DNA of 64,000 bases from Natrarchaeobius oligotrophus (GCF_003841465.1 NZ_REFZ01000002.1:62001-126000); one strand, 5' to 3'. Positions 1-64,000 are shown, counted from the stretch's first letter. The notes: a model not told the origin generated them from the letters alone. Translations and numbers: made by a program.

Positions 1-1062
1 GCAGGCGAGGGTCGCTCCCTCCGAAACGCCCGTCTCGACGTACTCGAGGACGTCGTCGCGGTGGGATTCGTTGACGAGCGGCCCCATCCTGCCGTCGTCG
101 TCGATACCGCTCCCGAGCGGTGTGCTTTCGGCCCGTTCGACGACACGGTCGACGACTTCGTCGTGGACCGACTCGTGGACGAGCAGTCGCGAACCAGCCC
201 AGCACATCTGGCCGGCGTTCATGAAGATGCCGTAGTGACACCCCTTCGCCGCCGCCTCGAGGTCCGCGTCGGCGAAGACGACGTTCGGTCCCTTCCCGCC
301 GAGTTCGAGCGTGATGCCGGAGACGTCCTCGGCGGCGTACTCCATGATCGACTTTCCGACGCCAGTGCTCCCGGTGAACGCGAGGTGGTCGACGTCCTCG
401 TGGGTCGCGAGCGCCGTCCCAGCCTCCCGGCCCGAACCGGGAATCACGTTGAGAACCCCGTCGGGAAGGCCGACGCGCTCGGCGGCTTTCGCGTAGTACA
501 GCGCCGTAAGCGGCGTCGTGCTCGAGGGTTTGAGGACGACGGTATTTCCGCACGCGAGCGCGGGTGCGACGCTGCGTCCAGCCAGCTGGAACGGGTAGTT
601 CCAGGGCGAGATGTGGCCGGTGACGCCGAGCGGTTCGCGTCGCGTGTAGTCGATCCGCGAGCCGGGGACCGGGATCGTCTCGCCGTGGACCTTGTCGGTG
701 AAGCCGGCGTAGTATCGGAAGGTGTCGATTACCATGTCGACGTCGAGGGTCGCCTCGAACGGCGTCTTTCCGTTGTCGTGGGACTCCACCAGGACGATCT
801 CGTCTTTCAACTCCTCGATCTCGTCCGCCATCGCGGCGAGATACTGCCCTCGCTCTGCGGGATCGAGCGACCGCCACTCCGCGTCGCGCTCCGCCGCTCC
901 GTCCGCCGCCGCGACCGCGTCGTCGACGTCCGACTCGCCGGCGCAAGCGACCGTCGCGTAGGTCGTTTCGGTCGCCGGATCGACCGTCTCGATCGTCTCG
1001 CCGTCGGCTGCGGAAACCCATTCCCCGTCGATAAACAACGCTGTTGGACCGTCGTACGTCAT
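1..1062 (-). CDS. Aldehyde dehydrogenase, C-terminus cut by window edge
   Basis: NAD(P)-dependent aldehyde dehydrogenase oxidising an aldehyde to its acid. Translation from the ATG at 1060-1062 gives 354 codons in frame to the window edge, so roughly the last 130 residues are missing. Seen: the N-terminal start MTYDGPTALF, the SPWNYPFQL substrate/cofactor segment (about 152-160), the LELGGK motif with general-base Glu254 and the NAGQMCWAG motif with catalytic Cys287. The organisation matches the other two aldehyde dehydrogenases in this window, but it is more distant from them (AGQMCWAG instead of GQVCFA). A weak TATA-like TTAAG lies about 28 nt upstream. Substrate unknown; betaine-aldehyde-type or generic ALDH are both possible. 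Confidence 0.9.
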   Translation of the reverse strand, partial: MTYDGPTALFIDGEWVSAADGETIETVDPATETTYATVACAGESDVDDAVAAADGAAERDAEWRSLDPAERGQYLAAMADEIEELKDEIVLVESHDNGKTPFEATLDVDMVIDTFRYYAGFTDKVHGETIPVPGSRIDYTRREPLGVTGHISPWNYPFQLAGRSVAPALACGNTVVLKPSSTTPLTALYYAKAAERVGLPDGVLNVIPGSGREAGTALATHEDVDHLAFTGSTGVGKSIMEYAAEDVSGITLELGGKGPNVVFADADLEAAAKGCHYGIFMNAGQMCWAGSRLLVHESVHDEVVDRVVERAESTPLGSGIDDDGRMGPLVNESHRDDVLEYVETGVSEGATLAC

Positions 1063-1280
1063 GTCGTCCGAGAAACGTCGTGGCGACGTCTTAACCCTTA
1101 CCGTTCACCTCGAGACGATCGCGCTCGTCTCGGGGTGACCAGTTCCGTAGTAGCCTCGCGGAGAAGAGACGGGGCTGTGTGCGTTTTGCGAGTCGTTCGT
1201 CGAATCGACGAAACGACCGTCCGGTAATGGAATGTGGTTACGCAGTCGAACCCGGTACGCGTCTGCGAGGCGTCGTCGGG

Positions 1281-2063
1281 TTACAGGTTCGCGATGAAGT
1301 CGTGGACGCTCCGAGAAAGCTCCTCGGGCGCTTCCAGGTGCGCCATGTGTCCCGCACGCTGTAACACCGTCACCTGGGCGTCCGGAATCCGATCCGCCAT
1401 GATGAACGAGGCGACGGGGGGTGTGACCACGTCGTTTTCGGCCGCGAGCAGCAGGGTCGGAACGGGGACGTCCTCGAGTTCCCCACGAAGGTTGGCGTTC
1501 ATCAGTCCGCGCATCGAAGCGACGTAGCCGTCCGGATCGTTCTGCAGGATCAGATCGCGATAGAGCCCAGCGAGTTCGGGTCGGGTCTCACGAGTGTGCG
1601 TCGACAGGGACTCCTCGACCTCGGTATCCGCGTGCGCTTCCATGCCGTCGGCTTCGATCGCGTCGACGATCTCCTTCGTCTCCTCGACTTTCTCCTCCGG
1701 CATGCCGGGCCCGGCCGCGGCGAGCGACAGCGACGCGACGCGATCGGGGTGTTCGATCGCGTACTTCGTGGAGATGATGCTTCCGAGGGAGTGGCCGACG
1801 AAGTGAGCCGTCTCGACCTCGAGTTCGTCGAGGACACCATCGACGTCGTCGACCCACGTCTCGATGCTGTATGGTCCCTCGGGAACGTCGCTCCGGCCGC
1901 TTCCACGGAGGTCGAACCTGACGACCTGGTACGACGACGACAACGATCGTGCGACTCCTTCCCACGTGTTGAGCGTACTTCCCAGTCCGTGGACGAGCAC
2001 GACGGTTCGACCGCGCCCCTCGACGCGACACTCCACTTCGATCCCGTTGGTTGTGATCCGCAT
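1281..2063 (-). CDS. Alpha/beta-fold hydrolase (MhpC/PcaD-like)
   Basis: A 260-residue alpha/beta hydrolase. Visible: oxyanion HGLG at 25-28, nucleophile elbow GHSLGS with Ser92, acid Asp211 in AENDVV and His239 in RAGHMAH, so the triad is complete. Length and motif spacing fit meta-cleavage-product hydrolases and 3-oxoadipate enol-lactonases, and the extradiol dioxygenase at 31 kb makes a C-C hydrolase role plausible, but specificity is inferred. I chose the ATG at 2061-2063 because the nine residues upstream in the open frame do not look like family sequence and begin with GTG. A TATA-like element at about 2144-2152 would leave a leader near 60 nt. Confidence 0.85.
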   Translation of the reverse strand: MRITTNGIEVECRVEGRGRTVVLVHGLGSTLNTWEGVARSLSSSYQVVRFDLRGSGRSDVPEGPYSIETWVDDVDGVLDELEVETAHFVGHSLGSIISTKYAIEHPDRVASLSLAAAGPGMPEEKVEETKEIVDAIEADGMEAHADTEVEESLSTHTRETRPELAGLYRDLILQNDPDGYVASMRGLMNANLRGELEDVPVPTLLLAAENDVVTPPVASFIMADRIPDAQVTVLQRAGHMAHLEAPEELSRSVHDFIANL

Positions 2064-2358
2064 ACGTGCGCCAACGAGTGGTGTGGCCAAAAACGTACCG
2101 CTGACGGGACGTCGGGGCCGATGGGCGGCCTGTGCTCACCAGAAATTATAAACGGTCGCTCGCCAGATATGGAACAGATGGTCGAAAGCGCAGGCTCGGT
2201 TAGCCCGGTGACTCTGCCCACTTCGATGGGACCGAACGGGTCGGCTTTCGCGTACCGAACCGCCCCGATGGATTATCACCCCTCGAACGCTCGGCTGAGG
2301 AAATCGTTCGGTTCGGTCGTCCCGAAAGCGATTTGACCACTCTACGCAAGTACTACTC

Positions 2359-2853
2359 ATGAACGAATACACGATTCGGCAAGCACGTCCGGAAGACGCA
2401 GACGACATTCTCGCTCTCTGGTACGAGTATTCGGAAACGCTCTCGACGGTCGACGACCGGTATCAGCACAAAGACGACGCCGGCGAGCAGTGGCGAAACT
2501 ACTTCCTGGGCGGAATGATCGACAGCTCTCGGGCGACGGTACTCGTCGCGGACTCCGAGTCCGTCGACGGACTGCTCGGCGTCATCGAAGTTCGTGTCAT
2601 GGGGGCGCACCCGATCTTTCAACTTTCCCAGCACGGGGCCGTCTTCGGCCACCACGTCGGTGCCGAGTACCAGGGTAACGGAATCGAAGAAGCGCTGCTC
2701 GAGGAAGCCGAACACTGGTTTTCCGAACAACACGATCTCCCGTTTTACCGTGTAAACGTCCTGACGGACAACGATTCGCTGGTCGACCTCTACGAGGAGT
2801 ACGGACTCGAGAAGATCGAAACGACGTACGAAGCGGAGGGTAGTAGTCGATGA
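2359..2853 (+). CDS. GNAT-family N-acetyltransferase
   Basis: A 164-residue acetyl-CoA-dependent acetyltransferase. The acetyl-CoA pyrophosphate loop is seen as GAEYQGNGIEEAL (about 110-122, consensus Q/RxxGxG/A), followed by a helix and the C-terminal beta-strand region NVLTDNDSLVDLYEEYGL. The acceptor is unknown. Its stop overlaps the start of the following 2Fe-2S ferredoxin gene by 4 nt (ATGA), so the two are translationally coupled, an unusual pairing that suggests the acetyltransferase belongs to the redox/catabolic unit. It could also be an unrelated detoxification enzyme. Confidence 0.8.
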   Translation: MNEYTIRQARPEDADDILALWYEYSETLSTVDDRYQHKDDAGEQWRNYFLGGMIDSSRATVLVADSESVDGLLGVIEVRVMGAHPIFQLSQHGAVFGHHVGAEYQGNGIEEALLEEAEHWFSEQHDLPFYRVNVLTDNDSLVDLYEEYGLEKIETTYEAEGSSR

Positions 2854-3131
2854 CCGAGCACACCGTTCACTTCGTCAACGAGGACGTCACGTTCACGATG
2901 AGCGAAGAGTCGAACGATAGCATTCTCGACGCCGCCGAGAAACACGGGCTCGATCCGTCCTACCAGTGTCGGATGGGTCACTGCGGTATCTGTGCCGTTC
3001 GCATCGAAGGCGACGTCGAACAGGAGGACGCGATGATGCTTACCCCGAGCGAGAAAGAAGAGGGCTACGTTCTCACCTGCGTCGCGACGCCGCGGTCCGA
3101 CCTCAAAGTCTACACCGACGAAACTCCGTAA
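2850..3131 (+). CDS. Plant-type [2Fe-2S] ferredoxin
   Basis: A 93-residue soluble electron carrier. Cluster ligands are Cys40, Cys45, Cys48 and Cys77 in the plant/halobacterial pattern C-X4-C-X2-C-X28-C. It lacks the long N-terminal domain of the abundant haloarchaeal housekeeping ferredoxin, so it looks like a dedicated carrier. Start overlaps the upstream GNAT stop by 4 nt. The CoA ligase, 85-residue protein and diiron ferritin-like protein lie on the opposite strand just downstream, so this ferredoxin is the obvious candidate electron donor for the diiron protein; that link is inference from proximity. Confidence 0.9.
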   Translation: MTEHTVHFVNEDVTFTMSEESNDSILDAAEKHGLDPSYQCRMGHCGICAVRIEGDVEQEDAMMLTPSEKEEGYVLTCVATPRSDLKVYTDETP

Positions 3132-3306
3132 ACCGGACGTCGTTTTGCCGATCGCGTCTCGTATCGCTGAGATCCGACCCCCCTCGAGTATTCGAGGTCG
3201 ACTCCCGTCTCGAGTTCCAACGATCGACGCCTCGGGGTCTCAAAATTCTCGGGTGGTCGAAGCCGATTTCCGCTCGAGCGTTCCGAGCGACCGTCTCGTG
3301 ACGGAG

Positions 3307-5004
3307 TTACTCGTTTTCCAGCTTGTCGACGATGTCGTCTCTGAGATCCGTCTTCGAAATCTTGCCGACCTCCGTACGCGGCAGTTCCTCGACGACCTCG
3401 ATCCGTTCGGGACGTTTGAACACGGCGATCCCCTGGTCTTCGAGGAACGATCCCATCTCCTCGACGGTGAGGTCGTCGTAGCCGTCGACGAGTTCGACGT
3501 ACGCGCCGACGCGCTCGCCGAGTCTGTCGTCCGGAATGCCGATGACGGCGACGTTCTCGACCTTCTCGTGTTCGATGATCTCGTCCTCGAGGCCGGGCGC
3601 GTAGATGTTCTCCCCGCCGCGAATAATCGTGTCCTTGAGCCGGCCGTACACCTCGTAGTTGCCGTCTTCGTTCAACGCCAGGACGTCCTCCGTGTAGAAC
3701 CAGCCGTCCTCGTCGAAGTTCTCTTCGTTTTCCTCCTCGTGACGGAGGTACCCCGTGAAGAATCCGGGCCCGCGAACCGACAGCTCCCCGGCGTCGCCCT
3801 GTGGAACCTCTTTTTCGCGCGACTCGTCGACGATTCGTACCTCGTCCGCGTGGGGGGCGATCGGCGTTCCGACGGTGTGGGCCTGGACGTCGACATCGTC
3901 CGCGGGTCGGGTGCAGATGAGCGGTCCTTCGGCCATGCCGAAGATGTTACAGAAGCCGATGTCCCACCGGTCGACGAACTCGTAGACCGCCTTCGGTCGC
4001 ACCTTTTGGCCGCCGCTGACCAGCACCTCGAGGCTCGAGAGGTCGTACTCCTCGAGGTCTGGATGCTCGAGGATGTCGATCAGCTGGGTCGGGATCGGGA
4101 GCGAGTAGTTGCCGCCGTGGCGTTCGATCAGCGACATCAACGCGTCGGGTTTGAGCACCGGCTCGACGGCGATGGTCGCGCCGGCCCAGATCGCGGCCCC
4201 GATGACGCAGTTCAGCGAGGCGTTGTGTCCGATCGGTACGCTCGGGAACGCCACCCAGTCGGACTCGATGCCCGACACCTCCGCCATGTACTCCCACTGG
4301 AAGACGTAGTCGTTGTACGTTCGCGGAATGCCCTTCGGCATGCCGGTCGTCCCGCCCGAGAGCAACAGGACGCCGGGGTTGCACGGGTTGACCTCGATCT
4401 CGTCGAGGTCGACCGACGGGTCCGAGGCCAGTTCGCCGTCCCTGGCCGCGTCGAACGAGGTCCAGCCGTCCGGCAGCGTCTCCTCGTCGTCGACGATGGC
4501 GAAGCTGTGCGTGAGGTCGTCGAAATCGTCGCGGACGTCGTCGAGCAGCGAGACGTGATCGAACCCGGTCCGATACCGATCGCCGGCGGCGAACACCGCC
4601 TTCGCCTCGGTCAACTCGAGGACGTGTCGCGCCTCGGCCTCGCGGTGGCGCGGCAGGAGCATCACGGGGATAACGCCGATCCGCGAACAGGCGAAAAACG
4701 CCTCGAGGAACTCCGAGCTGTTGGGAAGCTGGAAGACGACGAAGTCGTTTCGCTCGAGGCCCGCCTCCTCGGCGAGATACGTCGCGAGTCCGCGCGAGTT
4801 TTCGACGAGTTCGGCGTAGCTCAGCTCCCGGTGCGGACCGACGACCGCCGTCCGCTCAGGCGCGTCGTCCGCGACGCGATCGAGCACGTCGTGGAACGTC
4901 AGGTTTCGCCAGTACCCGTCCTCGACGTACTCCTGACAGCGATCGTCCGGGAACGGGACGTACCCCTCGATGTCGGTGGTCGGTGTGCAAGCGCTCTCTT
5001 GCAT
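3307..5004 (-). CDS. AMP-forming aryl/acyl-CoA ligase (EntE/DhbE-like)
   Basis: A 565-residue adenylate-forming enzyme that activates a carboxylate as acyl-AMP and probably transfers it to CoA. Seen: P-loop-like SGGTTGMPKG at 206-215, the YGRLKDTIIRGGENI hinge/adenylate region near 450-465 and the C-terminal catalytic Lys548 in RTEVGKISK. The N-terminus (GYVPFPDD... YWRNLTFHDVL) resembles 2,3-dihydroxybenzoate-AMP ligases, suggesting an aromatic acid. The open frame extends 14 residues upstream, but the ATG at 5002-5004 sits 27 nt below a GTTTATAA TATA box, fitting a leaderless start. It follows the diiron and 85-residue genes on the same strand. No carrier-protein partner is nearby, favouring CoA as acceptor. 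Confidence 0.9.
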   Translation of the reverse strand: MQESACTPTTDIEGYVPFPDDRCQEYVEDGYWRNLTFHDVLDRVADDAPERTAVVGPHRELSYAELVENSRGLATYLAEEAGLERNDFVVFQLPNSSEFLEAFFACSRIGVIPVMLLPRHREAEARHVLELTEAKAVFAAGDRYRTGFDHVSLLDDVRDDFDDLTHSFAIVDDEETLPDGWTSFDAARDGELASDPSVDLDEIEVNPCNPGVLLLSGGTTGMPKGIPRTYNDYVFQWEYMAEVSGIESDWVAFPSVPIGHNASLNCVIGAAIWAGATIAVEPVLKPDALMSLIERHGGNYSLPIPTQLIDILEHPDLEEYDLSSLEVLVSGGQKVRPKAVYEFVDRWDIGFCNIFGMAEGPLICTRPADDVDVQAHTVGTPIAPHADEVRIVDESREKEVPQGDAGELSVRGPGFFTGYLRHEEENEENFDEDGWFYTEDVLALNEDGNYEVYGRLKDTIIRGGENIYAPGLEDEIIEHEKVENVAVIGIPDDRLGERVGAYVELVDGYDDLTVEEMGSFLEDQGIAVFKRPERIEVVEELPRTEVGKISKTDLRDDIVDKLENE

Positions 5005-5030
5005 ATACGTGTACGAATGCGCGTTTACCA

Positions 5031-5038
5031 TTATAAAC
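5031..5038 (-). promoter_or_regulatory. TATA box for CoA ligase
   Basis: GTTTATAA on the minus strand, 27 nt upstream of the chosen ATG at 5004; it supports a leaderless transcript and decides the start. Confidence 0.65.
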
Positions 5039-5094
5039 CTAAGCAAATCCGTCGCCGATTCGAACGGCGACGTCGATCGTCCGAGCGCGCACGG

Positions 5095-5352
5095 CTATCG
5101 CCAATCGTGGGGGGTTCGTTCCATCGAGGAGTACAGGAACATCGCGCTCCGGAGGACGCGAGGGTCGATCTCGCAGCGGGTGATGACGTCGTCGTCCTCG
5201 TCGTACTCGAAGTGCAACATGTCGGTGTCTGCCATCGCCTCGAGGAACATCTCGTCGATGTCGAGCGGCTGGGAGATGTCGATCTGGGTCTCCTCGGTGA
5301 TGCGCTTGTGGGCGTCCTCCGACGCCGATTCGGGCGGCTGTGCGTCCGTCAT
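5095..5352 (-). CDS. 85-residue acidic protein coupled to diiron protein
   Basis: I do not recognise this family. The 85-residue product is strongly acidic with one Cys in the TRCEID segment, no transmembrane segment and a conserved-looking C-terminus (DPRVLRSAMFLYSSME). Its ATG at 5350-5352 overlaps the TGA of the upstream diiron gene by 4 nt, so the two are almost certainly co-translated and may form a complex, as small subunits do in multicomponent diiron oxygenases. An open frame continues far upstream, but that part is a shadow of the diiron gene. The CoA ligase follows 90 nt downstream. Confidence 0.75.
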   Translation of the reverse strand: MTDAQPPESASEDAHKRITEETQIDISQPLDIDEMFLEAMADTDMLHFEYDEDDDVITRCEIDPRVLRSAMFLYSSMERTPHDWR

Positions 5353-6068
5353 TCGTCCATCGTCCTCTCGTATCGCGTCCGCAGCATGTTCTCGATCCGT
5401 TCGCGCTTCGTCTCGGTGATCTCCCGGAGCACGGGGATGTCCTCCGGCGTCGAGAAGCGTTCGACGATCATGCGCCCGACGTGGACGTGGTCGTCTTCGT
5501 CGTTGGCGATCTCTCGCATCTGATCCGCCGCGTTGGGGTACGACGGCTCCATGTACTCGGCCATCCGGTGGAGCGTGTGGACGGCGATGATCTCGGTGGA
5601 ACACTGCATTCCGACCGCCGAGTACTGCGGTCCCTCGTAGTCGGGGGCCATCGCCGCCTGGTGCTGGGCGACGAGCGCCTCGGCGACGTCCTCGTCCAGC
5701 CACTGGTCCCACTGCGCGAAGTCCATGTCGACGCCGAAGCGCCGAGAGATGTTCGCGAGCGTGTTCGCGTGTTTGATCTCGTCGCGGATCTGCTCGGAGA
5801 GGCCGACGATGATGTCGCGGTCGCGGTAGTACGGATCGCCCTGCTCGAACACGTAGTGCATCTGTCTCGCGGGGATCATCGCCCCGTTGAACCACTCGCG
5901 CCAGGCCAGGTCGGGAACGACCTGGTGGACGACCGCCTCCGGACCGCCGATCTCGTCGAAGTACTCGTCGGAGTAGTACTTCTCGACGAGTTCGCCCATC
6001 TCGTTTCGGAACTCCGCCGTCGTCTCGTTCAGAAACGTGACGGCTTCCTGTGATTGTGTGTCAGACAT
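5349..6068 (-). CDS. Ferritin-like diiron protein, PaaA/PaaC- or BoxB-like fold
   Basis: A 239-residue, probably all-helical protein with two ExxH motifs: Glu97-x-x-His100 (DEIKH) and Glu191-x-x-His194 (EDDH). Glu58 and Glu159 are placed to complete a four-Glu/two-His diiron site. This is the pattern of ring-epoxidising acyl-CoA oxygenases and related ferritin-like enzymes, but the exact subfamily is not clear to me. The start at 6066-6068 is fixed by a TATA box 24 nt upstream. The operon continues with the 85-residue protein and an aryl-CoA ligase, and a 2Fe-2S ferredoxin is adjacent, so O2-dependent oxidation of an aryl-CoA is a reasonable hypothesis. A rubrerythrin-like redox role is the alternative. 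Confidence 0.75.
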   Translation of the reverse strand: MSDTQSQEAVTFLNETTAEFRNEMGELVEKYYSDEYFDEIGGPEAVVHQVVPDLAWREWFNGAMIPARQMHYVFEQGDPYYRDRDIIVGLSEQIRDEIKHANTLANISRRFGVDMDFAQWDQWLDEDVAEALVAQHQAAMAPDYEGPQYSAVGMQCSTEIIAVHTLHRMAEYMEPSYPNAADQMREIANDEDDHVHVGRMIVERFSTPEDIPVLREITETKRERIENMLRTRYERTMDE

Positions 6069-6091
6069 ACACAAGACGGTACACTCCGAGC

Positions 6092-6100
6092 GGATAAAGA
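6092..6100 (-). promoter_or_regulatory. TATA box for diiron operon
   Basis: Minus-strand TCTTTATCC, 24 nt upstream of the ATG at 6068; fits leaderless initiation. Confidence 0.6.
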
Positions 6101-6244
6101 ATTTTTGATGGAGACGGCCCGAATCGCGTTCGAAACCGCCGCTGGCGTTCCTAACCGGGCGTTCTGCCGAACGGATTCGGGTCGACTCGGCGGACCCCTG
6201 GACGGACGGCCATCGGACTCGAGTCGCCGCGGCGGGACGGCGAG

Positions 6245-6253
6245 GATATATTA
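6245..6253 (+). promoter_or_regulatory. TATA box for SDR gene
   Basis: GATATATTA, 24 nt upstream of the ATG at 6277, with no other ATG between. Confidence 0.65.
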
Positions 6254-6276
6254 CCCCCTGGACGCCTCGTTCATCC

Positions 6277-7011
6277 ATGGCATCCACAGCCGACAGGACC
6301 GCGGTCGTCACCGGCGGATCGAGCGGAATCGGTCGTGAGATATCGAAACGCCTCGCAGCGGACGGCGCACACGTCGTCGTGGTCGACGTCGCCGACGGCT
6401 CGGCAACCGTCGACGCGATAACTGACGCCGGGGGCTCGGCGGAGTACCGCTCCGGCGACGTGACCGACGCCGCGAGCATGGAGGCGGCGATGGACGGCCT
6501 CGAAATCGCGACCCTCGTCAACAATGCGGCGTACTACGCGCCGCTCGTGGACGACAAAAAGCGATTCGACGAGATCGACGAGGACGAGTGGAACGACGTG
6601 CTGGCGGTCAACGTCACCGGAACCTTTCTGGCGAGCAAGGCGGCCTTGCCGCGACTCGAACCCGGCTCGAGCGTCGTCAATATTTCCTCGGCGACGGTCC
6701 ACACCGGCGTTCCCGGATTTCTCCACTACGTCGCCTCGAAAGCGGCGATCGTCGGCATGACGCGCGCCATGGCGACCGAACTCGGCGCCGTTCCGGTCCG
6801 GGTGAACGCGATCACGCCCGGGTTCACCTGGTCCGAAGCCTCCCAGCAGGCCGGCGACGAGTACCTGGAACAGCTCCGGGCGAGACAGACGATCGAGGAG
6901 ACGATCGAACCGGAACACATCGCCGACGCGGTCGCGTTTCTCGCGAGCGACGACAGCGAGCGCGTCACCGGCCAGGTGCTCAACGTGGACGGAGGCGTCA
7001 CCTACTACTGA
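6277..7011 (+). CDS. Short-chain dehydrogenase/reductase (FabG-like)
   Basis: A 244-residue classical SDR. Seen: TGGSSGIG dinucleotide-binding motif at 12-19, NNA at 82-84, catalytic Ser137/138, Tyr151 and Lys155 (YVASK), and the C-terminal VNVDGG signature. Asp37 after the second strand suggests NAD preference. Likely an alcohol/3-hydroxyacyl or cis-diol dehydrogenase; the substrate cannot be read from the sequence. It has its own leaderless promoter and precedes an aldehyde dehydrogenase that is also separately promoted, making an alcohol-to-aldehyde-to-acid sequence conceivable. Confidence 0.9.
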   Translation: MASTADRTAVVTGGSSGIGREISKRLAADGAHVVVVDVADGSATVDAITDAGGSAEYRSGDVTDAASMEAAMDGLEIATLVNNAAYYAPLVDDKKRFDEIDEDEWNDVLAVNVTGTFLASKAALPRLEPGSSVVNISSATVHTGVPGFLHYVASKAAIVGMTRAMATELGAVPVRVNAITPGFTWSEASQQAGDEYLEQLRARQTIEETIEPEHIADAVAFLASDDSERVTGQVLNVDGGVTYY

Positions 7012-7232
7012 GGCGGTCTCTCGTACCGGGTTACCGGTGGAACCGCAACCCGTCTGCGGTCCCACCAGCACTGACCTACAGTAGTCCGTACGAGTGCGTT
7101 GTCGTCACCGTTTTCCGGTGCGATCGCAGATCGACCACGGTCGCACCGGAACTGACCTCCAGCGGCCCGACCGCCGGCACGTCGGCGCTCGAGGGTTCGA
7201 GACACGCGAGCCACGGTCGTCCGCGAAGCGAA

Positions 7233-7240
7233 CATATATA
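7233..7240 (+). promoter_or_regulatory. TATA box for aldehyde dehydrogenase
   Basis: CATATATA, 25 nt upstream of the ATG at 7265; an earlier in-frame ATG at 7247 is too close to it to be the leaderless start. Confidence 0.7.
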
Positions 7241-7264
7241 CTCCAGATGCCGTTATCCCGTACC

Positions 7265-8731
7265 ATGGAGCCCGACGTCGACCAGCACTACGAGGCGTAC
7301 GTGAACGGATCGTGGATAGAGGGAATCGGGACCGTCTCGGTGGTCGATCCCGCGACGGAAGACGAACTCGCGACGGTCGTCGAAGGCGGCGAACCCGCGA
7401 TGAACGCGGCGATCGAGGCGGCGTCCGCGTCGCTCGAGGGGTGGCGGGGGATCGACGCCACCGAACGCGGTCGAACGCTTCGGTCGGTCGTCGACGCGCT
7501 CCGTGCGGAGTCCGATCGCCTCGCGCGCATCGAGACGGCGGAAGTCGGTCGGCCGCTTCGGGAATCTCGCGGCATCGTCACCGACGCGATCGATTACTTC
7601 GAGTACTACGCCGGCATGGCGGACAAGATCGAGGGCGAGACGATTCCCGTTCCGGGCGATCGGCTGGATTACACGCGCCGCGAACCGCTCGGCGTCACCG
7701 GCCACGTCATCCCGTGGAACGCACCGTCGATCCTCGCGGCCCGATCGATCGCACCGGCGCTCGCGGCCGGCAACACCGTCGTCGCCAAACCCGCGCCGGA
7801 AGCGCCGATCGCGCTGCTCGAACTCGCCCGCATCGCGACGGACGCCGGGCTCCCACCGGGCGTGCTGAACATGGTTCCCGGCGACGGACCGCGCACCGGC
7901 GAGGCGTTGACGCTCGACGACCGCGTCGACAAGCTGGTGTTTACGGGCTCGAAGGCCGTGGGCAAGCACGTCATGAAAATGGCCGCGGACAACGTGACGC
8001 CGGTCGGGCTCGAACTCGGGGGCAACAACCCGTGTCTGGTTTTCCCCGACGCGTCGCTGGATGGCGTCGTCGACGACCTGCTGAAAGCGTACATCAACGC
8101 CGGGCAGGTCTGTTTCGCCCCGCGGCGAGTGTTCGTCCACGAGTCGATCTCCGACGACCTCGTGGATCGGCTCGTTTCTCGCGTCTCCGAGATGACGGTC
8201 GGTCCAGGCGTCGAGAACCCCGACGTGGGACCGCTCATCCACGAGGAGGCGCGCCGGTCGGTCGCCGACGCGGTCGCCGAGGCCGTCGACGACGGCGCTC
8301 GCCTGTTGACCGGTGGCGAACGGCCGCGCGACGAAGGCTACTTCTACGCGCCCACGGTCCTCGACGGGGTAGACGACGACGCGCGGCTTGCCTGCGAGGA
8401 GGTGTTCGGGCCGGTACTTTCGGCGTTCGAGTTCTCGGACGAAGCGTCGGCCGTCGAACGTGCCAACGACACCGAGTTCGGCCTCTACGCCGCCGTCTAC
8501 ACGAGCACGCTCGAGCGCGCTCACCGCGTCGCGAACGAACTCGAGGCCGGCAGCATCGCGATCAACGGCTACCCGGCGACGTTTCCGCAGGCCCCGTTCG
8601 GCGGGTACAAAGAGAGTGGACTGGGTCGCGAAAAGGGCCAGCAGGCGATCGATCACTACACGCAACTGAAGAACGTCACGGTCACGCTCGGCGACGCGCC
8701 AGGTGCCGGCTTCGAGAAGTCGCGCGAGTGA
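7265..8731 (+). CDS. Aldehyde dehydrogenase
   Basis: A 488-residue NAD(P)-dependent aldehyde dehydrogenase of full family length. Seen: IPWNAP near 149-154, catalytic base Glu250 in LELGGNN and nucleophile Cys283 in NAGQVCFAP, and the C-terminal PFGGYKESGLGREKG motif. It is a close paralogue of the enzyme at 59.0-60.5 kb: the same length class, with Glu250 and Cys283 at identical positions and a shared GIVTD...YFEYYAG block. It probably oxidises an aromatic or semialdehyde intermediate of the island; which one is unknown. The start is decided by the TATA box at 7233. Confidence 0.95.
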   Translation: MEPDVDQHYEAYVNGSWIEGIGTVSVVDPATEDELATVVEGGEPAMNAAIEAASASLEGWRGIDATERGRTLRSVVDALRAESDRLARIETAEVGRPLRESRGIVTDAIDYFEYYAGMADKIEGETIPVPGDRLDYTRREPLGVTGHVIPWNAPSILAARSIAPALAAGNTVVAKPAPEAPIALLELARIATDAGLPPGVLNMVPGDGPRTGEALTLDDRVDKLVFTGSKAVGKHVMKMAADNVTPVGLELGGNNPCLVFPDASLDGVVDDLLKAYINAGQVCFAPRRVFVHESISDDLVDRLVSRVSEMTVGPGVENPDVGPLIHEEARRSVADAVAEAVDDGARLLTGGERPRDEGYFYAPTVLDGVDDDARLACEEVFGPVLSAFEFSDEASAVERANDTEFGLYAAVYTSTLERAHRVANELEAGSIAINGYPATFPQAPFGGYKESGLGREKGQQAIDHYTQLKNVTVTLGDAPGAGFEKSRE

Positions 8732-8804
8732 TCCCTCGGAAGACCGGACTCATCTCGACCCAATTGCGAACTTCTAGCCGCGTTTGCAGTTCCTCGAGGG
8801 GAAA

Positions 8805-8812
8805 TCTTTAAC
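8805..8812 (+). promoter_or_regulatory. TATA box for DUF3311-symporter operon
   Basis: TCTTTAAC, 26 nt upstream of the ATG at 8838. Confidence 0.55.
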
Positions 8813-8837
8813 TAATGTCCCTATCAATTCCCGCTAT

Positions 8838-9131
8838 ATGTTCAAGGGGAGTTTCTGGTACCCACAAACAGTGCCGCGTGCGATACTGCTACTAGCAGTG
8901 CTCGTGATGATACCGCTCCACCAGAGCGAACTGCTCGGGTTGATGTCGACGTCGACGCTCGTCTTCGGCTGGATTCCGCTCCAGCTCGCGTACGACGTCA
9001 CCCTGATCCTCTCGGGGGTCGTGATCCTGTACGCGATGTACCGGATGGCCCCGGAGCCACCCGAGGAACACGAACCGACGATTGAGGGGGGAGAGGAGAC
9101 GGAAACGAAAGCGGTCGGGGGTGATCAGTAA
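8838..9131 (+). CDS. DUF3311-type small membrane subunit of symporter
   Basis: A 97-residue protein with two predicted transmembrane helices (about 12-30 and 47-68) and a charged Glu-rich cytoplasmic tail. It matches the small DUF3311-like proteins encoded just before sodium:solute symporters, where they are presumed accessory subunits. The last base of its stop codon is the first base of the symporter ATG (TAATG), so translation is coupled. Start chosen at 8838, 26 nt after a TATA box, rather than an upstream non-ATG extension. Confidence 0.8.
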   Translation: MFKGSFWYPQTVPRAILLLAVLVMIPLHQSELLGLMSTSTLVFGWIPLQLAYDVTLILSGVVILYAMYRMAPEPPEEHEPTIEGGEETETKAVGGDQ

Positions 9132-10615
9132 TGGTGTCGATGCAGAATATCGTCATCCTCGCGATTACGGTCGCCTACCTGATCGTCGTCCTCGGCGTGG
9201 GAATGGTGGCAGCCCGCGCGACGGGCACGTCCCGCGAGGACTTCCTGATGGCGGACCGGTCGTTCGGTACGGTCGTGTTGCTGTTTGCCCTCTTCGCGAC
9301 GAACATGACCGCGGTCGTCATGATCGGCGCACCCGGTCTCGCGTATCAGACCGGTGCAGGCGCGCTGGGATTCTTCGTCGCGCTGTTTGCGTTCCTGTTC
9401 CCGGTCCTGTTGATGACGTTCGGCTACCGGATCTGGCTCATCGGAAAACGGTTCGGACACATCACGCCGGGTCAGATCGCCAACCACCGCTGGGAAGCCG
9501 ACTACCTCGGCGTCCTGTTCATGGTGATGTTCACCATCTGGACGATCCCGTACATTCTGGTCGGCGTCCAGGGCGGCGGCATCGTCTTCGAGGCGCTCAC
9601 CGAGGGACTGGTACCGTACTGGCTCGGCGCGCTGATCGTGATCGTCGTCGTCGGTCTCTACGTCTACCCAGGCGGGATGCGCGGAACCGGCTGGACCAAC
9701 ACGTTCCAGGGAATGGTGTTTCTGGTCGTCCTCCTGGGACTGTTCGCCTACATCGCGCTTCGCCTCGGCGGATTCGGCAGCGCGACCGAGTCGGTCGCAC
9801 AGATCAACGACGGCGTTCTCCTCGACCGAGCCGGCATCCCGCCGTACGAACCACGGATGTGGTTCTCGCAGGGAATCATCGTCGGACTCGGCGGGTTCAT
9901 GTTCCCCCACCTGGTGATCCGGTACATGACAGCCCGTTCGGTGACGACGCTGCGCCAGACGTCGCTTCTGTATCCCATCGCCATCGTGCTGGCGTGGGTC
10001 CCGGCCGTGATGATCGGCTTCTGGGGGATCGCCGCGATGCCCGACATCGACAATCCCGACTTCATCCTGCCGACGATGGTGTTCGAGTACCTGCCGTGGT
10101 GGGTCATCGGCATCGCGCTCGCCGGTATCCTCGCCGCGATGATGTCGAGCATCGACGGTCAGGTGCTCACCATGAGTACGTTCTTCACCGAGGACGTCGT
10201 CTCCGAGTTCTTCGAGGGCGTCACGGACAAACAGGCGGTCTGGTACGCCCGCGTGTTCCTCGTGACGATCTTCGGGCTCGCGTACGTCGGCGCGCTATTG
10301 ACGACCGACACCATCGTCGACACCGCGACGTTCGCGTTCGCCGGTTACGGAATGATGTTCGTTCCGCTCGCCGCCGCATTCTACTGGCGCTGGTCGACCA
10401 AGGAAGCCGTCTACGTCGGACTCCTCTACGGATTCATCGGTCTCTGGCTCTTCGAGTTCGGTCCGATACCGGCCAGCCTCACGTTCGGATTCCACCCGTT
10501 CGTCCCGCTACTGGTGACCCAGTTTATCCTGATGGTCATCGTCTCCGCGGTCACCCAGTCGCCGTCCGAGGAGCGCATCAACGAGTACGAGTCGGCGCTC
10601 GAGGACGTCTGGTAA
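9131..10615 (+). CDS. Sodium:solute symporter (SSS family)
   Basis: A 494-residue integral membrane carrier with about 13 predicted helices. Typical SSS features: N-terminal GVGMVAARATGTSREDFLMADRS-type region (about 23-45), conserved GGMRGTGWTNTFQG segment near 177-190 and the ALAGILAAMMSSIDGQVLTMST segment near 335. By family it imports a small carboxylate or other organic solute with Na+. Co-translated with the DUF3311 protein. In this setting an organic acid substrate is likely, but nothing in the sequence identifies it. Confidence 0.92.
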   Translation: MVSMQNIVILAITVAYLIVVLGVGMVAARATGTSREDFLMADRSFGTVVLLFALFATNMTAVVMIGAPGLAYQTGAGALGFFVALFAFLFPVLLMTFGYRIWLIGKRFGHITPGQIANHRWEADYLGVLFMVMFTIWTIPYILVGVQGGGIVFEALTEGLVPYWLGALIVIVVVGLYVYPGGMRGTGWTNTFQGMVFLVVLLGLFAYIALRLGGFGSATESVAQINDGVLLDRAGIPPYEPRMWFSQGIIVGLGGFMFPHLVIRYMTARSVTTLRQTSLLYPIAIVLAWVPAVMIGFWGIAAMPDIDNPDFILPTMVFEYLPWWVIGIALAGILAAMMSSIDGQVLTMSTFFTEDVVSEFFEGVTDKQAVWYARVFLVTIFGLAYVGALLTTDTIVDTATFAFAGYGMMFVPLAAAFYWRWSTKEAVYVGLLYGFIGLWLFEFGPIPASLTFGFHPFVPLLVTQFILMVIVSAVTQSPSEERINEYESALEDVW

Positions 10616-10720
10616 CCGGCCGGTTCTCTATTTCCGTCGACTCGCGTTCGTCCTACGTTCCCGCAGTCCGCTCGTTCTCTGGCGCGCTGTGGTGTCCGAT
10701 CGCGTTTTGCGTTCGCGTGT

Positions 10721-11500
10721 TCACTCTTCTCGCGGATCGTCTCCCGTCGCGTACGTCGTGTACGTCTCACCGTCGGCGCGTGCGACGTACCGGCCGCCGT
10801 TTTCGCCCTCGCCGGCGGCGAGTCGGACCGCCGTTTTCGCTATCACGGTCGGACTCTCGTGGCGGTACGTCTCCCGCGAGGTGTCGTTCTCCCCTTTACG
10901 CTCGGTGTAGACCCCGCCGTCCGGCGGCCGGAGCGCGATCGAGTCCACGCCCGTCCCCTCGAGTTCTCGACTCACCGTCTCGTGGAGCCCCTCGAGGCCG
11001 AACTTCGAGGCCACGTACGGCGACCGGTTCGGTTGCGCGCGGATACCGTGACCCGAGGAGACGTGGATCAGCCGGCCGGAGTCGCGCTCGAGCATCCCGG
11101 GCAGGACGGCTTTCGTACAGAGAAACGGCCCGCGAAGGTTCGTCTCGAGGATCGCGTCCCAGGCGTCGACCGGGACGTCCGACACCGGACGGTAGGACGG
11201 CTCGCCGGCGACGTTCAACTGGGTGATTCCGGCGTTGTTGACGAAGACGTCGATCTCCCCAACCCGCTCGGTCGTCTCACGGACCAGCGATCGGACGTCC
11301 TCCCAGGACCGGACGTCGGTCGGAATCGCGACTGCCGTTCCCTCCCGTTCGCTCAGTTCGTCCGCGATCGTCGAGAGTCGGTCCGCGGATCGGGACGCAC
11401 AGACGACTCGAGCGCCTTCCTCGGCGTACGCCGTCGCCATCGCTCGTCCGAGGCCGTTGCTCGCGCCGGTCACGACGATCGTGCTGTTTCGCAGGCGCAT
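10721..11500 (-). CDS. Short-chain dehydrogenase/reductase
   Basis: A 259-residue SDR. Seen: TGASNGLGRA nucleotide-binding motif, NNAG, catalytic SerSSG/YVASKFG (Tyr-x3-Lys) and a C-terminal region typical of 3-oxoacyl reductase-like SDRs. An Arg-rich turn after strand two (CASRSADR) suggests NADP. The chosen ATG at 11498-11500 lies 23 nt below a minus-strand TCTTATTG box; the longer open frame (GTG-type start at 11521) is less likely. Downstream of the amidohydrolase-Rieske pair but with its own promoter. Confidence 0.88.
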   Translation of the reverse strand: MRLRNSTIVVTGASNGLGRAMATAYAEEGARVVCASRSADRLSTIADELSEREGTAVAIPTDVRSWEDVRSLVRETTERVGEIDVFVNNAGITQLNVAGEPSYRPVSDVPVDAWDAILETNLRGPFLCTKAVLPGMLERDSGRLIHVSSGHGIRAQPNRSPYVASKFGLEGLHETVSRELEGTGVDSIALRPPDGGVYTERKGENDTSRETYRHESPTVIAKTAVRLAAGEGENGGRYVARADGETYTTYATGDDPREE

Positions 11501-11522
11501 GGCTCCAGGTTCGTCGACCACC

Positions 11523-11530
11523 CAATAAGA
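11523..11530 (-). promoter_or_regulatory. TATA-like box for SDR gene
   Basis: Minus-strand TCTTATTG, 23 nt upstream of the ATG at 11500. Confidence 0.5.
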
Positions 11531-11602
11531 AGTTTCGTCGACCCCGGTCAGTTCGCGTCGACGGATTCCGGTTTCGCGAATCGCCGGCCGTCCCTGACCC
11601 CG

Positions 11603-11965
11603 CTATTCGACGTAGACGACGCCGTCCTCGACGACGACGTCGTACGTCTCGAGCGAGATGCTGTCGTCGCCGATGTGCTCGCCCGTCTCGAGTTCGTACT
11701 CCCAGCCGTGCCACGGGCAGGCGATCGTCTTGTCGTCGGAGAAATCCTCCTCCGGTCGCTTGCCGGGCTCGACGAACTCGGCGACGAGCTTCCCCTGGAC
11801 GCGTCCCGAACAGACGGGGCCGCCCATGTGCTCGCAGGTGTTCTGGATCGCGTAGTAGTCGCCCTCGACGTTGAGGACGCCGACGGCCTCGCCGTCTATC
11901 TCCACGATCGTTCGCTCGCCGGGTCCGAGTTCGTCGACCGTTCCGACGCGGACGCGCCCGCTCAC
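11603..11965 (-). CDS. Rieske [2Fe-2S] ferredoxin, long inter-motif loop (copy 1)
   Basis: A 120-residue Rieske protein with the two ligand motifs C-x-H (CEHMGG) and C-x2-H (CPWHGW). The spacing between the two ligand Cys is about 39 residues (C-x-H-x36-C-x2-H) against roughly 16-20 in ordinary Rieske ferredoxins, and the loop holds an extra Cys (GPVCSGR) and an EPGKRPEE segment. No signal peptide: cytoplasmic. Its ATG overlaps the TGA of the upstream amidohydrolase by 4 nt. It is clearly paralogous to the protein at 57.4-57.7 kb. Probable electron or sulfur-cluster partner of the amidohydrolase product; no Rieske oxygenase is nearby. Confidence 0.92.
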   Translation of the reverse strand: MSGRVRVGTVDELGPGERTIVEIDGEAVGVLNVEGDYYAIQNTCEHMGGPVCSGRVQGKLVAEFVEPGKRPEEDFSDDKTIACPWHGWEYELETGEHIGDDSISLETYDVVVEDGVVYVE

Positions 11966-13020
11966 AGGCCGAACACCTCGTTTGCGGTTCCACTCAGGAT
12001 GCGAGCTTTCTCGTCGTCGGAGAGGAACGGCCGCTCCGAGATGACCTCCGGAAGGTCGTAGTCCCAGTGTGGGTAGTCGGAGGCGTACATGAGCTGGCTC
12101 GCACCACCGATGGTGTCGATGACGGCCTCGAGTTCGGCCTCGTTCTCCGGCACCTCGAGCGGCTGGATTCCGAAGTAGAACTCCTTGATGTACTCGCTCG
12201 GGCGCTTCTCGAGCAGCGGCGCCTCCGACGGCCGTTTGAGATATTCGGCGTCGAGCCGACGCATCATGAGCGGCACCCAGAAGATCCCCGACTCCTGGAA
12301 CGCGATCTCGAGGTCGGGGAACTTCTCGGGGACGCCCTGGACCACGACGCTCGTCAACTGCGCCATGTTGTTCATGAGGAAGCCGAGCGTGTGGGTCTCG
12401 AGGAACTTCTCGTAGCCCTTGAGGTGGAACTCGTCGAGGCCGCCGCCGCCGGCGTGGAAGTTCAGCGCGAGTCCCTCCTTCTCGGCTGCCTCGTAGATGA
12501 CGTCGTACGCTCTGTTGCCCATCGGCGGCTCCGCGCCGGGGGTGACGAGACAGACGCCGCAGATTCCGTCCTCGTCGCCGACCCGGTAGATGAGGTCGGC
12601 CGCGGCCTCGGGATCCTGGTACGGCGCGGGGATCATCGTGTAGATCCCCTCGTCGGGGTCGACGACCTTGTCGAGCATGTAATCGACGTAACCGTTAGCG
12701 AGGATCTCCGGGCGTTCGTCGTCGCCTTTGATCCGGCCGAACGAGAGCATCTTCTGTGAGAGGATGATCGTCTTGTCGACGTCGAGGTGATCCATGATCA
12801 TCGGGATGTCCTCCGGCGTCATCTCCGACAGCGAGAGTTCGTCTCGCGAGATTCGACCGAAGACGTTCCGATCGCCGCTGCTCGTCGGATAGATCGATGA
12901 TTGCGGACTGTCGATCTTCTGTGAGAGTCTCGTCTTCCACGGTTCGTCCAGATACGGTGCGATGTGATCGAGCGTTTCGAAGTAGTGTGCGTCGGCGTCG
13001 ACGACTTCGTACGTTGTCAT
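11962..13020 (-). CDS. ACMSD-like amidohydrolase-fold protein (copy 1)
   Basis: A 352-residue TIM-barrel protein of the amidohydrolase_2 group. Metal-site residues are visible as D10-x-H12 (DADAH), the barrel His in LNFHAGGGG and the late Asp in YASDYPHWD, the (E/D)-x-H...H...D arrangement of ACMSD and gamma-resorcylate decarboxylase rather than the HxH of true hydrolases. A non-hydrolytic decarboxylase or hydratase role is therefore more likely than amide hydrolysis. Coupled by ATGA overlap to a Rieske ferredoxin and preceded by a binding lipoprotein. Its closest relative in the window is at 57.7-58.8 kb (shared ILSGTA.EVFG C-terminus, SQKML, PEKFPDL blocks). Confidence 0.88.
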   Translation of the reverse strand: MTTYEVVDADAHYFETLDHIAPYLDEPWKTRLSQKIDSPQSSIYPTSSGDRNVFGRISRDELSLSEMTPEDIPMIMDHLDVDKTIILSQKMLSFGRIKGDDERPEILANGYVDYMLDKVVDPDEGIYTMIPAPYQDPEAAADLIYRVGDEDGICGVCLVTPGAEPPMGNRAYDVIYEAAEKEGLALNFHAGGGGLDEFHLKGYEKFLETHTLGFLMNNMAQLTSVVVQGVPEKFPDLEIAFQESGIFWVPLMMRRLDAEYLKRPSEAPLLEKRPSEYIKEFYFGIQPLEVPENEAELEAVIDTIGGASQLMYASDYPHWDYDLPEVISERPFLSDDEKARILSGTANEVFGL

Positions 13021-13101
13021 AGGTTGTGAGTAGCGTCAATTGGTTCACGTCGGTTCGGTCGAGCTCCCTCGGTTCGGTAAAATAACCCGAAAAAGGCGCT
13101 C

Positions 13102-14181
13102 CTACAGGAATCGGCGGTCGACGAGGTCGTCGACGTCCGGCACTTCCTCGATCAGGTCGGCGCGCTCGGCCAGTTCGAGCGAGGTGGTGAACTTCTCGTC
13201 CGTGATATGATCGCTCAGGTCCGTGTTCCACATCTCGTCTTCGCGTGCGATCTCGAGTGTCTCCGTCCAGACGTCCTCGCCGTAGTCGGGGAACTCCGTC
13301 GGCGCGGTTTCGATGAACTCGACGAGCTCCGCAACGTCTCGCTCGTACATGTCCTCGTAGGACGCGAGCATCACGTCGACGATCTCCTGGTGCATCTCTT
13401 CGTTCTGCTGGAGGTTCTCGTCCAGCGTCGCCCACGTCGCGAGCGTCATGTGGTCGAAGTCGTCGTTCGGGTTCGAGAAGTGCTGGATGATGCCTTCCTC
13501 TTCGGCGTCGAGGACGCCGGCGAGGAACGCGGTCGTCGCGACGCCTTCACCCGCCTCGATGGCGGCGATCCGATTGGGCGTTCCGGCGATGTACTGGTAG
13601 TCGACGGCTTCGGGATCGCCGAGGTTGGCCTCGACCGCGCTACGGCCGACCATCGCGGAGAACGAACTCGGGGAGTGGAGAATAAACGTCTCGCCTTCGA
13701 TTTCGTCCCAGCTGTCGATCCCCGGCGCGGTACAGACTTGCTGGCTGAACGCCTGGGAGAGTTCCATGAACGAACTGACGGGGAACCCTTCGGCGATCGC
13801 GTTCGTCAGCGACGGCGGCGTCACGTAGCCGATGTCGACGTCGTCGGAGATCATGCCCGCGATCATCGGGCCGAAGCCGTCGAACGTGATCGGCTCGATC
13901 GTCACGCCGCGCGATTCCATCTCCTCTAAGAAGTACGAGTACGGCGGCGCGGCGTACGTCGGACGGGTCGGACCCGGGTGACCGATGCGCAGTGTGTCCG
14001 GCAGCACGTCGCCGTCACCGTTGCCGTTCCCATCACCGTTCCCGGCACCGTTGCCGTTCCCATCACCGTTCCCATTACCGTTGCCGTTACCGTTATCGTC
14101 GCCGGCACATCCCGCGAGGCCTACCGTGAGGCCTGCACCGACGGCTGTTAATACGGTCCGCCTGCTGCTCTTGCGAGTCAT
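13102..14181 (-). CDS. ABC-type substrate-binding lipoprotein (TauA/NMT1-like), Tat-exported
   Basis: A 359-residue extracytoplasmic binding protein. The N-terminus has the twin-arginine motif SRRTVL (Arg7-Arg8), a hydrophobic stretch and lipobox LAGC with Cys25, followed by a long Asn/Gly/Asp linker built from near-identical short repeats (about 14017-14103). The mature part starts LPDTLRIGHPGPT and is paralogous to the binding proteins at 28.5 and 37.8 kb, all of the taurine/nitrate/sulfonate-type fold. No ABC ATPase or permease is adjacent; instead an amidohydrolase-Rieske pair follows 81 nt downstream, implying it captures that substrate. Leaderless start 26 nt below a TATA box. Confidence 0.9.
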   Translation of the reverse strand: MTRKSSRRTVLTAVGAGLTVGLAGCAGDDNGNGNGNGNGDGNGNGAGNGDGNGNGDGDVLPDTLRIGHPGPTRPTYAAPPYSYFLEEMESRGVTIEPITFDGFGPMIAGMISDDVDIGYVTPPSLTNAIAEGFPVSSFMELSQAFSQQVCTAPGIDSWDEIEGETFILHSPSSFSAMVGRSAVEANLGDPEAVDYQYIAGTPNRIAAIEAGEGVATTAFLAGVLDAEEEGIIQHFSNPNDDFDHMTLATWATLDENLQQNEEMHQEIVDVMLASYEDMYERDVAELVEFIETAPTEFPDYGEDVWTETLEIAREDEMWNTDLSDHITDEKFTTSLELAERADLIEEVPDVDDLVDRRFL

Positions 14182-14206
14182 ACACAGATTAATGGTGTAG
14201 GATGCA

Positions 14207-14214
14207 TACTTAAG
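14207..14214 (-). promoter_or_regulatory. TATA box for binding lipoprotein gene
   Basis: Minus-strand CTTAAGTA, 26 nt upstream of the ATG at 14181. Confidence 0.6.
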
Positions 14215-14324
14215 TCTTTCCTATGTAGAAATCGGTGTCATTCCGGACTAATCGATCGGTTTCGACGGATTCGTCGGTGGTTCGTTCCGGTCGGCAACTC
14301 AGTCGGACGCACCGCCGTTGCTCA

Positions 14325-14486
14325 TCACTCGGCGACGGCCGCCCAGACGATGACGCCGTCGTACGTCGGACACTCGACGTACAGCTTTGTGAACTCGAGT
14401 CCGGGGGAGAAACCGTCTTCGTCCTCTTTGACGACGTGTGGTTCGTCGCAGTGGGGACAGTGAAACTGATCGCCGGGTCGTTCCAT
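14325..14486 (-). CDS. Zinc-ribbon-like microprotein, 53 residues
   Basis: A 53-residue protein beginning MERPGDQFHCPHC, with Cys10/Cys13 as one knuckle (CPHC). The second knuckle is reduced to Cys39 in VECPTYDG: the second Cys expected in CPxC is Tyr. It resembles the small CPxCG-related zinc-finger proteins common in haloarchaea, some of which affect stress response or metabolism in Haloferax. His residues (His9, His12, His17) could substitute as ligands. Leaderless promoter 24 nt upstream. Located between the MFS gene and the binding-protein gene, all on the minus strand. Confidence 0.7.
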   Translation of the reverse strand: MERPGDQFHCPHCDEPHVVKEDEDGFSPGLEFTKLYVECPTYDGVIVWAAVAE

Positions 14487-14509
14487 ACGTGAGTGTTTCG
14501 TCGAAGGGA

Positions 14510-14517
14510 CTTATATC
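14510..14517 (-). promoter_or_regulatory. TATA box for zinc-ribbon microprotein
   Basis: Minus-strand GATATAAG, 24 nt upstream of the ATG at 14486; its presence is part of the reason to call this short gene real. Confidence 0.6.
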
Positions 14518-14541
14518 GTCGGCTCCCGACGCCGCGGGAGA

Positions 14542-15747
14542 TTAGCCGCCGTTCGACTCCGGCGCTCGGTAGGCCAGTCCGATTCCGATCGTTGAGATGA
14601 CCACTACGTACGCGAACACGCTCGCGTAGGAGCCGGAGGCCTCGAACAGCGCGCCGGTGATCACCGGGCCGATCGTGGCGCCGGCGACGGCGACCGCGCT
14701 GGTGATCGACACCGCCGTCGCGGAGACGGATGCGTCGACGATCTCCCTGGCGTAGGCGAAGAAGACGCCGATTCCGAGCTGAATCGAGATGCCGGCGAGA
14801 CAGAGCGTCACTACGGTGGTCGAGGGCTCTCTCACGACGCCGAGAACGACGAACGTCGGCGTCGCGATCAGAAACGACCAGAGCACGACTGGCCGCCGCC
14901 GGCCCGCGAACCAGGCGTCCGAGAGGAAGCCGCCGCCCCAGCGAGAGACGATCCCCATCGCCGGAAAGAGGGCGACGAACGCGCCGCTGTGTACCAGCGA
15001 GAGGCCGAATTCGTCGACGAGATAGCTCGGCATCCAGTTGTTGAGGACGAAAAACGCCGAAAACGAGATGCCGGCCAGTACCGAGATCAACCACACGTCG
15101 TGGTTGCCCAACACGGCGCGCAGTTCGTCGGCCGTCGGTACCGGCGCGTCGGGCGTCGTGGGACTCGAGCACCGAGCGCTCGCGATCAGCACCAGCGCGA
15201 ACGTGACGCCGCTGAGCACGCTGTAGACGGCGAACGTACTCGGCCAGCCGAACGCGTTGGCGACGATGGGTCCCGAAAACTGCCCGAGGGCGAACCCCGC
15301 GGGCGCGCTCGTCGTGAAAAATCCGATCGCGGTCGCGCGACGATCGAGCTGGTAGAGTCCGGTCGTCACGTTGACCCCGACGGTCCACATGATCACGGTG
15401 ACGACGCCGCCGAGTCCTCGAGACGCGATCAGCGACCAGTAGTCGCCCGCGGCGGCGGCGTGCCACCCCCACACGCCGGCGATAAGGAGTCCGACCGTCG
15501 CCCAGCCGAGGACCCGAACGTTGTCCATCCGATCGAGCACCGCGCCGACCGGTACGTTCGAGATCGACTGGGCGGCGAGTGTGCTGCTCAGGATGACGCT
15601 CGCGGCGAGCGGACCGATCAGCATCGACTCCTGAATGAGCGGCAACACGCTCGTCGGAACGATGATGTAGGCGTAGGCGATCGTGGTCAACAGCCACATC
15701 GAGACCACGACGCCGGCTCGCCCGTCCGGCAGACCTTCCCCCGTCAC
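14542..15747 (-). CDS. Major facilitator superfamily transporter
   Basis: A 401-residue carrier with about 12 predicted helices and an MFS-like loop between helices 2 and 3 (GAVLDRMDNVRVLG). Family members of this length in catabolic clusters move organic acids with protons. It starts 13 nt after the stop of the Rieske gene on the same strand, so it is the third gene of an amidohydrolase-Rieske-MFS operon, suggesting that it imports that module's substrate or exports its product. No periplasmic or signal features. Confidence 0.9.
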   Translation of the reverse strand: MTGEGLPDGRAGVVVSMWLLTTIAYAYIIVPTSVLPLIQESMLIGPLAASVILSSTLAAQSISNVPVGAVLDRMDNVRVLGWATVGLLIAGVWGWHAAAAGDYWSLIASRGLGGVVTVIMWTVGVNVTTGLYQLDRRATAIGFFTTSAPAGFALGQFSGPIVANAFGWPSTFAVYSVLSGVTFALVLIASARCSSPTTPDAPVPTADELRAVLGNHDVWLISVLAGISFSAFFVLNNWMPSYLVDEFGLSLVHSGAFVALFPAMGIVSRWGGGFLSDAWFAGRRRPVVLWSFLIATPTFVVLGVVREPSTTVVTLCLAGISIQLGIGVFFAYAREIVDASVSATAVSITSAVAVAGATIGPVITGALFEASGSYASVFAYVVVISTIGIGLAYRAPESNGG

Positions 15748-15760
15748 GCTCCGTTTCCCG

Positions 15761-16090
15761 TCACAGATCGACGACGATCTCGCCGTCCTCGACCGATACG
15801 TCGAACGTGCGAAGCCCCGTCTTGTCGTTTACGACGCTCCGTCCGGTCTCGAGGTCGAACTCCCAGTAGTGCCACGGACAGTGGACCGACGTCCGATCGG
15901 GGTCGACCGTCGGCAACTCGGAGTGGAGAACGCCCTCTCCGAGCGGTCCGCCCATGTGCACACACCGGTTCGAAATCGCGTAGTAGTCGCCTTCGACGTT
16001 GAAGATGGCGATCGGCAACCCGTCGACCTCGACGGCTTTTCCGTTCCCGTTCGGGATTTCGTCGACTGATGCGACGACGTGTTCCGTCAT
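15761..16090 (-). CDS. Rieske [2Fe-2S] ferredoxin, long inter-motif loop (copy 2)
   Basis: A 109-residue Rieske protein with CVHMGG and CPWHYW cluster motifs. Spacing is C-x-H-x25-C-x2-H, shorter than the other two copies in the window but still longer than usual, and it lacks their extra loop Cys. No signal peptide. The ATG overlaps the stop of the upstream amidohydrolase by 4 nt and the MFS gene follows 13 nt downstream. The C-terminal VSVEDGEIVVDL strand is shared in form with the other copies (VVVEDG.VYV). Presumed dedicated electron carrier for the paired amidohydrolase-fold protein; function inferred only from context. Confidence 0.92.
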   Translation of the reverse strand: MTEHVVASVDEIPNGNGKAVEVDGLPIAIFNVEGDYYAISNRCVHMGGPLGEGVLHSELPTVDPDRTSVHCPWHYWEFDLETGRSVVNDKTGLRTFDVSVEDGEIVVDL

Positions 16091-17217
16091 ATTCTGAAGA
16101 CGCTCTCCGCGTTCTTATGAAGGATTCGTTCTGCGAGCTCGTCGTCGATGGCCGGGGACTCGAGGACCCAGTTGTGGAGTTCGACCGTGTAGTGGGGGTA
16201 GTCGGTCGCGAACATCAGCGAGTCCCGCGCGTTGGTCATGTCGAGCATGGCCTCGAAGTTCTTCGTCTTGTCCGGGATGTTCATCGGCTGGCTCGAGAAC
16301 GAGAAGTTGTCCCGCAGGTACTCGCTGGGCTGTTTGTCGAGGTACTCCTGGCCCATCCGGTGCATCCGCTCGGTCATCTGGATGTCCTCCGGGTGGTCGT
16401 TGTACATCTCGTCGAGTCGCTCGGAGACGAACGGAACCCAGTTGACGCCGCCCTCGATCATGACGACCTCCAGTTCCGGGTACTTGTCGAAGACGCCGGT
16501 CATGATCATGTTGCCGACCATCATCATCGCGCGACACGGGTGAACGAGGCCGTACGCCTCCGACCACGTGCGAAGCGAGTTGCCGATGAGGTCCTTCTGC
16601 GGCCAGTTGGCGGTGCCACCGCCGTGAAGCGCAAGCGGCAGGTCGCGTGCGACCAGTTCCTCGAACACCTGATCGTACTTCGGCTGACCGAGCAGATCGT
16701 AGTGTCCGAAAAAGCCGTACATGCCGACGATGTCCTCCTCGTCGCCCACGCGCTTGATCTCCTCGACGGCCGTCTCGGGTTCCCACTGTTGCATCAGACC
16801 GACCGCTTTGATGTTCTCGTCGGTCGGCAGCACCTCCTCGAGGAGGTAGTCGTTGTACGCTCGCGCGATCTCGTTTTTCATCACGACGTTCTGGGAGTCG
16901 GGGAGCTTGTTGTACCCCGGCGTCAGGATCGGCATGTCGATCCCGAGCGCTTCCATCACCTCCACGATGTCCTCGCCGGTCTCGAGTTTGCCGTGCGCCT
17001 CGAGGCCGCCGGCACCGCGTGGCGTCGAATACCCGGGGAACCAGTAACACGACGTCGGCGGGAATCCCGTGATGTCGAGGTTGCGTTTGACTACCGCGCT
17101 ATCCATGTAGGGCATCAGTCGGTCGACCGGCGCACGGAAGTGGAAGTCGACGTCCACGACGAACGCTTCCTCCATCTCTTCCGTGAGCGGGAATTGCTCT
17201 GAGTCGATAACGGACAT
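16087..17217 (-). CDS. ACMSD-like amidohydrolase-fold protein (copy 2)
   Basis: A 376-residue amidohydrolase_2 protein, more divergent than copies 1 and 3. Metal-site residues appear in VVDVDFHF (D-x-H), LALHGGGT (His) and FATDYPHY (Asp), again the decarboxylase-type pattern. The N-terminal extension of about 15 residues is acidic. Leaderless start at 17217 is fixed by a strong CTTTATATCT box 24 nt upstream. First gene of the operon amidohydrolase-Rieske-MFS. It may be a decarboxylase, hydratase or C-C lyase; the coupling to a Rieske protein has no explanation in characterised ACMSD relatives. Confidence 0.88.
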   Translation of the reverse strand: MSVIDSEQFPLTEEMEEAFVVDVDFHFRAPVDRLMPYMDSAVVKRNLDITGFPPTSCYWFPGYSTPRGAGGLEAHGKLETGEDIVEVMEALGIDMPILTPGYNKLPDSQNVVMKNEIARAYNDYLLEEVLPTDENIKAVGLMQQWEPETAVEEIKRVGDEEDIVGMYGFFGHYDLLGQPKYDQVFEELVARDLPLALHGGGTANWPQKDLIGNSLRTWSEAYGLVHPCRAMMMVGNMIMTGVFDKYPELEVVMIEGGVNWVPFVSERLDEMYNDHPEDIQMTERMHRMGQEYLDKQPSEYLRDNFSFSSQPMNIPDKTKNFEAMLDMTNARDSLMFATDYPHYTVELHNWVLESPAIDDELAERILHKNAESVFRI

Positions 17218-17240
17218 ACGGATCGTTCTTTATTCACGAG

Positions 17241-17250
17241 AGATATAAAG
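17241..17250 (-). promoter_or_regulatory. TATA box for amidohydrolase-Rieske-MFS operon
   Basis: Minus-strand CTTTATATCT, 24 nt upstream of the ATG at 17217. Confidence 0.7.
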
Positions 17251-17387
17251 CTACCGACATGTATCAATACTTTTTTATGCTCAAAGTCCTGTCGAGACGC
17301 TTTCGCGGTTCCCGTCGGCGTCTCGAGCGTCTGTCGTGAACGCCAGCTGTGGGAACGTATTGACGACACGGTCGCTCGTATCTTCTA

Positions 17388-17408
17388 ACACACCCTCAGC
17401 ATGTGTAT
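17388..17408 (+). promoter_or_regulatory. Palindromic operator-like motif, copy 1
   Basis: 21 nt reading ACACACCCTCAGCATGTGTA plus T, identical at 19 of 21 positions to the copy at 35439-35459. Half-sites resemble ATACACA/TGTGTAT. It lies about 28 nt upstream of the TATA box of the ThDP enzyme gene, a position suited to activator binding, and about 140 nt upstream of the divergent amidohydrolase promoter. Confidence 0.5.
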
Positions 17409-17435
17409 CCGAAACGACGTGGGACGGCGATCGAC

Positions 17436-17445
17436 GATATACAAA
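17436..17445 (+). promoter_or_regulatory. TATA box for ThDP enzyme
   Basis: GATATACAAA, 32 nt upstream of the ATG at 17477. Confidence 0.55.
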
Positions 17446-17476
17446 ACGTTATGGACGAGAGCTTCGACACACAGAT

Positions 17477-19195
17477 ATGGAGTTTCCAGGCGTACCAGCC
17501 GACGACATCGACGAGACCGACCTCGTGAGCAGCGGCGAAGCGTTACTCGAGTCGCTTGCCGATCACGGCGTCGAGTACCTGTTTTCGAACCTCGGGACGG
17601 ATCACACGCCGTTGATCGAGGCGATCAGTCGGATTCGTGCGCGCGGCGAGGACGAGTCGCTACCGGAGGTCGTCCTCTGTCCGCACGAGTACGTCGCAAT
17701 GAGCGCGGCACACGGCTACGCCGCGGTGACCGGCTCGCCACAGGCGGTGCTGGTTCACGTCGACGTCGGAACGCAGAATCTCGGCGGCGCGATGCACAAC
17801 GCCCACCGGGCGAACGTACCGGTGTTCGTCATCTCCGGGCTCGCTCCCGCGACCGATTCCGGTTACCTCGGCTCGCGAGAACACGTGGTCCACTACCAGC
17901 AGGACGTCTTCGACCAGCCCGGCATCGTCCGCGAGTACTGCCGCTGGGTCGGCGAGTACAAGCCGCCGGCCGATCCCGATTCGGTCGTCGCACGGGCCCT
18001 GGAGCGTGCGACCGCGGAACCGAACGGCCCGGTCTACCTCACCGCGACGCGCGAGGCGCTCGAGGCCAGGTTCGACGACCGGGATTCGTCGACGCGGACG
18101 ATCGAACGGGCCGCCCCCTCGAGACCGACCGACGAGATGCTCGCGGAGTTGCGAGGGCGCATCGAGGCCGCGGAGAATCCGGTCGTCATCACGGGCCAGA
18201 ACTCGGATCCCGACGCGCTGGTCGCGTTCGCGGAGGCGGCGGGCGCGGGGGTCGTCGAACACGCGCCGACGCGGGTTTGCTTCCCGCGCGATCACCCGCT
18301 TCACCTCGGGTTCGTCCCCAACGACGTCTTCGAGACGGCGGACCTGATACTGCTGGCGGCGATCGACATCCCGTGGATTCCCGCTCGCGGTAGCCCGCCA
18401 GCCGACGTTCCCGTCGTCCAGTTCGACACGAACGCGACGAAGGCACAGTACCCGTCGTGGAACTTCAGGATCGACCTCCGGATCGAGGCCGATCCGGCCG
18501 CGACGCTGTCGGCGCTCGCGGCCGAGCTCGAGTCCTCCGCGGACGGACGGGAGGCGTGGGAATCGATGGCCGCCGATCGGCGGCGCGAAGCGGACGAGAC
18601 GCTGGCGGGGCACCGATCCGACGATCTGCTCACGCCCGCGGTCCTCTCGGATGCGCTGAACCACGTCGTCGAGGACGACACGATTCTCGTCGAGGACGCC
18701 GTTACTTCACAGACGGCGATCCTGGAGCACGTCGACGTCACCACTGCGGGCGGTCACTTCTGGAAGGGCGGTGCCGGCCTGGGCTGGGCCGGCGCGGCCG
18801 CCGTGGGCGCTAAACTGGCTCGGCCGGAGTCGCGGGTCCTCTCGCTGGTCGGCGACGGCTCGTATCTCTTCTCGCATCCGTCGGTGACGGCGTGGCTCTC
18901 GCGGTCGATGGGCGCGCCGACCCTCACCGTCATCTACAACAACTCCGGCTGGCGCGCGGTACAGTCGGCGACGCTGAGCCAGTATCCCGACGGATCGGTG
19001 GCCACGGAGGGTCTGCGCGAACGGACGTTCGATCCTGCACCCGACCTCTCCGCCGCCGCGTCGGTCGTCGACGCCTACACGGCGATCGTCGACGACGAGA
19101 ACGCGCTGATCGGGGCGCTCGACGAGGCGGTCGTGGCGATGGACGAAGGCCGACCGGCGATTCTCGACGTTCACGTCGACGACCCGCCGGCGTAA
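17477..19195 (+). CDS. Thiamine-diphosphate-dependent decarboxylase/synthase
   Basis: A 572-residue three-domain ThDP enzyme. Seen: activating Glu71 in CPHEYVAMSAAHGYA, the HVDVGTQN segment near 94-101 (position equivalent to HSAAGTGN of benzoylformate decarboxylase), a central domain, and the ThDP-Mg motif GDGS...NN from about 459 to 488. It could decarboxylate a 2-oxo acid such as benzoylformate, or be an acetolactate-synthase-like or oxalyl-CoA-type relative; the sequence alone does not decide. Start at 17477 chosen from the TATA box and the beginning of recognisable sequence; the longer open frame upstream is noncoding-looking. Stands alone between two operons. Confidence 0.88.
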   Translation: MEFPGVPADDIDETDLVSSGEALLESLADHGVEYLFSNLGTDHTPLIEAISRIRARGEDESLPEVVLCPHEYVAMSAAHGYAAVTGSPQAVLVHVDVGTQNLGGAMHNAHRANVPVFVISGLAPATDSGYLGSREHVVHYQQDVFDQPGIVREYCRWVGEYKPPADPDSVVARALERATAEPNGPVYLTATREALEARFDDRDSSTRTIERAAPSRPTDEMLAELRGRIEAAENPVVITGQNSDPDALVAFAEAAGAGVVEHAPTRVCFPRDHPLHLGFVPNDVFETADLILLAAIDIPWIPARGSPPADVPVVQFDTNATKAQYPSWNFRIDLRIEADPAATLSALAAELESSADGREAWESMAADRRREADETLAGHRSDDLLTPAVLSDALNHVVEDDTILVEDAVTSQTAILEHVDVTTAGGHFWKGGAGLGWAGAAAVGAKLARPESRVLSLVGDGSYLFSHPSVTAWLSRSMGAPTLTVIYNNSGWRAVQSATLSQYPDGSVATEGLRERTFDPAPDLSAAASVVDAYTAIVDDENALIGALDEAVVAMDEGRPAILDVHVDDPPA

Positions 19196-19512
19196 TCGCC
19201 TCGAGCGGTTCGGTCCGAGAGCGACGAGCGGTTTCCACAGTGGAGATGATCGTTCTCTTCGTCGGCGAACCCCGTTCCGAGGCGGTCGCGGCTCTCGAGG
19301 TCGGGTTTCGATCGCACTCTCCAACTGGTACCGTACCCGTAACGAACGCGTCGGGTCAGACGCATCGAACCGAACGCGTCGAAACCCGGCCGCTGACCGC
19401 GGCTGTTCGGCGGATTCCGCTCCGCCGTCTCCGCTCTCGTGATAACAGTTCTATAAGTCCGCTAGCATCTCCAAAGGTTTAAATCCTCATCTGAACAATC
19501 ACGGTTCGAACT
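19196..19512 (+). other. Intergenic region, 317 bp
   Basis: No convincing gene on either strand. It ends in the promoter of the ABC-UbiD operon; sequence becomes AT-richer in the last 70 bp. Nothing else recognised. Confidence 0.6.
19477..19484 (+). promoter_or_regulatory. TATA box for ABC-UbiD operon
   Basis: GTTTAAAT, 29 nt upstream of the ATG at 19513. Confidence 0.65.
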
Positions 19513-20307
19513 ATGCCAAAGTCAATCACAGTCGATAGAGTGTCAAAAACGTACGGGAGCGGCGAAGACGCCGTTCACGTTCTCGACGATATTTCCATTT
19601 CGATTCCCGAGAAACAGTTCGTCTGTATTCTCGGTCCGTCCGGCTGTGGGAAGACGACGCTGATGAAGATGATGGACGGACTCATCGACCTCTCCGCCGG
19701 CGAGATCCGAATCGGCGACAACGTCATCACCGAACCGACGCCCGAAGCGGCCCTCGTGTTCCAGAACTTCGAGCTCTTTCCCTGGCGGACGACCCTCGAG
19801 AACGTCGAACTCGGCCTCGAAATCCTCGGCGTGGACAAATCGACGCGCAGAGAGCGCGCGAGGACCTGGATCGACCGCGTCGGCCTCGACGGCTTCGAGG
19901 AGAGCTACCCGTCCGAACTCTCCGGCGGGATGCAACAGCGCGTCGGCCTCGCACGTGCGCTCTGTGTCGATCCCGAAGTTATCCTGATGGACGAGCCCTT
20001 CGGCGCCCTCGACGCCCAGACGAAAGACAAGATGCAGACGCAACTTCTCCAGCTGTGGGAACAGGAGAAAAAGACCGTCGTCTTCGTCACCCACGACATC
20101 CGCGAGTCGATATTCCTCGCGGACCGCGTCCTCGTGATGGGTACGAAGCCGAGTTCGATCGTCGAGGACATCGAAATTCCCTTCGAGCGTCCGCGCTGGA
20201 AGCGCCGCGTCGAAATCGAAAACGACGAGCGGTTCGCGGAGATCGAACAACTCCTCCGCGAGCGCCTCGGCCTCAAAGCCGAGGAGGAACCAGAGGTCGT
20301 TCAATGA
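19513..20307 (+). CDS. ABC transporter ATP-binding protein (TauB/SsuB/NitD-like)
   Basis: A 264-residue ATPase energising import by the adjacent permeases. Complete motifs: Walker A GPSGCGKTT (41-49), Q-loop LVFQNFELFPWRT, signature LSGGMQQR (136-143), Walker B VILMDE (156-161), D-loop GALD and switch His194 (VTHD). The FELFPWRT segment is typical of the taurine/sulfonate/nitrate subgroup. It is the only such ATPase in the window although there are two permease pairs and three binding proteins. Its TGA overlaps the ATG of the UbiD gene by 4 nt. Confidence 0.95.
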   Translation: MPKSITVDRVSKTYGSGEDAVHVLDDISISIPEKQFVCILGPSGCGKTTLMKMMDGLIDLSAGEIRIGDNVITEPTPEAALVFQNFELFPWRTTLENVELGLEILGVDKSTRRERARTWIDRVGLDGFEESYPSELSGGMQQRVGLARALCVDPEVILMDEPFGALDAQTKDKMQTQLLQLWEQEKKTVVFVTHDIRESIFLADRVLVMGTKPSSIVEDIEIPFERPRWKRRVEIENDERFAEIEQLLRERLGLKAEEEPEVVQ

Positions 20308-21677
20308 AGGATTTACGATCGTACCTCGAGACGCTTCCGGACGATCAACTCGAACGCGTCTCGAAGCCGGTCAATCCCGCGGAGTTCGACGTCACGGCGA
20401 TCCTCCAGAACCTGGAGAACGAGGACCGGTACCCGGCCGTCCTGTTCGAGAACCCGACCGACATCGAGGGCCGAGAGACCGATTTTCAGCTCATCAGTAA
20501 TCTGTTTGCGGACCGACGGCGGATCGCACAGGCGCTCGATTTGCCCACCGACCAGTGGCGAATGGAGACCAGCCTCGAGTACGCCCGTCGCGAGACGAAC
20601 CGGCGGGAGCCCGTCGTCGTCGACAACGACGACGCGCCCGTCATGGACGATTCGGTTCCGGATCTGACCCACCTTCCGGTCGTTCGCCACCACCGGCTGG
20701 ATCCCGCGCCGTACATCAACATGACGCCCTCCATGAAAGATCCCGAGTCGGGCGTCTACAACGTCGCGTTTCTCCGTAACATGGTGAAAGGGGGGGAGAA
20801 GATGGGGATTCACATGTCCCCGCGACACAACTTCCGGATTTTCAAGACCAACGAGGACCGGGGCGAGCCGACGCGGATGGCAATCACGATCGGACACCAC
20901 CCCGGCTACTACCTCGGTGCGCTGACGCTCGCCGGATTCGAGGTCGACGAGTACGACGTGATCGGCGGGATGTTCGGGGAACCGCTCAGGCTGACGCCGT
21001 CGAAAACGTGGGGTGACGAGTTTCTCGTTCCGGCCGACGCCGAAGTCGTCGTCGAGGCAGAGGTCCTCCCCGAGGTCAGAGAGATCGAAGCGCCGTTCGG
21101 CGAGTTCCCCGGCTACTACGGTCCGCAACGTCTCAAACCGGTCGTCGAGGTCAAAAACGTCGTCTGTCGAACGAACCCGATCTTCCAGCACGTCTTCGTC
21201 GGCCACAAAGACGTCGCGACGCTCGGCGGCGTTCCGAAAGAGGGGGGCATCTACAACGACATCCAGGGCCGCGTCCCGAGCGTCGAGCAAGTCCACCTGC
21301 CCAGTTCGGGCTGTGGTCGGTTTCGCTGCTACGTGAGCTTAGAGCAGACCACCGAGGGCGAGGCCAAACACGCCGCGTTACAGGCGCTGGCCAGTTCGGA
21401 TTTCATCAAACACGTCGTCGTCGTCGACGAGGACGTCGACGCCTTCGACGAGGCGGACGTCCTCTGGGCTCAGTCGACTCGAATGCGGGCTGACGAGGAC
21501 GTCGACGTCATCAACGGGGTGAAAGGGAACACGCTCGACCCGAGCGTCCGCGGCGAGGTCGCAACATCAAAAATTATAATAGATGCAACGAAACCCGTTG
21601 ATGAACAGTATCCGCCAGTGTTGGACATCCCAGAGGATGCACTCGACCGGATGACGCTGTCAGAATACATAGAATAA
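20304..21677 (+). CDS. UbiD-family prFMN-dependent decarboxylase
   Basis: A 457-residue reversible (de)carboxylase that by family needs prenylated FMN and Mn/K. Mapping onto fungal Fdc1 with a constant offset of 15 places the catalytic triad at Arg158, Glu262 and Glu267 (E-A-P-F-G-E motif), with Asn153 as a metal ligand; MAITIGHHPGYYLG and GVPKEGGIYNDIQG are further signatures. So the active site is intact. Substrates of relatives include hydroxybenzoates, phthaloyl-type and unsaturated acids. Embedded in an ABC import operon: 4-nt overlap with the ATPase gene and 2 nt before a zinc-ribbon gene. UbiX is not in the window. The long upstream open frame is a shadow of the ATPase. Confidence 0.93.
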   Translation: MKDLRSYLETLPDDQLERVSKPVNPAEFDVTAILQNLENEDRYPAVLFENPTDIEGRETDFQLISNLFADRRRIAQALDLPTDQWRMETSLEYARRETNRREPVVVDNDDAPVMDDSVPDLTHLPVVRHHRLDPAPYINMTPSMKDPESGVYNVAFLRNMVKGGEKMGIHMSPRHNFRIFKTNEDRGEPTRMAITIGHHPGYYLGALTLAGFEVDEYDVIGGMFGEPLRLTPSKTWGDEFLVPADAEVVVEAEVLPEVREIEAPFGEFPGYYGPQRLKPVVEVKNVVCRTNPIFQHVFVGHKDVATLGGVPKEGGIYNDIQGRVPSVEQVHLPSSGCGRFRCYVSLEQTTEGEAKHAALQALASSDFIKHVVVVDEDVDAFDEADVLWAQSTRMRADEDVDVINGVKGNTLDPSVRGEVATSKIIIDATKPVDEQYPPVLDIPEDALDRMTLSEYIE

Positions 21678-21679
21678 TC

Positions 21680-21829
21680 ATGGCACGAATATTCTGGGCC
21701 GAATGTCCCGAATGCAGCGAGCTCTTCCACGCACACCACGGGGAGCTCAGAAACAGTGGTACCGAACTACTCTGTCCCACCTGCGGGGCGGAGTTCCTGG
21801 ATACAGACGCCGCACGAATCGTGGAATGA
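21680..21829 (+). CDS. Zinc-ribbon microprotein, 49 residues
   Basis: A 49-residue protein, MARIFWAECPEC... LLCPTCGAEF..., with two intact knuckles (Cys9/Cys12 and Cys32/Cys35) predicted to bind one zinc. It belongs with the small CPxCG-related zinc-finger proteins of haloarchaea. Spacing is 2 nt after the UbiD stop and 1 nt before the permease start, so it is an integral operon member. Possible roles: assembly or regulation of the UbiD enzyme, or interaction with the transporter ATPase; none can be read from sequence. Too short for a usual ORF cutoff, but codon use, motif and spacing make it convincing. Confidence 0.85.
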   Translation: MARIFWAECPECSELFHAHHGELRNSGTELLCPTCGAEFLDTDAARIVE

Positions 21830-21830
21830 T

Positions 21831-22667
21831 ATGTCAACACAGTCATTAACTACCGTTCGATCGACGTGGGAACGCGCTCGAACGAGCGTGAAAGAACGGA
21901 TCGCCGGCACGTGGTTCGAACGCAACAGAGGGATTCTGATTCGGCTCTTCGCCGTGCTCGTGGGACTCACGATCTGGGATCTGTACGCGCGAGGCCAGCC
22001 GGATTATCTGTTTCCTGGCCTCGAGCTGATCTTCGAATCGCTGGTTACGCAGTACCGCGAGGACGACCTGGTCGGCGCGTTCACGAACAGCATGGCGACG
22101 ATGTTCCTCGGCTACATTCTCGCCGTGCTCGTCGGCGTCCCGCTCGGGCTCGCGATGGGGATCAGCCGGAAGCTGGACGTGATGTTGAATCCGTACGTCA
22201 ACGCGATGTACGTCGCCCCGATTTCAGCGATGGTGCCGATTTTCATCCTCATCGGCGGCCCGACGTTCGAGGTGCGCGTGTTCATCGTCTTCCTCTTTTG
22301 CGTGTTCGAGATCCTCATCGACACGTACGAGGGGGTGAAGACGACGCCCGAGGGGCTCCTCCAGGTCGCCGAATCGTTCGGCGCGAGCAAGTACTACACC
22401 GTCCGTCACGTGATCTTCCCGCACGACCTGCCGTACATTACGGCCGGGCTCCGACTCGGGATGGGCCGTGCGGTCAACGGGATGATCCTGGCGGAGATCC
22501 TGATCGAGTTCGTCAACCTGGGCGGCATCATCCGTTCGTGGGCGGACGTGTTCCGCGTGAGCGGCGTCCTCTCGATCGTCCTGATGTTGATGCTGGTCAG
22601 CATCATCCTCACCAGGGCGATCCAGCTGCTCGAGAGACTGATCATCGACTGGGAGGCTGAGAAATAA
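21831..22667 (+). CDS. ABC transporter permease (TauC/SsuC-like), subunit A
   Basis: A 278-residue inner-membrane permease with about six helices. The EAA loop that contacts the ATPase is seen as YEGVKTTPEGLLQVAESFGAS with the following HVIFPHDLPYITAGLRLGMGRA. The ATG at 21831 lies 1 nt after the zinc-ribbon stop; an upstream in-frame extension overlaps that gene and is rejected. The last base of its stop is the first base of the next permease ATG. Paralogous to the permease at 27.2-28.0 kb (shared YVAPISA segment). Confidence 0.93.
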   Translation: MSTQSLTTVRSTWERARTSVKERIAGTWFERNRGILIRLFAVLVGLTIWDLYARGQPDYLFPGLELIFESLVTQYREDDLVGAFTNSMATMFLGYILAVLVGVPLGLAMGISRKLDVMLNPYVNAMYVAPISAMVPIFILIGGPTFEVRVFIVFLFCVFEILIDTYEGVKTTPEGLLQVAESFGASKYYTVRHVIFPHDLPYITAGLRLGMGRAVNGMILAEILIEFVNLGGIIRSWADVFRVSGVLSIVLMLMLVSIILTRAIQLLERLIIDWEAEK

Positions 22668-23482
22668 TGGCAACCGCAGACGAATCCCCACTCAGACAGC
22701 GATTGACGCTATCGATGGACGACAGAAACCACCAGCTCATCCTGCAGGCAGGCTTCGGCGTCTTCCTGCTGGCGCTGTACTCGGCGTTCGCCTACCTGGG
22801 GTATCCCAGCGAACGGATCCCGTCGATTTTGATGATCGTCGAGGCGCTGCAGGTTCAGATCGCCGAAGAAGGGCTCCTCGGTGCCGTGTGGGACGCGCTG
22901 TACGCGATCTTCATCGGCTTCTTCCTCGCGACGCTCGTGGGGATCCCGATGGGTATCCTGATGGGCGTCAGTCGGACGATCGAGGAACTGCTCGACCCGT
23001 ACGTCAACGCCATCTACGTCGTTCCGTACGCGGCGATCGTTCCGGCGCTGATCGTCTGGTTCGGCACCGGCATCCGCATCCGCGTCGCGATCTGTTTCCT
23101 GTTCGCGTTCTTCCCGATCGTGATCAACTCCTTCGAGGGAGCTCGAACGACGCCGGAAGGACTGCTCGAGGTCGCCGAGTCGTTCAACGCGAGCTGGCTG
23201 TTCACGATGAAAAACGTCGTGCTCCCCTACGAGATCCCGTACATCCTGGCGGGTCTCCGGATGGGGATCGGCCGCGCCGTTCGTGGTCTCGTCCTCGTCG
23301 AGATTATTGTCGCCGTCACCGGCCTCGGCGGGCTGATCCAGAACTGGAGTGCGGCGTTCCGACTCGAGGGCGTCATCAGCGTCGTTCTCGTGTTGATGTT
23401 CCTCGGCGTCACGCTCCCGTGGCTGATGGGGAAGGTCTACGACCGCCTCATCTGGTGGGACGTCGAGCGAGCCGGCTTCTGA
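22667..23482 (+). CDS. ABC transporter permease (TauC/SsuC-like), subunit B
   Basis: A 271-residue permease, the second of an unlike pair. EAA loop: FEGARTTPEGLLEVAESFNAS followed by VVLPYEIPYILAGLRMGIGRA. Overlaps the preceding permease by 1 nt (TAATG). It is more like the permease at 26.5-27.2 kb (shared YVVP.(A/S)(A/L)(I/V)VPALVIWFGTG-type segment) than its own partner, so the two types form A/B pairs in both operons and presumably heterodimers. Last gene of the operon; an inverted repeat follows about 190 nt downstream. Confidence 0.93.
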   Translation: MATADESPLRQRLTLSMDDRNHQLILQAGFGVFLLALYSAFAYLGYPSERIPSILMIVEALQVQIAEEGLLGAVWDALYAIFIGFFLATLVGIPMGILMGVSRTIEELLDPYVNAIYVVPYAAIVPALIVWFGTGIRIRVAICFLFAFFPIVINSFEGARTTPEGLLEVAESFNASWLFTMKNVVLPYEIPYILAGLRMGIGRAVRGLVLVEIIVAVTGLGGLIQNWSAAFRLEGVISVVLVLMFLGVTLPWLMGKVYDRLIWWDVERAGF

Positions 23483-23819
23483 CCGATTCGATCGGTTTCG
23501 TTTTCGAGCGATCCGGCGCGGACAGTTGAGCACTCGCCGTCGCTGCAGTCGCGTCCCGCCCTGGCGATCGGTGTCGGATCGATCGCGATCATTACGCGAC
23601 GGTTCGGTTCACGTCGCCTCGAGAACGGTACGCGCTCGCCGCCGATTCCTCTCAGACGATCTGTTGTAACGATTTACCGGTTCAACCGCAGGACAATCGC
23701 GGTTGAACCGGTAACGACTTCCAACAGTCCGTCTCAGTAACTGTGTTCTACACTGTACGGACGTGCCCGTCCGGCTCACTGTCAATTGGCGCTCGACACG
23801 TCGACCGATAACAGCGGGC
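23483..23819 (+). other. Intergenic region, 337 bp
   Basis: Convergent gap between the ABC-UbiD operon and the FAH-family gene. No gene recognised. It contains the long inverted repeat at 23661-23727. Confidence 0.6.
23661..23727 (+). repeat. Long inverted repeat (hairpin) with 16-bp perfect arms
   Basis: Arms TTACCGGTTCAACCGC (23674-23689) and its exact complement (23699-23714) surround a 9-nt loop. A further 6-bp pair CTGTTG (23661-23666)/CAACAG (23722-23727) flanks them, giving a 29-position arm with 7-nt mismatched bulges. It lies between two convergent genes, where it could act as a transcript end or processing structure, or be the remnant of a small mobile element. Confidence 0.7.
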
Positions 23820-24554
23820 CTATCGGACGTCGTTTCGGAGCGTTCCGACGCCCTCGACCGTCACTTCGACGGTGTCTCCAGGCGAGAGCTGACCGACGCC
23901 GCTCGGCGTGCCGGTCGCGATGACGTCACCCGGCTCGAGCGTCATGTACTTGGAGATGTCCGAAACTAACTCTGCGATAGAAAAGACGGTGTTCGACGTT
24001 CGGCTGTCCTGTCGCTTTTCTCCGTTCAGGTGCGTTTCGAAGCCGACGTCAGCCTCGACGTCGGTCTGAAGGGACGGTCCGATCGGACAGAACGTATCCT
24101 GGCCCTTGTGTCGCACCCACTGCTCTTCTTTGCGTCCCCAATCCCGGTGGGAGACGTCGTTGAGGGCGGTGTAACCGGCGAGAACGTCGAGGGCATCGTC
24201 GGTCGGAACGTTTCGGCACCGTTCGCCAACTACTACGCCGACCTCTCCCTCGTAGTGGACGACCTCCGCACCGTCCGGGTACTCGATCGCGTCACCGTGA
24301 CCGATTACGCTACTCGGCGGCTTGTAGAAGAAAAACGGACGCTCGGGCAACTCTCCGGAACCGACCCCCTTCTCTTTCATCTCCTCGATGTGATCGTGGT
24401 AGTTCTTTCCGGCGGCGATGATCTTCGAGGGTTCGCACGGAGGAAGAATCGTCACCTCGTCCGTAGCGTACGTCTCGGAATCGGTGATTATTTCGTCGTT
24501 CTCGAAGCGACCGTCTCGTCCCTCTCCGTCTGTTTCGAAGCGTACACGACGCAT
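23820..24554 (-). CDS. Fumarylacetoacetate hydrolase (FAH) family protein
   Basis: A 244-residue FAH-domain protein. Seen: CEPSKIIAAGKNYHDHIEEM entry motif, the metal-binding acid triad in VHYEGEVGVVVG (Glu pair) and ALNDVSHRDWG (Asp), and the closing ATGTPSGVG signature. Relatives are 2-hydroxyhepta-2,4-dienedioate isomerases, 2-oxohepta-3-enedioate hydratases/decarboxylases, fumarylpyruvate hydrolases or oxaloacetate tautomerases. With an extradiol dioxygenase nearby a lower meta-pathway step is plausible. The ATG at 24552-24554 is 24 nt below a TATA box; the longer frame begins with TTG. Confidence 0.9.
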   Translation of the reverse strand: MRRVRFETDGEGRDGRFENDEIITDSETYATDEVTILPPCEPSKIIAAGKNYHDHIEEMKEKGVGSGELPERPFFFYKPPSSVIGHGDAIEYPDGAEVVHYEGEVGVVVGERCRNVPTDDALDVLAGYTALNDVSHRDWGRKEEQWVRHKGQDTFCPIGPSLQTDVEADVGFETHLNGEKRQDSRTSNTVFSIAELVSDISKYMTLEPGDVIATGTPSGVGQLSPGDTVEVTVEGVGTLRNDVR

Positions 24555-24577
24555 GACCAATGCATCACGCGGACGAC

Positions 24578-24585
24578 TCTTATCT
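24578..24585 (-). promoter_or_regulatory. TATA-like box for FAH gene
   Basis: Minus-strand AGATAAGA, 24 nt upstream of the ATG at 24554. Confidence 0.5.
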
Positions 24586-24638
24586 GTTTCGTCGGCCGCC
24601 TCTCAGTTCTCGTTCACCACGTCGAAAACAGCTCCCCC

Positions 24639-25601
24639 CTATCTAACCCGGACTAATACTTTCCCGAAGTCGTTCTCTTCGATCGTAAACCGCTGGGCCT
24701 CGGCCGCCTCCTCGAGTTCGAACTCCCGGTTGATGACGACCTCGATCAGTCCGCGATCGAGGAGTATCGCCAGCCGCTCGAGTGCCCCGCTGACGTCCGG
24801 CAGGCTCGCGGCACCGACCTGGTACAGGCCCAGATCCTTTCGCCGCGCCGTCGGCGCGTTCGTGAACGTGACCTCGCGCCCCTCGATCGCGACGATCGTC
24901 GCGTTCGGCGCCGCGACGTCGATGTCGAGTTCGAGATACTCCCCCAGCAGGGGATCGAGGATCACGTCGGGTGCACCCGCCTCCTCGATTGCCGCCTGGA
25001 GATCGTTCCGCTCGTAACTGATCGCGTGATCCACGTCGAGTTCCTCGAGTTGCTCGAGGCCGCGATCCGTTCCGGCCGTCGCGATGACCTTCGCCCCGCT
25101 CTGGCGCGCTAGCTGGACTGCGACGTGTCCGACGCCGCCGCTGCCTCCGTGGACGAGACACGTGTCGCCGATCGTTACGTCGCCGTATGCGACGATTCCA
25201 CACCACGCCGTGAGCCCGGCGTGGCCGAGCGCCGCCGCGTCGGCGAAACTCACGCCGTCGGGAATCGGTGCGATCGACTCGAGCGGCGCGATCGCGTACT
25301 CCGAGAACGACCCCTGGTAGCCGCTTCGTTTGTTGAGGCCGTCGCCGATTATTCGATCACCGGCGGAGAACTCGTCTACTCCGTCCCCGACCTCGACGAC
25401 GACCCCGGAGAAGTCCGACCCGGTCGTCATCGGCAGCTCCGGCGGCGAGTAGAACCCGTTCCGAAACTTCGTGTCGATCGGATTGACGCTCGCCGCGTGA
25501 ACTTCGACGAGCACTTCCCCGTTCTGGGGGCTCGGTTGCGGAACGTCGTCGACGCGCAACACGCTCGGTTCGCCCTGCTCGTGGTATCGAACGGCTTTCA
25601 T
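24639..25601 (-). CDS. Zinc-independent quinone oxidoreductase/MDR-family protein
   Basis: A 320-residue medium-chain reductase. N-terminal MKAVRYHEQGEPSVL is the classic quinone-oxidoreductase start; the cofactor motif GGSGGVGHVAVQLARQ sits near 150, and the catalytic-zinc and structural Cys clusters of alcohol dehydrogenases are absent. NADPH-dependent reduction of a quinone or enone is likely. It could detoxify quinones formed from catechols in this island. Upstream of the FAH gene on the same strand but separated by 84 nt, with an independent promoter for FAH. Confidence 0.9.
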   Translation of the reverse strand: MKAVRYHEQGEPSVLRVDDVPQPSPQNGEVLVEVHAASVNPIDTKFRNGFYSPPELPMTTGSDFSGVVVEVGDGVDEFSAGDRIIGDGLNKRSGYQGSFSEYAIAPLESIAPIPDGVSFADAAALGHAGLTAWCGIVAYGDVTIGDTCLVHGGSGGVGHVAVQLARQSGAKVIATAGTDRGLEQLEELDVDHAISYERNDLQAAIEEAGAPDVILDPLLGEYLELDIDVAAPNATIVAIEGREVTFTNAPTARRKDLGLYQVGAASLPDVSGALERLAILLDRGLIEVVINREFELEEAAEAQRFTIEENDFGKVLVRVR

Positions 25602-25684
25602 CGTCGGAATATCACGCTAGTTCACAATACGTGTTTTGGTGAAGTCACCGGCGTTGCCGGCATTGATGGTTCGTCTTCTCGTTC

Positions 25685-26371
25685 CTACCTGTTACGAACG
25701 ACTGTCTCGTAGTACACTTTCCCGGGAAAATTGACGAACGCCTCTAACGTATCGCGTGCATCTTCGAGAACGGACGACCCGTGGTACACCAGTCCCACCT
25801 CAAACTCGTACTCGAGCAATTTCTCGAGATTTCGTTCGGCGCTGTTGACGTCGCCGCCCCACACCTCCGGCGGAAGGACGAAGTAGCCAGGCGGAAATCC
25901 GCGCAGATCCGATCCCATGGCGACATCGCCCATCACCGCAATCCCGTCGCGTTCGTCGACGAACGCGTACGAATCCTCGGTGTGTCCCGGAACGTGAACG
26001 GCTTCGAACCGTCCGATTCTCTCTCCGTCGGAAAATCGGTGATCCGGGTCTGTATCGAGTCCGACCCCCTCCGTTCTCGTGCTCACGGACAGGTTGTTAG
26101 GGACCCAGGTTTCGACACCGTACCGATCCACGAGCGCGTTGTATCCGCCTATGTGATCGCCGTCTCCGTGGGTGATCAGCAGTCGTTCCGGGACGACGCC
26201 GGTTTTCTCTATGCCATCGATTAGCCGGTTCGTCGTGTCCGGAAACGCGGCGTCGATGATCGTTGGTACGTCTCCGTCGAATAGGAACACGCGGTAACGC
26301 GCCCCTCCCATGTACGACTCGTCGTGCTTGCACGTGATGTCGTAGACGCCGTCGACAATTTCAGTCGGCAT
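25685..26371 (-). CDS. MBL-fold metallo-hydrolase
   Basis: A 228-residue metallo-beta-lactamase-fold protein. Metal ligands: THGDGDHIGG (pattern H-x-D/G-x-D-H), HVPGHTEDS and GDVAMG with the late His in VYHGSS. The first position of the usual HxHxDH is H-G-D-G-D-H, as in glyoxalase-II-like or lactonase-type members. Substrate unknown; ring-opened lactones or thioesters are candidates here. The ATG at 26369-26371 starts PTEIVDGVYDI, the usual beginning of the fold; a non-ATG extension upstream is less likely. Confidence 0.85.
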   Translation of the reverse strand: MPTEIVDGVYDITCKHDESYMGGARYRVFLFDGDVPTIIDAAFPDTTNRLIDGIEKTGVVPERLLITHGDGDHIGGYNALVDRYGVETWVPNNLSVSTRTEGVGLDTDPDHRFSDGERIGRFEAVHVPGHTEDSYAFVDERDGIAVMGDVAMGSDLRGFPPGYFVLPPEVWGGDVNSAERNLEKLLEYEFEVGLVYHGSSVLEDARDTLEAFVNFPGKVYYETVVRNR

Positions 26372-26481
26372 ATCTGCAACTTGGCACCGACCCACATAGC
26401 TGTTCGGAGGAACGATGATCGCGATTAGTTACGGACGACGGCCAGATCTGTCTGTGAGTCGAACGTGTTTGATGACTGCAG

Positions 26482-27219
26482 TTACGCTTCCCAGTGGACG
26501 ATTCGACTCTCGATCTGCTTGAGGGTCCAGACCGAGACTATCCCCATCGTCATGAGCAGCAAGACGACGCTGAACACGCCTGCAAACTCCAGCCGTGCGC
26601 TGTAGCGGTGTAAGAGTAGTCCGAAACCGGTGGCCGAGATTAACAGTTCCGTAATTACGAGTCCCTTGACAGCGCGGCCGATACCAAGACGGAGACCGGC
26701 TACAACGTAACTGATCTCGTGAGGTAAGACGATGTTTCGGATGATATACAGCCGATCTGCGCCGAACGAACGCGCCGCTTCGATGAGGTTTTCCGGCGCA
26801 GTTCTCGCCCCTTCCTGGCTGTTCATCACGATCGGGAAAACCGCAAAGAAGAACACGACCAGCACCCGGACCTGGTAGCCGGTGCCGAACCAGATAACGA
26901 GCGCCGGAACGAGCGCGCTGAACGGCACCACGTAGATGGCATTCACGTACGGATTGAGGAAACTGTTTACGTGCCTGTCGATCCCCATCGCGACGCCGAC
27001 GGGAATCCCGACGATTACGGCGATGAAGTAGCCGACCGCTATCGCGTATACGGCGGCTTCCAGTGCTGGGATCAACAGCCCCTGTTCGAACTGTTCCTCG
27101 AGGGCGTACCCAATCTCCCAGGGAGTCGGTAGAAACGTCGTCTGCATCACTCCGATCGTATACAGCGTGATCACGACGATGAAAAATATCGCGTGATCGA
27201 AGTATCCCTGTCGGTCCAT
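26482..27219 (-). CDS. ABC transporter permease, subunit B type
   Basis: A 245-residue six-helix permease of the taurine/nitrate/sulfonate class. EAA loop: QEGARTAPENLIEAARSFGAD then IVLPHEISYVVAGLRLGIGRA. It is the B-type partner by similarity to the permease at 22.7-23.5 kb. Start codon directly abuts the stop of the upstream A-type permease. No ATPase gene is present in this operon; the ATPase at 19.5 kb may serve it. Confidence 0.92.
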   Translation of the reverse strand: MDRQGYFDHAIFFIVVITLYTIGVMQTTFLPTPWEIGYALEEQFEQGLLIPALEAAVYAIAVGYFIAVIVGIPVGVAMGIDRHVNSFLNPYVNAIYVVPFSALVPALVIWFGTGYQVRVLVVFFFAVFPIVMNSQEGARTAPENLIEAARSFGADRLYIIRNIVLPHEISYVVAGLRLGIGRAVKGLVITELLISATGFGLLLHRYSARLEFAGVFSVVLLLMTMGIVSVWTLKQIESRIVHWEA

Positions 27220-28035
27220 TCACACGTTCACCTCCGGCTGCCACGGGGTGAGGTACTGACTCGCTTTCTTCAGGACGAAGGTGAGTATTAGCCCCAGAAT
27301 CATGAGCAGAAGTACGATCGAAAGGACGCCAGCGACGTTGATATTGTTCTGTGCGGTGCGAATCATCGCACCCAGGTTCGCCCACGAGATCAGCAGTTCC
27401 GCGAGGATCATCCCTTTTACCGCCCGGCCGACGCCGAGTCGCATCCCCGCGAAAATATAGGGAAGATCGTATGGTAACACCACCCTCCGGAAGATGAAGT
27501 ATCTACTCGCGCCGAAGGACTTGGCGACGTCAATGATACGGTTCGGTGTCGTACGTGCGCCTTCGTAGGTCGTGATCGTTATTTCGAAGATGGCGAACAG
27601 AAACACGACGGCCACGCGACTCTCGAAGCTCGCACCGCCGACGAGGATGATAATCGGAACGAGCGCCGAAATCGGTGCGACGTAGAGCGCATTGATGTAG
27701 GGATTCAGTAGCGATGCGAGCCGTTCGTTCATTCCCATGGACAACCCAAGCGGAACGCCGACGATTACGGCCAGGAAAAACCCCAGAAAAAGCGTCTGGA
27801 GGCTCCCCTGTAAACTGGGAATGAGCTCGCCTTCGGCAAATTGAACGGATAGCGCATCGAGAATATCAAACCAGCCTGGGAAGAAAAAGACGGGTTTATC
27901 AGTTGCGTACCACTCCCATAACAGGATTCCGATGAGAATTCCTACCATCGACTCCCACAGTCCCACCGATATCCGGGATCTGCTGAAAATTCCCTCCAGG
28001 GAGACCTTGATCTGGTCCCGTAACGCGGTACTCAT
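27220..28035 (-). CDS. ABC transporter permease, subunit A type
   Basis: A 271-residue permease with about six helices. EAA loop: YEGARTTPNRIIDVAKSFGAS then VVLPYDLPYIFAGMRLGVGRA. First gene of a two-gene permease operon, driven by a strong leaderless promoter (AAGATATAAG, 26 nt upstream). A binding-lipoprotein gene lies divergently about 470 nt away, giving an importer that has everything but its ATPase. Paralogous to the permease at 21.8-22.7 kb. Confidence 0.92.
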   Translation of the reverse strand: MSTALRDQIKVSLEGIFSRSRISVGLWESMVGILIGILLWEWYATDKPVFFFPGWFDILDALSVQFAEGELIPSLQGSLQTLFLGFFLAVIVGVPLGLSMGMNERLASLLNPYINALYVAPISALVPIIILVGGASFESRVAVVFLFAIFEITITTYEGARTTPNRIIDVAKSFGASRYFIFRRVVLPYDLPYIFAGMRLGVGRAVKGMILAELLISWANLGAMIRTAQNNINVAGVLSIVLLLMILGLILTFVLKKASQYLTPWQPEVNV

Positions 28036-28060
28036 GAGACACAGATTTCCACGTCGACTA

Positions 28061-28070
28061 CTTATATCTT
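28061..28070 (-). promoter_or_regulatory. TATA box for permease operon
   Basis: Minus-strand AAGATATAAG, 26 nt upstream of the ATG at 28035. Confidence 0.7.
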
Positions 28071-28470
28071 TTGTGAATCGGTAACAATTAGCTATCGTTC
28101 TTTTTGCCCCATTTCGAAGCGCTCAACGCTCAACCGTCTTCTCGACCGAGATTCAATGGGGAGGGCAACGTCTAGGTGATACTCTTGGGGGCGGAGGACT
28201 TTTCGATCGTTCGATGAGACCGTCGTTTTACGGGGCGGACCGGTAGAAACAGTCTGCGAGAGGTGTAACCGCTGCTGGATCAAGTTTGTTATCACACCTT
28301 GTAACAGAAATCTATACGCTCTTGTGTAGGACAGTGTTGAGAGAGCACTCGTGTGGTTTTCCAGCTAGTGCTTCGGACTGCGATACCGGCTGCGAGTAGC
28401 TCTTCACGTCAGCCTCGATCGAACGAACAAGAAACTGAACAGGATCAACATTCTTGTGCGAAAGAGCGAA
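28071..28470 (+). other. Divergent intergenic region, about 400 bp
   Basis: Separates the permease operon from the binding-lipoprotein gene. Lower GC than the flanks. A 67-codon minus-strand frame (28092-28295) starts with a plausible codon but is Arg/Ser-rich and not acidic, unlike real haloarchaeal proteins, so I do not call it. It may contain a degraded element or control sites; I recognise none. Confidence 0.5.
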
Positions 28471-28478
28471 TCTTTAAG
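28471..28478 (+). promoter_or_regulatory. TATA box for binding lipoprotein gene
   Basis: TCTTTAAG, 29 nt upstream of the ATG at 28507; two earlier in-frame starts are too close to it or upstream of it. Confidence 0.6.
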
Positions 28479-28506
28479 TGATATGGATCGCATCATTCAC
28501 GTGGGT

Positions 28507-29592
28507 ATGCTTAACAGTAACACGCAGGGTCGACGACGATTTTTAAAAGCAGCCGGTGTCGGTACAGTTGTGGGGTTGGCTGGGTGTACAGGGACCAACG
28601 GTGACGACGATACAGCGGACGACGACGATGGAAACGGAACGGCCGATGGATCGACCGACGATTCCGATGCCGAGTTACCGGACACCATCGGAATTGGTAC
28701 CCCTTCACCCGTCCAACCGCTGTATTACTTTTCGGTCTTTCCGGAGTTTCAGGAACTCATGGAGGACCGGCACGGAGTCACCGTCGAACTCACTAACTAT
28801 GGCGGCTACGCTTCGATGATCGCGGGCCTCTTCCAGGAGGAAGTACACATTGCCCCACAAGCGCCGTTGTCCGTCATCAACTCCCTCAACGAAGGAATGG
28901 ATCTCGTTAGTCCGCTGAGCTTCGTTCAGGGATACCCCCAGCCGCTAATGGCTACTCCCGAAATCGAGTCGTGGGAGGATCTGGAAGGAGAGACGATCGC
29001 GCTCCACGATCCCCAGGCCGGCACCACGTTCTCCGTGAAACTGATGGTTCGGGAGAATCTCGGGAGCATGGATGCCGTCGATTACGATTACATCTTCGGA
29101 TCGGACAGCCGGTACGCCGCCATCGAGGCCGGTGAGGTCGTAGCTGCAACGGTGTCCGCGACGCTGGGCGCCCGAGCCGAGCGCGACGGTTTTACCATCC
29201 TAGAGGAAGGCCTCGAGCGAGATGAACCGTTCCAGCTGTGGACGATGATGCGGCAGAACTGGGAGCAGAATCCAGAGTTGTACGACGTCATCGTGAACAC
29301 CCTCCACGAGGCCCAGACGAATATGTACGAGGTCGACGAGGACGACATCGTCGATCGGGCCCTGGATATCCCGGTCGATCGGCCGGAGTCCTACGGCGAT
29401 CTCGACAGAGAGATCGCAATCGACGTCTTCGAGAGGATGCGGAACCTGAATACGTGGCCAGAGGAAGGCGGGCTCTCGAATGCCGCGATTGAGCAGGTGC
29501 AAGACACGATCGTCGATGTCGAAGAGATGGACGAAGAGGACCGAGTCAACCGTGACGACTTTGTGATTATCGATGAATTCGATCTCGAGTGA
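28507..29592 (+). CDS. ABC-type substrate-binding lipoprotein (TauA/NMT1-like), Tat-exported
   Basis: A 361-residue binding protein. Signal: GRRRFLKAAG twin-arginine region (Arg9-11), lipobox LAGC with Cys27, then an Asp-rich linker. The mature domain starts LPDTIGIGTPSPVQP and contains FGSDSRYAAIEAGEV, matching the paralogues at 13.1 and 37.8 kb. Divergent from the permease pair at 26.5-28.0 kb, so together they form an importer of an organic anion. Start set by the TATA box at 28471. GC content of this gene is somewhat lower than that of genes around 40 kb. Confidence 0.9.
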   Translation: MLNSNTQGRRRFLKAAGVGTVVGLAGCTGTNGDDDTADDDDGNGTADGSTDDSDAELPDTIGIGTPSPVQPLYYFSVFPEFQELMEDRHGVTVELTNYGGYASMIAGLFQEEVHIAPQAPLSVINSLNEGMDLVSPLSFVQGYPQPLMATPEIESWEDLEGETIALHDPQAGTTFSVKLMVRENLGSMDAVDYDYIFGSDSRYAAIEAGEVVAATVSATLGARAERDGFTILEEGLERDEPFQLWTMMRQNWEQNPELYDVIVNTLHEAQTNMYEVDEDDIVDRALDIPVDRPESYGDLDREIAIDVFERMRNLNTWPEEGGLSNAAIEQVQDTIVDVEEMDEEDRVNRDDFVIIDEFDLE

Positions 29593-29821
29593 CAGTGCAC
29601 ATTGAATAACGCGAGACGACCGGTGGTCAGTAGAACGATCACCTCACCGTTCGGGTTAGATTGGCTCCTTCGGACGAATGGTATCATCGGTGTTGGTCTC
29701 CGTCGAGATATCGCCGGAAGTTTTACAATATAATTCACCGTTGTTTATTATGTACCCATAAAGATGAGACCTTTTACGGAGGAAAGGATTACTACGGTCA
29801 CGAAGCGGACCGATCGAGACG

Positions 29822-30717
29822 TTGGATAAACCCTTCGTCATTCAGGTCGCCCCGACGGGCTCGTTTCTGAAACGCGACACGAATCCGAATCAGGCGTACA
29901 CTCCAGAAGAGGTCGCCGAGCAGGCAATAGGCGCTTGCGATGCTAGCGCTGCGATGTGCCACTTCACGTTCGAAACGAAGAGAGCATTCCCGATCAGCGA
30001 CCGGAAAACATGACGCAGGCGATCGACCTCATTTGGGAAGAGTACGATCCGGCGATCAGTATCAACGTTCGTGGGAACGTCCACGGCGGTTCACCGTACG
30101 GAAAACTTCTCCTCGAGGAGTCGATCGGAGCATTGACTGAAGAATACGGAGGTGACTACGTCGACATGGAAACGACTGCACCCGATAGCGATGCGAGTGA
30201 TCCGAACGCCCCGTTCGTGATGAATCCGTCAGTACTCCGGGAGTGGATCGAGTACCTCCAGGATCTCGACGTCAAACCCGAACTCCAGGGATATAGCTAC
30301 GGCGCGATGGAACAGGCAAACGAGTGGGCCGTGAAACCGGGACTACTCGAGAAACCGTACTACATCAACGTCGTTACCGGACATCACGCGTACTTCTGTT
30401 TCGGACCGACGAGTCCGCATCCGTGGGGGTCAATGTACCTGACGACGTACAAACATTCTCATCCCTTGTCCGACGAGGACACTTTCCTCGGGGCGATCGT
30501 TGGGGGACGAAACTGGTTACCATTGATCGTCGAAGCGATCTTGCTCGGATACGATTCGGTTCGAATCGGCATGGAAGATGCAGCGATGCTCTATCCGCAC
30601 AGGGACGAACCAATCGAAAGCTGCCGGCAGGTCGTGGATAAAATCGCAACGATTGCCCGCGAACTGGGCCGAGAAGTCGCAACCCCAGATCAGGCCCGTG
30701 AGCTTCTGGATCTCTAG
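29822..30717 (+). pseudogene. BKACE/DUF849 beta-keto acid cleavage enzyme gene, frameshifted
   Basis: Recognisable as a beta-keto acid cleavage enzyme: N-terminal part DKPFVIQVAPTGSF...EQAIGACDASAAMCHF in one frame (29822-29968), then HVRNEESIPDQRPENMTQAID... to the normal C-terminus in another (29956-30717). Restoring one base after position 29965 would give HFHVRN, the HxH zinc-binding motif, so a single-base loss falls exactly at the metal site. No ATG is in frame at the 5' end: the best leaderless ATG (29764, 23 nt after a GTTTATTA box) is in the C-terminal frame, implying a second, compensating shift near 29825. Joined length would be near 300 residues, normal for the family. Either a decayed gene or sequence errors. 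Intact enzymes convert a 3-keto acid plus acetyl-CoA to a CoA ester and acetoacetate. Confidence 0.8.
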
Positions 30718-31070
30718 TGGTCTGTGACCATTCGATTGACCTCCGACGGTTTCGTCCGTGTGCATTTTGCGCTTCTCGGAACGATTGCTCGTTATCTGCA
30801 GTAGGTGGTAAACTGTCGTTCGCGTCTCTGGGGACGTCGAAGAATAGAACTACATGATTGTATACTGTGTAAATTGCCTGTTCGTTTTGTTTACCTCCAT
30901 ACTGTTGTAAAATATTCGTTTGTATGTCCACTTTCTTTTCGTGTCACTGGGTAAACTAGCATTTTTATCACGGGAGCGGTTCGTTGCTGTCGATCACCCT
31001 GACAGACGAACGGACGGCTCGCGAAGATCTGACGAGGTGAACAAATCGTCCGAAACCGGTCTCTTCAACG
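30718..31070 (+). other. Intergenic region, 353 bp
   Basis: Convergent gap between the BKACE remnant and the extradiol dioxygenase gene. Clearly AT-richer than coding DNA around 30840-30970, with several short T-runs that could end transcription from either side. No gene recognised. Confidence 0.55.
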
Positions 31071-31964
31071 TTACGACCCGTCTTTTCGATACGACTCCGG
31101 CGGGTTGACGCCACCCCACGCGGTGAATCCTTCGCCGGGTTCACAGTAGTTCGTGGGGGTATTTGGATCGAGCGTTGCCATCTCCGCACAGATTTCGAAG
31201 CGGTTTCCGCCCGGCTCCCAGAAGTACGCCGCGAGATTGTTGCCGGCGTGGTGTCTGTGAATCGAAACTTCGAGTTGGTAGCCGGCCTGCGAGAGGGTGT
31301 CGATGAAGTCCTTCATGTGGTCGATGCTCGACATCGTCCAGGCGATGTGACGCAGGTTGTAGTCGGTACCGTCAGGACGACCGAGAACGGCTACGTCGTG
31401 GTGGTGCATGCCCCACCGGGTGAACGCTCCGCGCCAGCTACCGTCCTCTTTCAACAACACCTCCGACACGTTGAAATCGAGAACGGTGTCCAAGAACGTC
31501 ACGTTCTCTCGTGGATCCAGTGATCCGAGCGTGATGTGGTCTATATCTAGCGGACAGACGCTCGTTCGACCCGGCACACGTGCGACGTTCGAATGTTTGT
31601 ATTCCATGTCGTCGACGAGAACGAGTTCCACATCCACGCCCATCGGTATCTCGAATCGGATTCCTTCGACCTGATTCGGTTCTTCGCCACCGACGCGTTT
31701 CGTCTCGATTCCCTCCTCGGTAAGGAGCCGCTCGTATCGATCGATCTCATCGCTGTTGTCGACTCGCACCGCGAAGTGTTCAACCCCTGTTCCACCTTCC
31801 GTTACCGCTAGATCGAAATTTTCGTCCAGTCCACATCCCAGGTAGACCGTTTCTTCACTTCGTTCGATCTCTGCCATTCCCATCACGTCCGTATAAAACG
31901 ATACCGCGTCATCAAGGTTCGACACTCGGAGTTTCGTGTGTTCTAACCGCTGTTGACCGACCAT
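31071..31964 (-). CDS. Extradiol ring-cleavage dioxygenase (VOC type I, catechol 2,3-dioxygenase-like)
   Basis: A 297-residue two-domain VOC protein. The 2-His-1-carboxylate Fe(II) site is complete: His143 (DIDHITLG), His206 (NLRHIAW) and Glu257 (NRFEICAE). Probable second-sphere residues His189, His236 and Tyr247 are in their expected places, so activity is likely. It cleaves a catechol-type ring next to the hydroxyls with O2, giving a yellow semialdehyde or ketone. Downstream enzymes for such products (ALDH, alpha/beta hydrolase, FAH protein) are in the window though not in the same operon. The ATG at 31962-31964 lies 25 nt below a TATA-like box. Confidence 0.9.
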   Translation of the reverse strand: MVGQQRLEHTKLRVSNLDDAVSFYTDVMGMAEIERSEETVYLGCGLDENFDLAVTEGGTGVEHFAVRVDNSDEIDRYERLLTEEGIETKRVGGEEPNQVEGIRFEIPMGVDVELVLVDDMEYKHSNVARVPGRTSVCPLDIDHITLGSLDPRENVTFLDTVLDFNVSEVLLKEDGSWRGAFTRWGMHHHDVAVLGRPDGTDYNLRHIAWTMSSIDHMKDFIDTLSQAGYQLEVSIHRHHAGNNLAAYFWEPGGNRFEICAEMATLDPNTPTNYCEPGEGFTAWGGVNPPESYRKDGS

Positions 31965-31988
31965 GAGTCCAGATAACAATGCACACCT

Positions 31989-31996
31989 TCATAATG
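31989..31996 (-). promoter_or_regulatory. TATA-like box for extradiol dioxygenase
   Basis: Minus-strand CATTATGA, 25 nt upstream of the ATG at 31964. Confidence 0.5.
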
Positions 31997-32093
31997 CTTG
32001 TCTTTTGTTCGAATCAGTCGATTCGGTACTGACGATATCCGTCGACGAGTGTACGAGCTCTGTTTCAGTTCGGTAGCTGTAACCCACCTCTAT

Positions 32094-32990
32094 TCAGGTC
32101 GTGAGCGTGACGATCGTCGCCCCCGCGACGATGATCGTCGCCGCCGCGATCAGTCGCGGCGTCACCCGTTCTAAGTGCGAGAGAAACGCCAGCGAGAGCA
32201 CGACGACGACGAGCGGGCTCGTCTGCACGAGCGGGACGACGAGGATGACCGGCGCGATCTCGAGCGCCGCGTAGTACGACGTGAGAAAGATCGTGTTCGA
32301 AATGCCGGCGAGGACGTACCACTTCAGGACGCTGCGTTCCGTCGATCGCAGCGAGAACGACGGGAGTGAGTTTCGCATCCGCAGGTAGAGTAACATCGCG
32401 GTCAGTCCGGCCACCGTCTTCACGACGAGCGCGACGAGCACCGGCGTCCCCTCGTCGAACCCGATCTTCGCGAACGTCGGCTCGATGCCGAAGAAGAACG
32501 CGGCCCCGAGCGGCAAAATCAGCATGGCGGGGGAGACGCTGGTAGGCCCGCTGTCGTCGTTGACGATCTCTCGAGACACCAGCGCGAGTCCGACGATCAA
32601 CAGGACGATGCCGAAGAGATTCCTCGCCGTCAGCGCCTCTCCGAGGACGACTGCGGCGACGAGAGCGGCGTGAAGCGGCTGGGTGGCTTTCACCGGCTCG
32701 GTTCTGCTCGCGCCGATTATCTCGATGCTCCTGTAAAACAGCGCGCGACCGAAGAACGTCCCGACCGTCCCCGCCAGCGCGAACGCGACGATCGCCCGCG
32801 GCGTCAACCCGAAGTTGGGGTAGTAGACGTAGAGCGTGATCGGGACGACGATCGCGAGATTCGCGACGAACGTCGCGATCACGATTTCGTTTGACTTGCC
32901 GCTTCGCGAGCCGAGACGAACGAAGATCGACGTGACGCCGAGCGAGAGCGCGGCGATCAACGCGAACGTCACTCCGAGTACGTCGACCAT
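32094..32990 (-). CDS. EamA/DMT-family transporter
   Basis: A 298-residue membrane protein with about ten helices in two EamA repeats: repeat 1 includes GTFFGRALFYRSIEIIGASRTEPVKATQPL, repeat 2 ISNTIFLTSYYAALEIAPVILVVPLVQTSPL. Drug/metabolite-type exporters of this kind move amino acids, aromatic compounds or other small metabolites. It is paralogous to the carrier at 34.5-35.4 kb (same GASR(T/S)EP motif and length), the two lying 2.5 kb apart on opposite strands. Stand-alone gene. Confidence 0.9.
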   Translation of the reverse strand: MVDVLGVTFALIAALSLGVTSIFVRLGSRSGKSNEIVIATFVANLAIVVPITLYVYYPNFGLTPRAIVAFALAGTVGTFFGRALFYRSIEIIGASRTEPVKATQPLHAALVAAVVLGEALTARNLFGIVLLIVGLALVSREIVNDDSGPTSVSPAMLILPLGAAFFFGIEPTFAKIGFDEGTPVLVALVVKTVAGLTAMLLYLRMRNSLPSFSLRSTERSVLKWYVLAGISNTIFLTSYYAALEIAPVILVVPLVQTSPLVVVVLSLAFLSHLERVTPRLIAAATIIVAGATIVTLTT

Positions 32991-33204
32991 CGGTTCACTC
33001 TTCCCCGTCTACTTCACGGTCGCGTTCACGACCACAGCCGCCTCGCTCACGTTCATCGTTTCGCGTCCCGGGCGTCGGTCCTCTGTCTTCCACTGTTCGT
33101 CTCGAGTCAGGGTCGTGAGCCGTCCTTAACGCTCGTGATTCGGCAATCCTCTCTCCAATTCGCGTCCTGGTGGCAGCCTCCCGTCTCCGATCCCGGACGG
33201 TCGC

Positions 33205-33591
33205 TCACTCGAGAGGACGCGACACCTCGAAGACGTAGCCGTCGGGGTCCTCCACGAGGAGGATCCGGCGACCCCAGTCGACGTCCGCCGGGCCGAAGGG
33301 GATCGTCGCTTCGGCCTCCTGTGCACGTTCGTGGACCGCGTCGACGTCGTCGACCTCCAGGACTGTGATCGCCCCGTCGCCCCGGTCGTCGCCCGGGGGA
33401 GTCAGTCCGAACGCGTCGAGCGTCTCGTCGTCGAACTGCCGTTCGAGTTTGAGTTCGCAGGCGCCGGTATCGAACGCGACGCTTCGGGAACCCCGCTCTT
33501 CGACCGTCAGCCCGAACACTTCCTCGTAGAACTCGCTCGAGCGCTCGAGGTCGGTCACCATCAGATACACCTGTGAGAGCGACGGATTCAT
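33205..33591 (-). CDS. VOC-family (glyoxalase/bleomycin-resistance fold) protein
   Basis: A 128-residue single-domain VOC protein: LSQVYLMVTDLERSSEFYEEVFGL opening strand-helix and the closing DPDGYVFEVSRPLE with the typical metal-ligand Glu. Substrate not identifiable; methylmalonyl-CoA epimerase, glyoxalase and resistance proteins share the fold. The ATG at 33589-33591 begins the fold; the longer open frame upstream overlaps the divergent UspA promoter and is rejected. Confidence 0.85.
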   Translation of the reverse strand: MNPSLSQVYLMVTDLERSSEFYEEVFGLTVEERGSRSVAFDTGACELKLERQFDDETLDAFGLTPPGDDRGDGAITVLEVDDVDAVHERAQEAEATIPFGPADVDWGRRILLVEDPDGYVFEVSRPLE

Positions 33592-33795
33592 GGCTCCGTC
33601 TTTTCGGGGCACCTCGAAAGAAGTACCGGTTGTATTCTCGACCAGCCGGACGGACCGAACCCGCGATACGGCGGCTCCGGTATCGCTCGTGGGAGCCGCC
33701 GAACGGTCCGAATCTGTGGGCCTCCTCTCGCAGCGCGTTCCTACCCGAAGGTAATAGACGGAACAATTTTCACCCTGTGTGCGAATCGTTCGGGT

Positions 33796-34302
33796 ATGGC
33801 AATCGTCGCAGCAATCGACGGCACCCCGTCGTCGCGGACGGTCGTGCAGACGGCCCACGACGTAGCGAGGGCGTTCGACGAGGAACTCGTCGTGTTACAC
33901 GTGATGGAACAGGAAGAGTACGATCGAATCGCAGAGCGGGCGAGCGGTCCGACGAGCGGTACGCCGAGCTATCCGTTTACGCCGTCGGAGGGATCGTTTT
34001 CACCCTCGACCGGCGGACAGAGCGCCGAGGGGTATCCCGTGGACAACGCGGCGGAAGACGCCGCGACCGTCGCTCGACAGTTCGCGGAGGAGGTGCTTCC
34101 GGAGGGAACGGAGTTTTCGACCGACGGACGCGTCGGCGAGCCGACCGAGCAGATCCTCCGGACGGCGGACAGCCACGACGCACACATGCTCGTCATCGGT
34201 GGTCGACAACGGTCGCCGGTCGGCAAGGCGCTGTTCGGAAGCACCACCCAGTCCGTGTTGCTCAACAGCGAGCGCCCGATCGTCACCTGCATGCACGAGT
34301 GA
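33796..34302 (+). CDS. Universal stress protein (UspA family)
   Basis: A 168-residue Usp with the ATP-binding signature GGRQRSPVGKALFGSTTQSVL (G-x2-G-x9-G-S/T) near 135-155. An insertion of about 40 residues after the first helix (PTSGTPSYPF... STGG) makes it longer than usual. Its binding-site segment is nearly the same as in the Usp at 37.2-37.6 kb. Probably a stress- or energy-linked regulator; not obviously part of an operon. Confidence 0.88.
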   Translation: MAIVAAIDGTPSSRTVVQTAHDVARAFDEELVVLHVMEQEEYDRIAERASGPTSGTPSYPFTPSEGSFSPSTGGQSAEGYPVDNAAEDAATVARQFAEEVLPEGTEFSTDGRVGEPTEQILRTADSHDAHMLVIGGRQRSPVGKALFGSTTQSVLLNSERPIVTCMHE

Positions 34303-34537
34303 CCGCGGGCGAACCCGCAGTCGTTTCGCCCCTCGAGCGAGGGTCGACCGGGGAACTCGGCTCGCGAGCGTCGACGCCGAATCTCGCGGTCGACCGTCGT
34401 CGGCTCGTATCGACGCCGCGGCCGGCGGATAGCCGTCTGCGTGGGGTTCGAAGCTCCGCGCGTGGCCGGCACGCCGAAAACGGCCGCACGAGGGGTCATC
34501 CGATGATCGACGTCGATCTGGCCGCGGGAGGCGTCCG

Positions 34538-35425
34538 GTGATCGACGTCGTCGGCGTATCGCTCGCGATCGCGGCAGCCGTCGCGCTCTCGGTCGCCGTC
34601 ATCTGTCTTCGCGTCGGAACCGACGCGGGTCGCTCGGTGGACGCGCTCGTCGTCGTTTTGTTCGTCAACATCCTGCTTCTCGTTCCCGTCACCGTCGTGA
34701 TCGCGGATCCGACCGCCGAACTGACGCCGACCGCGATCGGCGCGTTCGCGATGGCGGGACTGGTCGGAACGTTCGTCGGTCGAGCGTTCTTCTACGCGAG
34801 CATCGAACGGGTCGGTGCGAGTCGATCGGAGCCGATTCGCGCGTCGCAGCCGATCTACGCGACGCTCGCGGCGATCGTCGTCTTGGGCGAGGTGCTGACG
34901 TTCGAACACTTCGTCGGGATCGTGCTGATCGTCCTCGGCGTCGGCGCGATCTCCTGGGAAACCGCGTCCTCGTCGATGGAGTACACGGGACGAACGTACG
35001 ACCTCGCGTTCCCGTTCGTCGCGGCCGTTTTCTACGGCGTCGAGCCGATCTTCGCGAAGATCGGATTCGCCGACGGGACGTCCGTGCTCGTCGGCCTCTC
35101 GATCAAAACCGTCGCGGCGACGGTCGGCTTTCTCGCCTACCTCCGGTGGCGAAACGCGCTTCCCACGGCGACGGACCTCGCATCGGGATCGCTTCGGTGG
35201 TACGTGGCCGCGGGCGTCGCGAACACGGCGTTTCTGTTCGCCTACTACGCCGCACTCGAGATCGCACCCGTCGTGTTAGTCGTTCCGATCATCCAGGTGA
35301 GCCCGCTGCTCGTCGCCGTGCTCTCGTTCGTCTTCCTGAAGCGCCTCGAGAACGTCACGCTTCCGCTCGTTCTCTCGGCACTCGTCGTCGTCGTGGGCGG
35401 CGTGCTCGTGTCGCTTCACGGCTGA
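34538..35425 (+). CDS. EamA/DMT-family transporter
   Basis: A 295-residue ten-helix exporter, paralogue of the one at 32.1-33.0 kb: GTFVGRAFFYASIERVGASRSEP and VANTAFLFAYYAALEIAPVVLVVPIIQVSPLL. The start is GTG at 34538; twelve bases around it (TGATCGACGTCG) also occur 35 nt upstream after an ATG that opens only a 12-codon frame ending at the real start, possibly a small leader or a local duplication. Substrate unknown. Confidence 0.87.
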   Translation: MIDVVGVSLAIAAAVALSVAVICLRVGTDAGRSVDALVVVLFVNILLLVPVTVVIADPTAELTPTAIGAFAMAGLVGTFVGRAFFYASIERVGASRSEPIRASQPIYATLAAIVVLGEVLTFEHFVGIVLIVLGVGAISWETASSSMEYTGRTYDLAFPFVAAVFYGVEPIFAKIGFADGTSVLVGLSIKTVAATVGFLAYLRWRNALPTATDLASGSLRWYVAAGVANTAFLFAYYAALEIAPVVLVVPIIQVSPLLVAVLSFVFLKRLENVTLPLVLSALVVVVGGVLVSLHG

Positions 35426-35438
35426 AAACGACCGGAAT

Positions 35439-35459
35439 ACACACCCTCAGTGTGTGTAT
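35439..35459 (+). promoter_or_regulatory. Palindromic operator-like motif, copy 2
   Basis: The most symmetric copy: AATACACAC and its exact complement GTGTGTATT (35436-35444 and 35452-35460) flank 7 nt. Identical at 19 of 21 positions to the copy at 17388. It is 44 nt upstream of the CoA-transferase TATA box and just behind the DMT gene, so it could be an operator or a terminator stem for the DMT transcript; the repeated core favours an operator. Confidence 0.5.
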
Positions 35460-35468
35460 TATTTACTG

Positions 35469-35489
35469 GCTTGCGAGTTACCCGCAAGC
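35469..35489 (+). repeat. 7-bp inverted repeat before CoA-transferase promoter
   Basis: GCTTGCG (35469-35475) and CGCAAGC (35483-35489) around 7 nt, between the operator-like motif and the TATA box at 35504. Confidence 0.45.
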
Positions 35490-35503
35490 GAACGCGACGA
35501 AAC

Positions 35504-35513
35504 GGTTTATAGT
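35504..35513 (+). promoter_or_regulatory. TATA box for CoA-transferase operon
   Basis: GGTTTATAGT, 33 nt upstream of the ATG at 35547. Confidence 0.55.
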
Positions 35514-35546
35514 GGACGGCCAGTACGTGGGTAGTATACCGTTGAC

Positions 35547-36440
35547 ATGCCACGCGATAGATCCACGACGCTCTCGGACGCAGTCGGACGCATCGAACCT
35601 GGAAGTACGGTCGCGATGGGACTGGCCCTCGAGCACGCGATCCCGTTCGCGGTCGGCCACGAGCTGATCAGGCGGAAACGGGACGAGCTGACGCTCGTCG
35701 GGCCGATCAGCGATGTGCTGTTCGACCAGCTCGTCGGTGCCGATCTGGTCGATCGGATCCGCGCGGCGTGGATCGGCAACGCGAGCGCGGGAAGCGGTTA
35801 CTGCTTTCGCCGCGCGGTCGAATCCGGCGCGCTCGACGTCGAGGACCACTCGAATCTGAGCCTGGCGATGGCGCTGCACGCCGGCTCGCTCGGCGTCTCC
35901 TACCTGCCGACGCGGTCGTTGCTCGGAAGCGACCTCCTCTCGGAGGAGTCGCCGTTCCGGGAGACGGAGTGTCCGTTCACCGGCGAGCAACAGGTGCTCG
36001 TTCCGGCGATCGAACCCGACTGGGCCGTCGTCCACGCACAGCGCGCCGATCGATACGGCGACGCACACTGCTGGGGAAGTCTCGGGGTCACCGAGCAAGC
36101 GGTCGGTGCGGCCGATCGCGTGCTGGTCACCTGCGAGGAACTCGTCGAGCCCTCGGCGATCAAGAGCGACCCCGACCGCGTCGTCGTCGCCCGGGATCAG
36201 GTCGACGCCGTCGTCGAGTGTCCGCTGGGCGCACATCCGAGCCCGCTGACCGGTTACTACCGACGCGATCACGAGGCCTACTTCTCGTATCACGATCGGA
36301 CGGAGACGCCGGAGGGGTACAGCGAGTGGGCCGACGAGTGGGTCTACGGCGTCGATCGCGAGGAGTACGTCGATCGAGTCGATTCGGAGCTGCGTGATCT
36401 CGAGAAAACGGTCGCCGCGGAGGTGCGCTATGGACGCTGA
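35547..36440 (+). CDS. Family I CoA-transferase, alpha subunit
   Basis: A 297-residue GctA-like subunit. Seen: GSTVAMGLALEHAIPFAVGHELI near the N-terminus, GNASAGSGYCFRRAVE near 75-90 and the substrate-side TGYYRRDHEAY segment. With the overlapping beta gene (11 nt) it forms a hetero-oligomer transferring CoA from a donor thioester to an organic acid. It parallels the pair at 50.9-52.5 kb; both have the alpha C-terminal W.DEWV(Y/H)GV element. Substrate unknown: 3-oxoacids, dicarboxylates or aromatic acids. Confidence 0.9.
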   Translation: MPRDRSTTLSDAVGRIEPGSTVAMGLALEHAIPFAVGHELIRRKRDELTLVGPISDVLFDQLVGADLVDRIRAAWIGNASAGSGYCFRRAVESGALDVEDHSNLSLAMALHAGSLGVSYLPTRSLLGSDLLSEESPFRETECPFTGEQQVLVPAIEPDWAVVHAQRADRYGDAHCWGSLGVTEQAVGAADRVLVTCEELVEPSAIKSDPDRVVVARDQVDAVVECPLGAHPSPLTGYYRRDHEAYFSYHDRTETPEGYSEWADEWVYGVDREEYVDRVDSELRDLEKTVAAEVRYGR

Positions 36441-37194
36441 GTACACGAGTCGGGAGCTGATGGTGACGACCGCCGCGAACGAGATCCGCGACGACGAGTG
36501 CGCGTTCGTCGGCATGCGGCTTCCGTTGCTCGCCTACCAGGTCGCCGTCAGCACGCACGCGCCGAACGCGCTCGCGGTGTTCGAAAACGGCACGATCCGT
36601 GACGCGCCGTCGTCGAAACTCATCTACACGATGGGCGACCTCGCACACCTCGATCGGTCCGTCAGTACCACCGGCATGCTCGACATCATGGGACGCCTCC
36701 AGCGAGGCGACGTCGACGTCGGCTTCATCGGCGGCGCGGAGATCGATCGGTACGGCAACCTCAACACGACGCAGGTCCGCGCCGGCGACCGGACGATTCG
36801 GCTTCCGGGAAGCGGCGGAGCCTGCGACATCTCGGTGCTCTCGGATCGGACCGTCATCATCATGCCCCACGAATCACGGCGGTTCGTGGAGTCCGTGACC
36901 TACCGGACGAGTCCCGGCCACGGCGATGGTGGCGACTGGCGCGAAGAACGCGGCCTCCGCGGCGGCGGTCCCGACGCCCTCATCACGACGAAGGGCGTCT
37001 TCTGCTTTCGCGACGGCGAACTCACTCTGCGGTCGGTCCACCCCGGCGTCACCGTCGAGGAGATTCGCGATACGATTCCCTGGAACCTGGAAACCGTGGG
37101 AGACGACGGCTCGGTCGAGACGACACCCGAACCGACGGCGACGGAACTCGAGTACGTTCGCGAGTTCGATCCGGACGGCTTCTGGACGCGGTGA
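36430..37194 (+). CDS. Family I CoA-transferase, beta subunit
   Basis: A 254-residue GctB-like subunit carrying the catalytic glutamate, Glu52 in VFENGTI, and the GSGGACDIS/GFIGGAEIDRYGNLN signatures. The ATG at 36430 overlaps the alpha gene by 11 nt; the open frame upstream belongs to the alpha-gene region and lacks similarity. Forms an active enzyme with the preceding subunit. Confidence 0.9.
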   Translation: MDAEYTSRELMVTTAANEIRDDECAFVGMRLPLLAYQVAVSTHAPNALAVFENGTIRDAPSSKLIYTMGDLAHLDRSVSTTGMLDIMGRLQRGDVDVGFIGGAEIDRYGNLNTTQVRAGDRTIRLPGSGGACDISVLSDRTVIIMPHESRRFVESVTYRTSPGHGDGGDWREERGLRGGGPDALITTKGVFCFRDGELTLRSVHPGVTVEEIRDTIPWNLETVGDDGSVETTPEPTATELEYVREFDPDGFWTR

Positions 37195-37229
37195 CGTTCG
37201 TTAGTGACGAAAAATACTCGTCGGTGTTC

Positions 37230-37622
37230 TTACGGGTTCGGCGTGACGAGGACCGGCCGATCCGAACCCAGTAACACCTGCTGTGAGACGCTGCCGAACA
37301 GCGCTTTCCCGGCCGGCGTCCGCTTTCTCCCGCCCACGCAGATGAGGTCTGCTCCCTGTTCTGCCGCGTACTGGACGAGATACTCCGACGGTTCTCCGTT
37401 CCCCTCGTGGACCTCGCACTGGATCCCCCGTTCCTCGAGGGTCTCTGCCACCGCGGCGACGGCCTCGATGTCGTCGATCGAGGTGTCGGGTGCCTTGAAC
37501 GTGAACGTGTGTACGACGGTCACGGTGATCTCGTCCGGCGCTGCCGGGAGCGAGGCGATCGTCTCGGCTTGCTCGAGTGCCCGTTCTTCGTTGTCGTCGA
37601 CGCCTGCTACGACGTGGAACAT
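37230..37622 (-). CDS. Universal stress protein (UspA family)
   Basis: A 130-residue Usp of standard length with GGRKRTPAGKALFGSVSQQVLL near 95-116, nearly matching the Usp at 33.8 kb. A minus-strand CATTTATCAC box (37647-37656) is 25 nt upstream of the ATG. Probably binds ATP. Lies convergent to the CoA-transferase operon and divergent from a binding-lipoprotein gene. Confidence 0.9.
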   Translation of the reverse strand: MFHVVAGVDDNEERALEQAETIASLPAAPDEITVTVVHTFTFKAPDTSIDDIEAVAAVAETLEERGIQCEVHEGNGEPSEYLVQYAAEQGADLICVGGRKRTPAGKALFGSVSQQVLLGSDRPVLVTPNP

Positions 37623-37757
37623 ACGTATCGAAGGACTGCGGCCGGAGTGATAAATGGAACCGGTCGTTTTCGTTTGTCTGGAGTTTCGATTTCACGCTCC
37701 CGTTCTCCGTCCCAACTCGGTTGCCGGTGGTGACCTGTCCGCACGCGAGTGGAAACC

Positions 37758-37765
37758 TTCATATT
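37758..37765 (+). promoter_or_regulatory. TATA-like box for third binding lipoprotein
   Basis: TTCATATT, 24 nt upstream of the ATG at 37789; a second AT-rich GATATATT is closer (37773-37780). Confidence 0.45.
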
Positions 37766-37788
37766 CAGGGACGATATATTTGTGCGAT

Positions 37789-38856
37789 ATGGTAACGTAC
37801 CCAGACCGGCGGACAGTGCTCAAATCGGCGATCGGTGCCAGCGTGGTGGGACTCGCAGGCTGCGTGGGCGACGAAAACGGTGACGGCACGGACGACGGCA
37901 ACGGCGGAACCGACGACGGCGGTAACGGCGAAACCGACGACGGCGCAGACGACGTGGATTTCCCCGACGAGATTCAGATCGGCGTGCCGTCGCCGACGGA
38001 GCCGGTGTACGCGTTCCCGATCTACGGCGAGTTCCAGTCCAGTCTCGAGGAGCAGGGAACGACGCTCGAGCGGACGATGTTCAACGGATTCACGCCGATG
38101 GTGGCCGCGCTCATCAGCGGTGAGATCGACTTCGGCTACCTCACGGTCGAAGGCATCGTCGGTGCGATCAACGAGGGCTTCCCGGTCGTCGCGTTCAGCG
38201 GCTTCCTCGACGAGTACGTCTTCGTGATGATTTCGAGTCCCGAAGTCGACACCTGGGACGACCTCGAGGGCGGACGGGCGGCGACGCACTCGCCGAACTC
38301 GATGTCGACCGTCGTCGGCGAGGTGATGATCGACGAGGAGCTCGGATCGGACGCGGTCGACCTGATCAACATCCTCGGCGCGACCGACCGACTCGCTGCG
38401 CTCGAGGCGGGCGAGGTGGACGCCGCGATCGTTCCTTACAGCGCCGCGCTCAACGCCGAGGAAGAGGGGATCGGATCGATCCTGGCTGCACCCTGGGAGT
38501 ACGAGCGTCTCCAGTCGAACCTCGCCTCGGCGTGGATCACGCTCGAGGAGACCTACGACGAGAACACCGATCTCTATCGGACGATGGCCGACGAACTCAG
38601 CGCCTCGTACGAGGCCACCTACGACGGCGACCTGGTCGAGGTGACCGAGCAGTCGCTGGCCGGCGGCGGCGACGTCTTCCCGGACTACGGACAGGACATC
38701 TGGGAGCGGTCGCTCGAGACGGTTCGGGACATCGACGTCTGGCCGCGCGACGGGGACATCCCGGCGGAGAACTTAGAGCGCAGCCAGGACGTCCTGGTCG
38801 ACACGGGCATCCTCGAGGAGGACGATCGCATCGACGACGGCTTCATCCGCATCTGA
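37789..38856 (+). CDS. ABC-type substrate-binding lipoprotein (TauA/NMT1-like), Tat-exported
   Basis: A 355-residue binding protein: DRRTVLKSA twin-arginine motif (Arg7-Arg8), lipobox LAGC with Cys25, Gly/Asp/Asn-rich linker, mature domain from FPDEIQIGVPSPTEP. Third paralogue of the family in the window. It is an orphan: no ABC permease or ATPase within 9 kb, so it may feed one of the permease pairs at 21.8-23.5 or 26.5-28.0 kb. Start chosen as the ATG giving a compact Tat signal; the longer open frame lacks one. Confidence 0.9.
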   Translation: MVTYPDRRTVLKSAIGASVVGLAGCVGDENGDGTDDGNGGTDDGGNGETDDGADDVDFPDEIQIGVPSPTEPVYAFPIYGEFQSSLEEQGTTLERTMFNGFTPMVAALISGEIDFGYLTVEGIVGAINEGFPVVAFSGFLDEYVFVMISSPEVDTWDDLEGGRAATHSPNSMSTVVGEVMIDEELGSDAVDLINILGATDRLAALEAGEVDAAIVPYSAALNAEEEGIGSILAAPWEYERLQSNLASAWITLEETYDENTDLYRTMADELSASYEATYDGDLVEVTEQSLAGGGDVFPDYGQDIWERSLETVRDIDVWPRDGDIPAENLERSQDVLVDTGILEEDDRIDDGFIRI

Positions 38857-39044
38857 GTCGGGTCGCGGCGACGACCGAGCGAGAGTCGGCGGCGATTCGG
38901 CCACGACGGGTCGACTCCGATCCCGGTGTTCGGCGTGTTGATCCGGTCCCAGTGAGGATCGGTTTCCGGCTGCACCGGTGACAAGGGTTCGGGCTTGCCC
39001 CTTTCTCAACCGTTAAACCGCAGTTTGGTCCTTTATCCATTCCA

Positions 39045-40466
39045 ATGCTTCGCTCTCTCGCGTCCTTCCTCGCGACTCTCCTCGAGCGCGGAAACGTCAT
39101 CGAGCGGTCCCGCCTGCGGGCGACTCTGGATCTCGCCTGGCCACGGGTGGTGACGGGATTCGCGCGCACCTCGAAGCAGACCGCGGACGTCGCGATGGTC
39201 GGAATCGTTCTCGGCGCTCCCGCCATCGCGGGACTCGCGTTCGCTTACGCGTACTGGCAGCTGGTCGAACGCCTCTCGCTGGGTCTCTCCGGCGGAACGA
39301 TCAGCCTCGTCTCCCAGTACTACGGCGGCGACCAGTCGGACATGGCCAACCGGGCGATCACCCAGAGCTGTCTGCTCGCGACCGCGTTTTCGTTGCCGTT
39401 TATCGCGCTGTTCTGGTTCGGTGCGGAACCGCTCATCGGCCTGCTCGGCGCCGAGCCAGCCGCCCTCGAGTACGGGACGATCTACCTCACGTTGCTCGCG
39501 CCGGCGCTTTTGTTCGAGTTCTACAACAAGATCGCGAGCAGGGTGTTCGCCGGCGTCGGCGACACCTTCACGCCGATGGTCATCCGGGCGGGGGGTGCGG
39601 CGCTCAACATCCTCATCAACGCGGTGTTGATCTTCGGATTCGGGATGGGCGTCGCCGGTGCCGCGATCGGAACGGTCGTCGCGACCGTCCTCATCACCGC
39701 CGGACTGGCGTGGGGACTGCTCGGCCGACCGTATCCGCGCCGCGGGAGCCTGCCGGTCAGGCTGACGCTCTCGGGGCCGACGATCGACACCACCCTGTTG
39801 CAGCCGCTGGTCCGGGTTAGCACGCCGCTGATCTTTCAGGAGGTTTCGCGCGCCGTCGCGGTGTTCCCGCTGCTGGCCATCGCCGGCTTCTTCGGCTCCG
39901 TCGTCGTCGCCGCCTACGAAATCGGTCGTCGCGTCCGCGACCTGATGAACAGCCTCTCGTGGGGCTTTTCGATCGCCTCGAGCAGCCTCGTCGGACGTCA
40001 CCTCGGTGCCGACGAGGAGGGGATGGCGACGAACTACGGCGACGAGATCATCCGCTTTTCGTTCGTCGCGTACGTCGCGTTCGCGTCGGTCGTGATCCTC
40101 TTTGCCGACCAGATCGCGCTCGTGTTCGTCGACGATCCGGAGGCGCTCTCGCACGCCTCGACGTTCGTTCAGCTCGCGGCGCTCGCGACCATCGGCCTCG
40201 GCATCGACTCCTCCGCGACCGGCGCGCTCCGCGGGGCCGGCGACACCCGCTGGCCGTTCTACGGTGCGCTCGTCGGTCTCTACGTGTTCACGATCCCCGT
40301 CGCGTATCTCGGCGTGATCACCCCGCTCGGCGTGGCCGCGCTGTACGTCGCCATGCTCACCGAGACGTACATCTCGGCGGCGATCACGCTCTATCGTTAC
40401 CGAACCGGCGCGTGGCGCGGCGTCAGCCGTTCCATTCGAAAGCGGGCGGAACAGTCGACGAACTGA
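39045..40466 (+). CDS. MATE-family efflux transporter
   Basis: A 473-residue membrane protein with about 12 helices in two halves, each with MATE-like elements (FARTSKQTADVAMVGIVLGAPAIAGLAF; GFSIASSSLVGRHLGADEE; SSATGALRGAGDTRWPFYG). Na+- or H+-driven export of organic cations or other toxic compounds, plausibly protecting against aromatic intermediates. Stand-alone gene. Confidence 0.92.
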   Translation: MLRSLASFLATLLERGNVIERSRLRATLDLAWPRVVTGFARTSKQTADVAMVGIVLGAPAIAGLAFAYAYWQLVERLSLGLSGGTISLVSQYYGGDQSDMANRAITQSCLLATAFSLPFIALFWFGAEPLIGLLGAEPAALEYGTIYLTLLAPALLFEFYNKIASRVFAGVGDTFTPMVIRAGGAALNILINAVLIFGFGMGVAGAAIGTVVATVLITAGLAWGLLGRPYPRRGSLPVRLTLSGPTIDTTLLQPLVRVSTPLIFQEVSRAVAVFPLLAIAGFFGSVVVAAYEIGRRVRDLMNSLSWGFSIASSSLVGRHLGADEEGMATNYGDEIIRFSFVAYVAFASVVILFADQIALVFVDDPEALSHASTFVQLAALATIGLGIDSSATGALRGAGDTRWPFYGALVGLYVFTIPVAYLGVITPLGVAALYVAMLTETYISAAITLYRYRTGAWRGVSRSIRKRAEQSTN

Positions 40467-40526
40467 GCACCGCCCCGTCACACCGAATATCCCAAACTAT
40501 TTGCTCGCAGCGGCGTACTCCCAGGT

Positions 40527-41699
40527 ATGACGGAAGCGTACGTAATCGGTGCCGGACAGACGCCGTTCGGTGCCTTCGCCGACGAGAGTTATCGGTCGCT
40601 GTTCCAGCGAGCGTACGAGTCGGCGCTCGAAAGTACGGACGGAACGATCGACTCCGACGACGTCGACGAAGCCGTGATCGGCACGCTCGGCGTCGGCGGC
40701 CGCCAGCTCGGCCTCTCCGGGCCCGCGGTCACCGAGCACGTCGGTCTGGATGGAGTGCCCTGCACCCGCGTCGAGAACGCCTGTGCGGCCGGCGGTTACG
40801 CCGTTCGACAGGCCGTTCAGGCGGTCCGAAGCGGGATGGCCGACCTCGTCGTCGCCGGCGGCTTCGAGGTGATGACCGACATGAGCGGCGACCTCACGAA
40901 GTACTGGCTGGGCGTCAGCGGCGAGACCGAGTGGGAGCGCCTGACCGGAACCACCTTCGCCGGCGTCTACGCCCAGATGGCCAGCGCCTACATGGACCGC
41001 TACGACGTCGACACCGAACCGTTCTCGCGGGTCGCCGTAAAGAATCACGCCAACGGCGCGAAAAATCCGAACGCCCACCTGGGCTTTACCTGCTCGCTCG
41101 AGGACGCGGAGGGTGGGGCCCCCGTTGCGGATCCGCTGAACCTCTATCACTGCTGTCCGACCTCGGACGGTGCCGCGGTCGCTCTCGTCGCCAGCGAGGC
41201 GTTCCTCGAGGACTACGACGGCGACCGGATCCGCGTCGCCGGCGTCGGGGCGTCGTCGGACCCGGTCGGACTCGCGGACCGCGACACGTACACGGCGATC
41301 CCCGCGAGCGAGCGCGCGGCGGAGGCGGCCTACGAGATGGCCGACGTCGGCCCGGCGGAGATCGACTTCGCGGAGGTCCACGACTGCTTCGCCATCGCGG
41401 AGGTGCTCGCCTACGAGGACCTCGGACTCTGCGAGCGCGGCGAAGCGCCCACGCTGCTCGAGAACGGGACGACAGACCTCGACGGCGACCTCCCGGTCAA
41501 CCCCTCGGGCGGCCTCAAATCCAAGGGCCATCCCATCGGCGCGACCGGCACCGGCCAGGTCGCCGAGGTGTTCAAACAGCTCACCGGCAACGCGGGGGAG
41601 AGACAGCTCGACGATCCCCGGCGCGGGCTGACCCACAACGTGGGTGGAAGCGGCGGCGCTGCCGTCGTTCACGTCTTCGAACGGGAGGTGGCGGAATGA
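40527..41699 (+). CDS. Thiolase-family acyltransferase (SCP2-thiolase type)
   Basis: A 390-residue thiolase-fold enzyme. Nucleophile Cys86 in RVENACAAGG, HDCFAIAE in place of the NEAF/NEAH motif, and the C-terminal GHPIGATGTGQ histidine near 335. This archaeal/SCP2-like group acts as acetyl-CoA acetyltransferase or in thiolytic cleavage. Its TGA overlaps the ATG of the HMG-CoA-synthase-like/DUF35 protein by 4 nt, the arrangement seen in archaeal thiolase-DUF35 complexes where DUF35 channels CoA intermediates. Confidence 0.92.
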   Translation: MTEAYVIGAGQTPFGAFADESYRSLFQRAYESALESTDGTIDSDDVDEAVIGTLGVGGRQLGLSGPAVTEHVGLDGVPCTRVENACAAGGYAVRQAVQAVRSGMADLVVAGGFEVMTDMSGDLTKYWLGVSGETEWERLTGTTFAGVYAQMASAYMDRYDVDTEPFSRVAVKNHANGAKNPNAHLGFTCSLEDAEGGAPVADPLNLYHCCPTSDGAAVALVASEAFLEDYDGDRIRVAGVGASSDPVGLADRDTYTAIPASERAAEAAYEMADVGPAEIDFAEVHDCFAIAEVLAYEDLGLCERGEAPTLLENGTTDLDGDLPVNPSGGLKSKGHPIGATGTGQVAEVFKQLTGNAGERQLDDPRRGLTHNVGGSGGAAVVHVFEREVAE

Positions 41700-43099
41700 C
41701 GGACCGTTCCATCGCGGGCGTCGGCGCGTACGCTCCGGCCGACCGCATCTCCGCCGAGGAGTTCACGGAGGCGCTCGGGACGTTCGGCGGAACGGGCATC
41801 CGGCAGAAGGCGGTCCCCGGCGTCGACGAGGACTCGCTGACGATGGCTGCCGAGGCTGCGACGATCGCCCTCGAGACGACGGCGGTCGACGCCGGCGACG
41901 TGGACGGCCTCCTCCTCGCCACCACGACGCCGCCGATGGACGAAGAGGACCCGACGCCGAGGCTCGCGAGCATGCTCGGACTCGACCGAAGCGTCGAGAC
42001 GGAACTCCAGACGGGGAGTACCCTCGCCGGCGTCGACGCGCTGACGAGCGCCCTCGAGCGGACGGACGACACCGCCACGCTGGTCGTCGCGAGCGACGCG
42101 CCGCGTGGTGCGCCCGACAGCGCGATCGAACACGCCGCGGGTGCGGGCGCCGTTGCGCTCGTCCTCGCCGCCGACGGCTCGGCGCCGGTCGTCGACCGGG
42201 CGACTGCCTCCGAGCCGTACCCCGGAACCCGGTTCCGCCCGCACGGCTCCGGCGAGACGACGAGTCTGGACGCGACCGCCTACGAGCGGTCGTCGTTCTC
42301 CGAGACGCTGGGGGACGCCGCGGACGGCGTCGACGTCGACGGGATCGACGCCGCCGCGGTCCAGGCCCCGAACGGAAAACTGCCCTACCGGGCCGCCGGA
42401 GCGCTCGGCGTCGAGACGGACGACATCCAGCGCTGTGCGACCGTCCACGACCTCGGCGACGTCGGCGCGGCGAGCGCGCTGCTCTCGTTCGCCGCCGCCG
42501 TCGACGACGGCGCGGAGCGGGTCCTGATCGCCGGCTACGGCAGCGGCGCGTCAGCCACGGCGCTCGTCGTCGAGAACGACGGCGTCGAGACGACCCTCGA
42601 GACGGATGCGGACGGCGACGACCTGTCGTACGCCCGCTACCTGCGCCGGCGCGGCGAACTCACGAGCGGCGAACCCGACGGCGGCGGCGCGTACGTCAGC
42701 GTCCCGACCTGGAAGCGCTCGATTCCGCAGCGCCACCGGCTCGAGGCGGGCGTCTGTCCCGACTGCGGGGTGCTGTCGTTCCCGCCCGACGGCGCGTGTG
42801 ACGGCTGCGGCGGTCTCGTCGAGTACGAGCCGATCCGCCTGCCCGGAACGGGGACGGTCGAGGCGGTGACGACGATCCAGCAGGGCGGCGCGCCACCGGA
42901 GTTCGTCGAACAGCAGGCCCGAGACGGCGCGTTCCAGAGCGCCGTCGTCGCGTTCGACGGCCCGGGCGGCGAGACGGTGAGCGTTCCCGCACAGGTGATC
43001 GGCTCGGTCGAGGTCGGCGACCACGTCGAGGCGACGATCCGGCGCATCTACGAACAGGAGGACGTCATCCGGTACGGCTTCAAAGTGCGGCCGCGGTAA
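41696..43099 (+). CDS. HMG-CoA-synthase-like domain fused to DUF35 zinc ribbon/OB fold
   Basis: A 467-residue fusion. The first 330 residues have the thiolase-like fold of KAS III/HMG-CoA synthases (LLLATTTPP, AAGAGAVALVLAADG, GYGSGASATALVV). The remainder is DUF35: a zinc ribbon VCPDCG...CDGCGG near 352-373 followed by an OB fold (TVEAVTTIQQG...YGFKVRPR). The usual nucleophilic Cys is replaced: the corresponding segment ETELQTGSTLAG has Ser108, so the domain may not form an acyl-enzyme and may serve as a scaffold or acyl-CoA-binding partner of the coupled thiolase. A long open frame upstream is a shadow of MATE and thiolase genes; ATG at 41696. Confidence 0.88.
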   Translation: MTDRSIAGVGAYAPADRISAEEFTEALGTFGGTGIRQKAVPGVDEDSLTMAAEAATIALETTAVDAGDVDGLLLATTTPPMDEEDPTPRLASMLGLDRSVETELQTGSTLAGVDALTSALERTDDTATLVVASDAPRGAPDSAIEHAAGAGAVALVLAADGSAPVVDRATASEPYPGTRFRPHGSGETTSLDATAYERSSFSETLGDAADGVDVDGIDAAAVQAPNGKLPYRAAGALGVETDDIQRCATVHDLGDVGAASALLSFAAAVDDGAERVLIAGYGSGASATALVVENDGVETTLETDADGDDLSYARYLRRRGELTSGEPDGGGAYVSVPTWKRSIPQRHRLEAGVCPDCGVLSFPPDGACDGCGGLVEYEPIRLPGTGTVEAVTTIQQGGAPPEFVEQQARDGAFQSAVVAFDGPGGETVSVPAQVIGSVEVGDHVEATIRRIYEQEDVIRYGFKVRPR

Positions 43100-43156
43100 C
43101 GGCAGCCAGACCGGGCCGTTCGACCTTCTTCGACCTCGGTCCGCTCGATGATAACC

Positions 43157-43164
43157 TCTTTATC
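43157..43164 (+). promoter_or_regulatory. TATA box for hydroxyacyl-CoA dehydrogenase operon
   Basis: TCTTTATC, 23 nt upstream of the ATG at 43187. Confidence 0.6.
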
Positions 43165-43186
43165 GACCGCTCACAGAGACGAAGGT

Positions 43187-44068
43187 ATGAACGTCACCGT
43201 ACTCGGTGCCGGAACGATGGGACACGGTATCGCACAGGTTTCAGCGATGGGTGGCCACGACGTCACCATCCGGGACATCGACGAGTCGCTCGTCGAGGAC
43301 GGCGTGAGCGCGATCGAGGACAACCTCGAGGGCGGCGTCGCCCGAGACAAGGTGAGCCGCGAGAAAGCCGACGAAACCCTCGAGCGGATCAGCGGGACGA
43401 CCGACCTCGCCGAGGCCGTCACGGGAGCCGACCTCGTCATCGAGGCGATCCCCGAGCGGATGGAGCTCAAGGTCGACACCCTCGAGACGGTCGAGGAGAA
43501 CGTGGTCGCGGACGCGGTCATCGCGTCGAACACCTCCTCGCTGTCGGTCACGGAAATCGCGAGCGCCGCCGACCACCCAGAGCGGGTGATCGGCCTGCAC
43601 TTTTTCAACCCGGTTCACATCATGACGCTGGTCGAGATCGTCGTCGCCGAGCAGACGAGCGACGAGACCGTCGCGTTCGCCCACGAGTTCACCGAGGGGA
43701 TCGAGAAAGTTCCCGTCGAGGTGACCGACACGCCCGGCTTCGCCTCCTCGCGACTCGGCGTCGCCCTCGGCGTCGAGGCGATCCGGATGGTCGAGGAGGG
43801 CGTCGCCTCGCCGCGGGACATCGACACCACGATGGAACTCGGTTACAACCACCCGATGGGCCCGCTCGAGCTGACCGACGTGGTCGGACTGGACGTCAGA
43901 CTCGAGATCCTCGAGTACCTTCGGGAGGAACTCGGCGAGCGGTTCAAACCGCCGCAGACGCTCAAGCGGAAGGTGCGCGCAGGTAACCTCGGCAAGAAAT
44001 CCGGCGAGGGATTCTACGTCTGGGAGGACGGCGAGATCGTCGACGACGCCGTGGAGGGTGACCGATGA
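43187..44068 (+). CDS. 3-hydroxyacyl-CoA dehydrogenase
   Basis: A 293-residue NAD-dependent enzyme. GAGTMGHGIAQ nucleotide motif at 7-17, catalytic His in LHFFNPVHIM (near 143), TDTPGFASSRLGV and the helical C-terminal domain with NHPMGPLELTDVVGLD. Oxidises 3-hydroxyacyl-CoA to 3-oxoacyl-CoA (or reduces the reverse). The TATA box fixes the ATG at 43187. Overlaps the enoyl-CoA hydratase gene by 4 nt, so the two act in sequence. Confidence 0.95.
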   Translation: MNVTVLGAGTMGHGIAQVSAMGGHDVTIRDIDESLVEDGVSAIEDNLEGGVARDKVSREKADETLERISGTTDLAEAVTGADLVIEAIPERMELKVDTLETVEENVVADAVIASNTSSLSVTEIASAADHPERVIGLHFFNPVHIMTLVEIVVAEQTSDETVAFAHEFTEGIEKVPVEVTDTPGFASSRLGVALGVEAIRMVEEGVASPRDIDTTMELGYNHPMGPLELTDVVGLDVRLEILEYLREELGERFKPPQTLKRKVRAGNLGKKSGEGFYVWEDGEIVDDAVEGDR

Positions 44069-44883
44069 GCGCCGACCTCGAGTCCGTCGACGACGAGTTC
44101 GAGACGGTCCACGTCGACGTCGGCGACCGCGTCGAGCACGTCGCGACGGTCACGATCGATCGACCCGATGCCCGCAACGCGCTCAACGCAACCGTCCGCT
44201 CGGAGCTCAAAGCGACCATGCGCGCGATCGAGGACAGCGACGTCCGCGTCGTCGTACTGACGGGAGCCGACGAGGCCAAGGCGTTCGTCGCCGGCGCGGA
44301 CGTCTCCGAACTGCGCGAGCGAAACGCGATCGAACAGCGCGAGGTCAGCAAACGGCCCCGCGTCTACGAACTGGTTGCCGATCTCCCGCAGCCGGTGATC
44401 GGCCGGCTCAACGGCCACGCTCTCGGCGGCGGCTGCGAACTCGCACAGGCGTGTGACGTCCGGATCGCCCACGAACGCGCGAAGCTGGGCCAGCCCGAGA
44501 TCAACCTCGGACTCATCCCCGGCGGGGGCGGCACGCAACGGCTCCCCCGGCTCGTCGGCGAGGGCCAGGCGCTGCGGTTGATCCTCTCCGGCGAACTGAT
44601 CGACGCCGGCGAGGCGGCCGACATCGGCCTCGTCGACGAGGTTTGCGACGACGACGAGGAACTCGACGACCGCGTCTACGACCTTGCCGAGGCGATGGCC
44701 ACCAAGAGCCCGATCGCCCTCGAGTTCGCGAAGAAGGCCGTCACGGCGAGCGCGACGATGCCCCTCGAGTCCGGCATCGAGTACGAGGCGGAGCTGTTCT
44801 CGCAGCTGTTCGCCACCGAGGACAAAAACGAGGGGATCGACGCGTTCTTCGAGGACAGAGAACCCGAGTGGGAGGGGAGGTAG
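44065..44883 (+). CDS. Enoyl-CoA hydratase (crotonase family)
   Basis: A 272-residue crotonase with both catalytic glutamates, Glu125 in GGGCELAQACD and Glu145 in QPEINLGLIPGGGGTQRL, equivalent to Glu144/Glu164 of rat crotonase, so true hydratase activity is expected. An N-terminal extension of about 20 acidic residues precedes the fold. Co-translated with 3-hydroxyacyl-CoA dehydrogenase; together with the thiolase 1.5 kb upstream it provides three beta-oxidation-type steps. Confidence 0.94.
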   Translation: MSADLESVDDEFETVHVDVGDRVEHVATVTIDRPDARNALNATVRSELKATMRAIEDSDVRVVVLTGADEAKAFVAGADVSELRERNAIEQREVSKRPRVYELVADLPQPVIGRLNGHALGGGCELAQACDVRIAHERAKLGQPEINLGLIPGGGGTQRLPRLVGEGQALRLILSGELIDAGEAADIGLVDEVCDDDEELDDRVYDLAEAMATKSPIALEFAKKAVTASATMPLESGIEYEAELFSQLFATEDKNEGIDAFFEDREPEWEGR

Positions 44884-44949
44884 GACGCGAGCGATCGGAA
44901 CGCGCTCGACGGAGTCGCCGACGGAACGGGACCGCGTTCGGCCGCGCGA

Positions 44950-45555
44950 TCAGGCGCACTGATCCCGCTTTCCGGGCGGGAGCTTCGATTCCTCGGCGAT
45001 CGATTTCTCGAGCGAGAGCGCCATCTCGACCTCGCCGGCCTTCGAGTCCGTCACCTCGAACTCGACGTTCTTGTACACGGTGATCGCCCGACGGTTCTCC
45101 CGGGCGACGTCGAGCGTGAGGGCGTCGTAGCCGCGGTCCGAGGCGTAAGCGATCACGTGTTTCATCAGCTCCGAGCCGATACCGCGGTTCTGGTAGCCGG
45201 GCGCGACGAAGATCACGAACTGCGGCTCGTCGGAGTCCGTCGGCGTCACGCCGACGTGTCCGACCACGCGGTCGTCGTGTTTCGCGACCAGATTCCACCC
45301 CCGTCGGTAGAGCCGCTGGATCCACTCTTCGACTTTGTTCCTGGTTAGCGGCGGAATGCCCATCGTCTGTTCCTGTGCGCCCATCTCGTCGTACATCTTC
45401 ACGAGCGGGTAGTAGTCGTCCTCGCGCGCCGGCTCGACGAGCATCGGCTCGCCCTCCCCGTCGACGAATCTGGGACAGCGGGGCGGACAGAACGGCGTTC
45501 CTGTGCAGTCGCCGTTGTCCCAGCGGTCGCACGCGACGGATTCGTTCGATTCCAT
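44950..45555 (-). CDS. GNAT acetyltransferase with N-terminal four-Cys motif
   Basis: A 201-residue protein. Residues 9-30 hold Cys9, Cys17, Cys23 and Cys27 (CDRWDNGDCTG...CPPRCPRF), a likely zinc or Fe-S site, followed by a GNAT domain with the acetyl-CoA loop VAPGYQNRGIGSELM. Such a metal-binding front end is unusual for GNATs. I prefer the ATG at 45553-45555, 24 nt below a minus-strand CGTTATG box, over the ATG at 45573. Acceptor unknown; protein lysine acetylation controlling CoA ligases is one possibility. Confidence 0.82.
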   Translation of the reverse strand: MESNESVACDRWDNGDCTGTPFCPPRCPRFVDGEGEPMLVEPAREDDYYPLVKMYDEMGAQEQTMGIPPLTRNKVEEWIQRLYRRGWNLVAKHDDRVVGHVGVTPTDSDEPQFVIFVAPGYQNRGIGSELMKHVIAYASDRGYDALTLDVARENRRAITVYKNVEFEVTDSKAGEVEMALSLEKSIAEESKLPPGKRDQCA

Positions 45556-45642
45556 GACAGATACCTGGCTCATGAGTCACATAACGGTTCTCCCGAATAC
45601 CATCGGCTGGGAATTCTCGATGCCTGGAGGTTCGTGGCGGCG

Positions 45643-46410
45643 CTACCGGAACTCGGGATCCCGTTTCTCGAGGAACGCGGCGACGCCCTCATCGTGGGCG
45701 TCGGTGCCGTAAGCGAGCGACTGCAACAGCGCCTCGTACTCGAGGCCCTCGTCGAGCGATCGGTGGACGTTCCCGTGAAAGCCCCGCTTGGTCAGCGCGA
45801 GCGTCTCCGTCGGCCTGTTTCCGAGCGTCGCCAGCAGCGAGTCGACCTCGTCTTCGAGGTCGTCGGGACCGACGGCCCTGTTGATCAGATCCAGCCGTTC
45901 GGCCTCCTCGGCGTCGAAGATCCGTCCGGTCATCGCGAGCTCCTTGGCCGTCCGGAGGCCGACGAGTCGCGGGAGGATCACCGTGCCGCCGCTGTCGGGG
46001 ATCAACCCCACGTTGACGAACACCTCGCCGAAGCGAGCCTCGCGACTCGCGATGGCGAAGTCGCAGGCGGCGACGAGGTTCGTCCCGGCCCCGATGGCGT
46101 CGCCGTTGACCTTCGCGACGACCGGAACCGGTGCGTTCAGGATCGTCTCGATCACCGCGTTCATCGTCTCTGACATCCGCTCGTAGGACTCGCGGGGCGT
46201 CTCGTCGCGTTCGTCCATCGCCTCGACGTCCCCGCCCGCGCTGAAGGCGTCTCCCTCGCCCGTGAGCACGATCGCTCGCACGTCGGCGGCGACGGCGTCC
46301 TCGATGGCCTCGGCGGTCTCGATCGCGGCGTCGGGCGTAAGCGCGTTCTTCGACTCCGGGCGATCCAACGTCAGCGTCCGGACTCGACCGTCCGTCGTTG
46401 CTCGTACCAT
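45643..46410 (-). CDS. Crotonase-family isomerase, PaaG-like
   Basis: A 255-residue crotonase. The two hydratase glutamates are replaced (GAGTNLVAACD has Asn111, and FGEVFVNVG has Phe131), while an aspartate is present at Asp139 in GLIPDSGGTVILPR, the active-site position of PaaG, the enoyl-CoA isomerase that opens the epoxide of phenylacetyl-CoA to an oxepin. This suggests isomerisation or ring rearrangement of an aryl-CoA epoxide rather than hydration. Leaderless promoter 24 nt upstream. A functional link with the diiron protein at 5.3 kb is inferred. Confidence 0.87.
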   Translation of the reverse strand: MVRATTDGRVRTLTLDRPESKNALTPDAAIETAEAIEDAVAADVRAIVLTGEGDAFSAGGDVEAMDERDETPRESYERMSETMNAVIETILNAPVPVVAKVNGDAIGAGTNLVAACDFAIASREARFGEVFVNVGLIPDSGGTVILPRLVGLRTAKELAMTGRIFDAEEAERLDLINRAVGPDDLEDEVDSLLATLGNRPTETLALTKRGFHGNVHRSLDEGLEYEALLQSLAYGTDAHDEGVAAFLEKRDPEFR

Positions 46411-46433
46411 TACGCCGTCGTTCGTCCGGGTCC

Positions 46434-46443
46434 GGAATAAAGA
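46434..46443 (-). promoter_or_regulatory. TATA box for PaaG-like gene
   Basis: Minus-strand TCTTTATTCC, 24 nt upstream of the ATG at 46410. Confidence 0.65.
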
Positions 46444-46571
46444 TACCCAAGCGGTTCGCCGGAGACGGCCGGACCGTCGTTGTCCTCCTCATACGGATTA
46501 CTGTCACGATGTGCCGGTGCGCCCGCCGCCCGGGTCGCAGGTGCGCCGGAACTGACGGACAGTAAACCGTA

Positions 46572-47240
46572 TCAATCGTCCGATGCGACCGCCCGCGTCC
46601 CGAACGCCTCGAGCACGTCGTCGGCCGTCGCCAGCGTTCCGACGCTCGTCCCTATGATCGTACAGACCGTCTCGTGAATCTCCTGGGCGCTGCGTTCGCC
46701 GAATCCCTGGTCGGGGTAGTCGAACGTCCCGGTCAGGTCCGCGAGGAAGACGACGCGGTAATCCCGGAACTGCGCCTCCCGGGCGGTCATCGCACAGCAG
46801 TTTTCGGTGGTGACGCCGGTGATGACCACGTTCTCGATGCCGGAGTTTCGGAGAATGATGTCCAGGTCCGTCCCGTAGAAGCCGCTGTAGCGGTGTTTCT
46901 TGATCAGGATGTCATCGTCCTGCGGGGCGATCTGGTCGTAGATCTCGACGCCCTCCGTCTCGTCGACGAGCCCCGCGCGCTGTTCGATCGGCGCCCAGAT
47001 GTCGGCCATCGTCCCCATGTCGCAGCCGGACTCCCGGTGGACGTGCGTCGTGTAGATGATCTGCGAGCCGGCGTCGCGACAGCCCTCGAGGAACGCCTCG
47101 AGTTCGTCGGCGAACGCCCGTCCCATCGGCGTCTCGAGCGGAGCGCCTTCCGCGACGAAGTCGTTTTCCATGTCGACGACGATCACGGCGGTCTCTTCGG
47201 GATCGATCTCGAGGTCGGCCTCGACGTCATCGAGTGACAT
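46572..47240 (-). CDS. Isochorismatase-family cysteine hydrolase
   Basis: A 222-residue cysteine hydrolase. Triad elements: Asp23 in VVDMENDF, Lys in ILIKKHRYSGFYGTDLD and Cys in TGVTTENCCAMTAREA. The double Cys and the GVTTENCC form match N-carbamoyl or nicotinamidase/ureidoacrylate-hydrolase-like members as well as isochorismatases. Start: ATG at 47240 is preceded by GAGGT about 10 nt upstream, a good ribosome site; ATG at 47267 in the same frame would add nine residues and has none. Downstream of the MaoC gene on the same strand, probably co-transcribed. Confidence 0.85.
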   Translation of the reverse strand: MSLDDVEADLEIDPEETAVIVVDMENDFVAEGAPLETPMGRAFADELEAFLEGCRDAGSQIIYTTHVHRESGCDMGTMADIWAPIEQRAGLVDETEGVEIYDQIAPQDDDILIKKHRYSGFYGTDLDIILRNSGIENVVITGVTTENCCAMTAREAQFRDYRVVFLADLTGTFDYPDQGFGERSAQEIHETVCTIIGTSVGTLATADDVLEAFGTRAVASDD

Positions 47241-47323
47241 ATGTTGTCGTACCTCATCGAGGTCCATAGCTGTTTCGTCGCGGTCACGAACTCGTCGTTC
47301 CATCACGTCGTCCGGTCGTCCCG

Positions 47324-47782
47324 CTACTGCGCTGGGTCCGAATCCCGAACCCGAACCATTCCCGTATCGACGAACGAGACGACGTCCTCGCCGCGCTGGT
47401 TCTCGGCGGTCACCTCGAGTCGGAAGATCCCCCGGCTCGGATCGCCCTCGGAGCGTCGCTTCTCGAGGATCTCCATCCGAACGGTGAGCACGTCGTCCGG
47501 TCTCACCGGGTTGTGCCACCGCAGGTCGTCGATCCCGAGGCCGGCGACGACCGCCAGGTTCGACTTGAACTGATCCGTGACGAGCCGGTTCGCCGCGGCG
47601 AACGTGTGGAAGCCGCTCGCGATCACGCCCCCGTGACTGGACTGACTCGCCACCTCGTCGTCGGTGTGGATCGGGAGCGGATCGTACCGCTCGGCGAACT
47701 CGACGATCTCCGCCTTCGACATCTCGTAGGTTCCCAGCTCGGCCTCGTAGCCGACCTCGACGTCCTCGAAGTACACGACCAT
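47324..47782 (-). CDS. MaoC-family (R)-enoyl-CoA hydratase/dehydratase
   Basis: A 152-residue hot-dog-fold protein with the hydratase-2 motif: Asp34 and His39 in ERYDPLPIHTD and the SHGGVIASGFHT segment. Hydrates or dehydrates an acyl-CoA, or mesaconyl-type thioesters in related groups. The ATG at 47780-47782 is 22 nt below a GATTTATCTC box; eleven residues of upstream open frame are discarded. Confidence 0.9.
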   Translation of the reverse strand: MVVYFEDVEVGYEAELGTYEMSKAEIVEFAERYDPLPIHTDDEVASQSSHGGVIASGFHTFAAANRLVTDQFKSNLAVVAGLGIDDLRWHNPVRPDDVLTVRMEILEKRRSEGDPSRGIFRLEVTAENQRGEDVVSFVDTGMVRVRDSDPAQ

Positions 47783-47803
47783 ACGCGACACAGTGCGAGA
47801 CTC

Positions 47804-47813
47804 GAGATAAATC
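47804..47813 (-). promoter_or_regulatory. TATA box for MaoC gene
   Basis: Minus-strand GATTTATCTC, 22 nt upstream of the ATG at 47782. Confidence 0.65.
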
Positions 47814-47890
47814 ATTTGTCTCGCCTTCGTCGGATTCGTCTCGCGCGTTCGCAGAACGTGCGCGAACCCGTTCCTCCGCAGAACTCCGTG

Positions 47891-49525
47891 TTACGACCGG
47901 TCGACTCGTTGCCCGCTGACCCGCTCGAGGACGGCCGCGGGATCGTCCGGACACCGGTCGCCCCACCATGCGACGTGCTGGTCCGGCCGCACGAGCACAA
48001 GCGGTTTCTTGTACTCGTGTGCCACCTCGTCGGCGTCGACGTCGACCACCTCGAGCGGGACGCCAGCCCGCTCTGCGCCCGCGATGAAGGGCGCGACGTC
48101 GACGTTCCGGTCGAATCGGACGAGCGTGAGGTCGCTGCCGAGCAGGTCGTAGATCGACCTGCCGTCGTTCAGCCAGGCGTGGGGAAGCCGCGAGCCGGGA
48201 TAGCTCGTCGGGTAGTACTCCACGGTCCCCGACTTCGGCGGCGGCGTCTCGCCGTCGAGTACGATCGGCGAGTCGTCGTACCGGTAGCCGAGGACGAGTC
48301 CGAGGCTGTGGAACTCGAGTTTCTTCTTCTCGTAGATCTCCTGGCCGATTTTCTCGTAGGCGTCCTCGTCGACGTTGTCGTCGTCATCGAGTTCGTCGGA
48401 AATCAGGTCGGCCGGCGACGACTGCATGTTCTCCGTGGAGACGTCGATGACGTCCGCGTGGACGTCGCGACGCTCGGCCTCGTACGTCTCGAGCAGCTCG
48501 GATCCGCCCCACCCGTTCAGCACCGCCGCGACCTTCCAGCCGACGTCGACCGCGTCGCCGACGCCGGTGTTGTAGCCGTGGCCGCCCCAGGGCGGGTTGA
48601 GGTGAGCCGCGTCGCCGACGAGAAACACCCGTCCGTTACGGGATTCGTCCACGAGCAGCATTCTGGCCGACCAGGGGTCGGTCGTGAGCACCTTCGCGTC
48701 GACTTCGTCGCCGACCATCTTCGTGATGATCTCCCGCGGGTCGACGGCGTTCGGATCGTCGACGCCGACGGCGATCAGCCACCACTTGTCCTCGAGGTCC
48801 AGCCGGCCCATGAAGCCCTGGATCTCGCTGTTCAGCGTCCAGTAGTGAACCGCCGGCCCGAGGTGGTGGCGCTCGGCGAGGTCGGGAGCGCGGAACACGA
48901 CGCCGAGGTTGTTGCGCGGGTTGACGTCGCCCTCGAACGAGGAGCCGATCTGCTCGCGGACGGTGCTCCGGGCACCGTCGCAGCCCAGCAAGTAGTTCGC
49001 GCTGATCTCGCGGCGGTCCCCCTCGGAGATGGTCTGTCGCTCGATACAGCTTTCGACCGTCGCGCGAACGCCGTCTTCGTCCTGCTCGAGGGACTCGACG
49101 CGCCACCCCGTCTCGAGCGTCACTGACGGCATCTCGCGGACGGACTCCCGGAGCGTGTCTTCGACGAGGTACTGCGGAATCTGTTGGGCGGTTTCGGCGT
49201 ACTGTTCGGACTCTTTCTGTCCGAAGACGTTGTCGAACCGGGCGAGCTCGTCGCCGAACAGACTGGTGCAAAAGACCACCTCCCGTGACCAGTCGACGGG
49301 AAGGTTCGCCGCCTCGCGGATGTCGTCTGCGACCCCCCATCGCCGGAAGTGTTCCATCGACCGCACGTTCGTCAGCTTCGCTCGCGGATTGGTGTGGCTG
49401 ACGTACGTTCGCGGTTCGACGATCAGGGTATCGATTCCGTGTTCGTTGAGTTCGGCGGCCGCCGAGAGCCCGGTCGGGCCGCCGCCGGCGATCAGCACCT
49501 GCGTCTCCGTTTGTGGCTCGCTCAC
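47891..49525 (-). CDS. FAD-dependent aromatic monooxygenase (MhpA/phenol hydroxylase class)
   Basis: A 544-residue single-component flavoprotein hydroxylase. FAD motifs: GGGPTG at 14-19, CDGARSTVREQIG near 180-195 and GDAAHLNPPWGGHGYNTGVGDAVDVGWK near 303-330, then a C-terminal thioredoxin-like domain (LTLVRFDRNVDV...) as in phenol, 3-(3-hydroxyphenyl)propionate and resorcinol hydroxylases. Uses NAD(P)H and O2 to add a hydroxyl to a phenol, generating a substrate for the extradiol dioxygenase at 31 kb. The start is GTG at 49523-49525, 35 nt below an AT-rich GTATAAGT box; no ATG fits the N-terminus. Confidence 0.93.
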   Translation of the reverse strand: MSEPQTETQVLIAGGGPTGLSAAAELNEHGIDTLIVEPRTYVSHTNPRAKLTNVRSMEHFRRWGVADDIREAANLPVDWSREVVFCTSLFGDELARFDNVFGQKESEQYAETAQQIPQYLVEDTLRESVREMPSVTLETGWRVESLEQDEDGVRATVESCIERQTISEGDRREISANYLLGCDGARSTVREQIGSSFEGDVNPRNNLGVVFRAPDLAERHHLGPAVHYWTLNSEIQGFMGRLDLEDKWWLIAVGVDDPNAVDPREIITKMVGDEVDAKVLTTDPWSARMLLVDESRNGRVFLVGDAAHLNPPWGGHGYNTGVGDAVDVGWKVAAVLNGWGGSELLETYEAERRDVHADVIDVSTENMQSSPADLISDELDDDDNVDEDAYEKIGQEIYEKKKLEFHSLGLVLGYRYDDSPIVLDGETPPPKSGTVEYYPTSYPGSRLPHAWLNDGRSIYDLLGSDLTLVRFDRNVDVAPFIAGAERAGVPLEVVDVDADEVAHEYKKPLVLVRPDQHVAWWGDRCPDDPAAVLERVSGQRVDRS

Positions 49526-49559
49526 ACGTTACACCTATACCGTGATTCCGGACAGAACT

Positions 49560-49567
49560 ACTTATAC
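49560..49567 (-). promoter_or_regulatory. TATA box for FAD monooxygenase
   Basis: Minus-strand GTATAAGT, 35 nt upstream of the GTG start at 49525. Confidence 0.5.
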
Positions 49568-49734
49568 GCACCGTCTCTTCCGCTTGCAGAGTGGCGGTCG
49601 TTGCGCTCGAGCGGTTACAGAGCCGGCGAGAGCCGTCTCGAACGTTGTTCGCCCGAAAACCCGGTCGGCCGCCCCCTCACCGCTCGGTTCGAAGCGCGAC
49701 GGTCGATCCCGTCTACTCGGTCGTTTCCCGGAGA

Positions 49735-50703
49735 TTACAGCAGCGCCCGAATGTTGGCGCTCGAGATCGCCTCGTGAGCGTCCTCGTCCTCGACGGTTTC
49801 GACGACGTCGACGGCCTGTTTCATGAACCGACGGCCGCCCTCGGGACCGAACGGGTAGTCCGTCGCGAAGACGACGCCGTCGTCGCCGAAGAAGCTCCGA
49901 CCGCACTCGAACGGCGCGAGCTCGCCGCCGATCACGGTATCACCGTAGAAGTTCTGGAACTGCTCACGAACGGTCGTCGAGAACTCCGGTGCCTCGAACT
50001 CCGGGTACATGTCCGGGTTGTTCACGCGGGCCTCGAAGAACGTCGTGATGCGTCCGATGAAAAACGGAACCATCCCGCCGAGGTGGTGAACGATGACGTC
50101 GAGGTCCGGGTTCTCCTCGAACGCGCCGCCGAACACCATCCGCATCATCGCGGCCGTCGTGTCGAACGGCCAGCCGATCGTCCGGTGGACCTCGTACTCC
50201 GAGAGCCAGTCGTACCACTCGTGGAGCTGCGGGTGGAGCCACACCGGCGCGCCCGCGTTCGCCGCCGTCTCGTACAGCGCCATGTGCCCCGGCGAGTCGA
50301 CGGGTCGGCCGTCGACGTTCGAGAAGATCTGGACGCCGCGCATGTCGAGGTCGCCGAGACAGCGCTCGAGTTCCTCCACGTACGCGTCGGTCGTAAACGG
50401 GATCGTCGCCGTGGGGACGAACCGATCCGGGTGCTCGTCCGCGATCTCCCTGACGAGGTCGTTCGCGAGTCGCGTCAGCGGGAGCGCGTCCTCGGGGTCG
50501 ATCCCCCGCCAGATCGGCGGATTCGCGAGCGAGAGAACCTGCTTGTCGATGCCGTGGTCGTCCATGTCCTCGAGTCGCCGGTCGACGTTCCAGATCGGCT
50601 CGAAGTAGAGGTTGTGAAGCGCGGGCGTCGAGTGAACCTCGCTCATCTCCTCGTAAAACTCCGGCGGCGTAATGTGTGCGAACGCGTCGATGCGCTGAAC
50701 CAT
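49735..50703 (-). CDS. ACMSD-like amidohydrolase-fold decarboxylase/hydrolase (no Rieske partner)
   Basis: A 322-residue amidohydrolase_2 protein. Metal-site residues: His in RIDAFAHITP near 9-10, His in VWLHPQLHEWYDW, HHLGGMVPFF and Asp in VVFATDYPFG. It resembles ACMSD and 2-amino-3-carboxymuconate-type decarboxylases more closely than the three Rieske-paired copies, being shorter and having HHLGG. It has its own leaderless promoter (TATAAATATG). Located directly upstream of the FAD monooxygenase on the same strand, so the two may act on one aromatic acid. Confidence 0.88.
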   Translation of the reverse strand: MVQRIDAFAHITPPEFYEEMSEVHSTPALHNLYFEPIWNVDRRLEDMDDHGIDKQVLSLANPPIWRGIDPEDALPLTRLANDLVREIADEHPDRFVPTATIPFTTDAYVEELERCLGDLDMRGVQIFSNVDGRPVDSPGHMALYETAANAGAPVWLHPQLHEWYDWLSEYEVHRTIGWPFDTTAAMMRMVFGGAFEENPDLDVIVHHLGGMVPFFIGRITTFFEARVNNPDMYPEFEAPEFSTTVREQFQNFYGDTVIGGELAPFECGRSFFGDDGVVFATDYPFGPEGGRRFMKQAVDVVETVEDEDAHEAISSANIRALL

Positions 50704-50720
50704 GTCCTGGTATCACTTCC

Positions 50721-50732
50721 CATATTTATAAC
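50721..50732 (-). promoter_or_regulatory. TATA box for fourth amidohydrolase
   Basis: Minus-strand GTTATAAATATG, 18-29 nt upstream of the ATG at 50703. Confidence 0.65.
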
Positions 50733-50854
50733 GATTGTGTCTTTCGGCCGGTCGCCGTCGGTGCTCGAGCCCGTGTCGACGTTTCGGTAGATTTCGTCGT
50801 TCGTCATCCGGTCTCGAGAGACGGTCGCGGAAGGAGGCCGGTCGGACCGGCCGA

Positions 50855-51625
50855 TCAGTCGCCGTCCCCGCCCGTGTAGATGCCGTCCGGATCGAGGTCG
50901 TTTCTGATCAGGTCGATCTCGTCGTCGGTCGGCGTCCGCGTTTCGCCAAGGTCCGCGGAGAACTGAACGTCCCAGCCGGTCGCGTTCCGGACGTCCGTCT
51001 TCGAGACGTTCGGGTGGAGGGAGGCGACGATCATCTCGCCGTCGTCGTCGAAGCGCATGACGGCCTTGTCGGTGATGACGGCCTCGGGACCGCCCCGAAG
51101 TCCCAGCGACTCGCGATTTTCCCGACCGCCGACGTAGCCCGGACTCGTCACGAAGTCGACCTCCGCGGGGAACCGGCGCTCGCTGTGTGGGGCGATGATG
51201 ATCGTCCGATCGGTGTTGCTCGCGATCTCGCAGGCACCGCCGCTGCCGGGGAGCCGAACCGCGGGGTCGTCGTACTCCCCGATGACCGTCGAGTTGATGT
51301 TCCCCCAGCGGTCGATCTGAGCGCCGCCGAGGAAGCCGACGTCGATGCGGCCGGCCTGCAGGTAGTAGCCGAACCCCTTGGTCATCGGAACGACGCTCCG
51401 TGCGTTCGTTGCGAGGACCGGATCGCCGATCGAAAGCGGCAACCGCGAGGGATCGGATCCGATGGTCCCCGACTCGTAGATCATCTCGAGGTCCGGCGCG
51501 TGCGTCCGTTTCGCCAGGTTGCAGGCGAGGTTAGGGACGCCGACGCCCACGAGCGTCGTGTCGCCGTTTTCGAGTTCCTGTGCGGCCCGCGAGATCATCA
51601 GTTCGGTGTCGGTGTACGCCCTCAT
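50855..51625 (-). CDS. Family I CoA-transferase, beta subunit (second pair)
   Basis: A 256-residue GctB-like subunit with catalytic Glu51 in IYESGTIG, GFLGGAQIDRWGNIN and GSGGACEIA. The GCEIAS/TDRTIIIAPH stretch matches the beta subunit at 36.4 kb (GACDIS/SDRTVIIMPH). The ATG directly follows the alpha-subunit stop (adjacent, no gap). Product completes the CoA-transferase; the substrate is unknown but probably a carboxylate intermediate of this island. Confidence 0.92.
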   Translation of the reverse strand: MRAYTDTELMISRAAQELENGDTTLVGVGVPNLACNLAKRTHAPDLEMIYESGTIGSDPSRLPLSIGDPVLATNARSVVPMTKGFGYYLQAGRIDVGFLGGAQIDRWGNINSTVIGEYDDPAVRLPGSGGACEIASNTDRTIIIAPHSERRFPAEVDFVTSPGYVGGRENRESLGLRGGPEAVITDKAVMRFDDDGEMIVASLHPNVSKTDVRNATGWDVQFSADLGETRTPTDDEIDLIRNDLDPDGIYTGGDGD

Positions 51626-52543
51626 TTAGTAGTCCCCCATGTCGATCGGCACGGAGAGGTTACTTCTCGGCTGCAGATCGAGCAGCCGCCTCGTTCCGAG
51701 CTTCTCGAGGTACTCCGCGCGACCGTCGACGCCGTGGACCCACTCCGCGAGCCACTCCTGGGTCGACTCGTGCGTCTCGCTGATCTCGTCCCACTCGAGG
51801 TAGGCGTCGTTGTCCCGGTCGTAGTACCCCTGGGCGTACGACGGGTGCGAGCCGTACGGTTCCTCGACGACGCAGTCGACGACGGTGCCCGGAATGTGGG
51901 TCCTGTTGGGGTCGCTTCGGATCACCGATCGGTCGACGATCTCCTCGACGCACAACACGACCGTGTCGGCTGCGAACGCCGCCTCCACGATCTCGCCGGT
52001 GATCCCCCACAGGTGGGCGTTTCCGTCCTCGTCCGCTCGCTGGGCTCGGACGATCGCGACGTCGGGTTTCAACGGCGGGACGACCGCAATCTCGTCGATC
52101 CCGTCGTCGTAGGGGTTCTCGACGAACCGAATGGCGTCGTTGTGCTCAGGATAGTCCGAGCCGACGTAGCTCCGGAGCGGAACGAACGGAAGGTCCTTCG
52201 CCCCCGCCTCGAGGCGCGAGACGAGCCCGAAGTGGGAGTACTCCTCGAGGTCGACCTCGTTCGGCTCGCCGTCTTCGACCGCGCGGCGGAACGCCCGGAG
52301 ACTTCCGACGCCCGGATTCCCCGCGTACGAGAACGTCACCGCGCTCGCACAGCCCGCTGCGATCAGCTGATCGTAGATCAGATCGGGAGTCGCCCGAATC
52401 AGGTTTAGCCCCTCGTACCCCTGTCGAATGATCTCGTGGCCGGCCGCGAACGGAATCAGGTGAGTGAACCCGCCGAGGTAGATGCGCTGTCCGTCCTCGA
52501 CCGTCCGCGAGATCGCCTCGCTCATCTCGAGGACGTCCGTCAT
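51626..52543 (-). CDS. Family I CoA-transferase, alpha subunit (second pair)
   Basis: A 305-residue GctA-like subunit: GQRIYLGGFTHLIPFAAGHEIIRQ, GNPGVGSLRAFRRAVE and QRADEDGNAHLWG. The ATG at 52541-52543 is preceded by a GGAGGG ribosome site 9 nt upstream, one of the few clear Shine-Dalgarno sequences in the window, and a GATTTATCAC box lies about 110 nt upstream, so this transcript has a leader. A longer open frame upstream is a shadow of the Asp-box gene region. Confidence 0.9.
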   Translation of the reverse strand: MTDVLEMSEAISRTVEDGQRIYLGGFTHLIPFAAGHEIIRQGYEGLNLIRATPDLIYDQLIAAGCASAVTFSYAGNPGVGSLRAFRRAVEDGEPNEVDLEEYSHFGLVSRLEAGAKDLPFVPLRSYVGSDYPEHNDAIRFVENPYDDGIDEIAVVPPLKPDVAIVRAQRADEDGNAHLWGITGEIVEAAFAADTVVLCVEEIVDRSVIRSDPNRTHIPGTVVDCVVEEPYGSHPSYAQGYYDRDNDAYLEWDEISETHESTQEWLAEWVHGVDGRAEYLEKLGTRRLLDLQPRSNLSVPIDMGDY

Positions 52544-52552
52544 CGGTGCGGT

Positions 52553-52558
52553 CCCTCC
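52553..52558 (-). promoter_or_regulatory. Shine-Dalgarno site deciding CoA-transferase start
   Basis: GGAGGG on the minus strand, 9 nt before the ATG at 52543; unusual here because most genes look leaderless. Confidence 0.6.
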
Positions 52559-52727
52559 GCGAACGCCCGCCCGGTGGGACCGTTCGCTCGTCCGCTGGAC
52601 CGAATCACTCGTTCGCCGATTTTCATGGGGTTTGGTACCGATCCAACGGTGATAAATCCAGCCCCTCTTTCGTCGTCGGCCACGGAAGCAGTTCCGTCCG
52701 CGTCCGACGACGGTCGCGACGACCCCG

Positions 52728-53789
52728 TCACACCAGTTCGATTCGGCCGACGCTCGAGGGCACCGTTCCGACCGTCTCGTACTCCCCGTCGTGATCGCGA
52801 CGCAGTATCCGCCCGTCGACGTCCAGGCGCGGATCCGGGATGTCGAACAGCCCGCCCCCACAGAGGACGGTGCCGTCGTCGTCGACCACCCAGTCCTCGA
52901 TCACTTCGTTCGGCTCGCCCGGATAGGAGACGCGTTCGAACGTGCGCCCGAAGTTCGTCGACTCGAACAGCGCCGCCTCGTGGTCGTCGTTCTCCCAGGC
53001 CGGCGGCGCGCCGTTCGCGCCGCTGAAAAACACCGTTCCGTCGTGGGTAAACGCCCGCCGGATGTAGGAGTACTCGTTGCCCGGATCCAGGCGCTTCCAG
53101 GTCTTTCCGGCGTCGGTCGTCCGGTACAGCCCGCCCCAGCCCGTCGCGTGGCCGAGCCCGGTCTGGAGACCGACGTGCTCGAGCTCGAGGTCGAAGTAAC
53201 CGGTCGCCGCCAGCCAGCAGTCCGCGGTCAACGGCAGGACGTGGTGGACGTCGTCTTCGATGTTCTCCCTGCGGTCGATCCACGTCTCGCCGCCGTCTTC
53301 GCTGACGTGGACGCCGCCGACCTCGATGCTGACGATGAGCCGATTACGAGTGTTCGGAGCCGACTCGATGTTTCGGATCCGCGCTCGCTTTGGGTCCTCC
53401 GGCGACTCCCAGTGCGGTCGCGAGGGCAGATCCTGGAACCCGCGCAGTTCGTGCCAGGTCTCTCCGTCGTCGAACGAGCGGTAGAGTGCCGGCAAGTTCG
53501 TCCCCGCGTACAGCGCGCCGTCGGCGGTCGCCTGCAGCGAGAAGACGACGCTATCTCCCTCGAACCAGTATCGGCCGCCCTTCGGCACGTCGAGTTCGTC
53601 CCACGTCCGGCCGCCGTCGCGCGACCGGAACGCTCCGGCCGTCGAGCAGACGAAGACGCCCTCGGCGTGGGTCAGGTCCTCGACCTGTGTCACCCGCCCG
53701 CAGTCGAGGACCCGCTCAGCGTCCCCGTTTTCGAACGGGAGGCGTTCTGCGCGATACAATCCGTCGTCCGTGCCCATCAAAAGCGCCAT
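52728..53789 (-). CDS. Asp-box (BNR/sortilin-like) beta-propeller protein
   Basis: A 353-residue protein with repeated Asp-boxes S-x-D-x-G-x-T-W: SRDGGRTW (56-63), SFDDGETW (105-112), SEDGGETW (163-170), TTDAGKTW (224-231) and a degenerate STNFGRTF near 280. It should form a propeller. No signal peptide or lipobox is seen, so it is probably cytoplasmic, unlike sialidases or photosystem-assembly YCF48; no sialidase Arg triad is evident. Upstream of the CoA-transferase pair on the same strand, with its own leaderless promoter. Role unknown: scaffold, sensor or isomerase/lactonase-like enzyme. Confidence 0.85.
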   Translation of the reverse strand: MALLMGTDDGLYRAERLPFENGDAERVLDCGRVTQVEDLTHAEGVFVCSTAGAFRSRDGGRTWDELDVPKGGRYWFEGDSVVFSLQATADGALYAGTNLPALYRSFDDGETWHELRGFQDLPSRPHWESPEDPKRARIRNIESAPNTRNRLIVSIEVGGVHVSEDGGETWIDRRENIEDDVHHVLPLTADCWLAATGYFDLELEHVGLQTGLGHATGWGGLYRTTDAGKTWKRLDPGNEYSYIRRAFTHDGTVFFSGANGAPPAWENDDHEAALFESTNFGRTFERVSYPGEPNEVIEDWVVDDDGTVLCGGGLFDIPDPRLDVDGRILRRDHDGEYETVGTVPSSVGRIELV

Positions 53790-53812
53790 CGGCTTGTAGA
53801 AGGGACAGAATC

Positions 53813-53820
53813 CATATATA
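53813..53820 (-). promoter_or_regulatory. TATA box for Asp-box protein
   Basis: Minus-strand TATATATG, 24 nt upstream of the ATG at 53789. Confidence 0.7.
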
Positions 53821-54025
53821 GTTAGTCCTCTTTCCCTTCCCGCTCGCGGTGAGTGTCTCGCAATCGAGGTTCGGGCGACGATCGTGCGCGCGTTTCATCC
53901 ACCGTGCCCACCCGTTCGGAACGTCCGCGAATCGAACGCAATTCCGTTCGGCTCGAGGCGTTCGGTTCACTCGCCACCGACGAGCGCGTCAATCCGTCCG
54001 CCTTCGTTCGATGCCCGTAGAGGTG

Positions 54026-54034
54026 CATTTATTA
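54026..54034 (+). promoter_or_regulatory. TATA box for AOR gene
   Basis: CATTTATTA, 27 nt upstream of the ATG at 54061. Confidence 0.6.
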
Positions 54035-54060
54035 CAGTTGAGAAACTCGATACTGGTAGA

Positions 54061-55722
54061 ATGAAACACGCCATCGGCCCGCTGTTGCGAATCGACGTCG
54101 AGAACAGGACCGCCACGGAGGAATCGATAGACGACGTCCTTCGGGAGTTCATCGGTGGCCGGGGCGTCGGGACGAAACTCGCCCACGACAACATCCCCTT
54201 CGACGCCGAGCCGTTCGGACCCGAAAACCGCGTCTACCTCACGACCGGCCCGCTGCAGATGTCCCAGATGAGTTTCACGGGACGGATGAGCATGACCACG
54301 CTCTCGCCGCTGACCAACGGCATCTGCTCGTCGAACGCGGGCGGCTTCCTCTCGCGAAACTTCACCGGGACCGGCTACAGCGCGGTCGAGATCGTCGGTT
54401 CGAGCGACGAGCTGGTCGCCGTCCACGTCACGGACGACGGCGTGGAGTTCGAAGACGTCTCCTCGCTCAAAGGAGCGACGGTTCCCGAGGTGTCCGAGCA
54501 CATGGCCGACGAGCACGACCTCGAACCGGACAACCTGGTCTCGATCGGACCCGCCGGCGAGAACCTGGTTCGGTTCGCGAGCGCGATGACGTTCGACTCG
54601 CGGGCGTTCGGCCGCGGCGGCCACGGCGCGGTTCTCGGCTCGAAGAACGTCAAGTGTCTCTCGTTCCGCGGCGACAGCACGCCATCGGTCGAACTCGACG
54701 GCGACGTGGAGATGAGCGTCCACAGGGACGCCGCCACCTCGGACGATATGAAACGCCGTCAGGGGACGACGGCGGGCACGGTCTTCATCAACGAGAACTA
54801 CTCCGTGCCGACGCGGTACTTCTCGGAGATGGGCTTCGAGAACATCGACGGCATCAGCGGCGACCGCGTCGAGGAGAAAAAGTACAAGAAGGGAAGCTGT
54901 TCGGTCTGTGCGTTCGCCTGCAAGCTGCCGACCCGGGACGAGGAGACCGGCCTCGAGACGGAAGGTCCCGAGTTCGAGACGGTGTTCTCGTTCGGCGCGA
55001 ACTGCGGCGTCGACGACATCGTCGCGGTGATGAAGTCGAACGAACTCTGTGACACGCTCGGCATGGACACGATCTCGGCCGGAAACGCCGTCGCGGCCTA
55101 CCTCGCGAGCGAGGACGAGTTCGGGAACGCCGACCTCGTTCACGAGCTGACCGAGAAGATCGCCCACCGGGAGGGAATCGGCGACACGCTCGCCGAAGGC
55201 GTCGCCCGCGCCCACGACGACCTCGGCGTCGAGGACTGGTCCGTCAAGGGGTTGGACTTCGCCGCACACGACGGCCGAACGCTCTGGGGGCAGGGGCTGA
55301 GTTACGCCGTCTCGAACCGGGGCGCTGACCACCTCTACACGTCGACGCTGGTTCTCGAGTACGGCGACCTCGAGAACGAGACGCTCGAGGGGAAACCCGA
55401 ACTCGTCATCGAGCGCGAGAACCACCGCGCGTTCGAGGACTCCGCGATCATCTGTCGTTTCTCCGGTCGACACGTCGACGAGTCCGTCTACGAAGGGCTG
55501 CTCGACGCCGACTACGACGACCTGCTTTCGGTCGGCAACCGAATCGTCGAACTGGAGCGCCACTTCCACAACCAGCGCGGCGTCACCCGCGAGGACGACA
55601 CGCTGCCGTACGACCTCGACGGCTTCGAAGACGCACTCGACGAGTACTACGAACGGCGGGGCTGGAACGACGACGGCACCGTGCCGGAGTCCGAGTTCGC
55701 AGACGAAGCCCGCGTCTCGTAG
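54061..55722 (+). CDS. Tungsten/molybdenum aldehyde:ferredoxin oxidoreductase (AOR family)
   Basis: A 553-residue AOR-family enzyme, expected to bind a bis-pterin W (or Mo) and one [4Fe-4S]. Seen: IGGRGVGTKLAHDNIP near 32-47, TTGPLQMSQ, GRGGHGAVLGSKNVK near 181-195, the cluster motif Cys280-x2-Cys283-x3-Cys287 (CSVCAFACK) with a later Cys near 464, and DLVHEL/LGMDTISAGN. Shorter than hyperthermophile AOR (about 605). Oxidises an aldehyde to an acid with ferredoxin, or reduces an acid or aryl-CoA in relatives. Convergent with a MoaD-like gene 13 nt away. ATG set by the TATA box. Confidence 0.92.
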   Translation: MKHAIGPLLRIDVENRTATEESIDDVLREFIGGRGVGTKLAHDNIPFDAEPFGPENRVYLTTGPLQMSQMSFTGRMSMTTLSPLTNGICSSNAGGFLSRNFTGTGYSAVEIVGSSDELVAVHVTDDGVEFEDVSSLKGATVPEVSEHMADEHDLEPDNLVSIGPAGENLVRFASAMTFDSRAFGRGGHGAVLGSKNVKCLSFRGDSTPSVELDGDVEMSVHRDAATSDDMKRRQGTTAGTVFINENYSVPTRYFSEMGFENIDGISGDRVEEKKYKKGSCSVCAFACKLPTRDEETGLETEGPEFETVFSFGANCGVDDIVAVMKSNELCDTLGMDTISAGNAVAAYLASEDEFGNADLVHELTEKIAHREGIGDTLAEGVARAHDDLGVEDWSVKGLDFAAHDGRTLWGQGLSYAVSNRGADHLYTSTLVLEYGDLENETLEGKPELVIERENHRAFEDSAIICRFSGRHVDESVYEGLLDADYDDLLSVGNRIVELERHFHNQRGVTREDDTLPYDLDGFEDALDEYYERRGWNDDGTVPESEFADEARVS

Positions 55723-55735
55723 CCAGAATTAGCGC

Positions 55736-56041
55736 TCAGGATTTCGTTCGAACCGGCTCGTTCGCGCCGCCGCTGATCGGCGGGGAAATCCGGATCGTAT
55801 CGCCACCCTCGATCGGCGTCTCGAGACCCTCGAGCTGGCCGACGTGGGACTTGTTCTTCGTAATCGCGAGCCGGTCCGCGAGTTCGCCGTCCTCGTAGAG
55901 GTGCGACTCGAGGTCGGGGTGACGTTCGACGAGTTCCTCGAGGACGCCACCCACCGTCGGCTCCGACGGGACGGGACACGTGATACTGCGCGTCCCGACG
56001 ACGTCGTGAAACGGCCCGAACACCCTGACTTCCACGTTCAT
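55736..56041 (-). CDS. MoaD/ThiS-like ubiquitin-fold protein with tail beyond Gly-Gly
   Basis: A 101-residue beta-grasp protein (NVEVRVFGPFHDVVG..., ITKNKSHVGQLEGLETPIEGGDTIRISPPISGG). MoaD and SAMP proteins normally end at the diglycine; here Gly91-Gly92 is followed by nine residues (ANEPVRTKS), so thiocarboxylation or conjugation would require processing, or the protein works differently. AOR-linked MoaD homologues are common beside AOR genes and are thought to supply the pterin dithiolene sulfur. Start ATG at 56039-56041; the open frame extends six codons more. Confidence 0.85.
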   Translation of the reverse strand: MNVEVRVFGPFHDVVGTRSITCPVPSEPTVGGVLEELVERHPDLESHLYEDGELADRLAITKNKSHVGQLEGLETPIEGGDTIRISPPISGGANEPVRTKS

Positions 56042-56139
56042 AGCGGTAGTTTCCCGCATCGGGACAAAAACGTTGTCGGGTCGTCGTGATCGTCACGCGG
56101 TCGGACCGTCGCCGTCGGGTCGGATCGACGTCCGGTGTG

Positions 56140-57279
56140 CTAGCGAGCTAGCGAGTTTCCCCGCTCGTCGGCGTCGACGAGCGCGGACCGATCGACGTCC
56201 GCGATCGAGTCGTGGCCGGAGAGTCCGAGGACGCTGTCCAGTTCCGCGAGGACGTTGTGGGTCACCTCGTAGACGCCGCGCTCTCCCGCGAGCGTCAGCC
56301 CGTAGACGTACGGGCGGCCGATGAACGCGGCGTCCGCGCCGAGTGCGACCGCTTTGAAGACGTCCGCGCCGCCGCGGACGCCGCTGTCGAACAGCACCGG
56401 AACCGCGCCGTCGACGGCGTCGACGACGTCCGTCAGTGCGGTGAGCGCCGCGATCGAGCCGTCGATCTGTCGACCGCCGTGATTGGAGACGACGACCCCG
56501 TCCATCCCGTGTTCGACGGCCAGTCGCGCGTCGTCGGGGTGGACGACCCCCTTGAGATAGATCGGAAGATCGGTCGCCGCCGTCAGGAACGCGAGATCGT
56601 CCCACGTCATGGACTCGTCTCGAGGGAGTTGATCGCTCGTCGCGTCGGTTCCTTCGTCGTCCGAATCGGAGTTCACGTTGGCGAGCGTGCTCTCGTACAG
56701 TCGATCGTTGGTGCTGGCGGCGGTTTCGGGCGCCCATCGGGGCACCTGGAAGTCGACAGTCAGCAGGATGCCGGCGTATCCCGCACGCTCGGCTCGCCGG
56801 ACGAGTTCGGTCGTCTCCTCCCGATCCGGCGTACAGTACAGCTGAAAGAGAAGCGTCGCGTCGTCGCGTTCGTCCGCGATGGCCTCGATGGTGTGAGCCG
56901 AAGCGGTGCTCACTGCGAACGGCACGTCGGCGTCGGCTGCGCCCCGGACGGTGGCCAGCTCGCCATCCTCGTGGTACTTCGTCTGTCCGCCGACGGGGGC
57001 GAGCATCAGCGGATACGGGAACGTCTCGCCGAACAGTTCGACGCTCAGCGTTCGATCCGAGACGTCTCGGAGGACTCGCGGAACGATTCGGAAGCGGTCG
57101 AACGCAGCTCGATTCGCGGACGCCGTCTCTCCCGCGCCGGCGCTCGCGGTCACGTACGCCTCCGCGTCCGGGGACAGTCGCTCGAGCGCCGCCCGTTCCA
57201 GTTCGTCGAAGGCGAGCGGCACGGCCCGTCGTTCGGTTTCGATCTCCCGTTTTCGACGATATAGAGGTGAATCCGTCAT
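56140..57279 (-). CDS. FMN-dependent alpha-hydroxy-acid oxidase/dehydrogenase
   Basis: A 379-residue FMN TIM-barrel enzyme. Seen: AYVTASAGAGET (flavin-proximal Tyr region), LMLAPVGGQTKYHEDGE, LLFQLYCTPDRE, Lys243 in YLKGVV, catalytic His267 and Arg270 in SNHGGRQIDG, and the FMN phosphate loop FDSGVRGGADVFKA/ALGADAAFIGRPY. Family members oxidise lactate, glycolate, mandelate or long-chain 2-hydroxy acids to 2-oxo acids; a short acidic insert (about 203-225) is present in the loop-4 region. No membrane-binding segment. Follows the Rieske gene on the same strand by 74 nt, likely same transcript. Confidence 0.93.
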   Translation of the reverse strand: MTDSPLYRRKREIETERRAVPLAFDELERAALERLSPDAEAYVTASAGAGETASANRAAFDRFRIVPRVLRDVSDRTLSVELFGETFPYPLMLAPVGGQTKYHEDGELATVRGAADADVPFAVSTASAHTIEAIADERDDATLLFQLYCTPDREETTELVRRAERAGYAGILLTVDFQVPRWAPETAASTNDRLYESTLANVNSDSDDEGTDATSDQLPRDESMTWDDLAFLTAATDLPIYLKGVVHPDDARLAVEHGMDGVVVSNHGGRQIDGSIAALTALTDVVDAVDGAVPVLFDSGVRGGADVFKAVALGADAAFIGRPYVYGLTLAGERGVYEVTHNVLAELDSVLGLSGHDSIADVDRSALVDADERGNSLAR

Positions 57280-57353
57280 GAATTTCGGTTCGGCGGAACG
57301 CGCTCACCGACAGTACGTCTCGAACGCGGTGACGGTCGCGTTCGAACGATGCG

Positions 57354-57716
57354 TTAGCTCGTCACGTACACTTCGCCGTCCTCGACGACGACTTCGAACT
57401 TCTCGAGGCAGATGCTGTCGTCGCCCAGGTGGATTCCCGTCTCGATCTCGAACTCCCACCCGTGCCACGGACAGGCGACGACCAGGTTGTCGGAGATGCG
57501 CTCTTCCTTTCGCTTTCCGGGCTCCGGAATCTCGGCGACGATTTCGCCGCCGATGCGGCCGGAGCAGGCGGGACCGCCCTGGTGGGGACACTCGTTCTCG
57601 AGCGCGTAGAATTCGTCGTCGACGCAGAAGACGCCCACGGACGTTCCGTCGACGCTGGTGAGCGTGCGGTCGCCGTGTTCGAACTCGTCGACCGAGCCGA
57701 CGTGGGTTCGGCTCAT
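57354..57716 (-). CDS. Rieske [2Fe-2S] ferredoxin, long inter-motif loop (copy 3)
   Basis: A 120-residue Rieske protein: CPHQGG and CPWHGW motifs separated as in copy 1 (C-x-H-x36-C-x2-H), with the same extra loop Cys (GPACSGR) and EPGKRKEE segment, and a C-terminal VVVEDGEVYV. The ATG at 57714-57716 overlaps the amidohydrolase stop by 4 nt; the long open frame upstream is a shadow. Close paralogue of copy 1, indicating duplication of the whole two-gene module. Confidence 0.92.
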   Translation of the reverse strand: MSRTHVGSVDEFEHGDRTLTSVDGTSVGVFCVDDEFYALENECPHQGGPACSGRIGGEIVAEIPEPGKRKEERISDNLVVACPWHGWEFEIETGIHLGDDSICLEKFEVVVEDGEVYVTS

Positions 57717-58804
57717 ATGCCGAACACCTCCTCGGCCGTCCCCGAGAGAATCCGCTGTTTCTCGCTTTCGTCGAGGAACGGTCGCTCGGTGATGACCGAC
57801 GGTCTGTCGTAGTCCCAGTGTGGGTAGTCGGAGGCGTACATGAGCCGGTCGGGACCGCCGATCATCTCGATGATCTGCTCGAGGTACTCCTCTTTCTCGG
57901 GCAGTTCCATCGGCTGAATGCCGTAGTAGAACTCCTTCATGTACTCGCTCGGGCGCTTTTCGAGCAGCGGTGCTTCGGACTGGCGTTTCAGGTACTCGGC
58001 GTCGAGGCGGTGCATCACGGTCGGGACGTAGAACAGCCCCGACTCCTGGAAGGCGATCTTGAGGTCGGGGAACTTCTCGGGAACGCCCTGGATCACGACG
58101 CTGACGATCTGGGAGGCGTTGTTGTAGAGGAAGCCGAGCGTGTGGGTTTCGATGAACTTCTCGTAGCCTTTCTGGTGGAACTCGTCGAGACCGCCGCCGC
58201 CGGTGTGAAAGTTGATCGCGATGTCCTTTTTCTCCGCGATCTCGTAGATCGGATCGTACTTGCGGTTCCCCATCGGGGGCTCCGCGCCGCCCGTGATCAT
58301 ACACGCACCACAGATTCCTCGTTCGTCGCCGTACTCGTCGAGGAGTTCGACCGCGTACTCCGGATCCTGCCACGGAACGGGGATCATCGTGTAAACGCCC
58401 TCGTCGGGGTCGACGACCTGGTCGAGCATGTACTCGGTGTACGTCTTCGCGAGCACGTTCGCCCGCTCGTCGTCGGCTTTGAGCCGGGCGAACGTGAGCA
58501 TCTTCTGCGAGAGGAGAACGCAGTTGTCCAGGCCCAGATGCGCCATGATCCGCGGCACGTCGTCGGCAGTCATCTCCTCGCCGGGATACGACACCTCGTC
58601 TCGTTGAATCCGCCCGTACAGGTTGCGCGAGCCGGTGCTCGAGGGGAAGATGTTGACCGGCACGCTGCCGACGTCCTCCCTGCTGTCTTTTCCGTCGCCG
58701 CCGAATCGTCCCTTCCAGGGGTTGTCGTCCTCGAGATACTCCGACAACCTACTTAGATCCTCCAAGTAGTGCGCGTCCGCGTCGGTAACGGTAAACGATG
58801 CCAT
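57713..58804 (-). CDS. ACMSD-like amidohydrolase-fold protein (copy 3)
   Basis: A 363-residue paralogue of copy 1. Shared landmarks: TDADAHYLED (D-x-H), SQKMLTFARLKADDERA, GGAEPPMGNR, INFHTGGGGLDEFH, QGVPEKFPDLKIAFQESG, YASDYPHWDYD and the ILSGTAEEVFGI end. Metal-binding pattern D-x-H, His, Asp is kept. It has an insertion of about ten residues (GGDGKDSRED) near 35. Leaderless start at 58804, 22 nt below AATTTATACG. First gene of an operon with the Rieske protein and then the hydroxy-acid oxidase; a divergent ALDH paralogous to the one at 7.3 kb starts 234 nt away. Confidence 0.9.
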   Translation of the reverse strand: MASFTVTDADAHYLEDLSRLSEYLEDDNPWKGRFGGDGKDSREDVGSVPVNIFPSSTGSRNLYGRIQRDEVSYPGEEMTADDVPRIMAHLGLDNCVLLSQKMLTFARLKADDERANVLAKTYTEYMLDQVVDPDEGVYTMIPVPWQDPEYAVELLDEYGDERGICGACMITGGAEPPMGNRKYDPIYEIAEKKDIAINFHTGGGGLDEFHQKGYEKFIETHTLGFLYNNASQIVSVVIQGVPEKFPDLKIAFQESGLFYVPTVMHRLDAEYLKRQSEAPLLEKRPSEYMKEFYYGIQPMELPEKEEYLEQIIEMIGGPDRLMYASDYPHWDYDRPSVITERPFLDESEKQRILSGTAEEVFGI

Positions 58805-58825
58805 GATAGTGACTAACTCCGTTAT

Positions 58826-58835
58826 CGTATAAATT
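58826..58835 (-). promoter_or_regulatory. TATA box for third amidohydrolase-Rieske operon
   Basis: Minus-strand AATTTATACG, 22 nt upstream of the ATG at 58804. Confidence 0.65.
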
Positions 58836-59006
58836 ATTCGGAAACCGGCATGGGATGCGTCCGATACCGGGACCGACGGCAGGTAACTCGGGCAGGGAGA
58901 CGGTACGCGGCTACTTTCGGCGGGCGGTCTCGTCTCGCTGCCTTGCGGCGGTTCGATCGGTTCTCTGTCGTCGGGTCGGGCCGCGGATTCGCCACCTGGT
59001 GTCAAC

Positions 59007-59014
59007 GTTTATCT
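59007..59014 (+). promoter_or_regulatory. TATA box for aldehyde dehydrogenase
   Basis: GTTTATCT, 25 nt upstream of the ATG at 59039. Confidence 0.6.
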
Positions 59015-59038
59015 ATCTGTAACCGGTTATTCGGGACC

Positions 59039-60496
59039 ATGTCGTCACCAGTAGCCGACGAAACGGGGCCGTTCATCGACGGCGCATATCGTAGTGGAGC
59101 CGACCTCTTCGACGTCGAAGATCCGTCCACCGAGGAGACCATCGCGAGCGTCGCAATCGCCGACGGAGACGACGTCGATCACGCGATCGAGGCCGCTCGA
59201 GACGCACAGCGAGAGTGGGCCCGACTCGACGCGTCGGAACGCGGGCGCGTTCTCCGGCAGGTCGGCGACCGGCTTCGGGATCGGATCGACGAACTCGCGG
59301 AGATCGAGACGCGCGAGATGGGGCGACCGATCGGCCAGTCGACGGGAATCGTGACGGACGGGATCGGCTACTTCGAGTATTACGCCGGTCTCTGCGACAA
59401 GATTCAGGGTGAGACGATCCCGGTCGACGGTAATCGACTGGACTACACCCGGCGAGAGCCCCTCGGCGTGAGCGCACAGATCATCCCGTGGAACGCGGCC
59501 GTGATGCTCGGCATTCGGGGAATCGTTCCGGCGCTCGCGGCCGGGAACGCCGTCGTCGCGAAACCCTCCTCCGAGGCACCGCTGTCGGTGCTCAAATTCG
59601 CGGAGCTGGCGACCGAAGCGGGGCTCCCGGACGGGTTGTTCAACGTCGTCCCCGGCCCCGGCTCGCAAACGGGTGCGACGCTCACCGAAGACCCGCGAAT
59701 CAACGAGATAACCTTCACCGGCTCGGTCACGGGCGGGACGATGGTCGGAAAGGCCGCGGTGGAGAACGTCGTCCCCGTCTCGCTCGAGCTGGGTGGAAAG
59801 AGCCCGAGCATCGTCTTCGAGGACGCGGACCTCGAGAGCGCGATCGAGGACACCCTGAAGGTGTTTTTCAACAGCGGTCAGGTCTGTTTCGCGACGACGC
59901 GCGTCTTCGTTCACGAGGAGGTCTACGACGAGTTCACGTCCCGGCTCGCAGAGGCGACCGAGTCGATGTCGATCGGTCCCGGAATCGACGGCCACGACAT
60001 CGGTCCGGTGATCTCAGAGGACGCGCTCGAGGACATCGAGCGATACGTCGACGGCGCGGTCGACGGCGGCGCTCGCGCGCTGACAGGCGGATCGGTCGTC
60101 GACCGCGACGGCCACTACTTCGAGCCGACGATCGTGGCCGACGCGGACGACGACGCGCCGATCTCGTGCGACGAGGTGTTCGGCCCCGTCATCACCGTCT
60201 ACGAGTTCTCCGACGAGGCGGAGGTCGTCCATCGCGCGAACGACACCGAGTACGGCCTCTATTCCGCGGTGTGGACGAACACGCTCGACCGCGCACACCG
60301 CGTCGCGAACGAACTCGAGGCGGGAACCGTCGCGATCAACGAGTTCCCGGCGACGTTCCCGCAGGCGCCGTTCGGCGGCTACAAAAAGAGCGGTCTCGGC
60401 CGGGAGAAGGGGATGCAGGCGATCGACCACTACACCCAGCTGAAAAACGTCGTCGTCTCGCTCGGCCAGTCTGCGGGGACGGTCTTCGACAAGTAG
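59039..60496 (+). CDS. Aldehyde dehydrogenase
   Basis: A 485-residue ALDH of full length with Glu250 (LELGGKS) and Cys283 (NSGQVCFAT) and C-terminal PFGGYKKSGLGREKGMQAIDHYTQLKN-type sequence. Close paralogue of the enzyme at 7.3-8.7 kb: identical positions for catalytic residues and the shared GIVTD.I.YFEYYAG block. Divergent from the amidohydrolase-Rieske-hydroxyacid-oxidase operon. With the oxidase and the ThDP enzyme at 17.5 kb it could finish a mandelate-like sequence by oxidising an aromatic aldehyde; this is inference. The start is fixed by the TATA box at 59007. Confidence 0.95.
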   Translation: MSSPVADETGPFIDGAYRSGADLFDVEDPSTEETIASVAIADGDDVDHAIEAARDAQREWARLDASERGRVLRQVGDRLRDRIDELAEIETREMGRPIGQSTGIVTDGIGYFEYYAGLCDKIQGETIPVDGNRLDYTRREPLGVSAQIIPWNAAVMLGIRGIVPALAAGNAVVAKPSSEAPLSVLKFAELATEAGLPDGLFNVVPGPGSQTGATLTEDPRINEITFTGSVTGGTMVGKAAVENVVPVSLELGGKSPSIVFEDADLESAIEDTLKVFFNSGQVCFATTRVFVHEEVYDEFTSRLAEATESMSIGPGIDGHDIGPVISEDALEDIERYVDGAVDGGARALTGGSVVDRDGHYFEPTIVADADDDAPISCDEVFGPVITVYEFSDEAEVVHRANDTEYGLYSAVWTNTLDRAHRVANELEAGTVAINEFPATFPQAPFGGYKKSGLGREKGMQAIDHYTQLKNVVVSLGQSAGTVFDK

Positions 60497-60568
60497 CCCG
60501 ATCCGGCTCGGTTCCCGATCGCTCGAGAGAATCGATCGTCGAACATTCGTTCGAGGATATGCGTCGGC

Positions 60569-62497
60569 CTAGAGGATCTGCTCGCGTTTTTGGACGGCGA
60601 TCGTCGCGACCAGGAAGATACCGAGTCCAAGCGTGATCGTGAGCAGACTCGCCTGGAACGCGAGGAGGCCGAAGACGAAGACGCCGATGCCCCGTTCGAC
60701 GGGGGAGATCCGACCGAGTCCGTTGTGGCCGACGATGGCGCTCGTCAGCATCCAGATCGCGACGACGAGGATCAACAGCGTCGGCACGGTTTCCGAGACG
60801 CTCAGGAAGATGATCTCGTCGTTGAAGACGAAGATGTAGGGAATGATGAACGCGACGCCGCCGATGACCAGCGCCTGCTTCGTCGTCGCGAGGAAGTCGG
60901 TGTGAGAGATGTTGCACGCGATCGCGACCGCGAGTGCGACCGGCGGGGTGATCGCGGACAGCAGCGCGAAGTAGAACACGAAGAGGTGCGCCGACAGCTG
61001 CGGGACGCCGAGCGAGACGAGTTCCGGTGCCAGGATCGTCGCGACGAGCACGTACGCAGCGGGTGTCGGCATGCCGAGCCCGAACAGCAGACTGACGATC
61101 ATCGCCAGCACGAGGAAAACCAGCAGCTGACCCCCGGAGATCGCGATGAGCTGGGTCGCGATCCGCTGTGCCAGTCCGGTCACCGTAATGATGTTGATGA
61201 CGATGCCGAGCGACGCGAGGATCGCCATGAAGGGAGCGAGATTCTTCCCGCCTTTCTCGAGGCCGTCGACGGTGTCGGTGACGAACTGTTTGGTCTGTCG
61301 CTGCGGGGTCAAGAAGACGAATCGGGTGACGAGGAGCGCGCCGATCGACGAGATACCGGCCGCCATCGGACTGACCTGCTGGATCATCAACACGTAGACG
61401 AGGACCGCCAGCGGAACGACGTATTGAATCCCCGTTATCGCGAGTTCGCGCCGCGACGTCACGGACTCTTCCGACTCCTCGAACTCGATCCCGCTGGAAC
61501 CGATGATGTCCTTTTTCACCATGATGAAATGGATCGACAGGACCACCGAGAGGTAAAACAGCGCGGCGGGCACCAGACCCGCGATGGCGATCTCCGCGAA
61601 CGGGACGTTGATGATGTCAGCCATGATGAACGCCGCCGTTCCCATGATCGGCGGAAGAATCTGTCCACCCGTGCTCGCGACGGACTCGATCGCCCCGGCC
61701 AGTTTCGGCGGGACGCCGCGATCTTTCATCAGCGGAATCGTGAACGACCCCGTCGTCGCGACGTTCGAAGCGGAGCTCCCCATCATCGTACCCATGATCA
61801 TGCTGGAGACGACCGCCGTCTGGACGACGGCGTTCTTCGACCGTTTCGCGAGCCGTTCGCCGAGATCCAGGATGAAGTCGAAACCGCGGTGACCCTCGAC
61901 GAGACCGGCGAAGATGATGAAGATCGCGATCCAGGTCGCACCGACCTGCAGGAGAAAGCCGTAGATGCCGGTCAAGTTGATCGTCTGTCGCCTGATGATC
62001 TGTTCGACGGTCAGTCCCGAGTGTCCCAGCACGCCGGGGAAGTACTGTCCGAAGTAGCCGTAGCCGATCACGAAGAGGATGACGAGCCCCAGGATCGTTC
62101 CGTACTTCCTGAACGTGGCGTCGATGACGACCGTGATGATTCCGATGCCGATCAACAGATCGAGGTCGGTATAGACGAGGAGTCGCCCGGACTCGAGCCA
62201 GCGATAGTAGTTCAGGTGTACGTAGGCGGTCAGCGCCAAAATCGCGACCGCGAACGCCAACGATACGCCGAGCGAGATTCGCTCGCGCAACTCGAGCGTG
62301 TCTCGCTGCAGGAGGGTATGGGCGTTGTTGAAGTAGTAGACCGACAAGCCGAGTCCCAGTACGATGTTTGCGTGTTGCTGTCGGGGAATAAACTCGCCGC
62401 TGTACGCGAAGATGATGATCCACATCGACAGGCCCACGGCCAGGAGGAGAATCACGCCTCGCAAACTCCGCTCTACGTTCGATCGAAGGAAACTCAT
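60569..62497 (-). CDS. TRAP transporter fused permease (DctQM-like, TAXI system)
   Basis: A 642-residue membrane protein with many helices, fusing small and large TRAP permease subunits. Seen: GMPTPAAYVLVATILAP, SAITPPVALAVAIACNISHTDFLAT and SSASNVATTGSFTIP, typical of the large-subunit repeats. Imports carboxylates with an ion gradient together with the TAXI receptor encoded just upstream (28 nt gap). The ATG at 62495-62497 was chosen over a longer frame that overlaps the receptor gene. Confidence 0.93.
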   Translation of the reverse strand: MSFLRSNVERSLRGVILLLAVGLSMWIIIFAYSGEFIPRQQHANIVLGLGLSVYYFNNAHTLLQRDTLELRERISLGVSLAFAVAILALTAYVHLNYYRWLESGRLLVYTDLDLLIGIGIITVVIDATFRKYGTILGLVILFVIGYGYFGQYFPGVLGHSGLTVEQIIRRQTINLTGIYGFLLQVGATWIAIFIIFAGLVEGHRGFDFILDLGERLAKRSKNAVVQTAVVSSMIMGTMMGSSASNVATTGSFTIPLMKDRGVPPKLAGAIESVASTGGQILPPIMGTAAFIMADIINVPFAEIAIAGLVPAALFYLSVVLSIHFIMVKKDIIGSSGIEFEESEESVTSRRELAITGIQYVVPLAVLVYVLMIQQVSPMAAGISSIGALLVTRFVFLTPQRQTKQFVTDTVDGLEKGGKNLAPFMAILASLGIVINIITVTGLAQRIATQLIAISGGQLLVFLVLAMIVSLLFGLGMPTPAAYVLVATILAPELVSLGVPQLSAHLFVFYFALLSAITPPVALAVAIACNISHTDFLATTKQALVIGGVAFIIPYIFVFNDEIIFLSVSETVPTLLILVVAIWMLTSAIVGHNGLGRISPVERGIGVFVFGLLAFQASLLTITLGLGIFLVATIAVQKREQIL

Positions 62498-62525
62498 AGT
62501 GACGTTGAACACGGCTCCCGTCCGT

Positions 62526-63587
62526 TCAGACCTCGCCGACGTCGAAATCGTCGCTCCAGATTCCCTGGTCCTCGTAGAACGACGCGGCACCGGGATGGAC
62601 CGGTAGCTCCGTCGTCAGGTTCTCGACCCAGAACTCGTCGTCCTGGAACGGCGCGAACGCGGCGTGGCCCTCTTCGAGACCGTCGCGGTTGTTCCACAGC
62701 GTCTCGAGCATCTCGTAGACGGTGTCTTCGGATACCTGTTCGGAACCGTAGACGACAAAATCGGCGGAGACCACGAACGTCTCGTCGGACGTTGTGAACT
62801 CCTGAATGTCACCCATCTCGTCGTTCGATTCGTAGACGCCGCTCAACATCGGATTGTTCTGGATCGCGTCGATCGCGGCGTCCTCCCAGGCCAGCAACCG
62901 ACAATCGTTTTGCGAGTACGCCTGCTCCATGAACGCTGGGATGATCCCGTTCATCTTTAGCGGACCGCCGGCGGCGACCGCCCGTTCCTCCGCCAGTCCG
63001 TCGGCCAGTTCCGAGACGTCCATGTGCCGAGGGGTAATCTCGTCATCGGACAGCGTCTCCTGAAGTGCCATCTCGAAGGGAGGATAGAACGACGCGCCGG
63101 CCGGCCCGGGTGCGAAGTCTTCCCCGGCGAGATCGCTGTAGTACTCGATGTCCGAATCGACGGGAGCCACCAGCCCGATGCGCATGTAGTAGTACGACAT
63201 GATCTGCATCGGCGTGTAGTTCATCTCGACGTCGGCAAACGGCCCTTCCTGGGTGGCGGCCTGCTGACCGATGAACCCCGTGGCCCACGCCATCTCGTTT
63301 TCACCACCGAGTACGAGCGACAGCGCCTGCGAGCTTGGCTGTGACGTCAGATCGACGCTGTGATCCGAGTTGCTCTCGATGTTGTGTGCAAACTGGTTCG
63401 CCATCGCGAACGACATCGAGTCCGACGGCCCCGCACCGAACGTGTACTCGTCGTCTTCGCCGCCCTCTTCGTCACCCAGACACCCCGCCAGCAGCCCGGT
63501 CGACGTGAGCGCCCCCACGGCGCCCGCTTTCGTCAGAAATGATCGTCGCGTACCAGACCCTTGCGTATTGCCCTCTCTGAACGTCAT
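62526..63587 (-). CDS. TRAP transporter TAXI-family solute receptor, Tat-exported lipoprotein
   Basis: A 353-residue receptor. Signal: GTRRSFLTKAG twin-arginine motif (Arg14-Arg15) and lipobox LAGC with Cys36, then an acidic linker and the TAXI domain (FGAGPSDSMSFAMANQFAHNI, MAWATGFIGQQAA, PVHPGAASFYEDQGIW). TAXI systems take up dicarboxylates and other organic anions. The ATG at 63585-63587 lies 20-30 nt below TTATCAATTAG; the GTG one codon upstream is not needed. First gene of a two-gene operon with the fused permease. Confidence 0.93.
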   Translation of the reverse strand: MTFREGNTQGSGTRRSFLTKAGAVGALTSTGLLAGCLGDEEGGEDDEYTFGAGPSDSMSFAMANQFAHNIESNSDHSVDLTSQPSSQALSLVLGGENEMAWATGFIGQQAATQEGPFADVEMNYTPMQIMSYYYMRIGLVAPVDSDIEYYSDLAGEDFAPGPAGASFYPPFEMALQETLSDDEITPRHMDVSELADGLAEERAVAAGGPLKMNGIIPAFMEQAYSQNDCRLLAWEDAAIDAIQNNPMLSGVYESNDEMGDIQEFTTSDETFVVSADFVVYGSEQVSEDTVYEMLETLWNNRDGLEEGHAAFAPFQDDEFWVENLTTELPVHPGAASFYEDQGIWSDDFDVGEV

Positions 63588-63606
63588 CACTAGTCGTTCA
63601 ACGGGG

Positions 63607-63617
63607 CTAATTGATAA
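63607..63617 (-). promoter_or_regulatory. TATA-like box for TAXI-TRAP operon
   Basis: Minus-strand TTATCAATTAG, 20-30 nt upstream of the ATG at 63587. Confidence 0.5.
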
Positions 63618-63795
63618 CAGCTAACGTAGTGTGGATATGTTGCCGCGGAAGGTACATTATTATATTAGTTTAGTTTCGCGGCGCGTCAACGATGCGGTAG
63701 TCCACCCACGTCGACGCACGCCACGTCTCGAGGCGGTTGGTGCGACTCGATCGGGCTGAACGGTTTCGACGGCGACGTCGAGAACGTGCACATCA

Positions 63796-63816
63796 ATACA
63801 CATACTTAGGGTGTAC
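63796..63816 (-). promoter_or_regulatory. Palindromic operator-like motif, copy 3
   Basis: On the minus strand GTACACCCTAAGTATGTGTA plus T, matching copy 1 at 17 of 21 positions, including ACACCCT, AG and TGTGTAT. It lies about 180 nt upstream of the TAXI-TRAP promoter in otherwise gene-free DNA. The surrounding region 63588-63886 shows no gene. Confidence 0.4.
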
Positions 63817-63886
63817 AAATATGCGACGCGCGGAATAATTCGCACCGACGACGCGGGAAGGTGCGAAGGGAGCCGAAATCGTGGCG

Positions 63887-64000
63887 CTAGAGGAACGACG
63901 TCGCGTAGTACACCGCGATGGCGAGGCTCGCGAGGTAGCCGATCAGCGCGAGCGCGTTTCGCACCCGCGTGTTCGCGAAGCCGCCCATGACGTCGCGGTC
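63887..64000 (-). CDS. C-terminal end of a membrane transporter, probably NRAMP family (partial)
   Basis: The last 37 codons of a minus-strand gene entering from the right edge: DRDVMGGFANTRVRN followed by one hydrophobic helix (LALIGYLASLAIAVYYATSFL) and a TAG stop at 63887-63889. The (D/N)-(K/R)-x-VMG-x(2-3)-N-(S/T) pattern before a final helix is typical of NRAMP divalent-metal/proton transporters. Only this tail is visible, so the family call is tentative. Confidence 0.5.
   Translation of the reverse strand, partial: DRDVMGGFANTRVRNALALIGYLASLAIAVYYATSFL

Follow-up and report, generated by a model that had tools for sequence, protein, structure and literature searches.

Layout of the locus

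The window, a stretch of 64,000 nucleotides from Natrarchaeobius oligotrophus, carries an ABC importer operon in which the gene for a UbiD-family decarboxylase (UbiD1) and that for a 49-aa zinc-ribbon microprotein lie between the ATPase gene and the genes of two permeases. The order, all on the + strand, is ATPase, UbiD1, zinc ribbon, permease 1, permease 2:

13102..14181, - strand: candidate substrate-binding protein, putative partner of the importer, outside the operon; lipoprotein/TAT-like start
19478..19484, + strand: TTTAAAT, TATA-like box, ~32 nt 5' of the ATPase start
19513..20307, + strand: ABC importer ATPase of the nitrate/taurine (NMT1) type; PF00005 (ABC_tran), 108 bits
20304..21677, + strand: UbiD-family decarboxylase (UbiD1), 457 aa; three UbiD Pfam domains, TIGR00148
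21680..21829, + strand: zinc-ribbon microprotein, 49 aa, probable UbiD partner; four Cys in two CxxC pairs
21831..22667, + strand: ABC permease 1; PF00528 (BPD_transp_1), 68 bits
22667..23482, + strand: ABC permease 2; PF00528, 77 bits

An earlier sequence-only reading of this DNA had given the gene order, overlaps and gaps exactly to the base: the ATPase and UbiD1 genes share the 4 nt of an ATGA junction; the microprotein follows after 2 nt; permease 1 starts 1 nt beyond it, at an in-frame ATG within a longer ORF beginning at 21756; and the permeases overlap by 1 nt. The TATA-like box, picked out by eye rather than by promoter scan, fits a near-leaderless haloarchaeal operon promoter.

By Pfam and NCBIfam, the ATPase and two permeases of an NMT1-type importer are present, the same class as the taurine, nitrate and SaoXAP systems. 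The top NCBIfam matches of the ATPase are indeed taurine, SaoA and nitrate ATPases, all under their equivalog cut-offs. The arrangement differs from those systems in that UbiD and the ribbon lie between ATPase and permease, and in that the candidate binding protein is encoded outside the operon. The candidate for that role has only weak taurine/SsuA-type matches and a single PDB match of marginal E-value; it is 91% identical in a sister species (G119), and a 52% homologue is the top binding-protein match in the cluster of a second genus (G293).

UbiD1 and its plausible cofactor supply

UbiD1 has the three UbiD domains (Rift, 157 bits; C-terminal, 109 bits; N-terminal, 51 bits), with PF20695, PF01977 and PF20696 all above cut-off, as is TIGR00148 at 278 bits. 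The catalytic triad Arg158/Glu262/Glu267, earlier described as intact, is so: R158, E262 and E267 align with VdcC R168, E273 and E278, and with the ERE triad of HmfF. The closest solved structure is HmfF (6h6v; 255 bits, full length), and AnInD (7p9q) is another of the solved UbiD enzymes nearest in sequence; for AnInD, an indole-3-carboxylate decarboxylase, purification and assay were done on one subunit alone (PMC8988006). HmfF is a 2,5-furandicarboxylate (FDCA) decarboxylase whose furan specificity depends on His297 (PMC7976604), position 296 in the numbering of the 6h6v chain. That column is Val304 in UbiD1; because the histidine is absent, FDCA was rejected as the default substrate.

The genome search found one UbiX gene (222 bits, contig C2:58772-59302), which makes supply of prenylated flavin (prFMN) to UbiD1 plausible. 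It lies ~22 kb upstream of UbiD1, beside a second UbiD gene (UbiD2). UbiD2 is 31% identical to UbiD1 and also has triad residues at the ERE columns; no ribbon gene follows it.

A fixed but rare module in haloarchaea

The five-gene block is kept in two genera, as a comparison of gene order in other haloarchaea revealed. In G119, of the same genus, the whole neighbourhood is common to both species (36 kb aligned). In G293, a single strand carries UbiD2, ATPase, UbiD1, microprotein, permease, permease and UbiX in that order, while most other neighbours, including shared catabolic genes, are rearranged around the block. Permease 2 is adjacent in both. Identities for the ATPase are 95% in G119 and 76% in G293; in the latter UbiD1 retains 77% and the microprotein 63%.

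Among 125 genomes of the family, a UbiD1 orthologue is found in three (the window's own genome, G000, with G119 and G293), and a permease 1 orthologue (70% or more) in the same three only. UbiD is no sporadic occupant of this position, which the sequence-only reading had named as part of a refutation: the orthologous importer always has both UbiD and the microprotein. The pair is fixed in this lineage, and the module as a whole is rare (3/125). A related importer in G118 (ATPase 63%, permeases ~50%) has no UbiD and no microprotein; there the ATPase gene directly precedes the two permease genes with nothing between, and for this reason UbiD and the microprotein look inserted here. Elsewhere, on a Natrinema plasmid, a UbiD gene without a ribbon adjoins a TRAP importer and UbiX.

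The microprotein as a gene and a family

The microprotein ORF is a genuine gene, as is clear from its synonymous bias and from homologues that occupy the equivalent position in other phyla. Against G119 it shows nine synonymous and no non-synonymous changes (Ka 0), a pattern with a chance of ~1.4e-6 if changes struck sites at random; the corresponding Ka values are 0.035 for UbiD1, ~0.05 for the permeases and 0.022 for the ATPase. In the alignment C9, C12, C32 and C35 are invariant, forming two CxxC pairs that predict a zinc ribbon.

No curated family in Pfam or NCBIfam matches the protein above cut-off, and it is the sole clear member of its family in its own genome. A search of plasmids with it gave no match. 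A profile run against PDB hits zinc fingers as well as ribbons of the ribosomal or transcription type, matches that we take to reflect shared CxxC composition; VdcD is absent among the 60 matches listed. The AlphaFold model is of moderate quality (pLDDT 72.5), and the structures it matches, with E > 0.3, are zinc ribbons of a generic kind; it therefore speaks neither for nor against kinship with VdcD.

When the species genomes were scanned with a single sequence, no relatives were recovered. They came only with an alignment as query: across 84,980 species genomes it yielded 358, of which the best 80 were used. A UbiD1-type gene followed by a ribbon occurs in Myxococcota, Thermodesulfobacteriota, Acidobacteriota, Bacillota, Actinomycetota and marine archaea. 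The ribbon is directly downstream at loci from Deltaproteobacteria/Myxococcota (L021-L024, L039, L041), Nitriliruptorales (L025), marine archaea (L027, L028), Desulfotomaculum (L029), Acidobacteria (L042) and Thermodesulfobacteriota (L043-L046), and a more distant ribbon follows a UbiD1-type gene in a beta-proteobacterium (L048). In the loci searched, the haloarchaeal copies included, the microprotein profile matches only after UbiD1-type genes, and the separation is wide: copies score E 2e-9 or better, the next matches E 0.05 or worse.

Possession of the ribbon is not universal in this part of the UbiD tree: L026 and L030-L037 are without it. In a quickly built tree with long branches, the ribbon-bearing enzymes form two groups within one part of 36 rows, VdcC falling elsewhere; the fewest changes accounting for the microprotein number 3-4, and a topology with a single ribbon-bearing clade, tested with L026 and L040 in the set, is not rejected (p-AU 0.364). 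Some UbiD columns are kept in ribbon-bearing but not in ribbon-less enzymes (D133, P134, K162, G273, Q275 and others), partly near the triad in sequence; this comparison is exploratory and was given no weight.

Transporters around the pair

The transporters beside the UbiD-ribbon pair are of several kinds. In Nitriliruptorales (L025) the order is ABC permease, ATPase, permease, UbiD1, microprotein, NMT1 binding protein; in Desulfotomaculum (L029) it is TAXI-TRAP, UbiD1, microprotein, UbiX. TRAP transporters are found at L039, L041, L043, L044 and L045, BenE at L042, and MFS at L028 and L027 (the last two at 86% identity); at L021 and L022 an NMT1-type binding protein lies two genes on. No transporter adjoins the pair at L048, where a glycosyltransferase is found instead, and the hydropathy count gave no multi-helix membrane neighbour at L046. 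By that simple count such a neighbour is present at 9 of 14 ribbon-bearing and 7 of 49 ribbon-less loci (p 5e-4), or at 10 of 14 with the ABC locus added by hand; p-values of this kind are optimistic, since the nine include the L048 glycosyltransferase and many loci are related.

Two readings follow. Because the pair recurs beside different transporters in unrelated bacteria and archaea, the microprotein is probably a dedicated UbiD subunit rather than part of the importer. And the sequence-only proposal that uptake is coupled to decarboxylation stands at the level of genes, given at least four transporter classes beside ribbon-bearing UbiD genes and the shared distribution of the haloarchaeal permease and UbiD.

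Likeness to VdcD and other small UbiD-linked proteins

VdcC depends for its activity on VdcD, a zinc ribbon that sits at the ERE loops as an integral allosteric activator (PMC8379154); it is the one UbiD-linked zinc ribbon that the literature search brought up. The VdcCD systems, vanillate/4-hydroxybenzoate decarboxylases (BsdCD, ShdCD; the D subunit is NF041205), resemble the present pair in having a small two-CxxC ribbon directly downstream of UbiD, often overlapping it.

The differences are several. The microprotein is shorter than VdcD, without its long C-terminal tail and without the WRxxE motif after the second CxxC. The family gives no match to NF041205 (cut-off 30 bits); a BsdD control, its identity confirmed by matches to ShdD (7ae4) and NF041205, scored 108.8 bits. 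The microprotein profile aligns only weakly with six VdcD sequences (hhalign probability 9.5%). UbiD1 is placed well apart from VdcC on the tree and reaches 273 bits against the VdcC model NF041204, below its cut-off of 650. The VdcC residues that form salt bridges with VdcD are not kept as a set in UbiD1, and the VdcBCD loci examined lack importer genes arranged around the pair as here. With no homology to VdcD shown and the salt-bridge residues not kept as a set, the activator role is one of analogy: the microprotein may work like VdcD though it fails VdcD family membership. The suggestion that it serves as an assembly or activating factor of UbiD is upheld to that extent, as the only zinc ribbon known with a UbiD is an integral activator.

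Other small proteins are also dedicated to UbiD enzymes: LpdD, a prFMNH2 chaperone with a Pba3/4-like fold (PMC10865409), and PhdC/YclD, a prFMN maturase, the PhdC active site having conserved Glu residues (PMC13040415). These have other folds and are not described as zinc ribbons. In phthalate degraders, a UbiD gene is reported to share contigs with UbiX, a CoA transferase and a TRAP importer, in passages that make no mention of a zinc ribbon (PMC8269228). Those enzymes are phthaloyl-CoA decarboxylases, related to UbiD1 only at E 2e-15.

What the module might do

The reading we favour, and hold somewhat probable, is that the block is an uptake-and-decarboxylation module in which the microprotein is a VdcD-like stoichiometric activating subunit of UbiD1. 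The ABC importer would take up a carboxylated compound, probably aromatic or heteroaromatic; UbiD1, using prFMN from the UbiX whose gene lies ~22 kb away, would decarboxylate it in the cytoplasm; the ribbon would hold or activate the catalytic loops, as VdcD does on VdcC; and the product would pass to the surrounding aromatic-degradation genes. Catabolic neighbours include an acyl-CoA ligase, a PaaA-like epoxygenase/oxygenase, an extradiol dioxygenase, a CoA transferase and an amidohydrolase of the decarboxylase superfamily. The transported substrate, its decarboxylation, and binding and activation by the microprotein are all inferred from evidence at the gene level.

Other ways of reading the locus differ in what they ask of the ribbon. 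It might assist in the loading or oxidative maturation of prFMN in UbiD1 and afterwards dissociate, in the manner of LpdD or PhdC/YclD. Small UbiD-linked proteins with exactly such roles are known (PMC10865409; PMC13040415), and the microprotein is tied to UbiD1 rather than to one transporter class. But a 49-aa ribbon has no obvious flavin pocket and resembles neither the Pba3/4-like fold of LpdD nor the Glu active site of PhdC, and UbiD2 in the same genome is not followed by a ribbon; we regard this as unlikely. Lower still stands a hetero-oligomeric (de)carboxylase of UbiD1 and UbiD2 with the ribbon as small subunit, like the alpha, beta and gamma subunits of phenylphosphate carboxylase. UbiD2-type and UbiD1-type genes do cluster in G000, G119, G293 (there adjoining the block), L029 and L021/L022/L024. 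Here, however, 22 kb separate the two genes, which belong to different operons; UbiD2 keeps the triad residues, UbiD1 scores far under the cut-offs of the phenylphosphate carboxylase models, and no second UbiD was seen in the examined stretch of the other ribbon-bearing loci.

Mere operon packing, in which the enzyme and an unrelated small protein are co-transcribed with the importer and have no direct partnership, would be in keeping with the common mixing of transport and enzyme genes in catabolic operons, and with the TRAP genes reported on contigs with phthaloyl-CoA decarboxylase (PMC8269228). Against it, ribbon and UbiD stay adjacent in several phyla of bacteria and archaea even as the transporters differ, and we think it very improbable. 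Least probable of all is the coupling role once proposed for the microprotein, in which it would act as a physical link or a regulator joining the importer ATPase to UbiD1. Its gene is indeed flanked by those of UbiD and a permease, in G293 as in the window, but the pair is also found beside TRAP, BenE and MFS transporters with no adjoining ABC ATPase, and the related importer of G118 manages with neither UbiD nor microprotein. As the ribbon goes with UbiD whichever transporter adjoins, the coupling role finds no support.

Implications

A UbiD with a zinc-ribbon subunit is a known kind of system, exemplified by VdcCD; what is new is an unnamed ribbon family and its recurrent association with transporters across phyla. 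We tentatively suggest, at a little short of even confidence, that the microprotein represents a second and independent family of zinc ribbons that serve UbiD enzymes as allosteric subunits in both bacteria and archaea. Such a family would mark those UbiDs whose substrates are carboxylates just brought into the cell, and the transporter (ABC, TRAP, BenE or MFS) would be freely exchanged around a fixed enzyme-ribbon core. Many UbiD enzymes cannot be obtained in active form, and missing partner proteins are suspected as one reason (PMC10865409). If a small and easily overlooked partner family could tell which UbiDs depend on it, reconstitution of those enzymes and discovery of their substrates would come within reach. 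The adjoining transporters narrow the substrates of these UbiDs to externally acquired compounds, and their function is therefore testable.

Genes related to the main block and its surroundings

Further UbiD, importer and amidohydrolase genes lie around the main block:

L007 (host contig, outside the window) 9437-10993 and 8736-9332, C2:59-61 kb: UbiD2-UbiX pair
window 11603-13020 (-) and 15764-17217 (-): two related amidohydrolase + Rieske-ferredoxin gene pairs
window 26482-28035 (-): permease pair of a second importer
window 28456-29592 (+): divergent binding protein of the second importer

The UbiD2-UbiX pair is just beyond the window and is followed by a binding protein gene. UbiD1 is accompanied by a UbiD2-type gene also in G293 (the second genus that keeps the five-gene block), in the Desulfotomaculum locus L029 and in the Deltaproteobacteria/Myxococcota loci L021, L022 and L024. 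On the Natrinema versiforme plasmid pNVE500 (L020 4904-10410), UbiD is grouped with UbiX and with genes for a TRAP permease and a TAXI binding protein; the zinc ribbon is absent from this group.

The one amidohydrolase tested (16090-17217) is kin to 5-carboxyvanillate and gamma-resorcylate decarboxylases. Adjoining an MFS gene is a 53-aa ORF (14325-14486, -), a further unannotated microprotein in the catabolic island, with a single CPHC pair and then a lone Cys further on; it is kept in the sister species G119 (77%) and in G293 (70%).

A perfect inverted repeat (TTACCGGTTCAACCGC-9 nt-GCGGTTGAACCGGTAA, 23674-23714) lies 3′ of permease 2, a candidate terminator or operator; a stretch resembling it occurs elsewhere in the G119 cluster.

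The permeases of the second importer are ~50% identical to those of the main block. Within the window, no ATPase or UbiD belonging to it was found; therefore, the ATPase at 19513 may be common to both importers.
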